Origin: Ophiocordyceps camponoti-saundersi (nom. inval.)
Lineage: Eukaryota; Ascomycota; Sordariomycetes; Hypocreales; Ophiocordycipitaceae
Length of the DNA stretch: 64,000 bases
Reading direction: 5' to 3'
Assembly: GCA_003339415.1 (NCBI GenBank)
Contig: PDHQ01000069.1
Span: forward strand, 94,883 to 158,882
Shown here: positions 1-64,000 of the stretch, one piece after another
Position numbering within the stretch: position 1 is the stretch's first letter
Layout: each line of letters opens with the position of its first letter
Notes under the pieces: generated by a model
What the model saw: only the letters and a program-made list of their open reading frames with translations
Database searches by the model: none
Told to the model about the DNA's origin: nothing
Made by a program: the position numbers and the translations under genes

Positions 1-183
1 GCGGATGCGCTGCGGCGGAGAGTATTGCGAGATTAGGTTAACTGTATTGGTAGAGAGCCATCTCTTGGTATATCGTTTCAACACTCATATGCTCTTGTTC
101 TTTTTTTCCATCTGAATTTGTTACCGCTCGCTCTCCCAAACGCCAAACACCAATGAAGCAAAATGCACGTCCGGAGCAAATCG

Positions 184-1270
184 TCACATGAGAACACAAC
201 TACCGCCGGCATCGCCCGGGGAAGAAGAAGAAGAAGTAGAAGAAGCAGGATGATAAGCCTCGAAATGAAGCTGCAAAGACTCGAGGTCTTCGAACTCGTC
301 GATGGAGACGTCACGGTAAGCATCCGCCTCGTCGTCGTCGTCGTCGTAGTGTGGTCTCCGAGCCTCGTCTTCGCAGTAGGGGCATAGCAAGGGCGCAAGC
401 CAGTCGCCGAGCGGGGGCGGGACGTGGTTTGCGATGGCGACGAGGGGAGAGATGATCGTCTTTGGAGTGGCTGACGAGGCTGACCGGGCTGGTGTTTCCC
501 ATGAGGAGGGTAGTGGTGGCTGTGGTGGTTTTGCTGTTGCGAGGTTGGTTGTCGTCGTTGTCGTAGATATAGATGTAGATGAACCGCTCATCGTCGTCAT
601 CGTCGTATTCATCTTTGGTAGAGAAACGGCCTCAACATCATGCCAAACAATATGCCCATCGCAAAAGTCGCAAACAAAGACGACATCTTCATCAGAGAAG
701 CGCTCAAAGGCGCCGACAGCCTCCACAGTCGCCGTCGTTCCCCCCCGACGGAGAAGGAGATAAGCGCCGAGGCAACGGGAAGAAGACTCGCGATCCGAGG
801 TGAAGATTCTCCGAGCAGCCCGGCACTGCGCCCGATGCAAATCCCTTTGAAGAGAATGCGTGTGCACCACCCAAACCGGATTGATAGGCCCGCCGCATCG
901 TGTCCAATCCTTGAGCGCAAAGACGAGATCTCGACATCGGGAGCGTAGCAATCGCAGCTCTTGAAGGGATTCGTCTGTTATGACGTATACACACACACAG
1001 TCAGTCAATCGAGAGAAAGAAAAAAAAAGCATGGGAAAGGGGGGAAAAAAACATACGGCGCCGATCAAGCTCGTAATGCGCCTGTCCATGAACCAAAGGC
1101 GCCAACTCCTGAAAATCCTTCCTCGCCTCGTCCAGCGCGTCGTCCAAAGCCTTTCTCTGCTCGTGCTCGTCGGCGCCCCAGTGTCGCTTGTCGGCTAAGT
1201 CGAGGATTCGTAGCCCATCGGCCAGAAGGAGCGCTATCGCCGCCAGCAGCGAGCCCACCGAGTCGGCCAT
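184..1270 (-). CDS. Hypothetical protein with Cys/His pairs and a C-terminal CaaX box
   Basis: Two exons, 1270-1057 and 974-184; the intron 1056-975 has donor GTATGT and acceptor AACAG and joins in frame (codon C|AC). The product is about 282 aa. I do not recognise the family. The N-terminal 70 residues are predicted helical and rich in Leu, Asp and Arg. A central stretch has FVCDFC followed by a His, and a low-complexity Ser/Thr tract. Near the C-terminus CPYC is followed about 40 residues later by LHFEAYH, a C2H2-like spacing. The last residues are GGSCVLM: CVLM fits the CaaX consensus, and X = Met favours farnesylation, so membrane attachment is inferred. The start is the ATG at 1270, which opens the upstream exon. 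Confidence is good that it is a gene, low for function. Confidence 0.75.
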
Positions 1271-2125
1271 GGGCGCTGTGGGCGTGGGCGCGTGGCACCA
1301 TTAGGAAGGACAATGAGAAGAAGGGGGAGAAAAAAATCAGCCGCTCATGATCCGGGGGTGGTGGATGCACGGGGGAGATAGAGGGTTTGGGGGGGGGATT
1401 GACAGAGTGGTATAGAGAGAAAGAGAGAGAGAGAAAGACAGAAAGAGCTGGAGGGAGACGAAAAGAGACGAGATGCTCTCAAAGACGGGACGACTATCCG
1501 TTTGGACGCGAGAAGAAGCTGGCACACACACACACACACTTACAGCGAGTGACTGGGCTGTAGCGGATTGCATGATAAGTGATAACCACTAACCGCCTAC
1601 CTACCTACACACTAACCAACGCCCCCTCTTCCCCTCCCCACCCTCCTGAGTCCTCGCCGTCCTCACTTCCTTCTCCGGCCCCCTCACCCCTATTAAACCT
1701 CCTCTCCCCCTCCAAAAAAACAAAACACTCACCTCGCACACCTACACAGCGAAATACCTAGTCAAGAGGCAAAAAGCCGCGGTTATAAATAGATCACACC
1801 TACCTACCTATTTTACAGGGTACATTAGGTACTCACACACTTAACGGAGGGGGGGGGGGCATGATTAACGACCTATCTGCCTAGCTATTCGTGGGATGTT
1901 CGCCGTCCACGAGTCGCGCGCCCCAAACTGGCTTCGAGTCATTCGCCCCCTATTGATGAGATAAGAGTCGTCTGTGCTGCAAACTTCGCCCCATCCCTTC
2001 CTTCATCTCCTGCGCGGAAAAAAAAAAAGAAAAACCGTCGCTTCTCTCTTACTTTTAACCGCCAGCTCTATGCCACTTGATCCCACCAGTGTAAACATAT
2101 TTGTGTATGTATATGGATGTCCGCC
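1271..2125. other. Intergenic region, simple sequence
   Basis: Holds the CT-rich leader of the minus-strand gene ending at 184 and the downstream region of the CLPTM1-family gene. It contains GA/CT microsatellite sequence (about 1408-1460), a poly-G run near 1849-1860 and TACC repeats. I see no gene. Confidence 0.6.
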
Positions 2126-4268
2126 TCATCGACGCCTCGTCGCTGTTCCGCCTCCGTCACGCCCAGTTGCCCGCCCCTTCTCCTCCTCCTCCTCCTCCTC
2201 TCGTCCTCTCTTCGCACCATCGTCACCCTCACCCTCCTCCTTCTTTTCCTCCTTCTTCTCTTCCCCATCTCCGCCTCCCTGCCCAAACTCATTCACCCGC
2301 GTGTAGTCCGTCCTATACGCCCAACGCTGGTAGATATAGACGAAAAAGATGATGTCGTCCCGAAATGTCGCCAGCCGATGCAGCACCGGCATCTTGATGG
2401 TAAACGCAAACAGGTCGTCGATGAAAGTGTTGAGAAACTTGTACATCATGGCCTTGCCCGGCATGTGTGCCACGCTCTTCAGCCGGTAGTTGATGTACAG
2501 CGATGGCACCATCATCAGGAACCCGTATGCGTAGACTGATCCCACCAGCGTCGTGATAACAAAAGAGTACCACGACTTGTGCGTCTCGTACACGAGAGAG
2601 TAGATGCCGTACGCCGCCAGTAGCGGGACCGCCACCGCGTACATGTACCGAAACGCCACCTGATCGTATTCTTTGGTCTTGGCCTCCGTCTCCGTCAGCT
2701 TGTGCTTGTCTTCCATCACGAGCCGCCACGGTAGTAAGGAGCCCGGCGCGGCAGCTCGCAGCCGCACGTTAACCACCGTCGTTATTTTCCACAGCTCGAT
2801 GAGGATGCCCACCCCTTGCGTGCCCAGGATCATCCAGCTCGTATTCTGCGAGTTGTCCAGCAGGTACAGGAAGATGATGGCTTGCATCACCACGTTGGCC
2901 AGGATTGATCGCACCGAGATGCCGACATTGTCCTTCTTCTTGCGGTAGTGCGCAATGTCCGAACCAAAAGCCAGCGTCTCCAGCACCAAGTGCGCCACCG
3001 TTACCACTGCCGTAATGGCCAGTAGGATCGGGTTCGTGTCCATGAAGATTTCCTTGACCATCTCAATCTCCGTTCCGTCACCGCCGCCGGGAAGCGAGGC
3101 ACCGAAAGCCGCCTGTCGCGCATTTTCCTTGGAGTTCGCCTCGATAGATGCCAGTATCTGAAACTGCCAAAACGCCATGTTCTTCAACTCAATATGCAGC
3201 GGAAGCTCCTTGACCGTCTCGTTGAGCACCGTCATGTGGCTTGTGAGCTGCCAGAAGGTGTTGACGAACAAAAGGGGATCTGGACGGCTCGTCAGCTACG
3301 CTAGACAGGATAATGTTCCGGCTGATGACAAACTCACAGTACCATCCGTTCTCACCGCTGCCATCCCGAGCTCCCGTTGTCTCGAGCCGCACAAACTGTC
3401 CAAGACCCGGATGCAGCTGAGAAAGATCCTTGACGCCCATGGCGGGAACAAAGGCGAAGCTGGCATTGGCATGGTAGTGGCTGGCGATGACGGGTCCGGC
3501 AGGAACCGGCTCTTCCGGCTCCTCATCTGACCGCGTGTCCAGCAGGTTGCGCGTCTTTGCCACTCGCTTCTTGGCAAGATATTGAGTCAGGGGGTGAACA
3601 AAGTGATATGCCTTATCCGAGTCGAAGCCAGCCTCGTGCGGGTCGAGTTGGCTGCCAGCGAGCCCGATGTAGAAGTGCCCCCAGAGCGTGCCGTTGTTCT
3701 GCACCGCTGGCGGAACGGTGAATTTGGTGTCAATGGTCCGCACGTCGGAACGATCGTCCATGCGAAAGCCATTTTCCTTCAGGACAACGTACTCAGCCGG
3801 CGTCTGCGCAATGGGCTTCGGGTTGAACGACGGTGACAGCGTCACCACTATGTCGACTAGACTATCCTGCGGCCAGATGGGCGCGATACGACGCGGAATC
3901 GACCGGTACTGTGCGCCTTCGTTGAGCGTCTTGGGTCGTAGTTGGTAGGGCGGAATGCCGTCCATGTTGGCGGCCACGGCGACGGGCCGTCCTGTTTCCG
4001 GATCGGTGACAGATACGGCACGCTGATCTTTGCGCATAACGAGCGAGATGATGAGATTCAGGCCCAGGTAGATGGCGATGCCGAACACGATCCGGTAGAG
4101 GTTGAAGCCCTGAGCCAGTCGTAAGGGGTGGATTCGCGTGAGGCCACGATAGAGGGAATCGGAACTTACGCCATTCTTCTTCTGCTGCTGCTGCTGCTGC
4201 TGAGGCACCGGCACCGGCACCGGCGGCTGCGTCTCAGGCTGACGTTTGCCGACCGTTGATGATGCCAT
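2126..4268 (-). CDS. CLPTM1-family multi-pass membrane protein
   Basis: Three exons: 4268-4170, 4109-3338 and 3279-2126. Introns 4169-4110 (GTAAGT/CTCAG, CTTAC branch) and 3337-3280 (GTGAGT/TCCAG) join in phase and give about 674 aa. The family (cleft lip and palate transmembrane protein 1) comprises ER/plasma-membrane proteins implicated in receptor or lipid trafficking. Recognisable segments are a first membrane helix after the poly-Gln stretch, the luminal region ending in GWYYPLLFVNTFW, and a C-terminal half with several hydrophobic helices around LEIWKI- and YGFLMMVPSLYINYR-like segments. The C-terminal tail is unusual, a run of Gly, Glu and Lys followed by Arg. The 60-nt first intron has no in-frame stop, so retention would simply add 20 residues. 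It lies upstream of the LOG gene with a 1.6 kb promoter region between them. Confidence 0.9.
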
Positions 4269-5845
4269 TGATGAATCTTTCCGCGTCCAAGTAGGGAGGG
4301 AAGGCGGTGATAGATAGACGGAGGTAGAGCTGCTCTTGCTTGGGGGTAGGCTCGATTCGGATCATTAGTAAGCCATCGAGAGGCCACGTGCCGAAAGGGG
4401 CTTGAATCTCTGAAAGGGTCTTGTCTGCAACATCTCGACGCTTGCGTTCTTATAAGGTAGGTGTCCATAGGTAATTATGCCTAACATTAAGCGCGACGAT
4501 ACGACATATCTAGGTTCATATTCATGACACAGGTACATGTAATACGCACCGTCGGTGTGAATGGCAGTCCCGTTGAGTCCTGCAACAAATGCGTGGTTGG
4601 CTAAACTTTCTCCAAAGCTCGCCTCCGCAAGCCGAGATTAGCGGTCGATGAGCTCAAGATGAGGCAGATATACAATGTAAATCATTGAAGGGGATATTAG
4701 AGCCCGTGGCGAAACCTTTACATACATACATACATACATACATAGGTATGTATGTACACTGCAAGTCATACATAGTACGGAGTTAATGAGAGCATTATTA
4801 TGTGATGTGATGCCGAGCGCGTTGAAGAATTATAGCTTTACTCTAGGACATTTACACACGTTAGCTATGTAAAATCGAGGCTCCAAGTCTTGTTCTGTGT
4901 GTCAGTTGTCCGTCACAGTCTTGAGTTTGCCCTCTGATTCTGTTCAACGCATGGGTTCCTCTCAGGTTCAACTCACCCAGTCTTTATGTACTACAAAAGA
5001 CGTCCCATGCTGACTCGCACCCCCATCTCTGCATCACGCACATTATCCTTCACCCTCACCCTGCCCATGTTCATTGACCCGCAGACCATGCTATTGAACA
5101 GTCCAATTTCCTTCCAAGCAATACCTCTTTCACTTTGTCTCGGGTTTTTTCCTTTGTCCTGCGAATAAAACAACCGGTCTGATTATCCAACGCTGACGGG
5201 CTTTCAACATCACGGCCGGGGAGGGTGGGTCCCCGCTCCCCGGCTCTCCGGCCGCTCTGTCGCAGACTCACGTGAAGCCCCCCCCCCCCTTTCTCCACAC
5301 CATCATCAATATCTCCATACCGTTACATGACTCAGCCCGGCGATAACGAACTAATACGACGACGACGACAGCCTCCGCCACGGAGACAACTTATGTAGAT
5401 AACTGCCAGGCACCGGCCTATACTCATGCATGTTTTGCTGCCCAAATACGAGCCGACTTATCCATTACCTCATCCATCTGCCACCATACGATTATTTCTC
5501 TTTGGATAATTCCTCGTGTCTCGCCTCCCCGGTCTCCCAGGCGGAAGCTGCCGTCGCCGTTGCTGTTTACATAAGCCCGGTCTGAATCACGTTGCCCTCC
5601 TTGGATCCGCCACCGTCTACCGGACGACCATCACATCCTCGGCCTGTTCCTCTTCTTCTTTGTCGTCTGTTCACTCACTTTATAATTCATACTTCTCCCT
5701 CCCACGACTACTTATAATCCTTCTTTCTCTTTCTTTCCCCCTTCTCATTCCATTCTTCTATCCCCCTCCTCTCAACTTCTTCTCGTTACATGTTGTCGCC
5801 CCCTCCGAAGAAACTCAACGGCTCGAGACTTAACCCTTCGTGACC
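4269..5845. other. Divergent promoter region between CLPTM1-like and LOG genes
   Basis: About 1.6 kb without a convincing gene. It contains a CATA repeat at about 4720-4746, a short poly-C run near 5280-5289 and, before the LOG start, a CT-rich leader at about 5640-5830 typical of fungal mRNA 5' ends. Small ORFs in the region lack coding character. Confidence 0.6.
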
Positions 5846-6608
5846 ATGCCTTCCGGTAACACCTCCAACGGCACTGCCTCCAACGGCACGACCCCGCCCA
5901 CTAAGATCTGCGTCTACTGCGGCGCCAGCGCGGGCATAAGTCCGGCTCATATGAAGATGGCGCGCGAGCTTGGCACCGCCATGGCTGCCAACAACATCCA
6001 GCTCGGTCAGCAACTTCACTTCCCTTTCTGGCTGACACAATCGAACTGACGAGAGTGCCCATAAAGTCTACGGAGGCGGCACAGTCGGCCTCATGGGTGA
6101 GGTGGCCAAGACACTATGCGAGTTGTCCGGCCCCGACGCGGTCCACGGCATAATACCAGAAGCGCTTGTCAAGTATGAGCGGGACAATACCTACCAAACG
6201 ACGAATGCAGACAACCAGCTCGTACCCGAACTTGCTCGGTACGGTCGAACGACCGTTGTCGCAGACATGCACACGCGGAAGAAGCTCATGGCCGAGGAAG
6301 TCTTCGCCGGCGGGCCCGGCAGCGGCTTCATCGCCCTAAGCGGTGGCTACGGCACCCTCGAGGAGATCTTCGAGACAATCACCTGGAACCAACTCGGTAT
6401 TCACAAGAATGGCATCTGCCTCCTCAGTGTCGACGGTTATTGGGATGGAATCGTCCAGTGGATAAACAATGCTGTACAGCAGGGCTTCGTCAAGGAGGCC
6501 AACAAGGACATCGTCGTCACTGCCACCACGGCGGAGGACGCTGTCAGAGCCTTGCGGGACTACAAGGTGTCCGATGCCATTTTCCAGCTCAAGTGGGGGA
6601 CGCAATAG
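5846..6608 (+). CDS. LOG-family cytokinin riboside monophosphate phosphoribohydrolase
   Basis: Two exons, 5846-6005 and 6067-6608; the intron 6006-6066 has GTCAGC and AAAG ends and a CTGAC branch. The product is 233 aa. The N-terminus ICVYCGASAG and the exon junction LVYGGGTVGLMG are LOG/lysine-decarboxylase-like signatures of the Rossmann fold. The catalytic motif, normally PGGYGTxxE, reads SGGYGTLEE, so the leading Pro is Ser while the Gly-Gly-Tyr-Gly-Thr and Glu are kept. LOG enzymes release free bases such as cytokinins from nucleoside 5'-monophosphates; in fungi the physiological substrate is often unproven. The start is the ATG at 5846 rather than a GTG two codons upstream. The gene converges on the proteasome gene, about 100 bp away. 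Confidence 0.92.
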
Positions 6609-6708
6609 GCCGTTGTTGGTAACTCATCCCCGGCGTTTCCCGGCGGCGTCATAGAAGACGGCTTTGCATCTAGAACAATAGAGAATCAACTCGTAACTTG
6701 AACGCCTT

Positions 6709-7638
6709 TCAGCTGTCCACCTCCATACTCTCACCCTCAGCGCCGCCACCGTCTCCACCGCTGCCTTGTGCCTCAGTTCCCAAGCTCTCCAGCCACGACT
6801 GCATCTCATCCCCGTCGTAAAGCTTGAAAGACTCGACGTTGCTGTTGGAACCAGTTTCGATGCCCACCAGGCCGACCGAGGTGTTGTCGAGAGTCAACTC
6901 CTTGTCTTGCACCAGACTCTCGCGCAGAGCCTTGAGACCGTGCTTGACCAGCTCTTCGCGTGAGCAGTCGGCAAAGGTGTCGATGTTGCGCTCGAGATAG
7001 GTGCGTGCCATCTGGGAGCGGGCGCCGATGGCAAAAGCCGTCATCTCCTCCGTCATGCCCGACGGCTGGAACTCGTACAGATGTGGGCCTTTCTCGTCGA
7101 CGCCTGCCACCAGAAGGCCGACGCCGTAGGGCCGCTTGCCGTAGAACTGGGTGTTGATCTGAGCCTTGTCGCCGATCATGCTGACCAGGGAGCGGATGGG
7201 CATTGCGCGACCAAATGTCAGCCGGTGGCCGAGGCACTGCTGCTTCATGAAATTTGAAAGAACGCGGGCGTCAGAGGTGAGGCCGGCAATGGCGATGCCG
7301 ACGTGCTCGTCGATGCAGAAGAGCTTTTTTTGGTACGAAGAGAGCTCTTCTGCGTTTCTCTGTCGCAGTTATGACTGCCGTTAGCCTCCACATTCACGGC
7401 GAAGAATCCAGATTCGAGTCCTCGCCAACCTTTACAGCGCAGAGTACGGCATGCGTCTTGCTGGCGATGCCGACAACGACGGAACCCTGCTTGACAGCCT
7501 CGGCCGCATACTCGATTTGGAAGATGCGGCCCTGAGGCGAGCTAGAAGGAGAGACACCAGTCAGCTTCCAGCAGTCGAGGGAGGAGATTGAGGAGCTCAC
7601 AAGGTGACGGAGTCGTTATCGTAGTTGTTTCGGAACAT
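6709..7638 (-). CDS. PRE5: 20S proteasome subunit alpha type-1 (alpha-6)
   Basis: Three exons, 7638-7601, 7541-7430 and 7359-6709; introns 7600-7542 (GTGAGC/TCTAG) and 7429-7360 (GTTGGC/CACAG-like, CTAAC branch). The product is 266 aa, the usual length for PSMA1/Pre5. It starts MFRNNYDND, then [19 protein letters not shown], the alpha-subunit N-terminal helix signature, then [10 protein letters not shown], and continues with [13 protein letters not shown] [12 protein letters not shown] and [12 protein letters not shown]. The C-terminus is an acidic, Gly-rich tail ending EVDS. The subunit forms part of the outer ring of the 20S core particle, which gates substrate entry. The second donor (GTTGGC) is atypical but required by the conserved reading frame. 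Confidence 0.95.
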
Positions 7639-8905
7639 TGTGACGCTCTCCGACCGCTAATCTGATCGGAGGTGTCGTCGTCTTGATCGATGAAGCAGGC
7701 AGCCTTTGAGCTTCGTAGGGGGGGGGGAGCTTGCTGCTCACGTAACGCCATGGGCGACAGGCTGGTACCCACCACTGGCCACCAGGATATCCACCTTTCA
7801 CCTTGGGGGCTGGAGTGAAGACAGCCGAAGATTCGCCGAGTGAAGCTATGGTATAGGGTAGGCTCGCTCGCTGGGACTGACAAGTGATATATAAAGGTGC
7901 TAGAAAACGATGTTCGATATGAATTGCTAAACGTTGATGAAGCCCCAGATACTCAGATACATTCATATGTGAGGGAGTCTCTTGAAGCATAGGTATGTAG
8001 ACAATCACATGAATGGTTGCCGAAGACGAAGGACAACCGTGATCACCAGCAACCTCTTTGATTGAACCCACTATCGAAGCCACCTCGACTTCAAGTTACC
8101 TGCATCTCGGAACCTTTGCAGTGCTACGCAGGATCGAAGCTCATGGAGCTAGTTCGAAAGAAGTCAATAGAATGAGAGATGAATGGGGATGGTGAGTGTC
8201 AAGACGGAACACGAAACAACTTTATCCTTACTACATACAGGTAAACAAGCTTGAGAAAAGCATCATTTCAGATATACGAAGGTCACGATCGGATTAGTGC
8301 CATGAATAATTCCTTCATTCCTAGTCGATGATGACTCCTGAATCAAGGGCAGTAAGTATGTTTGTATGGATTCCTGAGCTGCCGTACCGCTGCTAAAGAT
8401 CCGATCTTTGCTCATATCTTGGCGGCTTCTATTACCGGCATTCAGGCCTCGTCGGGTTCACTTCCCAAAAGTGCAAGGTCGAGCTCGTAGTATTGTCCAT
8501 GCATAGATAAGTAAGGGATTCCCTTGCATGTTGTTGACTTGGTGCCTGGTCTAGACGCGCTATCGATCCTTCTTCCGGTCTCTGTGGCCTGCCATCATAC
8601 ATCTATAAATCTACCCTTTTTCCTTTGATGAAGTGAGCTGAAATCATCATCAACTTATTAGCTTGCCTTGAATATCAGAAGTAGTCCCACGGAATCGTGC
8701 TTGCAGAGTCTTTCTTCTGGGCTTTCAGAACTCACTCGGCGGCACACCATACCCATCACATCACTTGCAGCTACTTGTACTCTCAGACACTCAGTAGTTA
8801 GCACCCACGGAGAAACGTCGTTCATCCATCGAAGACATTCCTTCGTTGCGGATGTCAACTCGGCCCGCTGCAAATTAAGAAACTCCTGGCTCCCAGCTCA
8901 CTACA
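7639..8905. other. Intergenic region
   Basis: About 1.3 kb between the proteasome gene and a secreted-protein gene. It contains a poly-G run at about 7719-7729. Open frames here are short and show no recognisable domain. I see no gene. Confidence 0.5.
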
Positions 8906-9433
8906 ATGAAGCGACTTAGGCTATGTCTCTTACTTGTTGCGTCAACCTATCTCCAGTCTGGCAGCGCCTTTCCAGCCGGCAACATCGGTTCCAGCGTGGT
9001 TGATCCTACCTCATTGGAAAGTTACATAAAAATCATCGAAAGAGAGGCTGACGCATACATTGCAAATGGCTATGGCGGAACTGGGAATCAAGCATTCCCA
9101 AATTTGGTTCACTGTCTGACCGGACTACCCCCTCAACCGATGCTTACTGCAGCAATCGATAGACCTGCTTTTCTCGAGCAGACCCTCGGCGGCGAGAAGA
9201 GGTATCGTGAGTTCTTGGGAAGGTTTCTGAAGAAGGACAAGGTCGTGCGTTTGACCGTTATGTCGAGAATCCAAGCCCCAGTGTCTCCCGTGTGCATGCC
9301 GGGCTCAACTCCGCTCGGACCGATGAAACGGCCAGTACGTTCGCCTAGCTGGGAACCACCCGAGCAGACATATCAAGTGATCAGTGCCTGGGATTTTCTT
9401 ACTCGCAAGGAATATCATGATATCGGTTATTAG
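8906..9433 (+). CDS. Predicted secreted protein, 175 aa, unknown
   Basis: Single-exon ORF from an ATG at 8906. Residues 1-21 form a signal peptide: basic MKRLR, a hydrophobic core LCLLLVAS and cleavage near GSA-FP. The mature part has two Cys (VHCLTG and SPVCMPG), many Pro in its last third and no membrane segment. I do not recognise the family. It stands alone in a gene-poor region, which is common for effectors and other lineage-specific secreted proteins. It may be an incomplete model, because the C-terminus reads through without an obvious domain end and a further protein-like reading frame appears about 500 bp downstream (9880-10135). Confidence 0.55.
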   Translation: MKRLRLCLLLVASTYLQSGSAFPAGNIGSSVVDPTSLESYIKIIEREADAYIANGYGGTGNQAFPNLVHCLTGLPPQPMLTAAIDRPAFLEQTLGGEKRYREFLGRFLKKDKVVRLTVMSRIQAPVSPVCMPGSTPLGPMKRPVRSPSWEPPEQTYQVISAWDFLTRKEYHDIGY

Positions 9434-12400
9434 CTAGAGGGGGCGCTTTGCTGCTCATTGAGGGCTTGAAATCACTTTGAACCGGGTAATTTTTGTTGAG
9501 CCTATTGTGTGTTATACGTGATAGACGAGCTAGTTCTATGTGATATACAATTCCCCTTCTTGACAGTTCGATCCGAGGATTTACTCCTCGTTTCATCTTT
9601 GTGAGCGGTGACAAAGATGTTAAGATCCATAGCATAAATTTCAGGGAAAGGGGTCCAAAGGCACTTCAACACGAAGTTCAGGTATGTAAAAGCATGCTTG
9701 ACAAAGCCGTTTACCTATGAATGACTGGAATAGAAAACAGTCCTCGTAAAGGACAACGGAAATAGACAACAATTCTCGTACATGTAAGTTACAGTGTATG
9801 ATGTATGTATGAGAGGACCCTCGCAGATCAAAATGGTCAAGGGTCTTACCTATCACAACTTAATTTCCCTTCAAGGGAATGATCCAAGGGATATTTTGCC
9901 GATCCTCATGCGGGTCATTTCTCGTATCGTTGAGCCTAAGAGGAGGCCTCGGCCGACAAGGTTGAAGCTGGTCCGCATCTCAACAACCTCGATGCGACAT
10001 GTGGGCAGAAATCTAATCTTCTTACCCCCTGGAATTTCGCCATTGAGGAGCTTGATGGGCCAAGTCTCGTCTACGAGAGTCTGTTTGATCTACGGCAAAC
10101 TACTTACCTACCAGACTTTATACAATAAACAGTCCCGCTATCGACTCCGGTTGTCATAACGTGGAGAATTAGGTAAAGCACTGAAGAGATAGATGGAACT
10201 TGCCTTGTTTTTTCTTTTGCTGTTTCCTCTCTTGTTTTAGAAACCAAGAATCCACGAGTCTAGACGGGCCGAACCGGCTTCATTGGTTTCAACACCACAA
10301 GGTCCGCGTACGGGAACTACGTGGGGGTGGCAGACTCCATCCAGGAACCAGCCCAAGTAAGATGCCGTCTGCCCTAACGAAAACAAGCAATCTAGATAGT
10401 TGGATAGTTCAAGAACATGGTACTTCCTGACTGACCTCACAGAGCTTCAGGAAACTTCTTTAAATCGTAGCGGACTGGAAAAGTTGAAGCGAGATGGGCG
10501 TTTTCCCATCAACTATCAAGTCGCGTTTTAAGCTTCATAACATCAAATTTCGTGAGAACAGCACCCTCGAGTTTCCAATGAATGTTTTCTACTGTCTGCG
10601 GACTTGGCTTTTTCTTCTGCTTCGTTCCCTGAAGAAAAAAGCTAGGAGGACTCGGGGAAGAAGGAACGCAGGGTAGAAAACAGTCGTATTTAGAGGAGTA
10701 TAACTCCAATTGTAGTTGGAAGAGCATCCTAAAGGTGGCGAAACCAGTGAAATTGCACGTAGAGTTTACTTGACATTACCTTTTGGCAGGAATATCCGGT
10801 TTCAGTAGCTACACACTGCAGGGGCAAATCCATTACCACGATGCTACCACGTCTTAAAAGTGGCTACCTGCCTAGGTATCTAATAACAGGTAGCAGCCTA
10901 TGAACATATACATCTCTTATGTTTCTCACATCTTACCGATCTATGTTGGCATAGCCACTTGTTCTTCTACTCAGGAAGCTTGGCTCTCGTGGGAGCCCAG
11001 CTCTTGATACGGAGGCCTTACTCCCCCTGCTTTCACCAGCAATGCTAATAAAAATCAAGTCAGATCATGTGAAAGGCATGCGCACTGCTTAGTTCACCCT
11101 TGTATGAATGACGATTTTGGATCCCGTATCAAAGCCGGTTATTCACGACGCAAGGCATCACTTCCTTCCTTTCTCTCCCCTGCGTTCAAGTCGGTTCGAG
11201 GCACCATCGGGACGTACATGGAGGCTGAAGGCAGGCAGGCGACGTCACTGCAATGCAATGCAATGCGTCCTAGAATAGTGCGGACGGTAGCAACAGGTAT
11301 GCAGTCATGCTTACCTAGGGCAGTAAGGTGCCGCATAGCTTCCGGACCATCAGCTTTAGTACGAGGCACATTATGTAGGAACGTGTAGAGCTTATGCAAG
11401 GCTATTAATGGAACTTTCCAGGTTCAAGGTCTACTGTTTTATTTGCATGTTCGGGCACCGTCTTCCTCGGGTGGACTAAAGCTAGGTAAAAAAAGGACGC
11501 ACTGATCGATGCCGAGACGGTTGAAGATGTGTTTTGAGGGTTGAGGATACGCCGTTAACCAATGCTGACGAAGAGGTTCTGAGAGAAGGGGAGCCTCTTT
11601 GTTATCGTCGTATCTGTCCTGATATTAGGGAAACTCACTGTATTGGATGGCATTAATCCCGTCATAGGTTCAATATTGCCTCATTGTCTTTCATACACTG
11701 TTTTGAAAGGAAAGATGAGGTCAAAAGATCAGTCACTTAGTGCCCATTCATGACCCTGCTCTCCTGTTATCAAATCCTCAGCCTTTCTTAGCCTGTGTTG
11801 AGGTAAAGTGAGAGATAGAGTTAAGGTAGGGAGGTATGTCCTGAAGGTGGCAACTTGCCAGAACAATAAAGCCTCATCAGTGAACTAGGCGGAATCGAAG
11901 CTAGTACTGATATTCACTCACTTCGGATCAACGGGAACATCAGAGACGAACAGATGTTTAGCTCTGGGTTCGGCGGAGAATAGCCGACGCTATGGCAGCT
12001 TCGGAGCTCACATGGCTTCGCTGTTGAACCCTGATAATTAGCTCATGACCGGAAAGACAAAGTCGACGACAGACTCATATCAGAGAACAGATACGGGAGA
12101 ACGGAGTTGTTGAAGGACGTTTCTTTTGTTCCAACTTCCCAACAACATTTAGTAGAAATGCCTTGCTCAAAACTGGAAGACGAGGTTGAGAAAAGCTCCT
12201 TACATCAACATACAGTGACTAGACGTGCGAGAGCTCCGGTGACAAGGCAAAAAACAGCTCGCCAGCAGAATTATATCAACGCATCTGCAAGGGCCTAGAG
12301 GTGGATCCTTTGTAAACTAGACTATGACTGACATCGAGAGAGAGAGAGAGAGAGAGGGAAACAGAGAAAGAGAAGGGGAGAGGGAGAGTGGGAGAAGGAG

Positions 12401-12604
12401 AGAGAGAGAGAGAGAAATAACGAAAAAGAAAGTAGGCCGAGGATAAACGAGCGAGATGAATGACTATATAAAGGCGCCCTTACTCTCATCTCCATCACTC
12501 TCTTCTCCGGAAAGCACCAGCATCCGGACCTTGTTTTACACATTCTTTTTGTGAGACCGACCAAGTTTACAGTTCAGACTCGACGATTCGCCCCTGCAGC
12601 GATA
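9434..12604. other. Gene-poor 3.2 kb region
   Basis: No complete gene is visible. A possible relic lies at about 9880-10135 on the plus strand, where one frame reads like protein but is interrupted by stops. Near its right end a GA microsatellite (about 12329-12416) and a TATA box belong to the promoter of the His-rich protein gene. The remainder has short, scattered ORFs only. Confidence 0.5.
12465..12472 (+). promoter_or_regulatory. TATA box of the His-rich secreted protein gene
   Basis: A perfect TATATAAA lies 133 bp upstream of the ATG at 12605 and just downstream of a long GA tract. It is followed by a CT-rich stretch (12483-12530) typical of fungal leaders, which suggests an inducible, strongly expressed gene. 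Confidence 0.6.
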
Positions 12605-13198
12605 ATGAAGTTCTTCACCATCCTCGCCCTCTCGGCCATGGTGCTCGCCGCCCCGTCCCCTGAGCCAGCCCCGGCCCCGGAGCCGGAGCCGGAAGCCAGC
12701 CCGGGCTGCCACGGCGGAGGCGGATGCGGCCATCACCACCACGGACACCACGGCCACCACGGACACCACCACCACGGCCACGCCCCGTATTTCCACAACG
12801 GACACTTCCACTTCGACGACGGGTACTACGAGGGAAGCTGGTACAGCTTCGAGTTCTTCAAGCACGAGCCTCGCCGTTGTGAACGCCAGCGCTACTGCTG
12901 CGATCGCGACTTTAACATCCTTAGCCGACACCACCATGGAGGCCACCACCACGGCCACCACGGCCGCCACGGCCACCACGGCCACCACAACAACTGCGAT
13001 GGAGGTTCTTGGCTCTGCTGCGACCATGGACACCACGAGGTGAGCTTTCTGTTTCTCCCCGTCTTCGAGTCTATGATTTGGCATGTTCTTTCGGAATGGC
13101 TGGCTGACTTGTACTCTCTACCCCTTTTTCTTCTTCAGGGTCACCACATCGATTACCACAGGCACCACTGCCACCCCGACTACTTCAACCACTACTAA
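12605..13198 (+). CDS. Secreted histidine-rich, cysteine-containing protein
   Basis: Two exons, 12605-13039 and 13139-13198; the intron 13040-13138 has GTGAGC and CTTCAG ends and a CTGAC branch. The product is 164 aa. MKFFTILALSAMVLAAP is a signal peptide, followed by a Pro-Glu-Ala stretch. Two blocks of HHGHHGHHG-type repeats flank a central module with aromatic residues and CERQRYCCDRD. Further cysteines occur in CHGGGGC, NCDGG, LCCDHG and HHCHPD. The His and Cys content suggests binding of Zn, Cu or Ni outside the cell, but no family was recognised. The start is the ATG at 12605; the open frame upstream has no ATG and precedes the signal peptide. The repeats are written with varied His codons (CAC mostly), so this is not a simple DNA microsatellite. 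Confidence 0.8.
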   Translation: MKFFTILALSAMVLAAPSPEPAPAPEPEPEASPGCHGGGGCGHHHHGHHGHHGHHHHGHAPYFHNGHFHFDDGYYEGSWYSFEFFKHEPRRCERQRYCCDRDFNILSRHHHGGHHHGHHGRHGHHGHHNNCDGGSWLCCDHGHHEVSFLFLPVFESMIWHVLSEWLADLYSLPLFLLQGHHIDYHRHHCHPDYFNHY

Positions 13199-14189
13199 GC
13201 GGTGTGCCAACTCTGCCACTTTCAGGCGGCGGGGAAACAAGGCTGCGGCAGGGTTATCATCAAGTGTCGTGGAGTCTACACGTGTAGTACATTAGTTATT
13301 TATGTATGTAGGTCGATGACGCGAGCTTCTACGGCAGGAAAAGAAATTTGTGTAATAGGCGACATCGACGGAAGGGAAAAAAAAATAATAATAAAAAGGA
13401 GAGGTTTTTTTTTTCGACGACATGTGCATTTCTTTTGTTGCTGAGACTGGGAGGGCTTTTCAGTTGCAAGGAAAAGTCCTTACTTATAAGTTGATCGTAA
13501 AGAAGCTTTCTGCAAAGGTTGGTAGCAAAGAAGAGAAGTTGCAAAGACGAGGTTGAGCTTCCCAGATCGCTTGTTGTTGTTATCATAGTTGACTGTAGTT
13601 GCTGTTGCTGATGTTGTCGTGAACCTCCTTGTCGTCATCGCCTTCTTCACGCTTTCTAGAAGCTCTCCATGGGCTTCCGGCCGGATAAAATCGTCTTTCC
13701 GGAAACAAGAGCCTCCCTCGGTGAAGAACCTACGAGGCTACAATGAAAGACTCCCACTTAGTACCCACCTACCCTACAATTTTCTTCATTATGAGTCCCG
13801 TCATGGATTCTTCTTACATCAGCCAAATCGACCAAGTTGAAGAGGGAGAAGAAGAAGAAGCATCTCTACAAGATGAACCCTCAAGAGTTTACTCGCATCA
13901 AGCATCAAATGGCTGTCAAGTACCTGCCTAGATAGGTTCATACATGGAATTGACAGCTTCTTGTCCTCTATCCTGTCTGTCTTTCACCCCTCAAATAGGC
14001 AAAAATCTTCATGTCTTTAAACCCCTGTAGCTAGCGGGTCACGACACAATGTAGGTAGATCGCTCTATCCATACTCCGCACACCTTCACGAGAGGAGGGG
14101 GGAACAATAAAAATCCCCCATCTCCTTGTCCTGCCCATCATCATCCTCCCACCCCCTCACTCGGACCCCTCACCAAATCCTCTAGGCCA
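13199..14189. other. Intergenic region
   Basis: About 1 kb between the His-rich gene and MSS1. It holds A-rich and T-rich runs at 13378-13412 and no ORF with recognisable content. The last 100 bp before 14190 are CT-rich and probably the MSS1 leader. Confidence 0.5.
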
Positions 14190-16068
14190 ATGCTTCGACG
14201 CGGCCTGCAGCTCGCTCTCGTCCAACATCATCGCTCGCCGTCGTCGCCTTCGCTGCTGCCCCCAAGGCGCTTCCTCGCGCCCGGAAGACGTCCAAGCTCC
14301 TCGTCTTCGTCATCCATCGGCCTGGCCGGCGACACCATCTATGCCCTGTCGACGGGCCTCGGCCGCGCCGCCATCGCAGTCATCCGTATCACGGGTCCGG
14401 CATGCCTAGATGTGATTATCAATGATGCCTTGGAAGAGAGAGAGAAAGACAGATGGAGAAACATGGAGAAAGGGAAAGAAAAGAGAGAGAAAGAGGGAGA
14501 GAGAGAGAGAGAGAGCTGACATCAGCCACTCGACTTGCAGGTCTACCGCAGCTTGTGCCCCGGCAAGGCACCTCCGCTACCCCGAAAGGCGACGATACGC
14601 ACACTGCGAGACGACCATGACCAGGTTCTCGACCCGCAGGCGCTAGTGCTGTTTTTCCCTGGACCCAAGACGGTCACGGGCCAGGATGTGCTCGAGCTGC
14701 AGGTCCACGGCGGGACAGCGACGGTTCGGGCCGTGTTGGCGGCCGTGCCCCGTTGCGGCCGTGGCCGAGTGCGATACGCCGAGCCGGGCGAATTTACCCG
14801 TCGGGCTTTCTTCCACGGCCGTCTGGAGCTCGCCCAGGTAGAGGCTCTGGGCGATGCGCTGGCGGCCGAGACGGAGCAGCAGCGTAGGGCCGCCGTAGGA
14901 GGCAGCTCTGGCGCGCTTGGTCGACGGTACGAGGGCTGGCGGCGGCAATTGCTGGAGGCGAGGGCCGAGCTGGAAGCCCTCATCGACTTTTCCGAGGATC
15001 AGCACTTCAACCAGTCGCCGACGGGGCTGCTTCGTGGCGTCGTGGTTCGCATCGACGACATGCGCAAAACCATGCGGCTCCATGACCGCATGGCCTATCG
15101 CGGAGAGTTGCTGCGGCGGGGCATCCGGGTCGCCTTGCTTGGCCCGCCTAACGTCGGTAAGAGCTCGCTGATGAACCTCATCGTCGGGCGCGAGGCGTCC
15201 ATCGTGTCGGCCGAGGCGGGCACGACGCGCGACGTGATAGAGGCTGGGCTGGATCTCGGCGGTTATCTCTGCAGTTTTGCCGACACGGCCGGTTTCCGCG
15301 GCGGTATCGGCGACGGCGACGGAGAAAGGAAGAACGTCGTCGGCGCCGTCGAGGCAGAGGGCATCAGGCGCGCCAGGCAGCAGGCGCGCGACGCTCATGT
15401 CGTCGTGGCCATGGCCTCGATCGAGAGGGGGCCGAAGATTGTCTACGACGAAGAGACGCTCAGTCTCGCTTCCGTAGCACTAGCGCACCTCGTCGTCGTC
15501 AACAAGAGCGACGCCGTACCGGCGGATGAAGCCAATGAGCTCGTGCGCCGCTTCCACGAGGAGGTCGTGCGCCGCATTCACGAGGAGAAGGGGGCCCGTC
15601 ACGGCGGCGCCGTCGTCGAAGCAACGCCGCGACCTCTTCTCATCTCTTGCGCCGAAGAGGCAGACGGTTCCGCAGTACGAGCCGTGGCCGATGCCCTGAT
15701 GGAGTCGTTCTCGCGGATGACGTACGTAGATGACGAGATGCTACTCGGCGTCACCGAAAGACAGCGGCAGCTACTGGCCTGTTGCCGAGAGCACCTGGGC
15801 GACTTTAGCGGCGAGGCGGGCAAGGCAGAGCCGGATGTGGTTCTGGCTGCCGAGCATTTGCGTATGGCTGCTAATTGTCTGGCTTGTATTACTGGGAGGG
15901 TTGAGGGGGGGGATGTGGAGGAGCTGCTGGGCGTTGTGTTTGAGAGGTGAGTTTTTTTTTTTACGTTTTGATCGTCTCTATTCCTTGTCCTCCTTCTGTG
16001 GGTTTGTTTCTCAGTAAGGAGTTATCGGTGGCTGACGAACGATTGATAGGTTCTGTGTTGGCAAGTGA
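14190..16068 (+). CDS. MSS1: Mitochondrial tRNA modification GTPase MnmE/Mss1/GTPBP3
   Basis: Three exons, 14190-14411, 14541-15946 and 16050-16068; introns 14412-14540 and 15947-16049. The product is 548 aa. An Arg/Ser-rich N-terminus fits a mitochondrial presequence, followed by the MnmE N-domain (DTIYALSTGLGRAAIAVIR, VHGG, EFTRRAF). The G domain has G1 GPPNVGKSS, G2 GTTRD, G3 DTAGFR and G4 NKSD. The C-terminal FCVGK, whose Cys is needed for the tRNA reaction, is encoded mostly by a 19-nt final exon. With Mto1 the enzyme modifies the wobble uridine of mitochondrial tRNAs. The first intron contains a GA repeat with a CTGAC branch. Reading through the last intron would end the protein just before the catalytic tail. 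Confidence 0.93.
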
Positions 16069-16134
16069 TGGTGATGGTGATGGTGATGGTGGTGATGGTG
16101 GTGGTGATGGTGATGATGATGATGACGATGATGG
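16066..16134 (+). repeat. TGG/TGA trinucleotide repeat in the MSS1 3' region
   Basis: An imperfect run of GATGGT/GATGAT units starts immediately at the MSS1 stop codon and extends about 65 bp. It is probably transcribed as part of the 3' UTR. Confidence 0.7.
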
Positions 16135-16682
16135 GAGAGAATGTGGTGAAGCAAATATCACGATGATCTGATGGAAGAGATAGATGGTAGACAAGCAATG
16201 TCTTCTCTATGTAAAACCGTCGACCTCAACTCCATATGATGCAATTCTATCCCAATCCAAGAGATCTATAAACAACGGAGAAGAGAATGCCCAATGCTGT
16301 TTCCTCATGTCCTGTCTGATGATGCCACGACAGGACCTCCCCCCCCCCATCTCCCACACCACCCCCCCCTTCCCTTCCCCTCTCAGAATAAGCCATCAAC
16401 CCAGAACGCACACTCTATGCAATGCTCTAAATCCGCCATGCAAAAATCCGAAATCAAGCTCTGAAGCTTCTTTTCTATGCCCGCCCATCTTTTTCTCTTC
16501 TTCTATGTCGATGACTTCTTTCCCCCCCCCTACCATAGTTTCAAGACGCCGAATATGCTATTTCGCTGAGCCATGCCATGTGAAGAGTGATCTTTCTTTT
16601 CTTTGAAGAAGGATGAGATAAAAAAAAATGTAAGGAAAAGACAGAGAGAGAGAGAGAGAGAGAGAGGGAGAAGGGTGGGCGT
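16135..16682. other. Intergenic region
   Basis: Downstream of MSS1 and of the small minus-strand ORF. It contains short poly-C runs near 16339-16371 and a GA microsatellite at about 16640-16670. No gene is seen. Confidence 0.5.
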
Positions 16683-16805
16683 TCATCGTTTGTCGGACCC
16701 GTCGTTGGAGCCGCCGTTGGAGCCGGAGCCGGAGCCGCGGACGACGTTGTAGCCTGATCGGCCTTGGTTCGTGAGTTCGTATGGAGAGGAGGAGGGGGCG
16801 GCCAT
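16683..16805 (-). CDS. Small protein, 40 aa, candidate
   Basis: A 41-codon ORF begins with an ATG in strong context (CCAAAAATGG) and ends at TGA (16685-16683). The peptide begins MAAPSSSPYELTNQG and continues with a Gly/Ser/Asn-rich tail ending SDKR. The sequence upstream looks like a genuine mRNA start: a TATA box at 17075-17068, then about 260 nt of CT-rich, ATG-poor leader with CACACAC and CAACCTCAGC elements. Small Tyr/Asn/Gly-rich proteins of this type occur in other filamentous fungi, but I cannot name a family. No signal peptide is seen. Conservation would be the key test. Confidence 0.45.
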   Translation of the reverse strand: MAAPSSSPYELTNQGRSGYNVVRGSGSGSNGGSNDGSDKR

Positions 16806-17067
16806 TTTTGGAGAGGTGTGTGAGTGAGTGTGTGTGTGTTGACGGGTTTTGCTGAGGTTGAAGAAGAGAGGATAGATGTATGTATGTATGTATGATGTGT
16901 CTTGTTGTTTTTGCTCTCAAATCCCGTCTTCTAAATGCTGATTGACTGACTGAGTTGATTGAAGAACAGTTGCAATGTTTTCTTAAGATGTATGTATGTA
17001 TGTATGTGAAGATGTGAAGATGTTTAAGATGAAGAGAGGCAGAAACTGGAGGGGAGTTAAAGGCAAA

Positions 17068-17075
17068 TTTATATA
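17068..17075 (-). promoter_or_regulatory. TATA box of the 40-aa ORF
   Basis: TATATAAA on the minus strand, about 265 nt upstream of the ATG at 16805, followed by a CT-rich leader. The distance is longer than usual, so a leader intron or a different start is possible. Confidence 0.4.
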
Positions 17076-17227
17076 CCCATCTCGTCCCATCCCCCATCCC
17101 ATCCCATCCCCATCCGGGAACCATCCCCATCCCATCCGGAGCCAAGCCATGCTCATGTCCATCCATTGAATCATTTCATTCATCCACCACGTTGTACATA
17201 CATACATACATACAGTACATACAATTC

Positions 17228-17228
<1 letters not shown>

Positions 17229-17263
<35 letters not shown>
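17229..17263 (+). repeat. Poly-C tract (35 nt)
   Basis: Uninterrupted run of C followed by a further C-rich stretch up to the N gap at 17314. The complementary strand could form a G-quadruplex. The exact length may be unreliable because homopolymers are prone to sequencing error. Confidence 0.8.
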
Positions 17264-17264
<1 letters not shown>

Positions 17265-17313
17265 CGCGCCCCCACCCCCCCCCCCCGCCCCCCCTCCCCC
17301 CCCCCATCCGAAC

Positions 17314-17323
17314 NNNNNNNNNN
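17314..17323. other. Assembly gap of 10 N
   Basis: Ten consecutive N at the right edge of a C-rich stretch. This is probably a placeholder for an unresolved homopolymer or repeat rather than a measured length. Confidence 0.95.
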
Positions 17324-17946
17324 CACTCCATCGCCATGTCCTCCCCTTTAAACTTTTCTTTTCTCCCCCCCCTTGTACCTCCACACAAACATACACAACA
17401 CACACTCCCCCCCCCCCCCCCCCCCCCCCCCTTCTCCCCTTGTCAATATGTATGCATGTATGCACCCACCCACTCACCCATGTAATGGATGTATGTATGG
17501 ATGGATGTACGGATACAAAGAGCCAGCCAGCCATCCAGCCCAAACATCCCCTCTCTCGGCATCCGGAACGAAACAACATAGGGCTGACCACAACGAGGCT
17601 TATCTCACCCAGCCCAACCCTTCTAGAAGGGAAGGATCACGACGAATAGGAAGTTCCATGGGGGCGGGAAAAGAAAAAAAAAAACCCACTCCCACAACCG
17701 TATTCCGTAGCAGGAAAACGGGTACAGACTAATCCCGTACGGACGCTGCAGCAGTAGCAAGTAGCAGCGATAAAAAGCAATTATAAGCGGGAAAGTTGAA
17801 ATAAAAAACACGTGGGATTTTTTTTTTCCCTTCCTTTTTCTTCTCTCTTATTTTTACCCTCCTTCTCGGTTCCGACCCTTCGGTGCGAGGACGGAAATAG
17901 ATTGGGGGAGTTGCTTGTCCACACGCCCCCCCCCCCCCCCCCTTTC

Positions 17947-17947
<1 letters not shown>

Positions 17948-18010
<63 letters not shown>
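17948..18010 (+). repeat. Poly-C tract (63 nt)
   Basis: The longest homopolymer in the window, preceded by another run at about 17926-17942. A 25-nt run also lies at 17407-17431. Together these form a cluster of four C tracts within 800 bp, all on the plus strand. Confidence 0.85.
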
Positions 18011-18012
<2 letters not shown>

Positions 18013-19147
18013 AACCTGGGATAGAGAGGCGCCGTTGCTGCAACGCTTTCTTTTTTTTTTCTTTTCCCCTCCCGCTTCTTTTCTTCCCTATTTTCTGTCC
18101 TCCTTTACGTGTCTGGAAATCGAGAGGGGGGAAGGAAGCAAACATTAAAAAGCAAGGAAGCAAGGGAAAAAGGAACAGATTCTTATTTTATCCTTGGCGG
18201 TCAAGAGGAGGAGAAGGAGAAGAAGGAGAAGGAGAAGAAGATACCTACATAGATGGTTATTGTCACGATGGAGTAGAATAGGTAGAATACATAGTATACG
18301 GATAGCATACCTAGCATAGCCGGCATCGTGACTCTTTTCTCTCTTTCCTTTCTTTCCTTCTTCCACTCTTTCTTCCACACACACCCTCTCAAAGTCATCA
18401 TCATCATCATCATCATCATCGTCTCGTGTGCTGCCGCTGCCACCGCCGCCATCACCGAAATCGTGACTAACACTGTAATCTCCCTTGTAATCCATACTCT
18501 CTCTGTCCCATCCACGTATCACGTCTACCTACTATACGGATACAATGTATGTACATACATATGTAGGTAGGTATGCATGCATGCATGCACCTCCGGACGT
18601 ACATATCCGGACATACTCATACATACCTACATACATATATACACACACGCACACGAGGCTCGGTCAAGCATGACCAAGCACAGCAGCAGCAGAAAAAAAA
18701 AGGGCACAAAAGGGATCAGGCAGCAGCTTAATCGACAATGCAATGACAAAAGAACACATACTCACATATCATCGCGGCCCCCCGACCCTGATTAGGTACT
18801 CACTCCCGTCAGCGCCGCCTCCCTACCGACCAGCCTACTAGGTCCCTACCTAGTAGGTAGGTACTACTCCGTACTTACCTGTCCAAGGTCCCTCTACCTT
18901 TTACCCTTTGCCTTCCATGGTATCCGTACATACAGGCTGCTGGCGTATGTAGTATGTACAGCCTGTCCGTACAAGGGGGGGCAGATGCGTCACTCGAGAT
19001 AGAACGGGTAAACGACTTACCGAAGACTAGCATCTCAGACAAGATGCAATCCAGACCTACATATCCGTACTATCCGGAGAAATTAGGTACCTACTGACGG
19101 ACAAGATGCAGACGCTCAGCCGCCTATTACCACCCCCATCTACGTAC

Positions 19148-19169
19148 ATTAGAAAGAGAGGGAGAGAGC

Positions 19170-19217
<48 letters not shown>

Positions 19218-19226
19218 CAGAGAGAC
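19148..19226 (+). repeat. GA dinucleotide microsatellite
   Basis: A nearly pure (GA)n run of about 60-70 bp with flanking imperfect GA sequence, just downstream of the GH63 gene. Confidence 0.85.
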
Positions 19227-19301
19227 AGATGTACGGATATGCTTCTTCGTATCCCACCGCTAAATCTCCTCCTCCTCCCCCTACTCCCCCTACTACTCCC
19301 C

Positions 19302-22159
19302 TCACTTCTCCTCCTCCAACTCCTCCATCGTCATCAGCTTCAACACCAAACTAGTCCACCCAGTAAAGTGCCGCGTCCTCTGTCCCTTCCCCGTCTCGGG
19401 ACTGTACTGCTCCCAAGCGAACCCCGTCTCCTTCCAGCTCTCGTACACAGTCCGCACCAGATTCCGACGCAGCTCCTTGTAAAGGCCACGCGCCCTCGAC
19501 CGAAAAGGCCCGTTTCCTGTGGCGATGCTCTGTGGGCGAAGCAGCAGAGTGGTAAAAAAAAAGAGGGAGGAAAAGAAAACACACCTGGTTAGCACTTTGG
19601 ACCTGCAGTAGATGGCCAATCAAGGAAGAGAGAGGGGGGGGGAGTGAGAGAGAAAGGGGACAGGGGAGAAGGGAAGGGAAGAGAAGGGGAGGGGAGGGGA
19701 GGGGGGGAGTCATCTTGACACGAGCCCCTGTCATGCCAGGAATAAAGAAAGAAACAATGAGAAAAAGGAATCATCCTCATCGTCATCCTCATCATTGTCA
19801 TCATCATCGTCATCATCACCACCACCACCACCACCACCATCACCACCAAAATCAGCCTTACCCGAAGATGCGTCACAGCCATGTAATTCACCGGCATCCA
19901 CACCGGCCCCCTCCAGTAATTCTCTTCGCTGCCGTAAAGCGAATCCCCCCGGCTCAGGCTGCGCAGCCCGTACCGACTCCAGAGCCGACCCTCGTCCGCC
20001 ATCAGATCCAACGTCCGTCCGACCCGAGCGTCCTCTTCCCCGACGAGGCCCACCAGCACCGGCATCAGCGAGACGTATCCCCCATGACAAACCAGCTTAT
20101 GCTCCTCAAACTCGTCCACCGTCGCGTCGCAGAAGCATCCCTCCGACTCCGACCAATGCAACGACTCCAGGTTCGCCAAGATGCCTTCCAACCGCCCCCG
20201 AAGCTCCTCCGTCTCCTCGGCCATCCCGAGCCCGTCTGCCAACCGCATCAGCGTCTTCGTCATCAACCCGACCCACGAAAGCAGGTCCACGTGCAGCTCG
20301 CCCGGATGCGGAGGCTGCGCTCGCGGGTAATCGTCCAGCCCGCTCGTCAGGCAGTGCTTCTCGCTCCGGCCTCGCCACCGGTAGGCTTCCATCCTGCTCG
20401 ACCGGTCGTACGACTTGACATCGCCGCTCTGCGTCTTGCGAAACCAGTCATACTGCCGCCGCAGCAGGGGGTAGAGCCTTCGCAGGTAGTCCCACCCCAT
20501 CTCCTTCTGCTCCTCGTGCGCCGTGTAGAGCCGCCGCTGCTGCTCCTGCTCCTGCTGCTGCTCGAGGAGAATGCCGCTGCCGTCGTCGCCCATGCTGCTG
20601 CTGCTATTCTGCGGCAGCGGCAGCAGTCGCTCCACCAGCCGATCCACCACGAGGAACAGCGTCGGCGGGTTGGCGTAATGAGGATACTGCACCTGAAACT
20701 CCTCCGGCACCTTGCTGCGCGCTTCCGCACCGAGAATCTGCTCGCGCGGGATCCAACCATCTTCGTCCATCGTGCCGAACCAGCTGCGCACAATGTCGAG
20801 CGCTAGGTCCAGGTCCCATTCGGAAATCAGCAGCAGATGATAGCCCTCGTCCCACAAGAAGCCGCGCGGGAAAAACGGCCGCGACGGAATGCTGGTGAAG
20901 AGCTCGTACGGCCCCTCGAGCTTCTGCGCCCCTCGAGCCCGCGCCTTGGCCGTCTCGACCCAGAATCCCTCGTCCGCTTCTTCGTACTCGGCCGCGTATG
21001 ATCGATCCACCAGCTGCTCGCCGTAAAAGTAGCCGATGCCGCCGATGAGATTTGAGAGCATGCTCTTGCCAAACTTGACATACTCGTCCCCCTTGAACGG
21101 CGCCTTGAGGTCGAAGACGCGGGCGAAGCGCTCGGCAAAGGCCTCTGACGTCCGGCTCATCTCGCGCGTCGCATCCTCCGACGTCAGCTCCAATTCCGCC
21201 GAAGCCGACGAAAACAAGACGTCGAACTCGAACGGGCCCTCGAATGTCTTTTGCACCACGTGCACATTTCCCTGGTCAGGCTTGTGCTGGATGCGATAGA
21301 CCTGCCATGGAGGCAGCGGCGGCGGCGTCTCGTCGTCGACGTCTTTCATCACCTCCGCCGCCGAACTCTGCAGCTGCTGAAAGACGACGGTCTTGGCCTG
21401 CCAGAGCATGTCCTCCGGAAGCTGCTGACTATGCACGATAGTCGTGTCCCCAAGCCGCTCGTCCCCCGTCGGATGGTCGCCCTTTCCCTCGGTGATCTTG
21501 ATGCTATAGGCGCCGAGGGCCTTCGAGCTGCCGCGGAAGAAGACGTCGCCCTTGAAGCCCGTCGTAGACGAGTCATCCTGGTCCACCACCGGCTCGAGAT
21601 TCCCGTCTCCCTCCTGCGCGAGGTAGTAGAGAACCGTCGTCTTAAGCTTGTCCGGAGCACCTGCGCGAGGCGTACCCCGTATTCTCGCAGCCCAACTACC
21701 TCCGTGGCCACCGCCGGGAACCTTGATAAACGAAGTCGTTATGTCTACGTTGTTGCCCTCATCGTGGATAGTCTGCACGCCGCCCGTGCGCGCATCGTAC
21801 TCGTCCCAGCCGTAGCCATGGATGTCGCTCCCCTGCTCGCAGGTATATCGAAAGCCTGAAAATCAGCAGGCCAGCACAAACGCCTTATCCCCTCCCCAAG
21901 AACAGGGAGAAGCAACAAACACACCGTCCTTGATATCGTTGAAGTCCTCCACCCGCCCCCACATGAGGCCACTCCAAAGCGCCTTGGGCGTTCTCGGACG
22001 CAATCCAAAGTACAGATTCGGCTTGTAAGGTCCCCAAAACAGGCTCTGGTTATTGAGCCGACTGATTTCCGCCGTCAGTACAGACTCATCGCCAGAGGCA
22101 CCCACGAGCGTCGATGCTGCCGCTGTAAGGAGCAAGGCGAGGCCCTTCAGCTTTGCCAT
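19302..22159 (-). CDS. CWH41: Mannosyl-oligosaccharide glucosidase (processing alpha-glucosidase I, GH63)
   Basis: Four exons: 22159-21925, 21855-19862, 19602-19585 and 19529-19302, giving 824 aa. Introns are 21924-21856, 19861-19603 (259 nt, repeat-rich) and 19584-19530. The enzyme trims the outermost glucose of N-glycans in the ER. MAKLKGLALLLTAAAS is a signal peptide or anchor. Family landmarks include NNQSLFWGPYKPNLYFGLRPR, FRYTCEQGSDIHGYGWDEYD, PSRPFFPRGFLWDEGYH (probable acid Asp) and YGSEENYWRGPVW (probable base Glu). The third exon is an 18-nt microexon coding VQSANQ; it is required to keep frame and matches the family's C-terminal region. The ATG at 22159 is preferred over an in-frame GTG upstream. 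It is divergent from the snRNP gene with about 300 bp between starts. Confidence 0.93.
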
Positions 22160-22466
22160 ACTGATGACATGTAGCACTCGACGCTTGGACTGGATATCGA
22201 TGAAAAGGGACCTCGCTGTGGTCGAAAGGGGGGAAGAAAGAAGATAGGGCGAGACGGTTTCGATTCTCGACCACGTTTACATCGAGCTCCGGGAGAGGCT
22301 GCCCCAGCGCGTCTTAGTAGGGGTCCAAGCTTGTGTGACAGACGCCACGAGCCACAAGCACCGCCACCGCATCAGCCTCATTCAATCATCCAAACCACCA
22401 ACAAATCATCTCCCCAACTCTCCTCACCAAGGCTTCGCCCTCACACACCACAATCACCCAACCACA

Positions 22467-23021
22467 ATGAACGACTCCCGTCGCAGCCGCCGCCCAACCC
22501 GTCGTGACCCTCGTCCCCATAGGAGCAACCGCTCGCGGTCGCGATCGCGCTCCCGCTCCCCAGTCCGAAAGCGCCGCTCGCGCTCCCCACGTCGCTCGCG
22601 ATCCCCACGTCGCTCGCGATCCCCCCGCCGCTCGCGCTCCCCCTACCGGAGACACGAGCGCGACCCTCGCCGGGGCAGACGCCCGTCCGTCTCGCCTCCT
22701 CGCGCCGAGAAGCACAGCCGAGCGCAAAACCAGCCCGTCGCTCCCTCAGCGGATAAGAAGAAGACCACAACGACGAATACGCATCCGACGACGGTGCCGG
22801 ATAAACAGCGTGCTCCTCCCCCGGACGCAAACGACGACGAAAACGAAGATGATGCCGACGCTCTCCAGGCCATCATGGGGTTCGGCGGCTTTGGCTCCAC
22901 AAAGGGAAAGAAAATCCCCGGAAACGACGTCGGCGCTGTGCGCAAGGAGAAGAAAACCGAATATCGGCAATACATGAATCGCCAGGGAGGCTTTAACCGC
23001 CCACTGAGCCCGACGCGATGA
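22467..23021 (+). CDS. U4/U6.U5 small nuclear ribonucleoprotein 27 kDa protein (SNRNP27)
   Basis: Single exon, 184 aa, starting at the ATG at 22467 with context CACAATGAAC. The N-terminal half is an Arg-Ser domain with many RSRSP repeats, as in the human 27K tri-snRNP protein. The C-terminal conserved block contains IMGFGGFGSTKGKKI, GNDVGAVRKEKKTEYRQYMN and RQGGFNRPLSP, which is diagnostic of the family. The protein belongs to the U4/U6.U5 tri-snRNP and is thought to act in 5' splice-site handling. The longer open frame starting at 22335 lacks an ATG-supported extension. It converges on the formin gene 235 bp away. Confidence 0.93.
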   Translation: MNDSRRSRRPTRRDPRPHRSNRSRSRSRSRSPVRKRRSRSPRRSRSPRRSRSPRRSRSPYRRHERDPRRGRRPSVSPPRAEKHSRAQNQPVAPSADKKKTTTTNTHPTTVPDKQRAPPPDANDDENEDDADALQAIMGFGGFGSTKGKKIPGNDVGAVRKEKKTEYRQYMNRQGGFNRPLSPTR

Positions 23022-23256
23022 GAATCTTCATATATAGGCCTGGTTGCCTCGGATTTTTATCATTCTTTTGTTCTTACCTAAACTCTCTCAACCTCTGCTG
23101 CCCTCAGACTCGGTGAATTCACCCATCCCGACATTCATACCTACCTATCTCTTAATATAACTCTCGAGCACCAAACCCCAAGCTTACAAGGTATATAGAC
23201 GCTCAACTGCAAACGTACATACAACTCAGCCTTCAATAATATCCCACATTACCGTA

Positions 23257-26200
23257 TCAATCCTCCTCGCTCTCCGACTTGTCCTCCGAAGCAGCTCTGT
23301 CCGTTGGCCCCGGCGACAGCATCTCCCCGCCTTCGCCAGCCGCCGTAGACATCCTTTCCCTGCGCCTTCTCCGCAACCGCCTCTCATCATCCACCGTCTG
23401 CCTCCGAGCCGCCCGCATGCTCTCCCTCTTCTCCGCTTCGTCCCCGTCCTCACCCCCACGTATGCCCTGTAGCAAGGCCGCTGCCCTGTCCGCCAAATCG
23501 TCGCCGCCGCCGCCGCCGCCAACCCCCTCTCCGTCTCGCGGAGACGTGAGCGCCGGACTGCTGCCGCTGCCCTCTTCTTCGACCAGAATCGTCTCCCTGC
23601 TGCCGCCGTCGTCCGCGGCGAGCTCGCCGAGGTCGGGCATGTGCTGGCCTGACGCCACCCGAACCTGATGTCGGTCCTTGAGACGCGCCCGTCGCCGTCG
23701 ATCTCGCTGATCCCGTACTTGCGGCGCCGCCGCCCTCAGCTTCTCCAGCAACGAGTCCATGGCTCCCGTGTTGATCGGCGCCGGCGAGGCCGTACCGTCG
23801 GCCAATTGCATGGCCTTGGGTTGCGCGTGCTTGCGCCGCATCGACGCTTCGTTACGTCGTCGCGTCTCCTCCAGCTGAATGTTTTTCTCCCTCGACTTCT
23901 TCCATTCAGTGACAAAGGACGCCAGCTTCGCGAAAAACTCCCTCCTGGCCTTTTCGTCCGTTGCGTCCTCGCCGTAGAAGATCATGATGTCGTGATAGGT
24001 CCGCATCATCTCGTCCAGGTACAGCTCCATCTGCTCCGCCTTCCTGCGGGCATCCTTCATGCATCGCTGTACCACCTGACCCACGCGATCCTGCGGGTGG
24101 AACTTCTTGGGGTCGCTCAGGTTACCGGAATCGAGCGACATCTGCACGTTCCGCACGTTGTCGACGTACTTCTTGGCATCGGCATGCAGCTGCTCCATGT
24201 TGATCTTCTGCGCCGTCATGACGCCCGCGATGTCGTTGCCGAAGGCCTCCCATTCGGGATATTGGCTCCGCACAATGCGCTCGACCAGGTCCGCCAGCGT
24301 CGACTCGTTCTTGTCGTCCTTGACCATGCCCAGGCGCGCCAGTGAGCTGAGCTTGAATCCGCGCGCTTGTTTATTGGCGTCGTTCATGTAGTTGCCAATG
24401 TCTAGGATGAGCCCGAGCACGTTCATCAGCGAGACGGAGTCGCGTAAGCTCTCCGAAACCGCCACTACCTGCCGCATCTTTTCGCTTAGCTCGTCGTACT
24501 CAGGCTCGAAGCTTCGCGTCAGCGCCAGCGCCCTCATACGACTCTTCCAATAGTGGTGCAGCTCAAACGCGGTGTACAGATAGATCTGGTCCTCACGCGT
24601 CAGCTCCGAAGGGTCCAGCTCCCTCGCCTGCTGGTCCGCGTTAGGGCCCGTCAGGTCTCTGCTGTACGGCGCCATTTGCTTCGCCGTGTTGTCGGGGATG
24701 TGACACATGTCGTCCTTTTGCAAGAAGTCCATGACCACTGCGTTATCCAGCACGTCGTTATCGCAGTGGATAATCATTTGCACCACCTTGTCCACCGAGT
24801 GCTGCGAGAACTTCGCCAATGAAATTTCTGTCGACAGTCAGTATTGCCGTAGAAGGGAAGGGAAGGGGCGAAGTTACCGTATGCTTTCCGAAGGTCGCTT
24901 GATATGATTTGCTTCTTGTCATCCTTCTTCGAGCTCATGGCACCAATCTGCTTGATCTCCTTGGCCATAAACAGTTTCTCAACCTCGTCCAAGATACCCT
25001 TCTTGTTGAGTTCATTGTACTTCTCCTCTCGTTCCTCTGCCGTAGGCGCATGAGCCGCCCAGTGACTGAACTCAGGTGTGTCAACTTTGTCCCAGTGCAA
25101 CGCCTTGAGCTTCTTCTTGGGCCGCACAACGGGTAAGCCAAGACCGGGTATGGCGCTGAAAGTTGGCTTTTGAGGTAAGTAATTGCCAGACCTGTGGCCA
25201 GGCGGCGGCGGCGGCGGCGGAGGAGGAGGAGGCGGCGCCATGCCTCCGGGCGAGAATAACATCGACGGCGGTGGCGGGGGAGGCGGAGGAGGTGGTGGCG
25301 GAGGAGGCGGAGGGGGTGGCGGGGGCGGAGCGGGATCCGGGGCAGACGCCGATGCCGGTGCCGCCGCCGGTGCCGCCCCCGATGCCGGTGCCGGTGTCGA
25401 CGTCGTATGCGCAGCGGAAATTGGGCCCGTCGCCGCTTTCGCATCGCCGACGGAAATCTTTGGAGTCTCACCATCCGTGAGAGGCGTCGAAGACGACTCG
25501 ATGCTGGGATGCGACGGTCCGGTAGTGAGGCCGTCGCCCTCGTCCGTGTCGCTCTCCCCGTACTTTTTGATCTTGGCCCCTAGCTCGTTCAGCAGACCGG
25601 CCTGCTGCTTGGGATCCATCATCGGTCGCTTCATCTCGACAATTCGCGGCCGCTCGTAAATGACGGCCTCATCGCCGCCGTCGATCTCATCACCCTCATA
25701 GCCGCCATCGCCTTCTTCTCCGCCAACACCACCACCAACATTCTCTCGCAACGTCTTCGGCTGGCGGCTGATGCTGCCTAAGACGCTGTTGGTAAAGTCT
25801 CTGGGCGCGGCTGCGCCTTGGCCGCCGGCGCCCGGCATATCCTTGCCGTCCATCTCCTCGCGCAGGGCGCGCAGCCGGTCCGAGGGCCCGTTGCCATCTC
25901 CCCAGACCCTGCCCTCGAGCTTGTACTGAGTCTTCTGGCGCTCGAGCTGCATCTGGAGCCGCTCCATCAGCCTCTCGCGGTCGAGGATGCCCTTCATCTG
26001 CACCGCGTTGACGTTGTCCAGGTCGGCCTGGGTGGCGGGAGTACCCTTGACGGCCTGGGAGGCGGCAATGTCTTGGGCATCTCGAAGCATCAGGTAGAGT
26101 TCCCTTGTTTCGAGCTCGTTCCGCTGCGCCTCCTTGGCCCGGATCCCCTGCAGACTCTCCAGCTCGGCCTTGAGCCCGTCGGCCTGCCGTCGCTGGGCCT

Positions 26201-28457
26201 CAATGAAGCGCGACTGCTCGTCAATTTGCTTCTGAAGCTTAGCCACGAGGCCGTCGGCCCCAAGCTCAAGACGGGCCTGCATCTCGTCGCGCTCAGCCAT
26301 GGCGGCCTCGGCGATCTGGCGCGATTCAAGAGCCTCATCTAGAGCCTGGCGCGCCTCCGAGTCGGTATGCAACTTGTCGAGCAGGCTCTGCACCGTGAAG
26401 TTGAGGCTCTGCTTGAGGTCCATATTAGGTAGACGCCGATCCATAGCCACGTAGCTGAGCATCGAGTCTACGAGCTGGAACATGCGCAGCCGTTCCTCGC
26501 CGTCACTGGCACGGATGAGCATCAGGTGCTGCAGGGCCGAGATGAAGTAGTCCTGTGCCTTGCTCCCCTGAATACGCTGCTGGATAGCGTCGGCGATCTG
26601 GACGGGGTCGTTGAGGTCCTTCATCTCGCCCTCGATGCTGTCCTTGATGCTACTAGACTCCCGCTCGAGCATGTCCTCATAGTCGATGGCCTCGTTGGTG
26701 CGGTAGCGCTCGATCTGCTTGTCAAGAAGTTCGTACTGGAAGCCCTCCATCTTGTGCAAGATGCGCTTGATGCCGCATGCCGTGAATTGGGCCCGGATGT
26801 GAACGCGCAGCTGCAGATCCTTTTCGGGCGAGTCGACGATCATGTTGACGAGCATCAGTGTCGTCACAGCATACTCCATCAGCAGGTTCTCCATGCCGAT
26901 GCCGCCGGTGCGGAGCTCCTCGCTTGCGCCGACCAGGCTCCCCATCTTGCCGCGGCCATCGACGGTGATCTCGACGAGGCGCATCCAGGCATCGAATCGG
27001 CCATTCTCGCCCGTCTGGGCCTTGACCTCGTCAAGAGCCTGAATGACCTTGAGGTGGCCCTCGCCGTTGTCGCCCCAGGTGCAAAGGAAGGTCAGGATCT
27101 CGCTGACGAGTTTCCTCGTCGTGAGGCGCGGTGAGATGAGGCACGAGGCGAGGGCCAGAAGGACCTTTTGCTGCATAAGGGCATCGTCGGCGCCGAACTT
27201 GTTGTTCATGAGAGCCTTGAGACACTTGACGATATCGTATTCCCTGTCGAGCTTCTTCTCCGTCTTGGCCGTGTCGGTGGGCGGGCCGACGGCTGACTTA
27301 CGATTGAGTTTCAGCAGGAGAGTGACGAGAGCAACCTGGCCCTGACACTCGACGAAGCGCTTTACCCAGCCGATCTGCTGGGTTCGGAGGTTGACCTCGA
27401 GGCTACCCAAGCCCTTGGAATCGAGCTTGTCCTCCATAACCCTCCTTACGTACCACTCGGGCGTGCCCTCTTCGTCCGAGTAGGTGGTGACGTCGGGAGC
27501 GGCGTACTGGTTGGCGCGCACCGTCTGGCGGCGCTTCTGCTCTCCCTGCCACTCGGTGAGGCGGTCTTGGTGCAGCAATGTCCATTTCTTCTGCGGTGGA
27601 TAGGCCATCATCTGCCTTCGGGCCTGCTCGGGCAGGTTGTGCCAGCCGCGCTTCTGCATGAGCTGAAGGAACATCTGCTCGACCACGTTGTCGTCGTCGG
27701 GTTTGGGGAAGTAGAATCCTTCAGGCGAGAGAGTGCCGGGACCGGGAAACTTTGTTAGCCGATGAGAATCACGCGAAGGAGGACCGTGATGAGCTGCCTG
27801 GCGTGAGCGTGTCGACTTCATGTCTGCGGAACGAGGGAGACTACCTGAGAGGAGGCTCTGGCCGTCGGCCGAGGGGCGACCGCCGTTGGGGGTCATGAAG
27901 GAGTCGTAGCGCGATCCGTACGATTCGTAGCGCGATCCGTAGAGGTCGGCGCGTGAGCCGTACGACGAGCTTGAGGTGCTACCTCGGGGCGGGCCCCACT
28001 GCTGTAGCTGAGGGTGTCGACCGGTGGAAGCCATGGTGACGTTGACGTTAGGGGTTCCAGTCGATCGGGGAGCTACAGATGACGGGTCGAAGGAGGGATA
28101 CTGATGAAAGTCGACGCCAGCCTTGCTCAGATGATGCGGTAGCGGCTCTCGCCGCACGGGCATCTGGTCAGACTTGGGAAGATAGTCGACGGGGATCGGA
28201 GAGCGGGAAGCGGGCGGAACGCTTTCATAGGGGATCGACGTTATCACTCCCGCCATGTTGTTGATTCCGCCATCAGGCGAGGCGGGCGTATCCACCGAGG
28301 CAATGGACGAGTCTCGCTTGTGGCGCGAGGAGCGAGAGCTGACGGTGCTGGCGGCGTCGAGGTGGTCCGAGTCTGCCGTGCGCCGATCTCTATTCTTGTT
28401 TCGCGAGAATATGGAGCGGCCGCCCGAAGACTGCCTCGACTTCTCAGCGGCCGACAT
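23257..28457 (-). CDS. sepA: Formin (SepA/Bni1 type)
   Basis: Two exons, 28457-24878 and 24827-23257, separated by a 50-nt intron (GTAACT/GACAG, CTGAC branch); 1716 aa. Formins nucleate and elongate unbranched actin filaments at hyphal tips and septa. Domains in order: Ser-rich N-terminus; Drf GBD starting near DDNVVEQMFLQLMQKRGW (about residue 250); FH3 armadillo region; coiled coil around residues 700-850; FH1 with two long poly-Pro tracts (about 1040-1105); FH2 from KKKLKALHWDKVDTPEF to the Lys/Arg-rich end; and a DAD autoregulatory segment with MDSLLEKLRAAAP and RDRRRRARLKDRH. The C-terminus is acidic (ESEED). The ATG at 28457 (MSAAEKSRQ) is used because the upstream frame begins with a non-ATG codon. 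Confidence 0.95.
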
Positions 28458-29646
28458 GCTTGCGAGCTTTGAAGCTATTCGGGGGCGCGGTAGCGGCCCA
28501 AGGCCGTTGGCATCGTGGAGACGGGACAAACGGTGGAAGCCAAGGTCGACAGGGAGCCAAGCTGTCGAGTTGAGGGTGACGTTTCTTAGCAGTAGGCGGG
28601 ATCCAGGGAGGAGAACGTGTAGGTCTCGGGCGGCGGAAACAAGTGTACGAGAAGAGTGACGAGACGGGGCTCAGGAAAGGGAGGGACCAGCAGTAATTCC
28701 GAGAAGGGCGGCTCTTTTTCACTTTGAGGCGGGGGAGGGTGAGGGGGGAGAAGGGGGGGGGGAGGCTCCTGGGAGACTCCTTGGAGGCGACGACGATTCA
28801 GGAGAGTCTGGAGCCGGCTCGATTTGGTGGAGGGCGAGGAGCCGTGGCCTGGCCAAACCTCCGGGGGGCCGACAGGCTTGTAGCGATACGGGGATGAACA
28901 CTGTGTCGGAAAGGGGGCCGCTCATGTATGAGAGCGGTAGTGGCGCTCCGCGAAACAGTGCCAAACGACATGAAGGGAACACGTCATGTGACACTAATGA
29001 TCGGTGTTTTGATGTAATGACACTGTCGAAACAGACACCATCATACATTGTACATACATGCCCACATACAACCACATTCACCAGCGGCGCCCAGATTAAA
29101 GTCCTGCCATTCAGCACCCAAGACGGTCTGAATTATAAAAAGCGTCGCCTCCGTTGCGTCCCGACGTTGAGTCAGTATTCGTCGATCAAACCCCGCTAGC
29201 TCTAGCAGTCAAGGAAGCTGTCGCAGAGGATCCTATCCACTGTGTTGTTTTTTTTTGGTCTAATTCCCCTCCTCTGGCATGACGCTGAGCTAATCCATCT
29301 CTCTCGGCGTACCGGGTTCGTCGACCTGTTAGCCGTGTGCTGGCGGCAGGCCGAGCAACCGCATCCGCCCGCCGGTACCCGGCACCTAAGGCCGAATTTC
29401 AACGACCTCGCATCTCCAAATCGCGTGATCATTGTGCGAGTTCATCAGAGAGTCTTTTCCAACTTCATCCGCTCCTCCCCCGAATCCACGTTACTTATTA
29501 GTCGCTTCAACGATACAACGGATGAGCTTCTCGGCGGGAAGACGATGAAGAGCCCCGTCGGGCGTCAGCTGATAATTCATCGTCTGGGCTGTTTCGAGAA
29601 CCATATAACTGCTTACTATCATCTTTAACTTCCTCTTCCCTTCGCT
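28458..29646. other. Divergent promoter region (formin / small membrane protein)
   Basis: About 1.2 kb between the starts of two divergent genes. It contains G-rich sequence near 28727-28765 and no recognisable gene. Short ORFs at 28894-29628 are unremarkable. Confidence 0.5.
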
Positions 29647-30189
29647 ATGGCGCTGCCGCAGTCCCCATCGACTTTCTCTGCTGTCAAAGTAGGTCACCTT
29701 TCTACCCTCTTTGTCTTTTCTCCTCTAACGTCTCAGACGCTCGTCGTGCCCGCCGTCATCTCCCTGGTCATCTTCCTCTTGCTCTCCTTCGTCCTGCTTC
29801 CCATTTGGCGCCGCTACCGCAGCCGTTACGGTCAATACCTACCACTCAACAACCTCTCGGAACGCACTTCATCTCTACGGCACCGCATTGTCGGCCGCCT
29901 GCCGAGCCTTGGTCCCCTGGCTACGTTTCTGGGCGGCCGAAGCGTTGTCTTCGCGCCCAATTCTATGGCCATCGATGCCGACCTCGACGAAGGCGAGGAG
30001 CTTGATGACGTCGACGACGACATGTGGTTTGCCATGGAGCGGCACGTACCGGCGGCTCATTCCGACAGCACCAGACGGCTTAGTCGGGAGTATGTCTCGC
30101 CGGTGCGCTCCCTCCGCGAGCTGGTTACTAACAGCTTCGGCAGCTTGGAAGAAGGGTTCATGGACGACAGCGATGAAGGACCGTCTTGA
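29647..30189 (+). CDS. Small single-pass membrane protein, unknown
   Basis: The ATG at 29647 opens a short N-terminus, then a strongly hydrophobic segment (TLVVPAVISLVIFLLLSFVL) followed by a basic WRRYRSRYGQ stop-transfer and an acidic cytosolic tail ending DDSDEGPS. A 48-nt intron is likely at 29689-29736 (GTAGGT donor, CTAAC branch, CTCAG acceptor); it has no in-frame stop, so the product is 164 aa if spliced and 180 aa if retained. I do not recognise a family; fungal homologues are likely. It converges on the RING-like gene with about 100 bp between them. Confidence 0.7.
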   Translation: MALPQSPSTFSAVKVGHLSTLFVFSPLTSQTLVVPAVISLVIFLLLSFVLLPIWRRYRSRYGQYLPLNNLSERTSSLRHRIVGRLPSLGPLATFLGGRSVVFAPNSMAIDADLDEGEELDDVDDDMWFAMERHVPAAHSDSTRRLSREYVSPVRSLRELVTNSFGSLEEGFMDDSDEGPS

Positions 30190-30290
30190 CAGATCAGACT
30201 GTATTTTGTGTTATGAGCGAAGGAAAGAAAAAAACAAACGCTGGCATGATATTCGCTGTGCCTTCCCCAGGACGCTGATTATGGGCCCCC

Positions 30291-31442
30291 CTACGGTCCA
30301 CAACCGAATTCACTGTCCCTGAAACTCCAGTGTCCGAACATCTCGGGGTCTTCATGCTGCAACGTCCAAAGAGGTCTGTTCTCAGCCCATATGCTAGGCT
30401 GCCGCGGGATCATCGACGTTAAACGTTGTGCCAAGGCCATCTGGCCTCTTGACATCAGCAGTTGGAGGGTTTTATTCAGCGCTCGTCGGAGTTCGCAGTA
30501 CTCGTAAAGCTGGAACAAATCGTGGTCAACTCTCTCAGGGTCGGTGGAGGGCTTCATTGTGAGCGGTATCGTAATGTGGCCGCAGCCATGGCGCAACGGA
30601 GCAGGGCAACAAGGGCACCGTTTTGAATGTAACTCGTTGCTGGGGAATCTGTAAAAGTATTCTTTGAGGCAGTTGTACCCAAAGAAATGGCCGCAGTAGA
30701 GGTAGGCGATGTACTCGCCGTGGCCGCGGCTCGCACCGGCGGAGCTGTAGGATGGTACCGGGCTAATGGGTAAACCACAGAAGTAGCAAGTCCGGGGCTG
30801 ATAAGGCTCGGGGGGCGGTGATGGTCGGTCTTGGGGTGTCTCGTTCGCTGTATATTCCACACTCGACACATCTGCGGTCGTGTACCGCCGTTCAGATGAC
30901 GAGCTCGCTTGTCGCGGCTCATTGGCCGACCCTGCAAGTGCCTCGTCCAGCTCCTCATTCTCTCGGAATCTCACTGATGAATCAAACGGCGGAGCGGAAA
31001 ATGATCTGATCATCTGCCACCCGCCTCTGTTTTCTGAGCTGTTTGACCCCTGCTCGGAAACATCATCCTTGAGCAACCCAGGGTAGCTCTTACACCGTCG
31101 TGTAGCCTTGTATGCGCTGTCAAGGGCCATGAAAGCAGGCACTTCCCGTTGTGTCCCAAACGCATCCCAGGAGATGACCTGGTCGTTGCTGACCGGAGTA
31201 GCGTCTGAAGAATGCAACGATGTCTCCTGTTCCACGTCGGGTAAAGTGGTGGGTCGACTTACGCGTAGGCGCCGCGACTGTCGAGCAAAGCGCCTGTCTC
31301 TCAGCTTGCGCACCAACTTGTTGTCACGGACCTTGGAGGTGACCGATGTTGCGAAGGCGCGGAAGGGATTCGGGCTGGCTGGTGTTGACTCCAGAGCCTT
31401 TGGTGTTGGCTCCAGAGCCTTGGGTCGCAAGATCTTTGTCAT
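30291..31442 (-). CDS. RING-like zinc-binding protein, hypothetical
   Basis: Single exon, 383 aa, starting at the ATG at 31442 (MTKILRPKALEP). The N-terminal two thirds are Ser/Arg-rich with a duplicated Pro-Lys-Ala-Leu-Glu segment and basic RRLRVSR patches, probably disordered. The C-terminal third has CYFCGLP, then YCGHFFGYNCLKEYF and CPCCPAPLRHGCGH, a Cys/His spacing like a RING or related treble-clef domain. A ubiquitin-ligase role is possible but not shown. The open frame continues upstream to about 32000 but that part is promoter-like and contains no supporting ATG context. Confidence 0.75.
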   Translation of the reverse strand: MTKILRPKALEPTPKALESTPASPNPFRAFATSVTSKVRDNKLVRKLRDRRFARQSRRLRVSRPTTLPDVEQETSLHSSDATPVSNDQVISWDAFGTQREVPAFMALDSAYKATRRCKSYPGLLKDDVSEQGSNSSENRGGWQMIRSFSAPPFDSSVRFRENEELDEALAGSANEPRQASSSSERRYTTADVSSVEYTANETPQDRPSPPPEPYQPRTCYFCGLPISPVPSYSSAGASRGHGEYIAYLYCGHFFGYNCLKEYFYRFPSNELHSKRCPCCPAPLRHGCGHITIPLTMKPSTDPERVDHDLFQLYEYCELRRALNKTLQLLMSRGQMALAQRLTSMIPRQPSIWAENRPLWTLQHEDPEMFGHWSFRDSEFGCGP

Positions 31443-32223
31443 GTTTAGAGCAGGACGATGATGAATAAAGTAATGAAAGACAGGAGATGTTTGAAGAACG
31501 AGCGAATCGTGGAGTTTGTATAATGAGGTTCGAGGGGGATTATTGGTAAGTGGTGATGCTGATGGTGAAGAAGAAGAAAAAGAAGAAGAAAAAGATGATG
31601 ATGATGAAGACGAGGGAGGGAGGGTGAGAGAGAAAAGGAGGTCTGTACCAACTTGGTAGGTGCTGCTGTAAATAGAACTCAATATTGTCATTTCTCCTGC
31701 CTCAACAACAATCTTGACTCTTCTATCAAATGTACCTTGGTTGATAGGTAGGTAGGATGTTCTAGAGAGACTCTCTTTCCAGCAACTCAGACGGAAAGAA
31801 ACGGGTCGCATAGGAACGAGCCACCGATGAGCAACCCTTGCCTCGGGAAGGATCCAGACCTTCTTTACTTGTAAGTTGCTACCTCTGACACGAAGTAGGC
31901 AATTTGAATAGACGATCCAGAGTCGTCTCCACTGCAGCGTAGCTAGGTAGGTATGTAAGATAGAAAAGCCAATCTCCCACGCCGTATCGTTCCATTTCAC
32001 CTTGCCAGCTGGATCTAATAGCTGGTGTCACCGTCGTATTGGAAGTGGCCAAGCTTTTACGATGGTCTTACGAGCATATGGTCGTGGGACAGTGGGACCT
32101 ACAGTTGACCTATCTCTCAACAGAATGCATATATAAAGGCTGGAGTCTCCAGGGACTTTGTTGGTTATATCTGTATGCAATACTCTCTTCCCTCAAGTGT
32201 GTTTCTGCACAGCCCGTCTCAAA
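31443..32223. other. Divergent promoter region
   Basis: Lies between the RING-like gene and the 96-aa secreted protein. It contains a GAA-rich stretch (about 31565-31615, leader of the minus-strand gene) and GTAGG repeats near 31745-31756. I see no gene. Confidence 0.5.
32130..32137 (+). promoter_or_regulatory. TATA box of the 96-aa secreted protein gene
   Basis: TATATAAA in the context CATATATAAAGG, 87 bp upstream of the ATG at 32224. Confidence 0.6.
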
Positions 32224-32578
32224 ATGTTCGCACCGACGCTCATCATCGCCATGCTCGCGGCTCTGGCCACTGCCGCTCCGTTAACAACTTCGACAATATC
32301 AGTCCGCAGTGCGGGATGGGCAGGCTATGGCGTTGCGGAAAGCTCTCCAGACGCGAAAGCCGACAGAGAGAGAGTGGCGAAGGAGATTCGGGAGAAAAGA
32401 GAGCGCGAGGCGGCGGAGTTGAGAGAAAAATTGGAAGCGCAGACAAGAGAATACAATCTACGCAAGGCTAGAGAACAGGTGAGCTGCAAGCCCGGATGTT
32501 GGATAGAGTTGAGACGGCCATCTAAGTGTTGGACTGCAACAGGAGCGTCGAATTTTTGGATCTAGTCCCACTCAATGA
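32224..32578 (+). CDS. Small secreted protein with coiled coil, 96 aa
   Basis: Two exons, 32224-32478 and 32543-32578; the intron 32479-32542 (GTGAGC/AACAG) follows KAREQ and the second exon adds ERRIFGSSPTQ. The signal peptide MFAPTLIIAMLAALATAA is clear. The mature protein is short, lacks Cys and has a charged helical segment rich in Arg, Glu and Lys (DRERVAKEIREKREREAAE) likely to form a coiled coil. No family was recognised. The second exon is short and its acceptor is not unique, so the C-terminus is less certain than the start. Confidence 0.6.
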
Positions 32579-33826
32579 TGTTTCCTTGTGTATCAACTCC
32601 GGATATCGACTGGCTTCGGTGTTTGATCTGACGATGGATATGATCGCGACTCGTTTGCAGAAGACTCTATGGATACACGGATCTGCATCATTACAATCTG
32701 CATGGCAGGTTCAAAAGTAGTCGGCTCTGTACCATAACCTGAGTTTGGATAATAGTCTGATCAAGTCTTGCTTGTTAAAGCAAAGAGGCGAGTCCTCACC
32801 GTGTTTACAATATCCTTGGTGTCTCGTCAACCACTTGATACCACAAGAAACCCCGGAAAACAGTAGATCGTCGCGGAAAGGCAAAGCCAGGCCCCTGTCC
32901 TTGACCATGTGGAAACAGAACCGAAGACTCGGACGTTGACGCATTCTTACCAGATTAGGTTGCTGGTTCCGAAAGCCTTCCGTCAGAAAAAAACGGGTGC
33001 TCATCGTCGGCCCAATATGCCAAGACAATTCGTTGCAACTCTGGTTATCGTTGGACTTTTGTCAATCTACGATCCGACCTTTGATAGCATAGCTCGGGCG
33101 ACGTAATGCAACTACAAAGAGGAAGCATTGCGAGGTATAACCGCAACCTCCAAGGATGGTAGTATTGGTCAATCTTGTCCGAGCCAATGGCTTCGACTAC
33201 ATATATGAAGCATCGTCATATAGACCTGCCAAGTATCTCAACCCTCCCTGAGCGTTGACCCCAACTGCTCAGCGAGTCCATAAACTCGCATAAACTATGA
33301 AATTTAGTGACTGTTTCGCCACGATACCAGATCAAAGGTCCCATTGCTCGAGGAATGTCTCCTCCGGTAGTCAGTAGCCAATTACTGGGTACGTAACAGG
33401 GTTTATACACATATATCAAGACTCAAGACGTCTATATATGGCGCAGAAACTAAATTACCTACTCGCCCAGATATTCCACCTCCTCCCCTGAGAACAGCCA
33501 AAATTCTTAGAGGATTGCTTGTTCCTCGTCCATCTTGGCACCCGTAAAGCGATCGAGATAGAATAACACGAAGGCCAAAGAGATACCAAATGTAGTAAAG
33601 GGTACACTTTTGACCTTGCTCCCTCGTCATTGCACTGTAACCTTGCGGGATTTGGGGAATCTCTCGCATGAGTCGAAGTTATATAAATGTGAGTCTCTGG
33701 ACAACACCTTGTCGAGCGAAACATCATCAGATAGCAAGCAGCATCACTCATTCATTACTTCTGCCATTCCCTCGTCAAAGTTGCCGTCCTGATCTTTCAC
33801 TTTTTAATACAATCAACTGCTTCAAA
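32579..33826. other. Intergenic region
   Basis: About 1.2 kb with only short ORFs and no recognisable domain. A TATA box for the downstream gene is near the right end. Confidence 0.5.
33680..33687 (+). promoter_or_regulatory. TATA box of the 161-aa secreted protein gene
   Basis: TATATAAA located 140 bp upstream of the ATG at 33827, followed by a CT-rich leader. Confidence 0.6.
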
Positions 33827-34611
33827 ATGAAGTCATCCATGGCCTCGCTCTTGATTTCTTTCCTCCTCAATGCCCTTTTAGTATCCGCCATTGTAATGTT
33901 CACCTGTGTCTGGGACACTCTGCGCTCAAATTGCTGATTCTGAGCAACAGGCCCTCCGCCAACATGCACCAAAAGAAAACCTTGAAGAAAACGAAGTAAG
34001 ATCTAGAAGAAAAGACTCGTGTTGACCTGGTACTGATAGTTACAGAGTATCAACACTCGATGTGATATTGAAGACACTCCGTCCATTTCCTACAACGGCT
34101 TCCTCAACGGGGTGGCTAGTAAGTATTCTATTCATCTTTTCTCCTGGGTACACGAATCTCTCTTACGACCTCCTCAAACTAGATCTTTCCAAGTTTTATA
34201 GGATGTGCAATAGCAAAGACAGACCTGTTAAGAACGGCAAAGCAAATTGCACCCGCATCAGCTGTAACTTCGAAACAGCTATCAATCTCTGCTCCTATAA
34301 CTACGCTGGGAACAACACCATGATGTCTAGTATCACAGCTTCTAGGCTAGCGTTTGATATTTATCGAACCTGTAACGAGGAAGTAAGCTGCTGCCCCTTT
34401 TACCGGTGTTCACAACTTGCCGACAACATTTGCTAACAGTTGTCTCTCAGAGGAAGGTTATGAAGAGTAGGAAGATGAACGGAGGCAGGGTATGCGAGAT
34501 GCTTCTTGTTTGCAAAGCACCACTGACGCCTTTTCTTTCCCTTTCTAGGTTCACTCGTCGAAATTCCCCGGTGTTTTCGTACAAATCGTTCGGGATAGTG
34601 ACAGCTGCTAG
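33827..34611 (+). CDS. Small cysteine-rich secreted protein, six exons, 161 aa
   Basis: Exons 33827-33892, 33951-33995, 34046-34118, 34183-34382, 34451-34489 and 34549-34611. Each intron (50-68 nt) has a GT donor and an AG acceptor, several with a clear branch (for example CACTGAC in the last). All joins keep frame. The product has a signal peptide MKSSMASLLISFLLNALLVSA and seven Cys in the mature part, including RCDIED, MCNSKD, NCTRISC, NLCSY, RTCNEE and a terminal SC. No family was recognised; the size, Cys content and signal peptide suit an effector or other apoplastic protein. Six exons in under 800 bp is high for so short a protein. The model is by eye and the last two exons are the least certain. 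Confidence 0.6.
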
Positions 34612-34760
34612 AGGCTCCTCTGAGATGCGAGGCTAGGATTATGCATCTTCAAGACAGATGTTTCCCTTAGGAGCGCCTGATGCAACAGAGAAGATAGGAA
34701 ATACTACTTTGTATATAATAATATTGTCTTGTTCGAAGGGTAAAGGGCAGCAAAATTCTG

Positions 34761-36470
34761 CTAAACAACGACGTCTTCTACGTTTCTAACCATTGCCCAG
34801 TAATCTACCTGAGTATCATCGTGAATCTGCACTTTTATCAAGTTAAATGCAGTCAACGCGTTCACGGTTCTTTGACGCGCAGACGCTGTATCTCTTCCTT
34901 TCCCATCTTCACTTGCTCGCCTACTTCGACATTCTTCACTGCTATTTCTGTTTGTATGACAACTCCAGAGGCTTCGAAGTCGAGACTTCCATTGGGAGAG
35001 TCGATGATGCCCATCGTAACGAGAAGGCCCTGTGTCATTTGGTGAGAGCATTGACTCGAGGCTTGTATATATGGCGTACTTCCTTCTATCCCTAAAATTT
35101 GAGCCGTAAACACCGAACGTCAGATTCCACCTCGTCGTCTTCAATATCAGGTACAACCCTACTAACCCTACAAGCCGTGAAAGCTGCATAACCAGTCTCT
35201 TGAATGTCGGGAAAGAAAAAAATCCTTATGCCGAGGAAAGGAATGACGTCTCGGATAAGTTACCAACATACAACAGGGCATGCGCCATATGAAGTACCAC
35301 GCAGAGCACCGCTCAAGTACTTCTAGATTAGAAGTGGCGAGGTGCTTCAGGCTGCTGTCATCGAGAAAGTGAATGTGAGGTCGCCATAAGAGATGACAAG
35401 CCAAGGGCAACTTTGTATCCGAAACACTGTTTCCGCCTTCGAATGGGACGCATGTGAGTTGCTCAATCTTGAAGATGACACTCGAGTCCGCGACAGAACT
35501 GTCTAGGACGCTTTCCGTCAAGACACTTGTTGCTTCAGCCTTAAGTGGAAATGGACCAGGCGTAAAATAAAAAATGTTTATAGTCAATGGAAGCATCGGC
35601 TTCCGTAATCGTCGAGTAACGCCATGAGCCATGGCGACGAAGTGCTTGGTCCATGACGTTCCGGTGGAAACTCGTGGCATCATGAGTTGGCGCTATCAGT
35701 GAGTCGATCGGGTCGCAATCGTGGTAAGTGTTTCCATTTTGTTGGGCTCCTGCAGGATAAGAGCTGAGAGAATCACTACATCGCGAAGGATGTAGGCGTC
35801 TGAGGCGGTACTTTGTCTGATGGCTTCGCCGATGGTAGTGATAAAAGCAGCGGACGGAAATACGATGTTGATACCGCACTGAACAAGGAGATTGACGAGG
35901 GCTTTTTTAAATGGCTGTGCAAAATGATTGAGCGTACTCAGTCTGGTCCAGTAAGTGCCCGCTTCCCTCGGAGCAGAGCATTTTTTAGGCTTGTGGTTGT
36001 TTGCGAGAAATTTATTGACTTATTCGACAGCATAACCTCGGAAATTTCCCTATGGAGGCCATCTATACTATGCAAGGCCTGATCCATACATAGTTACCGT
36101 GCCATGACTGAATGACGAGGAGCTCTGGATCAGTTGTTTGGCCATCCCTTTAGGCTCCTTGTCCGGTAAAGACAAAGGCAACGTCAGGTGCCGTAGTAAG
36201 CGGCTTCTGGTAGGAAGAAAAGACAGGCTCCTCTTTGGTTCTGTAGAAAGTGCAGATATCTTTTCATGTCTAGGGGTATCGGCGATGGCTTCCATAGATC
36301 CTTGTCGAGAGATAATGCAGCGACACACGTCTACAATGCGCATCCGAAGAAGACTCGGCATTAATGGGTTCCCAAGTGCGTCTGCGAGACGTCTTTGAGA
36401 GGTCTTTGACACCACAGACTGGGGGCTCTCTTCGTATCATAGCTTCGTGCATCTCTGCGCTCGGCAGCGA
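34761..36470 (-). pseudogene. Relic of a highly reducing polyketide synthase (AT, DH and ER fragments)
   Basis: Degraded minus-strand remains read in the family order. At 36182-36153 the AT entry motif VAFVFTGQGA is followed at once by TAA where family members have Gln-Trp. At 35941-35696 a DH segment reads INIVFPSAAFITTIGEAIRQ and later ILRDVVILSALILQEPN, with the usual active-site His region altered. A shifted frame from about 35680 gives TGTSWTKH and then KLPLACHLLWRPHIHFLD, the post-DH linker. At about 35145-34862 an ER segment reads DDEVESDVR, a stop, then LLVTMGIIDSPNGSLDFEAS and GVVIQTEIAVKN. KS, most of AT, MT, KR and ACP are missing. This is a deletion-ridden pseudogene, not a functional synthase. 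The CAA-to-TAA type change fits RIP-like mutation but does not prove it. Confidence 0.8.
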
Positions 36471-36640
36471 GTGACCTTTGGGTTTTTTTCCATCACAGTC
36501 AAGAGGCTTGTGCCAGTTACGGTTACGATATACTATTCACCTTGGCAGAGTCCCGTCACGAGGCCGGAGCTCTCCTTCAATGAGGCTTGCTTCCTCTCCA
36601 GCGCGTAACGATTGATTGAAACTACTGCTCAAACATCTCT

Positions 36641-39600
36641 TCAGTGCTTGGTATTCGGGTCGATCCTCCACTTGAGGCAGTTATTCGCCACCGTCCCGCC
36701 CTGCTTCCCATTGACCCCCTCGCAATTACAGCTATCGACGGGAACGTGCAGATAACGCGAGCACTCGTCAAAGTTCCAAGTCCACTGGCAGCCATCGAAC
36801 ATGGTGAGAGAAACAACAATCTCCATGGCCAGGCTGCCGACCGAGTAAGGAAACTCATACTTGCGTTCCTTTTCGTGCTTACCCTTCAAGACGTCGCCGG
36901 GCTTGCCGAGGGAATTGCAAAAGGACTTGATGGAATTATCAAGTCTGTCGTGGTTTGACTTGCGGCCGCCGTCGTAGCACTCTCTGTAGTTCCGGCCGGG
37001 GATAGCAACCGCCAGCACGGGCTCGTTGTTAGGCTTTGGTGCTCCTCCTCGAGGCGGAGGCGGTGGATCCGTACGCCTCGGCGCCTCGGGCGTTGTCGTC
37101 GTCGACGACGTCTCCGGATCCTCTGGGCAGATGATCCAGTTCTCTGCGTTCCCATCGTCCATGGGTAGCGGGTCCTCTGCTGGCTTGTAAAGCAGTGGAC
37201 TATTGTAACACGAGGGATCGTAAAAGGAGCATCTGTCGACGAGCGGCTTTTCCATGGCACCGACCTCAGGCCGCACCGCGTTCCTCGGCCAGTGTCCGCT
37301 CGGGGGTGGCGGTGCTCCGGGCCCTATCGAGGGCGGTGGTGTCGGAAACGCAACCGATGGCGCCGTGGTCGTCTCCCTTCCATTCGGGCCGATGTATCTC
37401 ACCGCCGGCCACGAGGATGTAGATGCTGGCTTGGGCCAAAACTCTTCAAAGTCCTGTCGAGCATGAACCCTTCCATTGCCGCCAACTTTGAGCGTTGCCA
37501 CCTCAAAGACCCATTTCGATATCGTCAGGGGCGCCTTTGTGATGGTGCTTGTCCAAGTCCCGTCACTGACGGTGATGCGAGGATAGTCGACGACGCTGGT
37601 AGCGCGAGTCCACGGAGGCAGCTTCACCGTGCACGGAGGCGCGCAGGTGAAGCTCGGCTTCTCCATATCCCATATGATGGGGTCAATCCATATGATGTTC
37701 TGGTGGCCGGGATCGCCGCCGCCCACGTCTAAGACGGAGATCTGAGACCAGCGAGGGTGGGCTTTGACGTTGAGATTGTCGAGAGCTGGGATGCCGACGC
37801 CGTCTCGAACAATCATGTACTTGGCGCCTATGGTGATGAGGTGATGTATGCGTACGTTGGCGTAGTTTTCCTGTAGAAGCACGAGGGCCTTTTGACAAGT
37901 CTGCCCGTCAACTGCTCTATTGTCAGTACGCGCTCTCCATGTTCCGCAAGGGAGATCGCTTCGATGCCAGGGACTGTTCCTCAACTCACTGCAATCTTGA
38001 CCGTATGTCGAGAACCAAGAGTAGATGCCAGCTCCTGCGATGTAAATGCCGCTGGATCGACTGATGATCAGGCCCCAGGACGAATCACAGCCGCTGAATT
38101 CGTCGTCCCCTGCGCAGTTGTACTCGGGATCTCCTGAGAAGACGCCAACGGCCGACTCAAAGGGCGCAGGTGGACGCGGGTTCGGCTGATAATACGGAGA
38201 TTCCGTCTGGATCATGCCGGCGAAGACGTTGAGGGCGTTGTGGAAGTTGTACTGGTAGTAGACGGCGTGCTCTGAGGAAGTGCCGTATAGCCATACGGGC
38301 GATTGGCTTTCTACGAGCAAGCCGCGAGCAACGTATATTGAAGTTTGTTCCTGATAAGAGTTAGGCACCTATTTTCTCTCCTTTTGATCTTATAGATTCC
38401 ACGATCGTGATGGAGGGACACTTGCCATTGTGTTGTTTGCATCGTTCAGGTCAGGATCACTACCGATGAGGACGGGATAATAATTAGCCTGCTATGCAAG
38501 ATATACCTGTCCTCACGGATAGAGCTTGATTCATGACGGATGACTCCATGAAAGGCCCCCTTGTAGTTGTCGACTCGGGTCAAGTGTTCAGGGGGCAGAC
38601 GTACTCTATCATGTGGTCGGCGACCCAAAGCCACATGTTCTCAAAGTAGCCGGACGCACTCGGAGTGATGTGCATCATCAAGCTCCCGGCATGGCATCCG
38701 CTGTTGACGCCATTCGTTATTGGTGGGCATTCCCGAGGCGTCAAGTCAGTTCCGGTGGCTCCTCCGACCCGGACGTGGCAGTCTGTATGTAAAGCGTCTT
38801 ATTAGCGACGTCTAGGAGGAGCTATTTCATCTTGCCATACCCCATAGCGCCGCCGAGCCGGGAGATCGAGCCATGATATTCCACTCGACTGAAACGAGGC
38901 CGGCTGTTGGTCCACGGCTTGTAAAAAGGAGGTCCTGCATCTCCACGTCGCCGACTTCACCGGCGTTGCCTACTTTGATCATGGGTTTAGGATCTCTGGA
39001 TGAAGATGTGGTCAGATTTGAACATGTCGTGAACGTAGTTAGCACGTGTTTTATCCTGGACTACACAGCCCTGTAGAGGAAATGAAGAAACAACTTGCCT
39101 GGCATCGCCAAAGAATGGACCGGAGGCAACAAGCTGAGACCAGGCTTCGCCCACGATCTTGGAGCCCGAAGGCACCGTCACTGTACCTGTCAAAATGTAC
39201 GATCCAGCATCGACGAACAATATTCTCCCTCGGCTTGCCCGCAATGCCTCTTGAAAGGCGGCCGTATCATCAGTCGAGCCGTCTCCCCTTGCCCCAAAGT
39301 CCTTGACATGGACAAAGTCGGAAACAGGTCTATCCTCATACTGAGGCTTGGGCCGCTCAAAGTAGCCCCCATTGGAGTCGAGTAGGCCTTGCTGTCTTCG
39401 GAATCCCTGCACCTTTCGTCCTCTTGAGAACTCTCGACTGCCGCCCGTAGAATAGACCGGGCCCAATGCCCAATGGTCTACCTTGTCTGCTGGCCCAAGC
39501 AGAACAGCCCCAGAAGTGTCTGCTACGGCCTTGCCAACGCCTCGGAACTCGACGTTCTCAACAACAATGCCCGTGCTGCCGCTGCCAGGATCGGAATTGG

Positions 39601-42166
39601 GCGGCGCCATGAGCACGGCGGTTTCGACGTTATGGAAGGACGAGTCGATGAATGCAGCGGAGCCGATGTTGCCGGGGCCATCCCCAGGCTGGCCGATCTT
39701 GGGTCGCTCCGGAAGGAGGCGGAAGCCAACTCGGGCGTTCTTTATGGTGATGGATTTCCAGACCCAGCCCCAATCCCAGATGATTCGGACGGCCGTAGTA
39801 CAGCCATCAAATGTTAGGCGCTGGGCCGTGAATTGCTGATTGCCGCCGTAAATACCGAACCTGCCGCCCCGGAAGGTGATGTCGGATATGACGCCGCCGC
39901 TTCCGTTCTCGGCAAAGATTCCCCGTTGGCCGGAGCCCCTGGCGGCAATGATCTCGACGTTTTGTATGCTGGTGGCCTGCGCTACCTGGTAGTGTATAGC
40001 GGCAACGCGCTGGGCGGACCGTGTCGCCGTGATATCGATGCGTAGATTCCGGATCTGTCGATAGAAGTTGGCGGTGTTGACGAACCATTGCTGATCTCGG
40101 CCGTCGATTCCTACGCCGCCGCCGGTATACTCGTCTGTAGATAGAACGCCGACGCCGATGAAGTCGGAGCTAGCAAGGATGGTTGGCCAGTTATTCGCCT
40201 TGCAAGGTTTTCACGTCGTCAGTTCCCGAGCTACTGAGAAGTCTCTATGGATGAGAACTTACATCGCCAATGACCTGGGTGCCAAAGGGCAATTGGATCG
40301 AGGTTGAGACACGATACGTGCCGGGAGGGAAATAGACGATGGCGTTCTTGGTTGTCGATCCATTGCATCGCTCTCCGCATCTTCGGGGTTCATGAACTGC
40401 ACGGTTGATGGCGTCGGTGTCGTCCTTTTTTTTCAGAGTCAGGGTTTATCTCAGCTGATATGACAGAAGAATGTGTGATGTTTTTGACTTACAGTCGTTC
40501 CGTCTCCTGTTGCACCAAAGTCGCGAACGTTTCGAAAGATCTGAAGCAAATCTCGGTGAATACGGATCGAATATGTGATACAGGATAGGGATTCACGCAC
40601 CTTGTAATTCGGATCATCACCCCAAGGCACAGTTCCCTTTCGTTCGATATGCTGCATCCAGTACGTCGCTGCAGAGCGCTTGGTGAAGTTGGCCTGCCTC
40701 AGCGCCTCCATTCGGGCGTTTGCGTTAGAGACCAGAGCCGCAGCGGCAGCTATCTCCTTTGTAATCTCCAAGAGCGGAGGCACTTTGTTACCCTCGTTAT
40801 CGAGGTCTGGGCGGTTTCTGTAAGCCAGCTTGTATTTTCTCCCCATAGGCCGTTCGTAACGAGCCTTGTTGAGCTCCGATGACTTGAGTATGGCAGCTTC
40901 AACAATTTCGCGGGCCCTGGCCAGTTCCAAAGACTCTCCGCTTCTCAGGAGAGGTTTCGAAGACGTCGAGTTCATCGGGTGTAAATGAACCTCCCGCTTT
41001 GCGTATGACTGGTGTTCGGTAGCTGGATGCTCCCACTCGTCCGTCTCTTCCGGCAGCGTCACGTTCTCTCCCATGTTCATTCCCATGGTTGATGGGTAAG
41101 TGCCCTCATATGACATGTCGTTGCTCGTGTCGTCGGCGAGGACCAGATCCATACTGCCATTCTTACCGGATGCTACGAGCTCGTCGATGCTGACGGTGTT
41201 TGCCCAATTCAGAAACTCATGATCGATATCGGAACGCTTCGCCTGAGTGACATCCTTGGGCGGTTCATCAAGCTGCGACAGAGCCGGATCGGAATAGTGG
41301 TAAACGCGCGCGGCGATGCCGTTCGCTTGATTGACAGTCCGGAGACGAAAGAAGACGATACTATCCTTCTCGTCAAAGTGCTGAAATTGACCGTAATTTT
41401 CCTTCCGCCTCTTCACCAGGCGTATCAGCTTAATCCGCAGCAGTTGATGTGACAAAGCCTGCCAATTCTGTTCTGCTTTAACCTTGACGCCGTTGTCGCC
41501 CCTGGCGCATTGAATAGCGGCGCATCTTGTATAGGATGGTCCACCATTTTCCGAGTTGCCCGGAACGCCAAACCCGTTCCCGCCCTCGACCCAAGTAGCT
41601 GGTGGAAACTCATCACATGAATACCTCACTCTGGAGTGCTCGATGATTCTCCCCAGTGGATCGCGCAGGTTCTGAATCTGATTTATCGTCGTGCCAGGCT
41701 CAAGGCTCTTATGGAGCCATGGACCGTCATGACGCATGACTGTATCCTGGTCCCTCTCAGGGCAGATATGAAAGTTTTTCCATGTCCTAGGACACGACTG
41801 ATCGCGTCTCTCGGATGCTCTGTCGTTGTTTAGGTCATAGCCGAACCGAGTCGACGGGCTGTGATTCTCTCCGCGAACACTTATATAGAATCTAGCCCTG
41901 TTTTTGCAAATTTCTCTCATGTAATAGCAGTTATACTCAAGATATACGAGCTCTGGATCGGTCTCAATTACCGGGCGAAGGTTGTCTGTCAATGTTGGTT
42001 GCCAAAAGGGCTTGAGCTTCTCTCTGGTGCCGTCGTCGTTGCGAACGGTGAGCCATTGGTACGTTTGGATAAATCCTGCCGAAACGTGAGTTGGGTTATT
42101 TAAAACAAGGAGTTGAAGCGTAGCAACTGCTATAAACTGGGAAAACAATCGACGGGACAGCTTCAT
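36641..42166 (-). CDS. Secreted NucA/NucB-like nuclease fused to GH55 exo-beta-1,3-glucanase, killer-toxin-like
   Basis: Nine exons: 42166-40601, 40540-40493, 40424-40263, 40198-39099, 38995-38841, 38782-38605, 38459-38426, 38350-37990 and 37911-36641; all phases agree and the product is about 1624 aa. Residues 1-30 are a signal peptide. Residues about 31-300 carry SCDEFPPATWVEGG (184-191 core), the DEYP/EGG signature of NucA/NucB nucleases. A linker (300-500) has Lys-Arg at 310-311, 390-391 and 496-497. GH55 begins at about 520: NVRDFGATGDGTTDDTDAIN, repeated as VKDFGARGDGSTDDTAAFQ near 890, with GLLVESQSPVWLYGTSSEH and IQTESPYYQP. A Pro/Thr-rich linker leads to a Cys-rich C-terminal domain (about 1513-1624: DGCQWTWNFDECSRY, GKQGG, LKWRIDP). 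Introns 38425-38351 and 39098-38996 are GC-AG. One acceptor (40425) follows an A8 run. It is divergent from the LysM/CBM18 gene. Function as a cell-wall-directed killer protein is inference. Confidence 0.85.
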
Positions 42167-43009
42167 GGCGAATTATCACGCAAAGAGGGAAGTTTGTTTT
42201 CGTAGTTGGTATTCTTTCAAGAGCAGAGACAGCTGGTTTGATGAAGACTTGGTATAGTTTTAAAGAGAGACGCCGTGTTAAACAAGGTCCTTTGCTGTTC
42301 GGAATCCTTTCAAGCACGTCTGGATGTATGGATGTATGTACACTCATGGATTCTCGCCTGAGCACTTTTCTTGGTCTCACGAAACCTCCTAACATGAGTC
42401 CTATCATTCTCTAAGACTCAAATACGTGTATGTATGTATGTATGTACGTTTGTACGTTCATTCATAAAATACAGCATTGAACCCAAATACCTATGTATAT
42501 GTAAATGTGTAAGATCCTTCTTCCCACGCTGAGAGGGCGGACGTATGACTTTTGAGTTTTCCTTGGATAAGATTCTACTAGCATAACAGTTGAAAGGTAT
42601 CATTTGAATACATACATACATACCTAGGTAGGTTGGTAGGCATACATACCTACCTAGGTAGTGTGTAGCTAGGTAGGTAGGTATGTATGGAGACATGTGG
42701 TTATACCAGGTCCAGTTGAAGGTGTGACGAGAAAGATATGAATCATAGTGTAAAGAGTAATCCTCCTCAGGGTATGACTCTTTGAATATACATACTACAT
42801 ATGAGTATGCTATATATGAATGTACATACATATGTACATGTTGGAAAGGGGTCAAAAGAATGCCCAGTGACTGACTCCTTTCCTTCTCGCCATAAGCCCG
42901 TTATTCTCGGGCTGAACTCCCAATTTCCGCAAAGGCCACACTCAACTCTCAAAAAAATACATACAACATACATACATACATACATACATCAATCTCGTCG
43001 CTTGATAAC
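42167..43009. promoter_or_regulatory. Shared divergent promoter with inverted repeat
   Basis: An 843-bp region separates the starts of the nuclease-glucanase and LysM/CBM18 genes. It holds CATA tracts (about 42610-42625 and 42958-42990) and an inverted repeat with 16-bp arms at 42641-42656 and 42674-42689 (CATACATACCTACCTA and its complement). A shared promoter would allow coordinated expression, which is inferred from arrangement only. Confidence 0.5.
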
Positions 43010-44056
43010 ATGAGACTCTTGCCCTTCACTGCTGCTATCATCCTCTTGAATTCATGCCCAGGCAGCAGTAGTAACGAATGTCAACCATGGACGTGGCAGG
43101 GGAAACGGGACCTGGAGTCCAATGAGCTCCCTTACTTTCCATCAACTCTCATCACGACTCCTAAACCTCAACCTGGCGAGATAAACTGCCGCCTTAGAAC
43201 TTGGAAGGCAAAGGAAGTCAACTACTATTCCTGCAAACAATGGGCCGAGGATTTCGAAATCACCATGGACGAGTTTCTGTTTCTCAATCCCGGCATGGAC
43301 AAGGACTGCCAAAATGTCAAGCCTGACACGGAATACTGCGTCCGAGGATGTGAGTCACTGTCTTACTCCTAGTCTCTACTATCACTAAGTGACCTGTCTG
43401 GTCAGTCATTGAGCCGCTGAGAGCATATGATGGCCGCTGTGGTCCGAAGCACAACAACGCCACTTGCGTGGGTGTCGATTGGGGGCAGTGCTGCAATTCA
43501 GAGACGTGGACCTGCGGTGAGACAGAGTGCGTTCTACTCTACGCCAAACGATTGAGATAAGATCACGATGACCCTGACATGGATAGCTTATAGAGCAGAC
43601 TGCGCCCCCGGTGTCTGCTACGAAGGCATCTGCCCGGGACACGCGGTTTACACCACTGACGGCACATGCGGATACCAGAACGATTATCGCCTCTGCGCCG
43701 GTAAATGGGGCGATTGCTGTAATATGGACGGACAATGCGGCACGGGCGAAGAGTTCTGCGGTGAAGGGGTATGTCACTCAGGGAATTGCAGAGTCCCCGT
43801 CGATGCCCCGAAGCCTTCCCGAAACGACGTGCCATGGCAGAGTGGCAACACGCCGGACGGTAGCTGCGGCGGAGAGAAGGGCTTTACGTGCGATATAGCC
43901 TTCGGCAACTGCTGCAATAAGAACGGACGATGCGGATCTCAGCAGGAGGATTGCGGAGATGGCTGGTGAGTTGTTGAATCTTTGCTGGTGAGTGAGGATT
44001 GCTAACTGATATGATACAGCCAACCCGACTTTGGAAAGTGTGGGATGGATCAATGA
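43010..44056 (+). CDS. Secreted LysM plus three chitin-binding type-1 (CBM18) domains
   Basis: Four exons, 43010-43349, 43406-43526, 43594-43965 and 44020-44056; introns have GTGAGT, GTGCGT and GTGAGT donors, and the last two have clear CTGAC and CTAAC branches. The product is 289 aa. MRLLPFTAAIILLNSCPG is the signal peptide. A LysM follows (INCRLRTW, YSCKQWAEDF, ITMDEFLFLNPGM, DTEYCVRG). Three hevein-like domains come next, each with the Gly-x-Cys-Gly start and the CCN core: DGRCGPKHNNATC and GQCCNSETWTCG; DGTCGYQNDYRLC and GDCCNMDGQCG; DGSCGGEKGFTC and GNCCNKNGRCG. The protein should bind chitin or peptidoglycan-like glycans in the wall. In several fungi LysM/CBM18 proteins sit beside killer-toxin-like chitinase genes; here the partner is the nuclease-glucanase. 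Confidence 0.92.
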
Positions 44057-44579
44057 TGTTCTGTACATTCATAGAGGTGTTGTATGTAGTTATATAAATG
44101 CACAGTCGGGCTTAATGAGCCGTCGTCTCCTAGACACTCGAGATCTGTCTGACCCGCTCTTAACTTGGACGTTCCGTCATGAGCTTAGTGGGATTGAGTG
44201 CCATGTTTCCGTCTTGTTCAGCTGAATACTCTATTCTAAGTCACGCATACATACACATTCAAGGCTTGTGAAGTGGGCTATACTTACCTCCTTAGATGCT
44301 TCCTCGTTCAACCGTTTGATGCCGATACTTCGCGTATCTACATACATATGTACATGCAGATACCGATATTGAGTCAGTCTGCGTAACAATAGGTAGGTTC
44401 AATATTAAGCAGATTCGATGCAGTTTATATCACAGAATCGTTCCTATCCGTTTTGCTAGCTATCAAAAAGAGTAAGGTCATCTCATCTCGTCGTTTCAGC
44501 CCTCCTTCGTGATGGCACCTCCATCTGAAAACTCATGTACATAGAAACCCATCTGACAGGGACCCCGAGATGAAACGAT
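44057..44579. other. Intergenic region
   Basis: Shared 3' region of convergent genes (LysM/CBM18 and the 237-aa hypothetical). No coding signal is seen. Confidence 0.5.
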
Positions 44580-45293
44580 CTATAGAAACTCAGAACAGGT
44601 TGCGCTAAAGTCTAGCTTCGACTTGTCGAATCTCTTAAAGGAGAACCAATCTTCTTCCTTGTCCATCCTTAAGTTATCCAACGTCACATAATTGACCATC
44701 AACTTCGTGCCTTGGGGCAGCGGCTCAAGATAGGCTGTCTCAATCGCCCCCAAGATATCTTGTCGTAACTCAAGGAGCCAAGGGTGAACCTTGGACAGAT
44801 AGTCATGAAGCGTGACGTATGGCTTGGTCGTTGCCCTTACCACCAAGGGTGTAGGATGCTGCTTGGGTAGATCCTCGCCACAACATCGGATCAAGCGCCG
44901 ATACTCGTTTCCATAATCGTCCACGCGGTATACCTCCTCATTGTACACGCAATTCTCGTCGTCAGAGTCCGCGTGCCTCTCATGCCACAATCGCCAAGTA
45001 TCAGCCCATTCCGAAAGCTCATCGATCCAAACGGTAATTGACGAGACCTTAGGTTCGACGATGGAATCTTGAGAGGAAGGATGCCAGACTAAACCGGCAG
45101 AGGTTTGTTGAACGAGAGGTTCCTTCGACCCGTCTGGAGTGAGTTCATCGTCCAAGATGAAGACCGAAGTGGATATAGGGCCCTGAATAGACCAATAGAG
45201 ACGTCTGACGGTACTCGATTGTTGAACATGTGTTGTGCCGCCCTTCAAGTCCTCGTACGAGGGAAGCGGGTCGGAGTTGTCGGGGCCGGACAT
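44580..45293 (-). CDS. Hypothetical cytosolic protein, 237 aa
   Basis: Single exon from the ATG at 45293 to TAG at 44580. The protein starts MSGPDNSDPLPSYEDLKGG, an opening common to uncharacterised ascomycete proteins, and has no signal peptide or membrane segment. It is Trp- and Asp/Glu-rich (ITVWIDELSEWADTWRLWHE) with CCGEDL and an aromatic C-terminal half. I do not recognise a family. A TATA-like TATAAA lies at about 45414-45409. Its place beside the nuclease-glucanase and LysM genes makes it worth testing as a partner or immunity factor, but nothing in the sequence shows that role. Confidence 0.65.
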   Translation of the reverse strand: MSGPDNSDPLPSYEDLKGGTTHVQQSSTVRRLYWSIQGPISTSVFILDDELTPDGSKEPLVQQTSAGLVWHPSSQDSIVEPKVSSITVWIDELSEWADTWRLWHERHADSDDENCVYNEEVYRVDDYGNEYRRLIRCCGEDLPKQHPTPLVVRATTKPYVTLHDYLSKVHPWLLELRQDILGAIETAYLEPLPQGTKLMVNYVTLDNLRMDKEEDWFSFKRFDKSKLDFSATCSEFL

Positions 45294-46288
45294 GGAAAAG
45301 ATGACTCTGAGGAGGAGGATGAGGAGGAGTAGATCAGGATGCTTTGACTTGATGGCCTGTTAAGTACAGTACTCTTCGGCCTCGGGAACGATGACGCGAG
45401 AAGTTGTCTTTATATTTATGTATGTATTTATCATATATGGACATTACCTACTGACACTATACATACATGCATACATGCATACATGCATACATATGCACGT
45501 GTAATGCTAATCTGTGATGTAGAGCGGTGGTTGGTGCGGGTCCATCTAGAAACTCTCCCTGAAGATGTGACACTTCGCGGACCATGAGGTAGTTTCGATT
45601 GGCTAAAGCCTATAGGCTTATGAACACATACATCCATACCTATGTACATGCACACATACATACATAGGTATGTATGTGTGGCCTCAACTGAAGTAATACT
45701 TCTCTCCACAGCATCCTTCACAATCCAGGTTCCTTGAGCCAGATGGTTCATGAAGTTGTTGAACTACCACCTTGAGATATCAGCGAGACGTCTTTGTCCG
45801 TAGCCCCGGTCCGATATAGGAGAGTTTGCTCGTGCACTGCATACATAGCATGTATGTATAGGTAGGTATTTACACAACACACACATATGTACATCATACT
45901 GCTAGTCTGTAGGGAAACGTGGTGATAGCCTCCTAAGACAACCGCTTGCCTGCCCCTCTGAACGGATCCTTGAAGGACGCAGAAGCCTACAAACAGTACA
46001 TCCCACAATCCTTTTCGAACTTGAAGGATGAGGATTCAACGAGATGCTTCTGCCAAAAACGGGCCCCCAATGAAGAGCACACATACATACATACGTACAT
46101 ACAATGTAAATATAGCGGCATCAACCTCATAAAGCTATTTACGTATACATACATACATACATATTTAATGAGATTCCTCTTCGCCTCTACTTCCTGTGTT
46201 GACTCGCAAACTATTTCATCACTCTACTCACTACTGAACACTCCCCGCAACCAGCACAAAGACTCGTGATTCATTTCAATCTGACACC
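45294..46288. other. Intergenic region with tetranucleotide repeats
   Basis: Holds CATG/CATA repeats at about 45454-45492, a CATA/TATG inverted stretch at about 45625-45682, and further CATA repeats at 46081-46100 and 46146-46162 close to the promoter of the next gene. No gene is seen. Confidence 0.55.
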
Positions 46289-46837
46289 ATGTTTCCTCTT
46301 CTTTTCCTCGGAGCTCTCTTCGCCTCCACCTTGGTATCCGCGTCTCCTCTATTAGAGCCTCGCGGAGTGTGCAATGAAGGAACACAGCTTGTGTGCTATG
46401 ACCAGGCTCCTCAAGGTCTCGACTTGGCGGACGTGAAATACGCGGCCAAGGTTTTGCGCTCAATTGCCCGCCGCAACAGCGATCCGCCTCGATGGACCAT
46501 GTCATCTCCGAGCGATGTGGACTGTCCCGAGTGGACCATGACTATCTCTAACATCGGAAGCCTGCTGGTGTTGACCAAGCAGATTAACCCCCGGATAGTC
46601 TCTTCGGTCACTTACGAGGATATCGCCAACACTATCGATGGTGGTGAGGCCGCCTCCGATGCTGATAGGGCCAACTCGCTCCTCGCTTGCGGCTCGAATG
46701 GCGGCCAGCGCGGAGTCAAAGTCAACAAACAGAGCCCGGCGTATCAGGCGGCTGACTTCAAGGAGGGAAGGGTCAAGGCCAGAGGTATCATTATCAAACT
46801 GGTCAAGAACCCCAATCCCGACGACGATGATGAATGA
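46289..46837 (+). CDS. Secreted protein, 182 aa, conserved fungal family of unknown function
   Basis: Single exon with good start context (ACACCATGTTT). MFPLLFLGALFASTLVSA is the signal peptide. The mature protein has CNEGTQLVCYDQ, then AAKVLRSIARRN, WTMSSPSDVDCPEWTM, LVLTKQINPRIVSSVTYEDI and LLACGSNGGQRGV, and ends in an acidic DDDDE tail. The spacing of four Cys suggests two disulfides. Proteins with this pattern (WTM, DC.EW and ACG.NGG) occur in many ascomycetes as secreted proteins without known function; that comparison is from memory. The TAD-like NTIDGG and INPRI segments are consistent with the same family. Confidence 0.8.
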   Translation: MFPLLFLGALFASTLVSASPLLEPRGVCNEGTQLVCYDQAPQGLDLADVKYAAKVLRSIARRNSDPPRWTMSSPSDVDCPEWTMTISNIGSLLVLTKQINPRIVSSVTYEDIANTIDGGEAASDADRANSLLACGSNGGQRGVKVNKQSPAYQAADFKEGRVKARGIIIKLVKNPNPDDDDE

Positions 46838-48653
46838 TATAGCGGGGACTGGTCGCCAACTTGGGCAGATGTAGGCGCTATCAGGGAAGGAGAACAGACT
46901 ATATGCCTACCTATAAATAAAGAAGTATGTACAAGGGAATAGTCCCTTCTAGTTGCCGTAAGATGATGCCCTCCAAATTTAGAGACCAGGAGATGGGATC
47001 GACCACCGAGGTTCTGACTTGGTGAAGCCCAAACGACGCAGATTCCTCATTCTTCCAGGGCCATGGCATTTTCGGAGCAGAGTTGACTTATAAACGAAAA
47101 AAATCATGCATAAATCACCTTGAAGATTTTGTAATTCCATCCGATGATTGATAGTCCGGATTCAACTGCAACGCGGGGCATAACTACCTACCTAGGTACT
47201 TAGAGAACCGGAGTAACGCATCCCTTGGTAGTATACATACTTGCTCCCATTAGAGAAGCCAACTACGGGGAAAGCAGCTATTCTACTGGGCGCGTTTTCG
47301 TCCTTGGGCGTTTTTTCATTGTTCTCGACTTATGAGCGAGACGAGCCCTGCCAAGTTACGGAAAGTGTTCTCAGCTTGGCTAAGTCCGGCGCAGGTAGTT
47401 GCATCTCAGGTTGAACAACTAATTTACCCACCGTTACGAAGCGGAATAGTAGCCCATGATCTAAGGATATCAATCTGACTTCCGAAGTCGCACGTTCGTT
47501 ACTCGTAGGAAAAAATATGCCTAACACAACTGCTTGGATGTTTCATCTCGTGTGTGACTAAGTTAGAACGACGGAGAGTTGTTTTCTCGACAAGGGTCAA
47601 GTATGCTAGGCCTGCAAAACAATTCACAAGGATATAAGATGCCAGCGAGGATATAGACCAGCTCGACGGATGCCTCTGATGTCATGTGCGGGGCTTGTAA
47701 GAAACTACAGTAACATCTAACATCCTTAGATAGGTACATATGGACCGTATGATGAGAATTCACTGCCTATCGACGCGAATCGTGCTAGGCAACCTGGTCT
47801 TTAGCCCGATTGTTTGTTGGGTCTTCCACTTGATTGTGTTTTGTTGTTTTGTTTGCTAAAGGCTTCACCCCACAAAGACCGACCACAAGGCAGATTCCAC
47901 GGAAAAGACGATCGAGGTTTGCAATATCCTACCAGCTGCCATGACTCGGGCAATGGATGGTATCAAGATAAGCTTGCTTCTCACCAGCTGTCCAAGGCTT
48001 AACGAACAACACCAGCAACAACGTGAGAGTGCTAACCTTCCCAATCAAGGTTCACATATCTGCCTAGGTACTTACCATTATAGGCAGCAGCGCATGTTTC
48101 ACAAATTTCAGTATCATGGCAGTCAGCCGAAACCGCTACACGCCTGCTTTGCGGGATGTGATAGCCGGCGGACGAGCCGATAGGATGCCCTGCCGATAAG
48201 CATACTTCAACTTTGATGCCGTTGAGTCATTTTCATCGTGATTCTCGAGATGTTGATCAAACTCGCATGGAGTAAAGCGGTGAGGATTATGCCTTGGGGC
48301 TCTTATGTGTGTCTTTGTCTTGAAGCTCTCATGAGTGCCTTGAGGAAATCCGCCTCGCGTCGCGAGAGGCAGCGCCATGAATTCGACTCATGCAGGAAAC
48401 TATAGCGATGCGCAATAGCTGTCTGTTGAGCGTGTTTGGAAGCATTGAAGACTTCTTGCCCATCCGGACGATGTATAAATAGACTCGCAAATGTCGCTCA
48501 ATCTCTTGCGGATCTCACACCGGACACAGACAACACTCACGCAACCAACCACAGCTTTCAGACTCTCTCACATTTGCTCTATTCGATAAAATTCTACACT
48601 TCTTCCTTGTCCTACACCTCTTCTCAAATTACCACGACACAAACACAGCCATA
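46838..48653. other. Intergenic region
   Basis: About 1.8 kb. Only short ORFs occur, such as 47330-47527 on the minus strand, and none is recognisable. A TATA box for the 83-aa gene is near the right end. Confidence 0.5.
48474..48481 (+). promoter_or_regulatory. TATA box of the 83-aa secreted protein gene
   Basis: TATAAATA located 180 bp upstream of the ATG at 48654, followed by a CT- and CA-rich leader ending CACAGCCATAATG. Confidence 0.55.
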
Positions 48654-48905
48654 ATGAAGAGCATCATCGCTTTGGCCACAGTTCTTGTCCTTGGGATGGA
48701 AACCCTAGCTGCGCCGGTGAAACCTGGCTACGTGTCGGCCAATTCATACAAACACGATCATCTTCAACCCCCACGACCAACCTATGGCGGGAAATCCTGC
48801 CATGATGGGATCGCCGATCCAACGCATGGAAAATCCCCGAATATTTACAAGGAAAAGTCATGGAATCCTTTCAAGACCTCTGGGATAGGGCACCCCGGCA
48901 AATAG
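48654..48905 (+). CDS. Small secreted protein, 83 aa
   Basis: Single exon, short. MKSIIALATVLVLGMETLAAP is a signal peptide. The mature part is basic, rich in Pro, His, Lys and Gly, with one Cys (KSCHDG) and no recognisable family. The promoter has a TATA box and a long CT-rich leader, which supports a real gene despite its size. Confidence 0.6.
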   Translation: MKSIIALATVLVLGMETLAAPVKPGYVSANSYKHDHLQPPRPTYGGKSCHDGIADPTHGKSPNIYKEKSWNPFKTSGIGHPGK

Positions 48906-49479
48906 GGAGGACACTTCGGTCATTGAAATCACCCTCCGGCCACTGGGGAATAATCTTCGCCCACTAAGATAGAACCTTGGACTGCAACTGTCATTCTTGG
49001 CATCCGAGGTACCTGAATCTGGAAATCTCAGAGCCCTGGGTGTCTGGTGACAGACAGAACATCTTGCAGCTGGAAGGGACAAACTAAACAGGAGAAGCAT
49101 TCACGGGCTATTATTCTCGGGCAAGCGGTTCTTGCCCGCTTTCGAAGCACGTCAATGTACCTAATCTGCTTCAAGTCCTACGTATGTATGTATGTATGGT
49201 TTTGTTTCAGGACATTGTTTTAGTATCTAGGCTTTAGCTCCAGGCCTATCAGCCGTAAAGGAATAGGTTTTTGTGGATCTTGTAGTCTCCCTCTCGCTGT
49301 GGTTTCCGAAGGAGTCGGCACGTGTGTGACTGACAGACTGTGGGGTATCCTTGAGATTTGGCAGATCTGGGGACTCACGTGACTGGACTAAACTCTATTC
49401 TCACGCCTTAACCCTCCTCCATCCTCCTCCTCCATCAGCCTCCTCCTCTCCTCCAAAAAGCCTCACCACACAGCCAAAG
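48906..49479. other. Intergenic region
   Basis: Between the 83-aa gene and hus1. A short GTAT repeat is at about 49182-49198 and a CT-rich leader precedes hus1 at 49405-49470. No gene is seen. Confidence 0.5.
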
Positions 49480-50808
49480 ATGCGATTTCGGACAGAGCTC
49501 AAAAATATCCGCACTTTTGCGAGCAAGTCTTTCCCAAAGACAACAATCCTTTCACTCTCTCACTCCATCACTAACAAATCACCTCTCAGAGCTCACAGCA
49601 GCACTGTCGTCACTCGAGAAAATAGCCTGGGTGCGCCTTAGCGATGATACAGTCCGCTTCACCGTCATCCCAGACATGGGATCGCAAGTCTGGGCGTTGC
49701 GTCAATCCTCTCTTTCATTCTCTGGAGAACATTTCCACTGATTCTTCCCCTTAGATCGCTCGCCATGGACTTCATCTTCGACAGCTACCATATCCAATCA
49801 GCCGAGTCCTCCAACACAATCAACCTCGAGCTCCCGCTTCAGCCTCTCCAACGCGCCCTTCGATCCGCCCTAAACAGCATTTCTGCTTCCCTCCGCCTCA
49901 CTAAACGCGACGGACTACCTATCCTCTCCATGACCATAACAACTACCACCACCAACGCCTCGTCGGCAGCCGCTCGCCGCGACGCCTCGACCGAAGACGA
50001 AGAAGAAGACGTCTTCCGACCAGAGCATCTCGAGACATCTCTTCGGCGCGAACACGAAAAGATAATCACGCAGGATATTCCAGTTCGCGTACTCCACCCC
50101 GAAACCGTCGAGATGATCATGCAGCCCAAGATCCGCGAGCCAGACGTCCACATACAACTTCCGCCACTGCTCCAACTAAAAGCCATCTCCGACCGTTTCA
50201 CAAAACTAGCCTCTGCCTCTTCCACCTCTGCCAAGTCACCCAAGCTTGAGCTCAGTGCAAATATGCACGGCAGCCTGCGCCTTCGCATCGCAACCGAAAC
50301 CACCGATATATGCAGCCTCTGGTCCGGCCTGGAAAACCCTGAGCTTGATCCCGCACAGCTCGACCGCCCTCTCGGCGAGCATCCGAGCACCAAGTTTCGC
50401 AACGAGGGGCCCGATCGATGGGCCACCGTCCGCGTCGACGGGAAGGATTGGAGCAGGGTTCTGAGCGTTGGCCGTCTCGACGGTAGGGTCATCGCTTGCT
50501 TCGCAGACGATCACGCTCTCATCCTATACGTTTACGTGCCCCATTTCGACGACGCCTCGGCTGAAGACTGTGTCGTCACGGTCAGCAGATCCCCACGTAG
50601 ACCTCCAAAAAATGCCCTGCTGATGTGCTGTAGTATTACGTCCAGTCCTTCAGCGCGTAAACCCGGAGCAAACGGCGGCAAGACTTCGAAAGGCGCTCTA
50701 ACATTGGACCTGCGACTCACCTATGCGGCGCCTCTCGCACTTTTTCATGCGTCATTGAAGGTGAACAGCAAAATTCCTCCTTCCCTTCCATGTTACTTAA
50801 ACGCCTAA
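49480..50808 (+). CDS. hus1: Checkpoint clamp protein Hus1
   Basis: Three exons, 49480-49522, 49590-49695 and 49755-50808; 400 aa. The first intron (49523-49589) begins GCAAGT, a GC-AG intron with a perfect CTAAC branch; the second (49696-49754) begins GTTGCG. Family landmarks: MRFRTELKNIRTFAKLTA, VRFTVIPDMGSQVWA, FIFDSYHIQSAESSNTINLE, LRSALNSISASLRLTKRDG, the acidic loop DEEEDVF, DIPVRVLHPE, DVHIQLPPLLQLKAISDRF and ANMHGSLRLRIATE. Hus1 joins Rad9 and Rad1 in the 9-1-1 clamp that signals DNA damage through ATR-type kinases. The unusual loops rich in Thr, Ala and Glu are normal for fungal Hus1. It converges on sec16 with 175 bp between them. Confidence 0.95.
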
Positions 50809-50982
50809 CAAAAGCTATTTATAGAAACTGTTGCCCATAACAGTGTCTGGGCTGGCAGACAACATGATGCAGTGAGGAAAAATATTGGCATCCGAATCGT
50901 ACAGGCCTTCATCAGCAGCGCATTTCCGCGCAGCCCAATAACGTTGAAAAGAAAAAAAAAAGAATAGCAGCCCCCTGCCCTC

Positions 50983-53900
50983 TCACTTTGCCATGACGTC
51001 GACATAGCGTCCACTCTTCCTCGGCTTCTTCTGTGTTCCCTTTCTCGGCGCCGACGCACTCAACAGGTCGTCAATGCTGCTGGCATTGCTCATGCTCGTA
51101 GTTGGCCTGCTCGGTGGCCGACTGGGAGGACCCCCCGCCATGTCCGAGTTCGATGCCGAGCGACTCAAGGCTGACGGTGGCGCCAGGCCCAGATTCTCCT
51201 GCAACGCGAGACCCGCACGCGGCGGTCCACTGGGGGGCGGTGGCGTGCCGGCCGGTCGAGAAGCTGCCCTCGGAGGCGGCGGCGTCGCCTTCTTGACCTC
51301 GACATTCTCAGCTCCAGGCTTCTTGTTAACCCAGCGTTTGAGGTCGGGATCGTAAACGAAGCTGCTCGATTCGCCGAGCTTGGCGCGAATTGGTTTGTTG
51401 GCGGTACCGGCTTCGCCAATGTTTGTGTCGTTCTTCTTGCCCCCTCCAAACCATCCTGTGAAACCCCAGCCCTTCTTGGCCGACTGCTGTGCAGCCGCTC
51501 GCTTGGCTGTTGTTGCTGTGGTCAGCAGATGTGATTGGAAAATACAATGGGAAGGTCTTACCATCCTCCTCTGCCGCTTTGCGGAACATTTCCTCGTTCT
51601 CACGGTCTTTCTCCGCCTTTGACTTTGCGGCCGGCATGTCGTCCTCGTCGTTCATGTAGCTCTGCTTTTTCGGTGAAGACTTATCACCGTCTTCGTCCGC
51701 ATCGGGGTTATATGAAGGCGGCTCGTAGCCGTAAGGCTGATACGAGGGGCTCTCGTAGCCGGCACCCTGTCCGTCTTTGTGTTGAGTCGAAGCCATTTGT
51801 GGAGGCTCATAGCCGTAGGTGCGCGGATTATAAGCTTGATCAGCATTGGGGGCATTTCTCTCGCCTTTGGGATAAATGTGAGGTGACTCTTGAAGAGTAT
51901 GTGGATGCTGATTATCTCCGGCACTGGTCTCATTTCCATTCGGGACGAGCCGAGCGGCATCCTGCAAATTTGTCTCGAAGCCGAGTCCCGAAATAGGGTG
52001 CCGCATTGGTGCGTAGCCACTGCTGATAGGAGCCTGAGGAGAAACAGTGCCCTGGTACGAGGTAGGCTCGTATGGGTTACGCGGAAATTCGCTCGAGGTA
52101 CGACCGGAGGACGGGGGGGCTGGCGGATGAGGGTTTCCCGTCTGTGTCACGGCGGCCGGAGCGTAACGAGATGCCGCCACGGAAGGGTTGAAACCGTGAC
52201 TAGGAGAATGGCCGCCTCCGTAAACCTCAAAGTTGGAAATGGACGGCGAGCGACTTAGATTAGGCGTCGAGGCGACCCGGGCAAACGGTCCAGTGTCGCC
52301 CTCGGCGCCGTTCCCCCCGTTGGCTCCGCTACCGCCATCGTCTCCGGCGACGAACTTGTTGAAGCTCTTCCACATTCCCTCGGAGACCTTATTCATGCTC
52401 GGCTTAGAGATCCACGAAGACGTCGCGTCTTTCGGCGCCTGTCTCAACCTCGTCGTGAAGTCATGCACCGCCGCCTCCAAGATGGCATGGTGGTAGGGAG
52501 ATCTGCGCGTCTGCGACATCATGGCGGCGTCAATGGCGTCGCAGTATTGCAACGCCTTTTCCTGGTAGCCATACTCGGCCAGAGTTACTGCATGCTGAAG
52601 CTTGTAAGCTGCCAGGTGAGGCGCTCCGAGGGCTGGACCTCCGGCAAGGGAGAGTCCGTACTCGTATACTTCGCTCAGCTGAAGCGCCTCTGTTTCTTTG
52701 GCAAATTGGTCAGACTGTTGCCGGTGATCGGATCCGAGAAGCACGAAATCGGCCGTCTGGTCGTCCAGGCCGCCAAAAACGGAAAGACTCCTACTGAAGA
52801 TGAAGCATGTCTGCGCCGCCTCCGCTCGTCCATAGCTGGATAATAGCTTACCCAGAGCGTTAAGGGCTCTCGCATCGTCCGGGCTTCGGTTGTTGAGAAT
52901 TAGCGTCAAAGTCTCGCGCCACTTGTCCAAGCCGTCGATGGCGCCCCTCGCAGGTTCCGTCGTGGATTCGTTGGAGACCAATTGGAGGCCTACCCGAGCA
53001 TGAATCGGCACCAGCTCGTCAACGCAATCGTCAAAGTTGCCGGACAACACCTTGTATAAAGCTGCGATAGACTCATTTTTGTGACCGGGATAGTTGACCT
53101 CTTTGCGCACAAACTCCTGCGCTACTCGCTTGTACAGATCCGTCGAAACAGTATGTGATATTAACATGGCATGGCCCCAAAGACGCTTGTCCACGGCAGA
53201 CCACACAGCAGCCTCGGACTTTCCGTCAAGTAGATGCCGGCGAATTTGATCCATGGCTGAGGGATCTACACCATCTGCCATCATCGAGGTGACCGGCCCT
53301 CCGGGAGCAACAAAAGGCGACGCAGTATCTTCAAGAGAGTGACTCGGCATTCCCGGAGAGAGAACATCCTTGACGGCTTTTTCCACAGCCGCGTTGCCCT
53401 CCAAAGTTCCATCGAATTCGATAAAGACTCGAAGCAGCTTCCACAGCAGGAGACGCTCAGCACCGCGCTTCGCCTCAAGCGAGCTCTGCGGGCGGAATCC
53501 CAGCTCGGAAACCTCTCTCTCTCGAGCCTCGATTCCCGCCGCAAGCCACGACAAAGCTTCTTTTTTCTTTGACTTGCCCTTTAGCGGGCCGGGAAACTTG
53601 GACAACCGATCCTCCAGAGGCAGAATGTCCTTGATATTCTGTACCTTAAGCTCGCCGCACGTTCGCCAAATTGTCGGCGTCGTTTGGTTCAGCGTGTAGC
53701 GAGGTATACTTTTGGGAAAAGAAGTGACGACGATCCCTCCGACTCCCCAAGTCAAAATGGGCGCTCCTCGCCATCGCTGCAACTCATCACGTTCCCGGCC
53801 GTCAGTTGGGACGAGCATATTTGCTGAGAGCGTCTGACCACGCTTTCTGGTGGTGGGAGCGTAGGCAGCTTGGTGAGCCACGGGAGCGGGGTTAGACAAG

Positions 53901-56341
53901 GCGTGAGAGGTTGATGGACGAGCGGAAGGGTCTGCGGGCCGATTCTCGACGGGCGACTGAGTAGAAGGACGAGGCGGTGGCAAAAATCCGGGCTGAGCCG
54001 CCGGCATGTAGCTGGACGCGGTTCCGGGAGACGACGGCACTGCCGCAGGAGCGTAGGATCGCGGAGGGGGCGTTGGCGCAACTGTTGTAACTGAGGGCGC
54101 TGAGAGGTGCTTCGGCTCTGCGAGCGCAGGGCGATTTGGATGTGCCGCGCTGACCGACCGGCTGGCGGGGAGAGGCTGATTCCCTCCCTCGACGTCCTCT
54201 TCCTCTTCAACTTCCCGAGTCGGCGGAAGGGATGAAACCCTAGTAAGCCTGGGCTCAAACGAATTAGATCGACGGTCAGCGTGTGGCGCCTCGCCATTGG
54301 GAAGGCTTCCGTATTCAAAGTGAGCCAGAGGGCTCGAAGTCCGAGGGAGGTGAGGCAGCACGGACTGTGGAGATGCCGCCGGGGGTGCCGAGGCTCCGTA
54401 GGAGCCGCCAGGTCGTGGTGCCGAGGGGGCTGGCGAGTATCGCGCACCCGGTATTGGCCCTTGCTGAGCCACAGGAGCAGGCGAGTATCTTGTCGCAGTG
54501 GCAGAGGGCGGCGGCATGGAGACGGCAGGATGATGAGGGATAGAGGCGTAAGGACTCGACTTCTCTGGAGCGACCAGCCCCGAGACTCCGGACAGTGGCT
54601 GGGGCGTCGTACCCGCCGGAGAATCAGGGGAACCAGGGAGTTGAGGGGTAGCTGGAGCGTGTCCCGTAGGCGCGTACTGGTTCGGATGCTGCTGTATGGG
54701 GTTGCTTTGTCTTGAGCTCGGCCTTGATCTCACGGTCACGGGCAGCTCCTCGAAGAAGCTGCTCTGGTTACGCAACGACGAGGGTGAGAAGGCTTGATTT
54801 GCCCCAGGTGCTTGGACCGGGGACGGCGAAGCAGCATACATGCTCGTGCTACGCGGCGGGGGAGGCGGTTGCTCACGGGGAAGCTGTTGTAGGCTCGATC
54901 GCTTTCGAGGCTTCATCGTATTGCTCAGCAGGTCCGTGGGCAAATCGTATGGCGACGAGTAACCGCCTTTAGATTTGTCCGCGAAGCTCTCGGCCCTCGA
55001 CGGATCTGGGCGCGGAGGCTGTGCCGGTAGGTGAGATAGGGTGAACGGAGTGTGTGTTGGAGCTGGCGGAGGCGCATTGGCCGTCGGAAAGTAAGAAGGG
55101 GAAGACTTCCCAGAGGGAATATTGGGAGGTGTGGAAAGGCTTGCTGTCGAGGGCTGCCGTATATTAGATGAAGCCAGCGCCGGCAGTGGTTCGGGAACAG
55201 CTTCGTCATCGTCCAGAAGTCCTTCGTCGTCGCTGCCCAGAAAGGCTGAGGCATCAACCGCAGCATTTCCTGCCGTCGAGTCCTCGATGAGAAATTCGGG
55301 GTCGTCATCATCCGCAAACGCGGCCTCCCACTTTGTCGCCAAATCCTCGACGGGAGCCTGGGCTGAACCATCAGGCTTATCGCTGCCGTCCTTGACCTCG
55401 GCCTCACTCGCGGAATCGTCGGAAGCGGGTAGATGCTCACCCATGGCCTGCGTGGTAGACTTCCGCTGTATGGCCGGCATTTCAGCATCAGCACCCGCGT
55501 CTTCACCCGTCTCTCGGATACTTGCGAAGAAGTTATCGTCGTCGTCGCCGTCGGCAAAGGAGCTGGTCAGTCCGCTGTCGAGCGTCACGTTATCGTGTGA
55601 CATGAGGGGGACGCCCTCCTCGTAGCGGGCCTCCATGTCCTGCTCTTCAGATGTCGTTGCGTTCATACCCTGGTGCTCAGGCCAGTTGTTGACCTGAGGT
55701 AGTGAAGGCTCAGGCGATGGGCAGTCGGTAGTTTCTTCGGCTGAGAGGTTTTGCGTATCGAGCTTCAGAGCTCTCTCCGTCTCTTCCAAGACGTTGAGCG
55801 CCTGAGTCGACGGGAGCGGGATGTTGCTGTGATTCTCGAATTCGGGCCCCTGAGCAGGAGCGGGTGACGGAAAGGTGGTGGTTTGGTGAGCGGAATCGGA
55901 CACATGCACGTCGGATCTGTCGTCGTCATCGTGGAAGCTAACCTCGTGCGAGACGGTACGGGCAAATGACATAGAGCTCGAGTGCTGCGACGTCACGGTT
56001 CGAGGTCTGGCCTCTTCCACGGCCGGAGGGTCGGAATGCTCCGAGATCGCGTCAGCGGACCTATGTCCGAGTTGGAGTCCTTGAGGCCAGGATTTGCCAT
56101 CGGCTTCAGGGACGTTGTCTGTCGGAACATCTGCTTCGTCTTGTACGAGCCAAGCGTCGCCGTCGTCTGCTGTAGGTTCGTCGGCGAACCACGCCTCGAC
56201 GAGGGGCTTTGTTGTAGTCTGCGGGTCGGAGACGTGGCGCGACAGGGCGTCGTCATCCGCCGCTGGAGCGGACGAAGGAGAGGAAGCAGTGTTAGGCATG
56301 AGAGCGGGATGCCATGACGAGCTCGCCGGCCCATTGGCCAT
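50983..56341 (-). CDS. sec16: COPII coat assembly protein Sec16
   Basis: Two exons, 56341-51562 and 51506-50983; the intron 51561-51507 has GTAAG and CAACAG ends. The product is 1767 aa. The start MANGPASSSWHPALMP (56341) is the usual Sec16 opening; the open frame upstream lacks an ATG. The N-terminal half is long, Pro/Ser-rich and acidic, as in other fungi. The central conserved domain is around RKRGQTLSANMLVPTDG, LTWGVGGIVVTSFPKS and IPRYTLNQTTPTIWRTCGE, then the ancestral coatomer element (WSAVDKRLWGHAMLISH, GRAEAAQTCFIFSR). The C-terminus has KKGWGFTGWFGGGKKND and the PxP-rich tail ending RKSGRYVDVMAK. Sec16 organises ER exit sites and binds Sec23/Sec13. The N-terminal and linker sequence are repeat-free. 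Confidence 0.95.
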
Positions 56342-57622
56342 GGTTCGAAAGGGGGCGTCGGGTTGCGCCGAACAAAAGATGTGATTCCCTTTTGACGAAA
56401 GATGACGAGGGAGCACCTCGGGGGTGAAACAGACCCAGTAAAGAGGGAATACTAGCGAAGACGGTCCGTTGGCTCTGACGCCTGCCTATGCGCCACGCCA
56501 GAATCGCAGACAGTTTCGTGGCAGCGCGAGGGCGAAGATGCGTTAATAGATGAAGAGATGCAAGCTGGCCAGATCGAAGCTTCGTGCCGTCAGCGGGCCG
56601 CGTCCTACCTACCACGGTAGGTACTGACTACTGACTACTACCTACCTACTACAGCGCTGACCACGCCCCGGCATTTTGCTCCGCTAATCGGACGCCACCC
56701 GAGTCGGTTGCTGCGCCACCCGAGGCTTCCAGCGCCTCACCATTCTTCCACTTGGGACTGGACCGCGTCAGGAAAAGAATAAAGACACGTCCGGCCACCC
56801 TAGACTATTTGTGTATGCAATGAATCTGAAAGAAAGGGGCCTTGTAATAAGTTTTTTCCGTCTGTATATGTAGTGCGTATGAAACTATTTGTCTGAACAT
56901 GAGGCTGGTCTGTCGATTCCTTGCATGCGACGATGCGCTTTAGTCCCGCGTGAAGGAGCCAGGAAACGAAGATAACCTTGAATTGTCACGATGCTTATGA
57001 GTATACATACATGCATCATCATAAATGCCTACCTATGTATCCGTCAATACATATTATATCCGTATGCAATCACGCAAATTTCTCACTACGTAAAGTTTGA
57101 GGTCCAGGATGCCTCATCATGAGTTCGTGGTGCCTCTCTCTCGGAATTAGTGTCAAGGTGGCCTTCTGCAGCAAGAGAGGTGCAGATATACCTCAACACT
57201 ATCTCAAACTCTTCAGCGCAACCTGCAAGTCTTTAGTTGGAGCCGCAGCGCTGAAGCAGATACTTGCCTCTACTCGGTTAAAATGCAGACGCGGCAAGTC
57301 CCCCCCCCTTTAGTGGAGCAGCCACAAATCCTCCCCGCAAGTCGCATTCATTGTGACCTCCTAAGAAGCCACGTACCGCACCGACGAAATATGCTTACCA
57401 ACCTTACGCCAGCTCATTCTAGGTGGTAGGTATCCGCCTGGCTTGTATTCACTCGAGGTATCCAGAGACCACATCGTCAGCCTCAGTTGGTGCCTCTTCC
57501 TATTCGCCGCCGATCTCTCACGCGAACGCACGAAACCAGGGCCCTGCAGGTCTAAGGCTATGATGCCGGCCGCTGACGTCGCCCTCCGCCGCCGCCAGTG
57601 ATCAGCCCCCCTCCGCGGCGGG
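56342..57622. other. Divergent promoter region (sec16 / neo1)
   Basis: About 1.3 kb between divergent starts. It contains a TACC/GGTA palindromic stretch at about 56606-56650 and a CATA repeat near 57004-57012. No gene is seen. Confidence 0.5.
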
Positions 57623-60600
57623 ATGCCTCCTTCACCCCCCTACCGAGCACCCGACTCGCCTACGCCAGACTCCGACTCCGACCTCGACCTCGAACTTGCC
57701 ATTGACGAACTCGATCCCATCTCTACCGAGCCGCCGCCCACGGCAGCGTCTCGTCGCCGCCCTCCCGCTGCCGAGCAACGGACGTCGCGGATCGCGCTGC
57801 GAAACTTGCGCATGGGAAGTCTGCGACGCGCCCAGAAGCGAGGTCGCGGTTATGGCGATCTCGGCGCTGCTCGCGACCATTCGAACGATACCGACGGCTT
57901 CAGTAGCGGCAACGGCGATGACGATGTTCCGTTGCTGGGCGGCGACCAGTCGTCTCAAGCGCCGCGGCGTCGCGAGTCTCGCGTTCGCCTGCCCGCCTTC
58001 ATGTCCCGCACAGATGACGACGGGCCTCAAGATAAGCCCGACGATGACGCTTCCACATCGAGAACCGTCGTCGTTGGCTCCAATCAGGCCACGCGCTTTC
58101 CTGCCAACCTCGTGTCCAACGCCAAGTACACGGCTCTGACTTTCTTACCCATCACTCTCTACAACGAGTTCTCCTTCTTCTTTAACATGTATTTTCTGCT
58201 TGTCGCCCTTTCGCAGGCAATACCAGCCCTGCGCATTGGCTATCTATCCACCTATATCGCCCCCTTGGCCTTTGTACTCCTCATCACCATGGGCAAGGAG
58301 GCATACGACGACATTGAACGACGCAGGAGAGACACGGAAGCCAACTCGGAGCCCTACCGTGTCCTCGACTTCAGCGATCCCGAATCGAATACTTCCATGC
58401 TTCGGCCGCGCCGGCCACTCAAATCCGACACCATGAGGCGCGGTTCTCGGAGATCGAGGAGAAACGATCTTTCCGACATTCAAGAGGAGGACGACCCGGT
58501 TGACGCGGCCACGCCCTCATCACTTGTTCGGGAAATCAGTCGAAAATCCAAGGATCTCAAAGTCGGCCAGGTGCTCAAGCTGAGCAAGGGGCAGCGAGTG
58601 CCCGCCGATGTCGTCATCTTGCAGTGCTACACGGCCGACGGCTGCGCTGCTAAGGAACCCGCAGAAGAGGAAGCACTGCTGGCTCTTTCTGAGGAGGGTC
58701 AAGCCTCCAAGGGCAAGCAGCCAGCGGCTGAGGCGCTCATGCACGAGTCAGAGACCGGCACCGTTGGAGAGACGTTCATCCGGACGGATCAGCTCGACGG
58801 TGAAACGGACTGGAAGCTGAGACTGGCCAGTCCATTGACGCAGAAGTTACTGCCGGAAGAGTTCGTCCGCCTCCGCGTAACAGGCGGAAAACCCGACAAG
58901 GGAGTGAATGAGTTCTTCGGGACTTTGGAGCTGCTGCCTCCGCGTGAAGAAGCCTCTTCAAGCCAGGGGGAGGAGCACGCCAAGTCGTGGGCGCTTTCTA
59001 TCGACAACACGGCCTGGGCTAACACCGTCATCGCCTCGCAGGGCACGACGTTGGCCGTCATCATGTACACCGGCCCGCAGACTCGCTCTGCCCTATCAAC
59101 GGCGCCGTCACGATCTAAGACGGGCCTCCTCGAATATGAAATAAATTCTCTGACCAAGATCTTGTGCGCTCTGACGCTGGCTCTCTCCGTCGTTCTCGTC
59201 GCTCTTCAGGGATTTGAAAAGACCGGGGGAAATGTCTGGTATATCAAGATCATGCGCTTCCTGGTTCTCTTCTCGACTATTGTGCCCATTAGTCTTCGCG
59301 TAAATCTGGACCTTGGCAAGAGCGCCTACTCGAGATTCATCCAACGCGATCCCGGCATTCCCGGCGCCGTTGTGCGAACGAGCACGATCCCGGAAGACCT
59401 GGGGCGCATTGAGTACCTGCTCAGCGACAAGACGGGCACTCTCACGCAGAACGATATGGAGATGAAGAAGGTTCACGTTGGCACTGTCTCGTATGCCAAC
59501 GAGGCCATGGACGAGGTGGCCGCCTACGTTAGACAGGGATTCTGCACCACGGCAGACCAGCTCGTCACCCCGTCCTACTCGGCCGCCGTTAACGTCGGCA
59601 CGACTCGCACAAGGCGGGATATCGCGTCCCGCGTTCGCGACGTCGTCTTGGCCTTGGCGCTCTGCCACAATGTGACGCCTACGGTCGACACTGAGGACGG
59701 TAGGCAGGTGACGTCGTATCAGGCGTCGTCGCCGGACGAGATTGCCATTGTTAGATGGGCTGAGTCTGTCGGATTGAAGTTAGCCTCGCGCGACCGCAAG
59801 AGCATGACGTTGCAGTCGACGGAGAGTGGCCGGACTGTCGTCCGTGTCCGCATCCTCGACGTCTTCCCCTTTACGTCAGACGGCAAGCGGATGGGCATCA
59901 TCGTTCAATTCCAGGAAGACGTCAACGCGAACAACACAGATCTCGCTACCGGTGAAATTTGGTTCTACCAAAAGGGCGCAGACACTGTCATGAGCTCCAT
60001 CGTGGCGGCAAACGACTGGCTGGACGAGGAGACGGCCAACATGGCGCGAGAGGGCCTCCGCACGCTCGTCGTCGGCCGCAAGAAGCTCTCGGCCCAGCAG
60101 TATCGCGAGTTTTCGTCGCGGCATCACGAGGCTTCGCTGGCTCTCGCCGGCCGCGACGCCAAGCTTCAGGCCGTCGTTTCGCGTTACCTCGAAATCGACC
60201 TTGAGCTGCTGGGCGTGACAGGCGTCGAGGATAAACTGCAGCGGGACGTTAAGCCGTCGCTGGAGCTGCTGCGTAACGCTGGCATCAAGATCTGGATGCT
60301 GACGGGCGACAAGGTAGAGACGGCGAGGTGCGTGGCCGTCAGCTCCAAGCTTGTCGCCAGAGGCCAGTACATCTACACCGTTGCCCGGTTGAAGAAGAAG
60401 GACTACGCGCGCGATCATCTGGACTTCCTCCGCAGCAAGACGGACGCCTGCCTGCTCATTGACGGTGAGAGCCTGGCGCTTCTTCTGACGCACTTTCGGC
60501 TCGACTTCATTTCCATCGCTGTCCAGCTGCCGACAGTGGTGGCGTGCCGCTGCTCGCCGACGCAAAAGGCTGAAGTGGCCAAACTCATCAAGGACTACAC

Positions 60601-61547
60601 CAAGAAGCGCGTCTGCTGCATCGGCGACGGAGGCAACGACGTCTCCATGATCCAGGCCGCCGACGTTGGCGTCGGTATCGTCGGAAAGGAGGGTCGACAG
60701 GCCAGCCTGGCGGCCGACTTTTCCATCGAGCAATTTTGCCATCTCGTCAAGCTACTCGTCTGGCACGGACGCAACAGCTACAAGCGGAGCGCGAAGTTGG
60801 CGCAGTTTGTCATTCATCGCGGTCTCATCATTGCCGTCTGTCAGACCATGTACAGCATTGCACTTAAATTCGAGCCGGAGGGGCTTTACAAGGTATATCT
60901 CATTTGTCTTCATCTGTTTCTCTTCTAACCCCCTTTCTGCCTTCTCGCTAATGACCTACCTTCTTCAAGGATTGGCTTCTTGTGGGCTACGCAACCGTCT
61001 ACACGGCCGCGCCCGTCCTGTCCCTGGTTCTCGACCAGGACGTGGACGAAAACGTGGCCAACCTCTACCCGGAGCTCTACAAGGAGCTCACATCTGGGCG
61101 CTCGCTGTCGTACCGCACGTTCTTCGTTTGGGTTTTGGTGTCAATATACCAGGGAGGCATGATCCAGGGCTTGTCACAGCTCCTGACCGAAGTCGATGGC
61201 CCCAAGATGGTGGCCGTCAGCTACACGGTGCTGGTGCTCAACGAGCTCATCATGGTAGCCATCGAAATTACGACGTGGCACCCAGTCATGATTATCAGCA
61301 TTCTCGGAACCTTCCTCGTCTTTGCCGGGTCAATTCCCTTCTTGGGGGGGTATTTCGACCTGAAGTTCATCATCACACTGTCAGTTTCAAGCCGTCCTCG
61401 AGAGATTGTGGCTGACGTCGTTCTGGCAGGGGCTTCCTATGGCGCATTTTGGCCATCGGCGCCATTTCGCTCGTGCCGCCATACGCCGGCAAGTTGATAC
61501 GAAGAGCGATCAAACCTCCGTCTTACAGAAAGGTTCAAAGCAGGTAG
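57623..61547 (+). CDS. neo1: P4-type ATPase, Neo1-like phospholipid flippase
   Basis: Three exons, 57623-60892, 60970-61379 and 61430-61547; introns 60893-60969 and 61380-61429 (GTATAT and GTCAGT donors). The product is 1265 aa. The N-terminus is Asp/Ser- and Arg-rich. Neo1 landmarks include NAKYTALTFLPITLYNEFSF, IGYLSTYIAPLAF, FIRTDQLDGETDWKL, the phosphorylation site DKTGTLTQND (about residue 602), KGADTVM (nucleotide binding) and GDGGNDVSMIQAADVGVGI (about residue 1001). The last exon completes the tail FLWRILAIGAISLVPPYAG and KLIRRAIKPPSYRKVQSR. Neo1 flips phosphatidylethanolamine and phosphatidylserine at Golgi and endosomal membranes without a Cdc50 partner. It converges on cyc2, 184 bp away. 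Confidence 0.94.
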
Positions 61548-61730
61548 CTTTAGACGGCTGCGGTACAGGCGTTTCGGACTGAGAATGAAAGCTTTGGCTG
61601 CTTTGTGTGAAATTCCGAGGGAACGGATAGAAGACGACGCGCGAGTGGGGAAATAGAGAGTTAAGGCGTCGGTTGGGAATGGGAGATGTGGTTATTTTTA
61701 CACTCAACCTTGTTATAATGGCGATAAGAA

Positions 61731-62852
61731 TCAGAGCTTGAGTACAAGCCAGTCACGGGCAAGGCTTGGGTATCGTCTCTGCAATCGAGCTATCACGCCT
61801 CCGAGCGATCCTTGAGTCAGGGTGCCGCCCGACCAGATCTTGGGGCCCGCATAATGGGAGACGAAGCCGTCAGGCCCAGAGACGATGAAGAGATTTTTTC
61901 CGGCGGCCGAAGACGGGCACCGGCAACTGTCGTTCGGAGGGTCAAATTCGGAGGCGGAAGCGTGTAGAGCCTGGTCGTGGCACTGGCAATCGGTTGAGTC
62001 GGACGCAGGGAATGCAGAGGATGAAGGGAAGGAGGGGGTGGGAGGGGAGGGAGGGAGCAGCGCTCGTCGGATGTCCTCGTCTCGAAAGATGGAGCCATCT
62101 TCATCAATGGCGATGCGAATGTGCAAGCGAGAGCCGTAGCGGGCCTTCATCTGGCTCAACTGGACTGCAATCGAGCTTGGTTCCTCAAGCTGCGTACCCA
62201 GTTCACTCGGTGTGGGGCTGTGTAGCAATAGCAGATTCTTCCTCCACCAGGGGTGGGACGAGCGGGTCGACCGAATCTCGTCGGGCCGCCTCACGGCCCA
62301 AAGTAGGATGGCCGACGTGTCTGGTTTGTCGAGGACGGCGACTGCGGCCTGCATTGCTGGGGCGAGGCCAGTGCCGCCGGCGAGGAGGACCAGACGCTTC
62401 CGACAGCCTAGACGACGGGAAATATCGAAGCCTAGGTGAGGGCCTCGGAGCCATAGGTCATCCCCGACGGACAGACGGGTCAGGTATGCTGACATCTCCC
62501 CTCCTTCGACATGACGCAGATAGAAGCGGAGGCGGTTATCGTCGGTGCCACACGGTGGGAGAGGCGTGTAATGCCGAGCTATCTGAACCTCTGGCTGCTT
62601 GAACTCGACGGTCCATAGGCGGCCATGGCAAGGGATCACTGGCGGGGCGACGGTCAAGATAGTGGAAGAGGGCGAGACGGGCTCTCGTGCAGTGACGGGA
62701 GCGCGCACGAAGCGATCGCGGTCGCGGTCGGGCCATGATACGGAATGATGGTTGTAGGCAGCTGCGGAGAGGACAGCTGCGAGAGCGGCGGCAGCCGCAG
62801 CCAAGACAAGACGCGGTGGGTTGCTGGGCACCGCGGTTGAGGATGGGCTCAT
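61731..62852 (-). CDS. cyc2: Cytochrome c mitochondrial import factor Cyc2-like flavoprotein
   Basis: Single exon, 373 aa, from the ATG at 62852. A hydrophobic helix (residues about 14-33, Ala/Leu-rich) fits an inner-membrane anchor. The rest resembles ferredoxin-NADP/cytochrome b5 reductases: YTPLPP (FAD binding), EGGEMSAYLTRLSVGDDLWL, GPHLGFDI, LVLLAGGTGLAPAMQA (NAD-binding Gly-rich loop) and NLFIVSGPDGFVSHYAGPK. In yeast Cyc2 takes part in haem attachment to cytochrome c. A long Ser/Pro/Cys insert (about residues 265-315) lies between the NAD motifs; it is a loop expansion rather than a break. Confidence 0.85.
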   Translation of the reverse strand: MSPSSTAVPSNPPRLVLAAAAAALAAVLSAAAYNHHSVSWPDRDRDRFVRAPVTAREPVSPSSTILTVAPPVIPCHGRLWTVEFKQPEVQIARHYTPLPPCGTDDNRLRFYLRHVEGGEMSAYLTRLSVGDDLWLRGPHLGFDISRRLGCRKRLVLLAGGTGLAPAMQAAVAVLDKPDTSAILLWAVRRPDEIRSTRSSHPWWRKNLLLLHSPTPSELGTQLEEPSSIAVQLSQMKARYGSRLHIRIAIDEDGSIFRDEDIRRALLPPSPPTPSFPSSSAFPASDSTDCQCHDQALHASASEFDPPNDSCRCPSSAAGKNLFIVSGPDGFVSHYAGPKIWSGGTLTQGSLGGVIARLQRRYPSLARDWLVLKL

Positions 62853-64000
62853 GAGAAGCAGGTGAGCGGAACCTCAAGCGCAGGGTGGCGAAACTTGAGG
62901 GGGTGCAGAGAGCGAAAACGAGGAGGGGTAGAAAAGAGGGGATCAAGGAGAAAAGCTTGGAATGAAAGAGTAAAAGATAATCTATCGAAGACGTCTTTTG
63001 TCGTTCCGAATTCGTCGTCGTTCCGAGTTCTTCGTCGGTCGTCGTCGAGGGAGGATTGGGGGGCCTAAGTGGGGGAGGGGAGACGGACCGATCAATTCTC
63101 CGTCCCCTCTGCCACGTGATGACATGCAGCGCGGATCATCAATGTATGTATGTATGCAAATTCATATCAATCATGTGCATCGACCTTTTGTATGAAGTAG
63201 TTGCAGTGAAGGGCGGATGCTAGGGCGGATGCTACAGTGAAGATTGGCGTATGTGACCACTGAATGCACATGCTAAAAAGATGGGGTAGCAGAGTGCGTC
63301 ATAGCATAAAAGAACCGCTGTCTTGGCGAAAGCCCAACAGAGGGGAAATGAAGGGCAAGAAGGGGAGGGGGAAAACGAGAGGGGGAGGATGAGAGAGGGC
63401 ACGCCGAGGCACCGCGCAATGAACAAGGGCAACAGCTTGGTGGAGATGTGTATATTGTGTTTTGTTTTTTCCCCCGGGGGAGGGGGAGAGGGATGGGGAA
63501 GCATATTGAATTGTTCGTGATACTGTGATACAGAGGCTCTACACTATCTCTATGGATACCTTTACAGTCGAGTACTTTACAGTCTGCCACATATCCGTGC
63601 ATGTATGTATGTATATACATACCTATGTAAGTATGTGTGTATGCAGGTGTATGTATGTATTACAGTATGTATGTATTTACACTACCTAGGCATGAAGGTA
63701 GGTCGGTATGCATGTATGTATGTATGTAGGTATGTATGTATGTATGTGTGTGTATAATCCATCGATGCAAGGCCAAGAAGGGACCAGGCAGAGAAGGACA
63801 ATACCAGCAGGGAAGTATGTACATACATACATATGTACGAGCAGGAAGAGGAGCAAGAGAAAGGATACATAAAGAGTATTCATATTTGCCACGGCACCTA
63901 TTCCTATTAGACACGACACTCCTAGATTTAGCGGTACGTACCGAATTACTAAGGCATTTTCCGACCTACCCCACCACGTAACGTGATAGCGGTACAAGGC
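62853..64000. other. Right-end intergenic region with GTAT repeats
   Basis: No gene is seen. GA-rich sequence at about 63341-63400 and a dense series of GTAT/CATA repeats at about 63598-63750 and 63817-63836 dominate. The region is typical of expanded tetranucleotide tracts elsewhere in the window. Confidence 0.6.

Follow-up and report, generated by a model that had tools for sequence, protein, structure and literature searches.

A single gene of Ophiocordyceps camponoti-saundersi fuses a predicted NucB-fold nuclease-like domain to a GH55 glucanase and a C-terminal domain predicted to fold like the lectin Y3. The gene lies within a stretch of 64,000 nucleotides, here called the window (Table 1). 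It is plausible, and tentatively our preferred reading, that its product is a secreted proprotein of the carrier-plus-cargo kind, similar to a killer toxin. Processing of the Kex2 type, with cuts after residues 311 and 497, would free the nuclease from the GH55 and Y3-like lectin portion, and an odd cysteine of the nuclease may hold it disulfide-bound to an odd cysteine of the tail. From outside, the tail would dock on cell-surface glycans of a competing or prey fungus, GH55 would open the beta-1,3-glucan wall, and the nuclease would enter and act on the damaged cell's nucleic acid, with toxic effect.

Table 1. Features of the fusion gene, its divergent neighbour and its paralogue, in window coordinates except for the paralogue.
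Feature	Position	Strand	Basis
Whole fusion gene, nine exons, 1625 aa	36641..42166	(-)	gene model
Probable signal peptide, residues 1-30	42077..42166	(-)	inferred; homologues' common mature start xQ(Y/F)xQ
Predicted NucB-fold nuclease-like domain, residues 31-305	41252..42076	(-)	structure prediction
D185-E186	41609..41614	(-)	motif match to NucB D93-E94
N234, possible equivalent of NucB N117	41465..41467	(-)	motif order, not superposition
K310-R311, Kex2-type dibasic pair ending the nuclease domain	41234..41239	(-)	conserved, 36 sequences
Linker, residues 312-495	40682..41233	(-)	34.5% median identity, 41 homologues
K496-R497, Kex2-type dibasic pair ahead of GH55	40676..40681	(-)	conserved, 36 sequences
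GH55 double beta-helix, residues 498-1260, with introns	37739..40675	(-)	homology
Y3-like domain, residues 1507-1625, seven Cys	36644..37000	(-)	predicted fold
Cys-rich chitin-binding-type protein, divergent neighbour	43010..44056	(+)	gene model; CBM18-like repeats
Paralogue (L014), same genome	G000:C222:561500-565500		NucB-like domain and Y3-like tail

The fusion gene and its domains

One open frame in exon 1 runs from the probable signal peptide through the N-terminal domain and the linker into the first residues of GH55, and the fusion is therefore present in the DNA. Two separate genes can be rejected on the same ground; the earlier note had likewise described one gene for both parts (1624 residues there). 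The protein is probably secreted. Its best homologue (P0001) is the deposited CP533_4653, of 1509 aa, in which the nuclease signature stands at residue 41 as against 184 in the nine-exon model; the deposited protein therefore begins about 143 residues late, so that the probable signal peptide is missing from it, as are some two fifths of the nuclease domain.

Structure prediction gave the whole N-terminal domain a NucB fold. When the predicted structure was compared with 318 chains, full-length superposition was obtained on two only, both of them NucB (5OMT and 9FJ7, 14-15% identity). NucB was absent from the matches returned by Foldseek alone, and searching solved structures by sequence with the nuclease domain gave no match. 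PF14040 scores of 16.0, 18.8 and 21.0 bits are all under the gathering score of 23.8, and 20 of 20 nuclease domains matched the profile weakly; the two domain alignments were made from the window plus 19 of 31 segments and the window plus 19 of 24 segments.

The Asp-Glu pair has its counterpart in NucB residues described as metal ligand and general base (PMC5758888). The set of 36 sequences used here and for the cysteine counts was picked by the pattern C[DE]E[FW]P between residues 170 and 205, which makes its counts for C184 and E186 circular; conservation of the pair was therefore taken from a pattern with both positions left free, which gave DE in 49, EE in two and no match in one of 52 proteins. 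E194, D111, R120, E232 and Q233 are identical in 36/36 sequences. The position of N234 holds N in 26 and D in 10 of the 36 (35 N, 15 D, one F and one without a match among the 52), and no evident His equivalent of NucB H53 was seen in the domain on alignment by eye. The NucA/NucB-like domain called in the earlier note is thus upheld as a predicted NucB-type fold with its Asp-Glu pair retained; of the two families named there, GH55 was recovered by profile (PF12708) and PF14040 stayed below cut-off. A second PF14040 gene of the genome, L001 (G000:C266:87371-87652), gave a probability of 12% and an E of 0.0024 in profile comparison to the nuclease; it is the sole PF14040 match reported in the genome and by eye reads CNTYP, without the catalytic Asp-Glu pair.

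The GH55 call likewise held, with intact double beta-helix homology (5.7e-169 to 5m5z) and the active-site set kept. Positioned by hand through GH55 alignments, the active-site matches are T634, F637, Q666, S692, W1061, W1063, D1066, E1108, H1109, E1131 and Y1134, so that the general acid and its Tyr, the proton relay, subsite -1 and the aromatic block are all present; the counterpart of T634 is Thr in SacteLam55A and Glu in MnLam55A. Pfam on the product returned PF12708 over the GH55 region and weak others, and did not find GH18, the chitinase carrier of zymocin type.

The C-terminal domain is predicted to have a Y3-type fold and probably binds sugar. By sequence, PF22803 matched six of 20 tail domains (best E 0.0056); the window's own tail matched Fungal_lectin_2 only, at 0.017 and below cut-off, and a search of solved structures by sequence with the tail gave no match. 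Within the genome the tail matches only the fusion gene and the paralogue at E<=10, and against eight chitinase loci, among the 16 GH18 matches of the genome, the best E was only 2.6. A tail-region search scored 548 candidates and found five, and thus covers other architectures little.

Relatives, dibasic sites and neighbours

A full-length search found 52 proteins, the window's gene included, all with PF12708, and 51 of them carry a CDEFP-type signature. Named sources include Trichoderma, Claviceps, Epichloe, Beauveria, Colletotrichum, Neurospora, Penicillium, Xylaria, Westerdykella and Blastomyces. BLAST matched nuclease, linker and tail in 41/52 (again counting the window's gene), which rejects the suggestion that the architecture is unique to this genome or peculiar to this fungus; the remaining 11 are 916-1497 aa long and without the tail, one also without the nuclease. 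PF14040 is precomputed for P0033 only among the 52. Ninety-eight shorter proteins, of 142-532 aa, were recovered with a profile, and in at least one of them (P0061) the nuclease domain is followed by the start of GH55. Another of the 98, P0137 (314 aa), has a CDEFP-type signature and is named chitinase by its source, a hint at further carriers. In a limited test for bacterial or archaeal relatives of the nuclease, 80 stretches fitted one of two peptide patterns and tblastn confirmed none. The paralogue holds a nuclease-like domain and a tail, each at 31% identity, within a single frame of 571 codons that has no GH55 between them, and reads CQEFP for CDEFP, that is, Q at D185.

Dibasic pairs were counted in the 36 of 52 sequences that have both flanking motifs, the window included (16 were dropped, the pattern not being found). 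A pair is present in 33/36 where the nuclease domain ends (302-322; KR in 27) and in 33/36 ahead of GH55 (486-504; KR in 18, the others RR). Seven other stretches had 1, 2, 2, 4, 5, 14 and 15 of 36, with a column mean of 8%; the pair at 120-121, also conserved, is within the nuclease fold. The two flanking pairs are of the kind processed by Kex2 in zymocin-type toxins, and cleavage at them is predicted from sequence.

Seven cysteines occur in the nuclease domain in 30/36 sequences (the remaining six have 6, 8 or 9) and in the tail in 19/20. An odd count in each therefore allows one bond between the domains, and a nuclease-tail disulfide may form, although with 29 cysteines in the whole protein odd counts prove no bond. 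A crude hydropathy scan, in which the signal itself reaches only 1.26, gave 1.37 as the highest value of any 19-residue window outside the signal, short of 1.6, and thus no clear membrane-inserting stretch of the kind provided by the hydrophobic beta subunit of zymocin.

The divergent neighbour matched Chitin_bind_1 with E 0.0021 and 18.7 bits, below the cut-off of 27.8; it has no LysM profile match, and a LysM-like stretch is seen by eye only. At 46292-46834 (+), 4 kb from the fusion gene, the window also encodes a small protein with a hydrophobic start and no Pfam match.

Possible roles of the protein

The chromosomal carrier-and-payload toxin envisaged in the earlier note finds support in the dibasic pairs, the Y3-like tail, the chitin-binding-type neighbour and a published plasmid protein, pDH5A ORF2p (PMC8472843); a membrane-inserting stretch is not evident. 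Several points weigh against it. The Debaryomyces plasmids were reported to show no killer activity (PMC8472843); PF14040 stays below cut-off and Foldseek alone omits NucB; H53 has no evident counterpart, D stands at the N117 position in 10/36 and the paralogue has Q at D185; no hydrophobic segment is clear, and the second site is KR in only 18/36. Wide occurrence among fungi would suit nutrition or wall turnover equally well.

It is possible, if somewhat doubtful, that the nuclease and the glucanase jointly break down extracellular DNA and beta-glucan of dead hyphae, biofilm matrix or insect tissue, which would serve nutrition, dispersal or evasion and involve no cell entry. NucB is described as a secreted, biofilm-degrading nuclease (PMC5758888), GH55 enzymes are reported to act on laminarin (PMC10637969), the family is widespread and a translocation segment is not evident; yet this account alone leaves unexplained both the odd cysteine counts and the conserved cleavage-type sites at which the two enzymes would be separated. 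We consider it unlikely that the protein is a GH55 enzyme for remodelling the fungus's own wall, its N-terminal former nuclease serving as a binding or folding domain that Kex2 removes. Conservation is indeed lower in the nuclease domain than in GH55 (median identity 43.9% vs 65.4%, 41 homologues; tail 41.5%, 40 homologues), and the replaced D185 of the paralogue and the variable N117 position would fit such a role, but the five invariant residues and the retained Asp-Glu pair go beyond the needs of a scaffold. That CDEFPPAT/EGG is a chance motif in an unrelated fold is highly improbable, since the sub-threshold PF14040 scores and the Foldseek result are set against full-length superposition on NucB alone and weak PF14040 matches in 20 of 20 domains.

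Returning to carrier plus cargo, a broader and rather doubtful proposal is that many filamentous fungi share a chromosomal class of antifungal binary proteins, in which a Kex2-processed NucB-type nuclease would be disulfide-tethered to a glucanase-lectin, the carrier being GH55, missing (as in the paralogue) or GH18 (as on yeast plasmids). A conserved nuclease-armed wall hydrolase may then occur in many such fungi under annotations of 'GH55' or 'pectin lyase fold/virulence factor'. Should it kill, the logic of killer toxins would reach from yeast plasmids to filamentous-fungal chromosomes, and beta-1,3-glucan would be the point of entry. A processed nuclease-glucanase pair would be unusual even without killing, and it can be tested through the relatives in Neurospora and Trichoderma.

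Comparison with known systems

The earlier note knew of no described fungal toxin with this architecture. Among the matches listed from the open-access literature, none described a NucB-GH55 fusion; an open reading frame joining a wall hydrolase to NucA/NucB has, in contrast, been published (PMC8472843). This is ORF2p of pDH5A, a linear plasmid of Debaryomyces hansenii, reported as a single 1226-aa protein with a signal peptide, chitin-binding and GH18 modules, a NucA/NucB fragment and Kex2 motifs (PMC8472843). Likenesses to the fusion protein are the single chain with a signal peptide, the joining of a wall hydrolase to NucA/NucB, the Kex2 motifs and the chitin-binding module. ORF2p differs in that it has GH18 rather than GH55 and is plasmid-borne, only a fragment of the nuclease is reported, Kex2 motifs and hydrolase precede the nuclease, and its domain description mentions no Y3-like tail (PMC8472843).

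The individual parts resemble free proteins. Bacillus NucB shares the predicted whole fold and the Asp-Glu pair, but is a free enzyme of about 110 aa. The GH55 glucanases 5m5z, 3eqn (PcLam55A) and 8jhh (MnLam55A), with chains of 752-758 aa, share the double beta-helix and active-site set; to our knowledge none has a nuclease or lectin domain. The predicted tail fold is like that of Coprinus comatus Y3 and, more distantly, ginkbilobin-2 and Zt-KP4; these are small stand-alone proteins. Fungal subgroup C (killer-toxin-like) chitinases are also large secreted wall hydrolases and often lie beside a LysM gene, as reported in Trichoderma (PMC4392113); beside the fusion gene lies the divergent chitin-binding-type gene. 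They differ in being GH18 enzymes with LysM/CBM18 within the enzyme itself. We know of no NucB domain among them.

Zymocin of Kluyveromyces lactis likewise pairs a hydrolase/binding carrier with a nuclease cargo. It is plasmid-borne. Its three subunits, joined by disulfides, are a chitin-binding chitinase, a very hydrophobic subunit and a tRNA-cutting gamma subunit (PMC11119588). The fusion protein instead has one chromosomal gene, GH55 and a predicted NucB fold, and is not classed as a zymocin because it has GH55 rather than GH18, a Y3 fold and no clear hydrophobic subunit. It shares the logic of zymocin in its wall hydrolase, probable sugar binding, predicted nuclease and dibasic sites.
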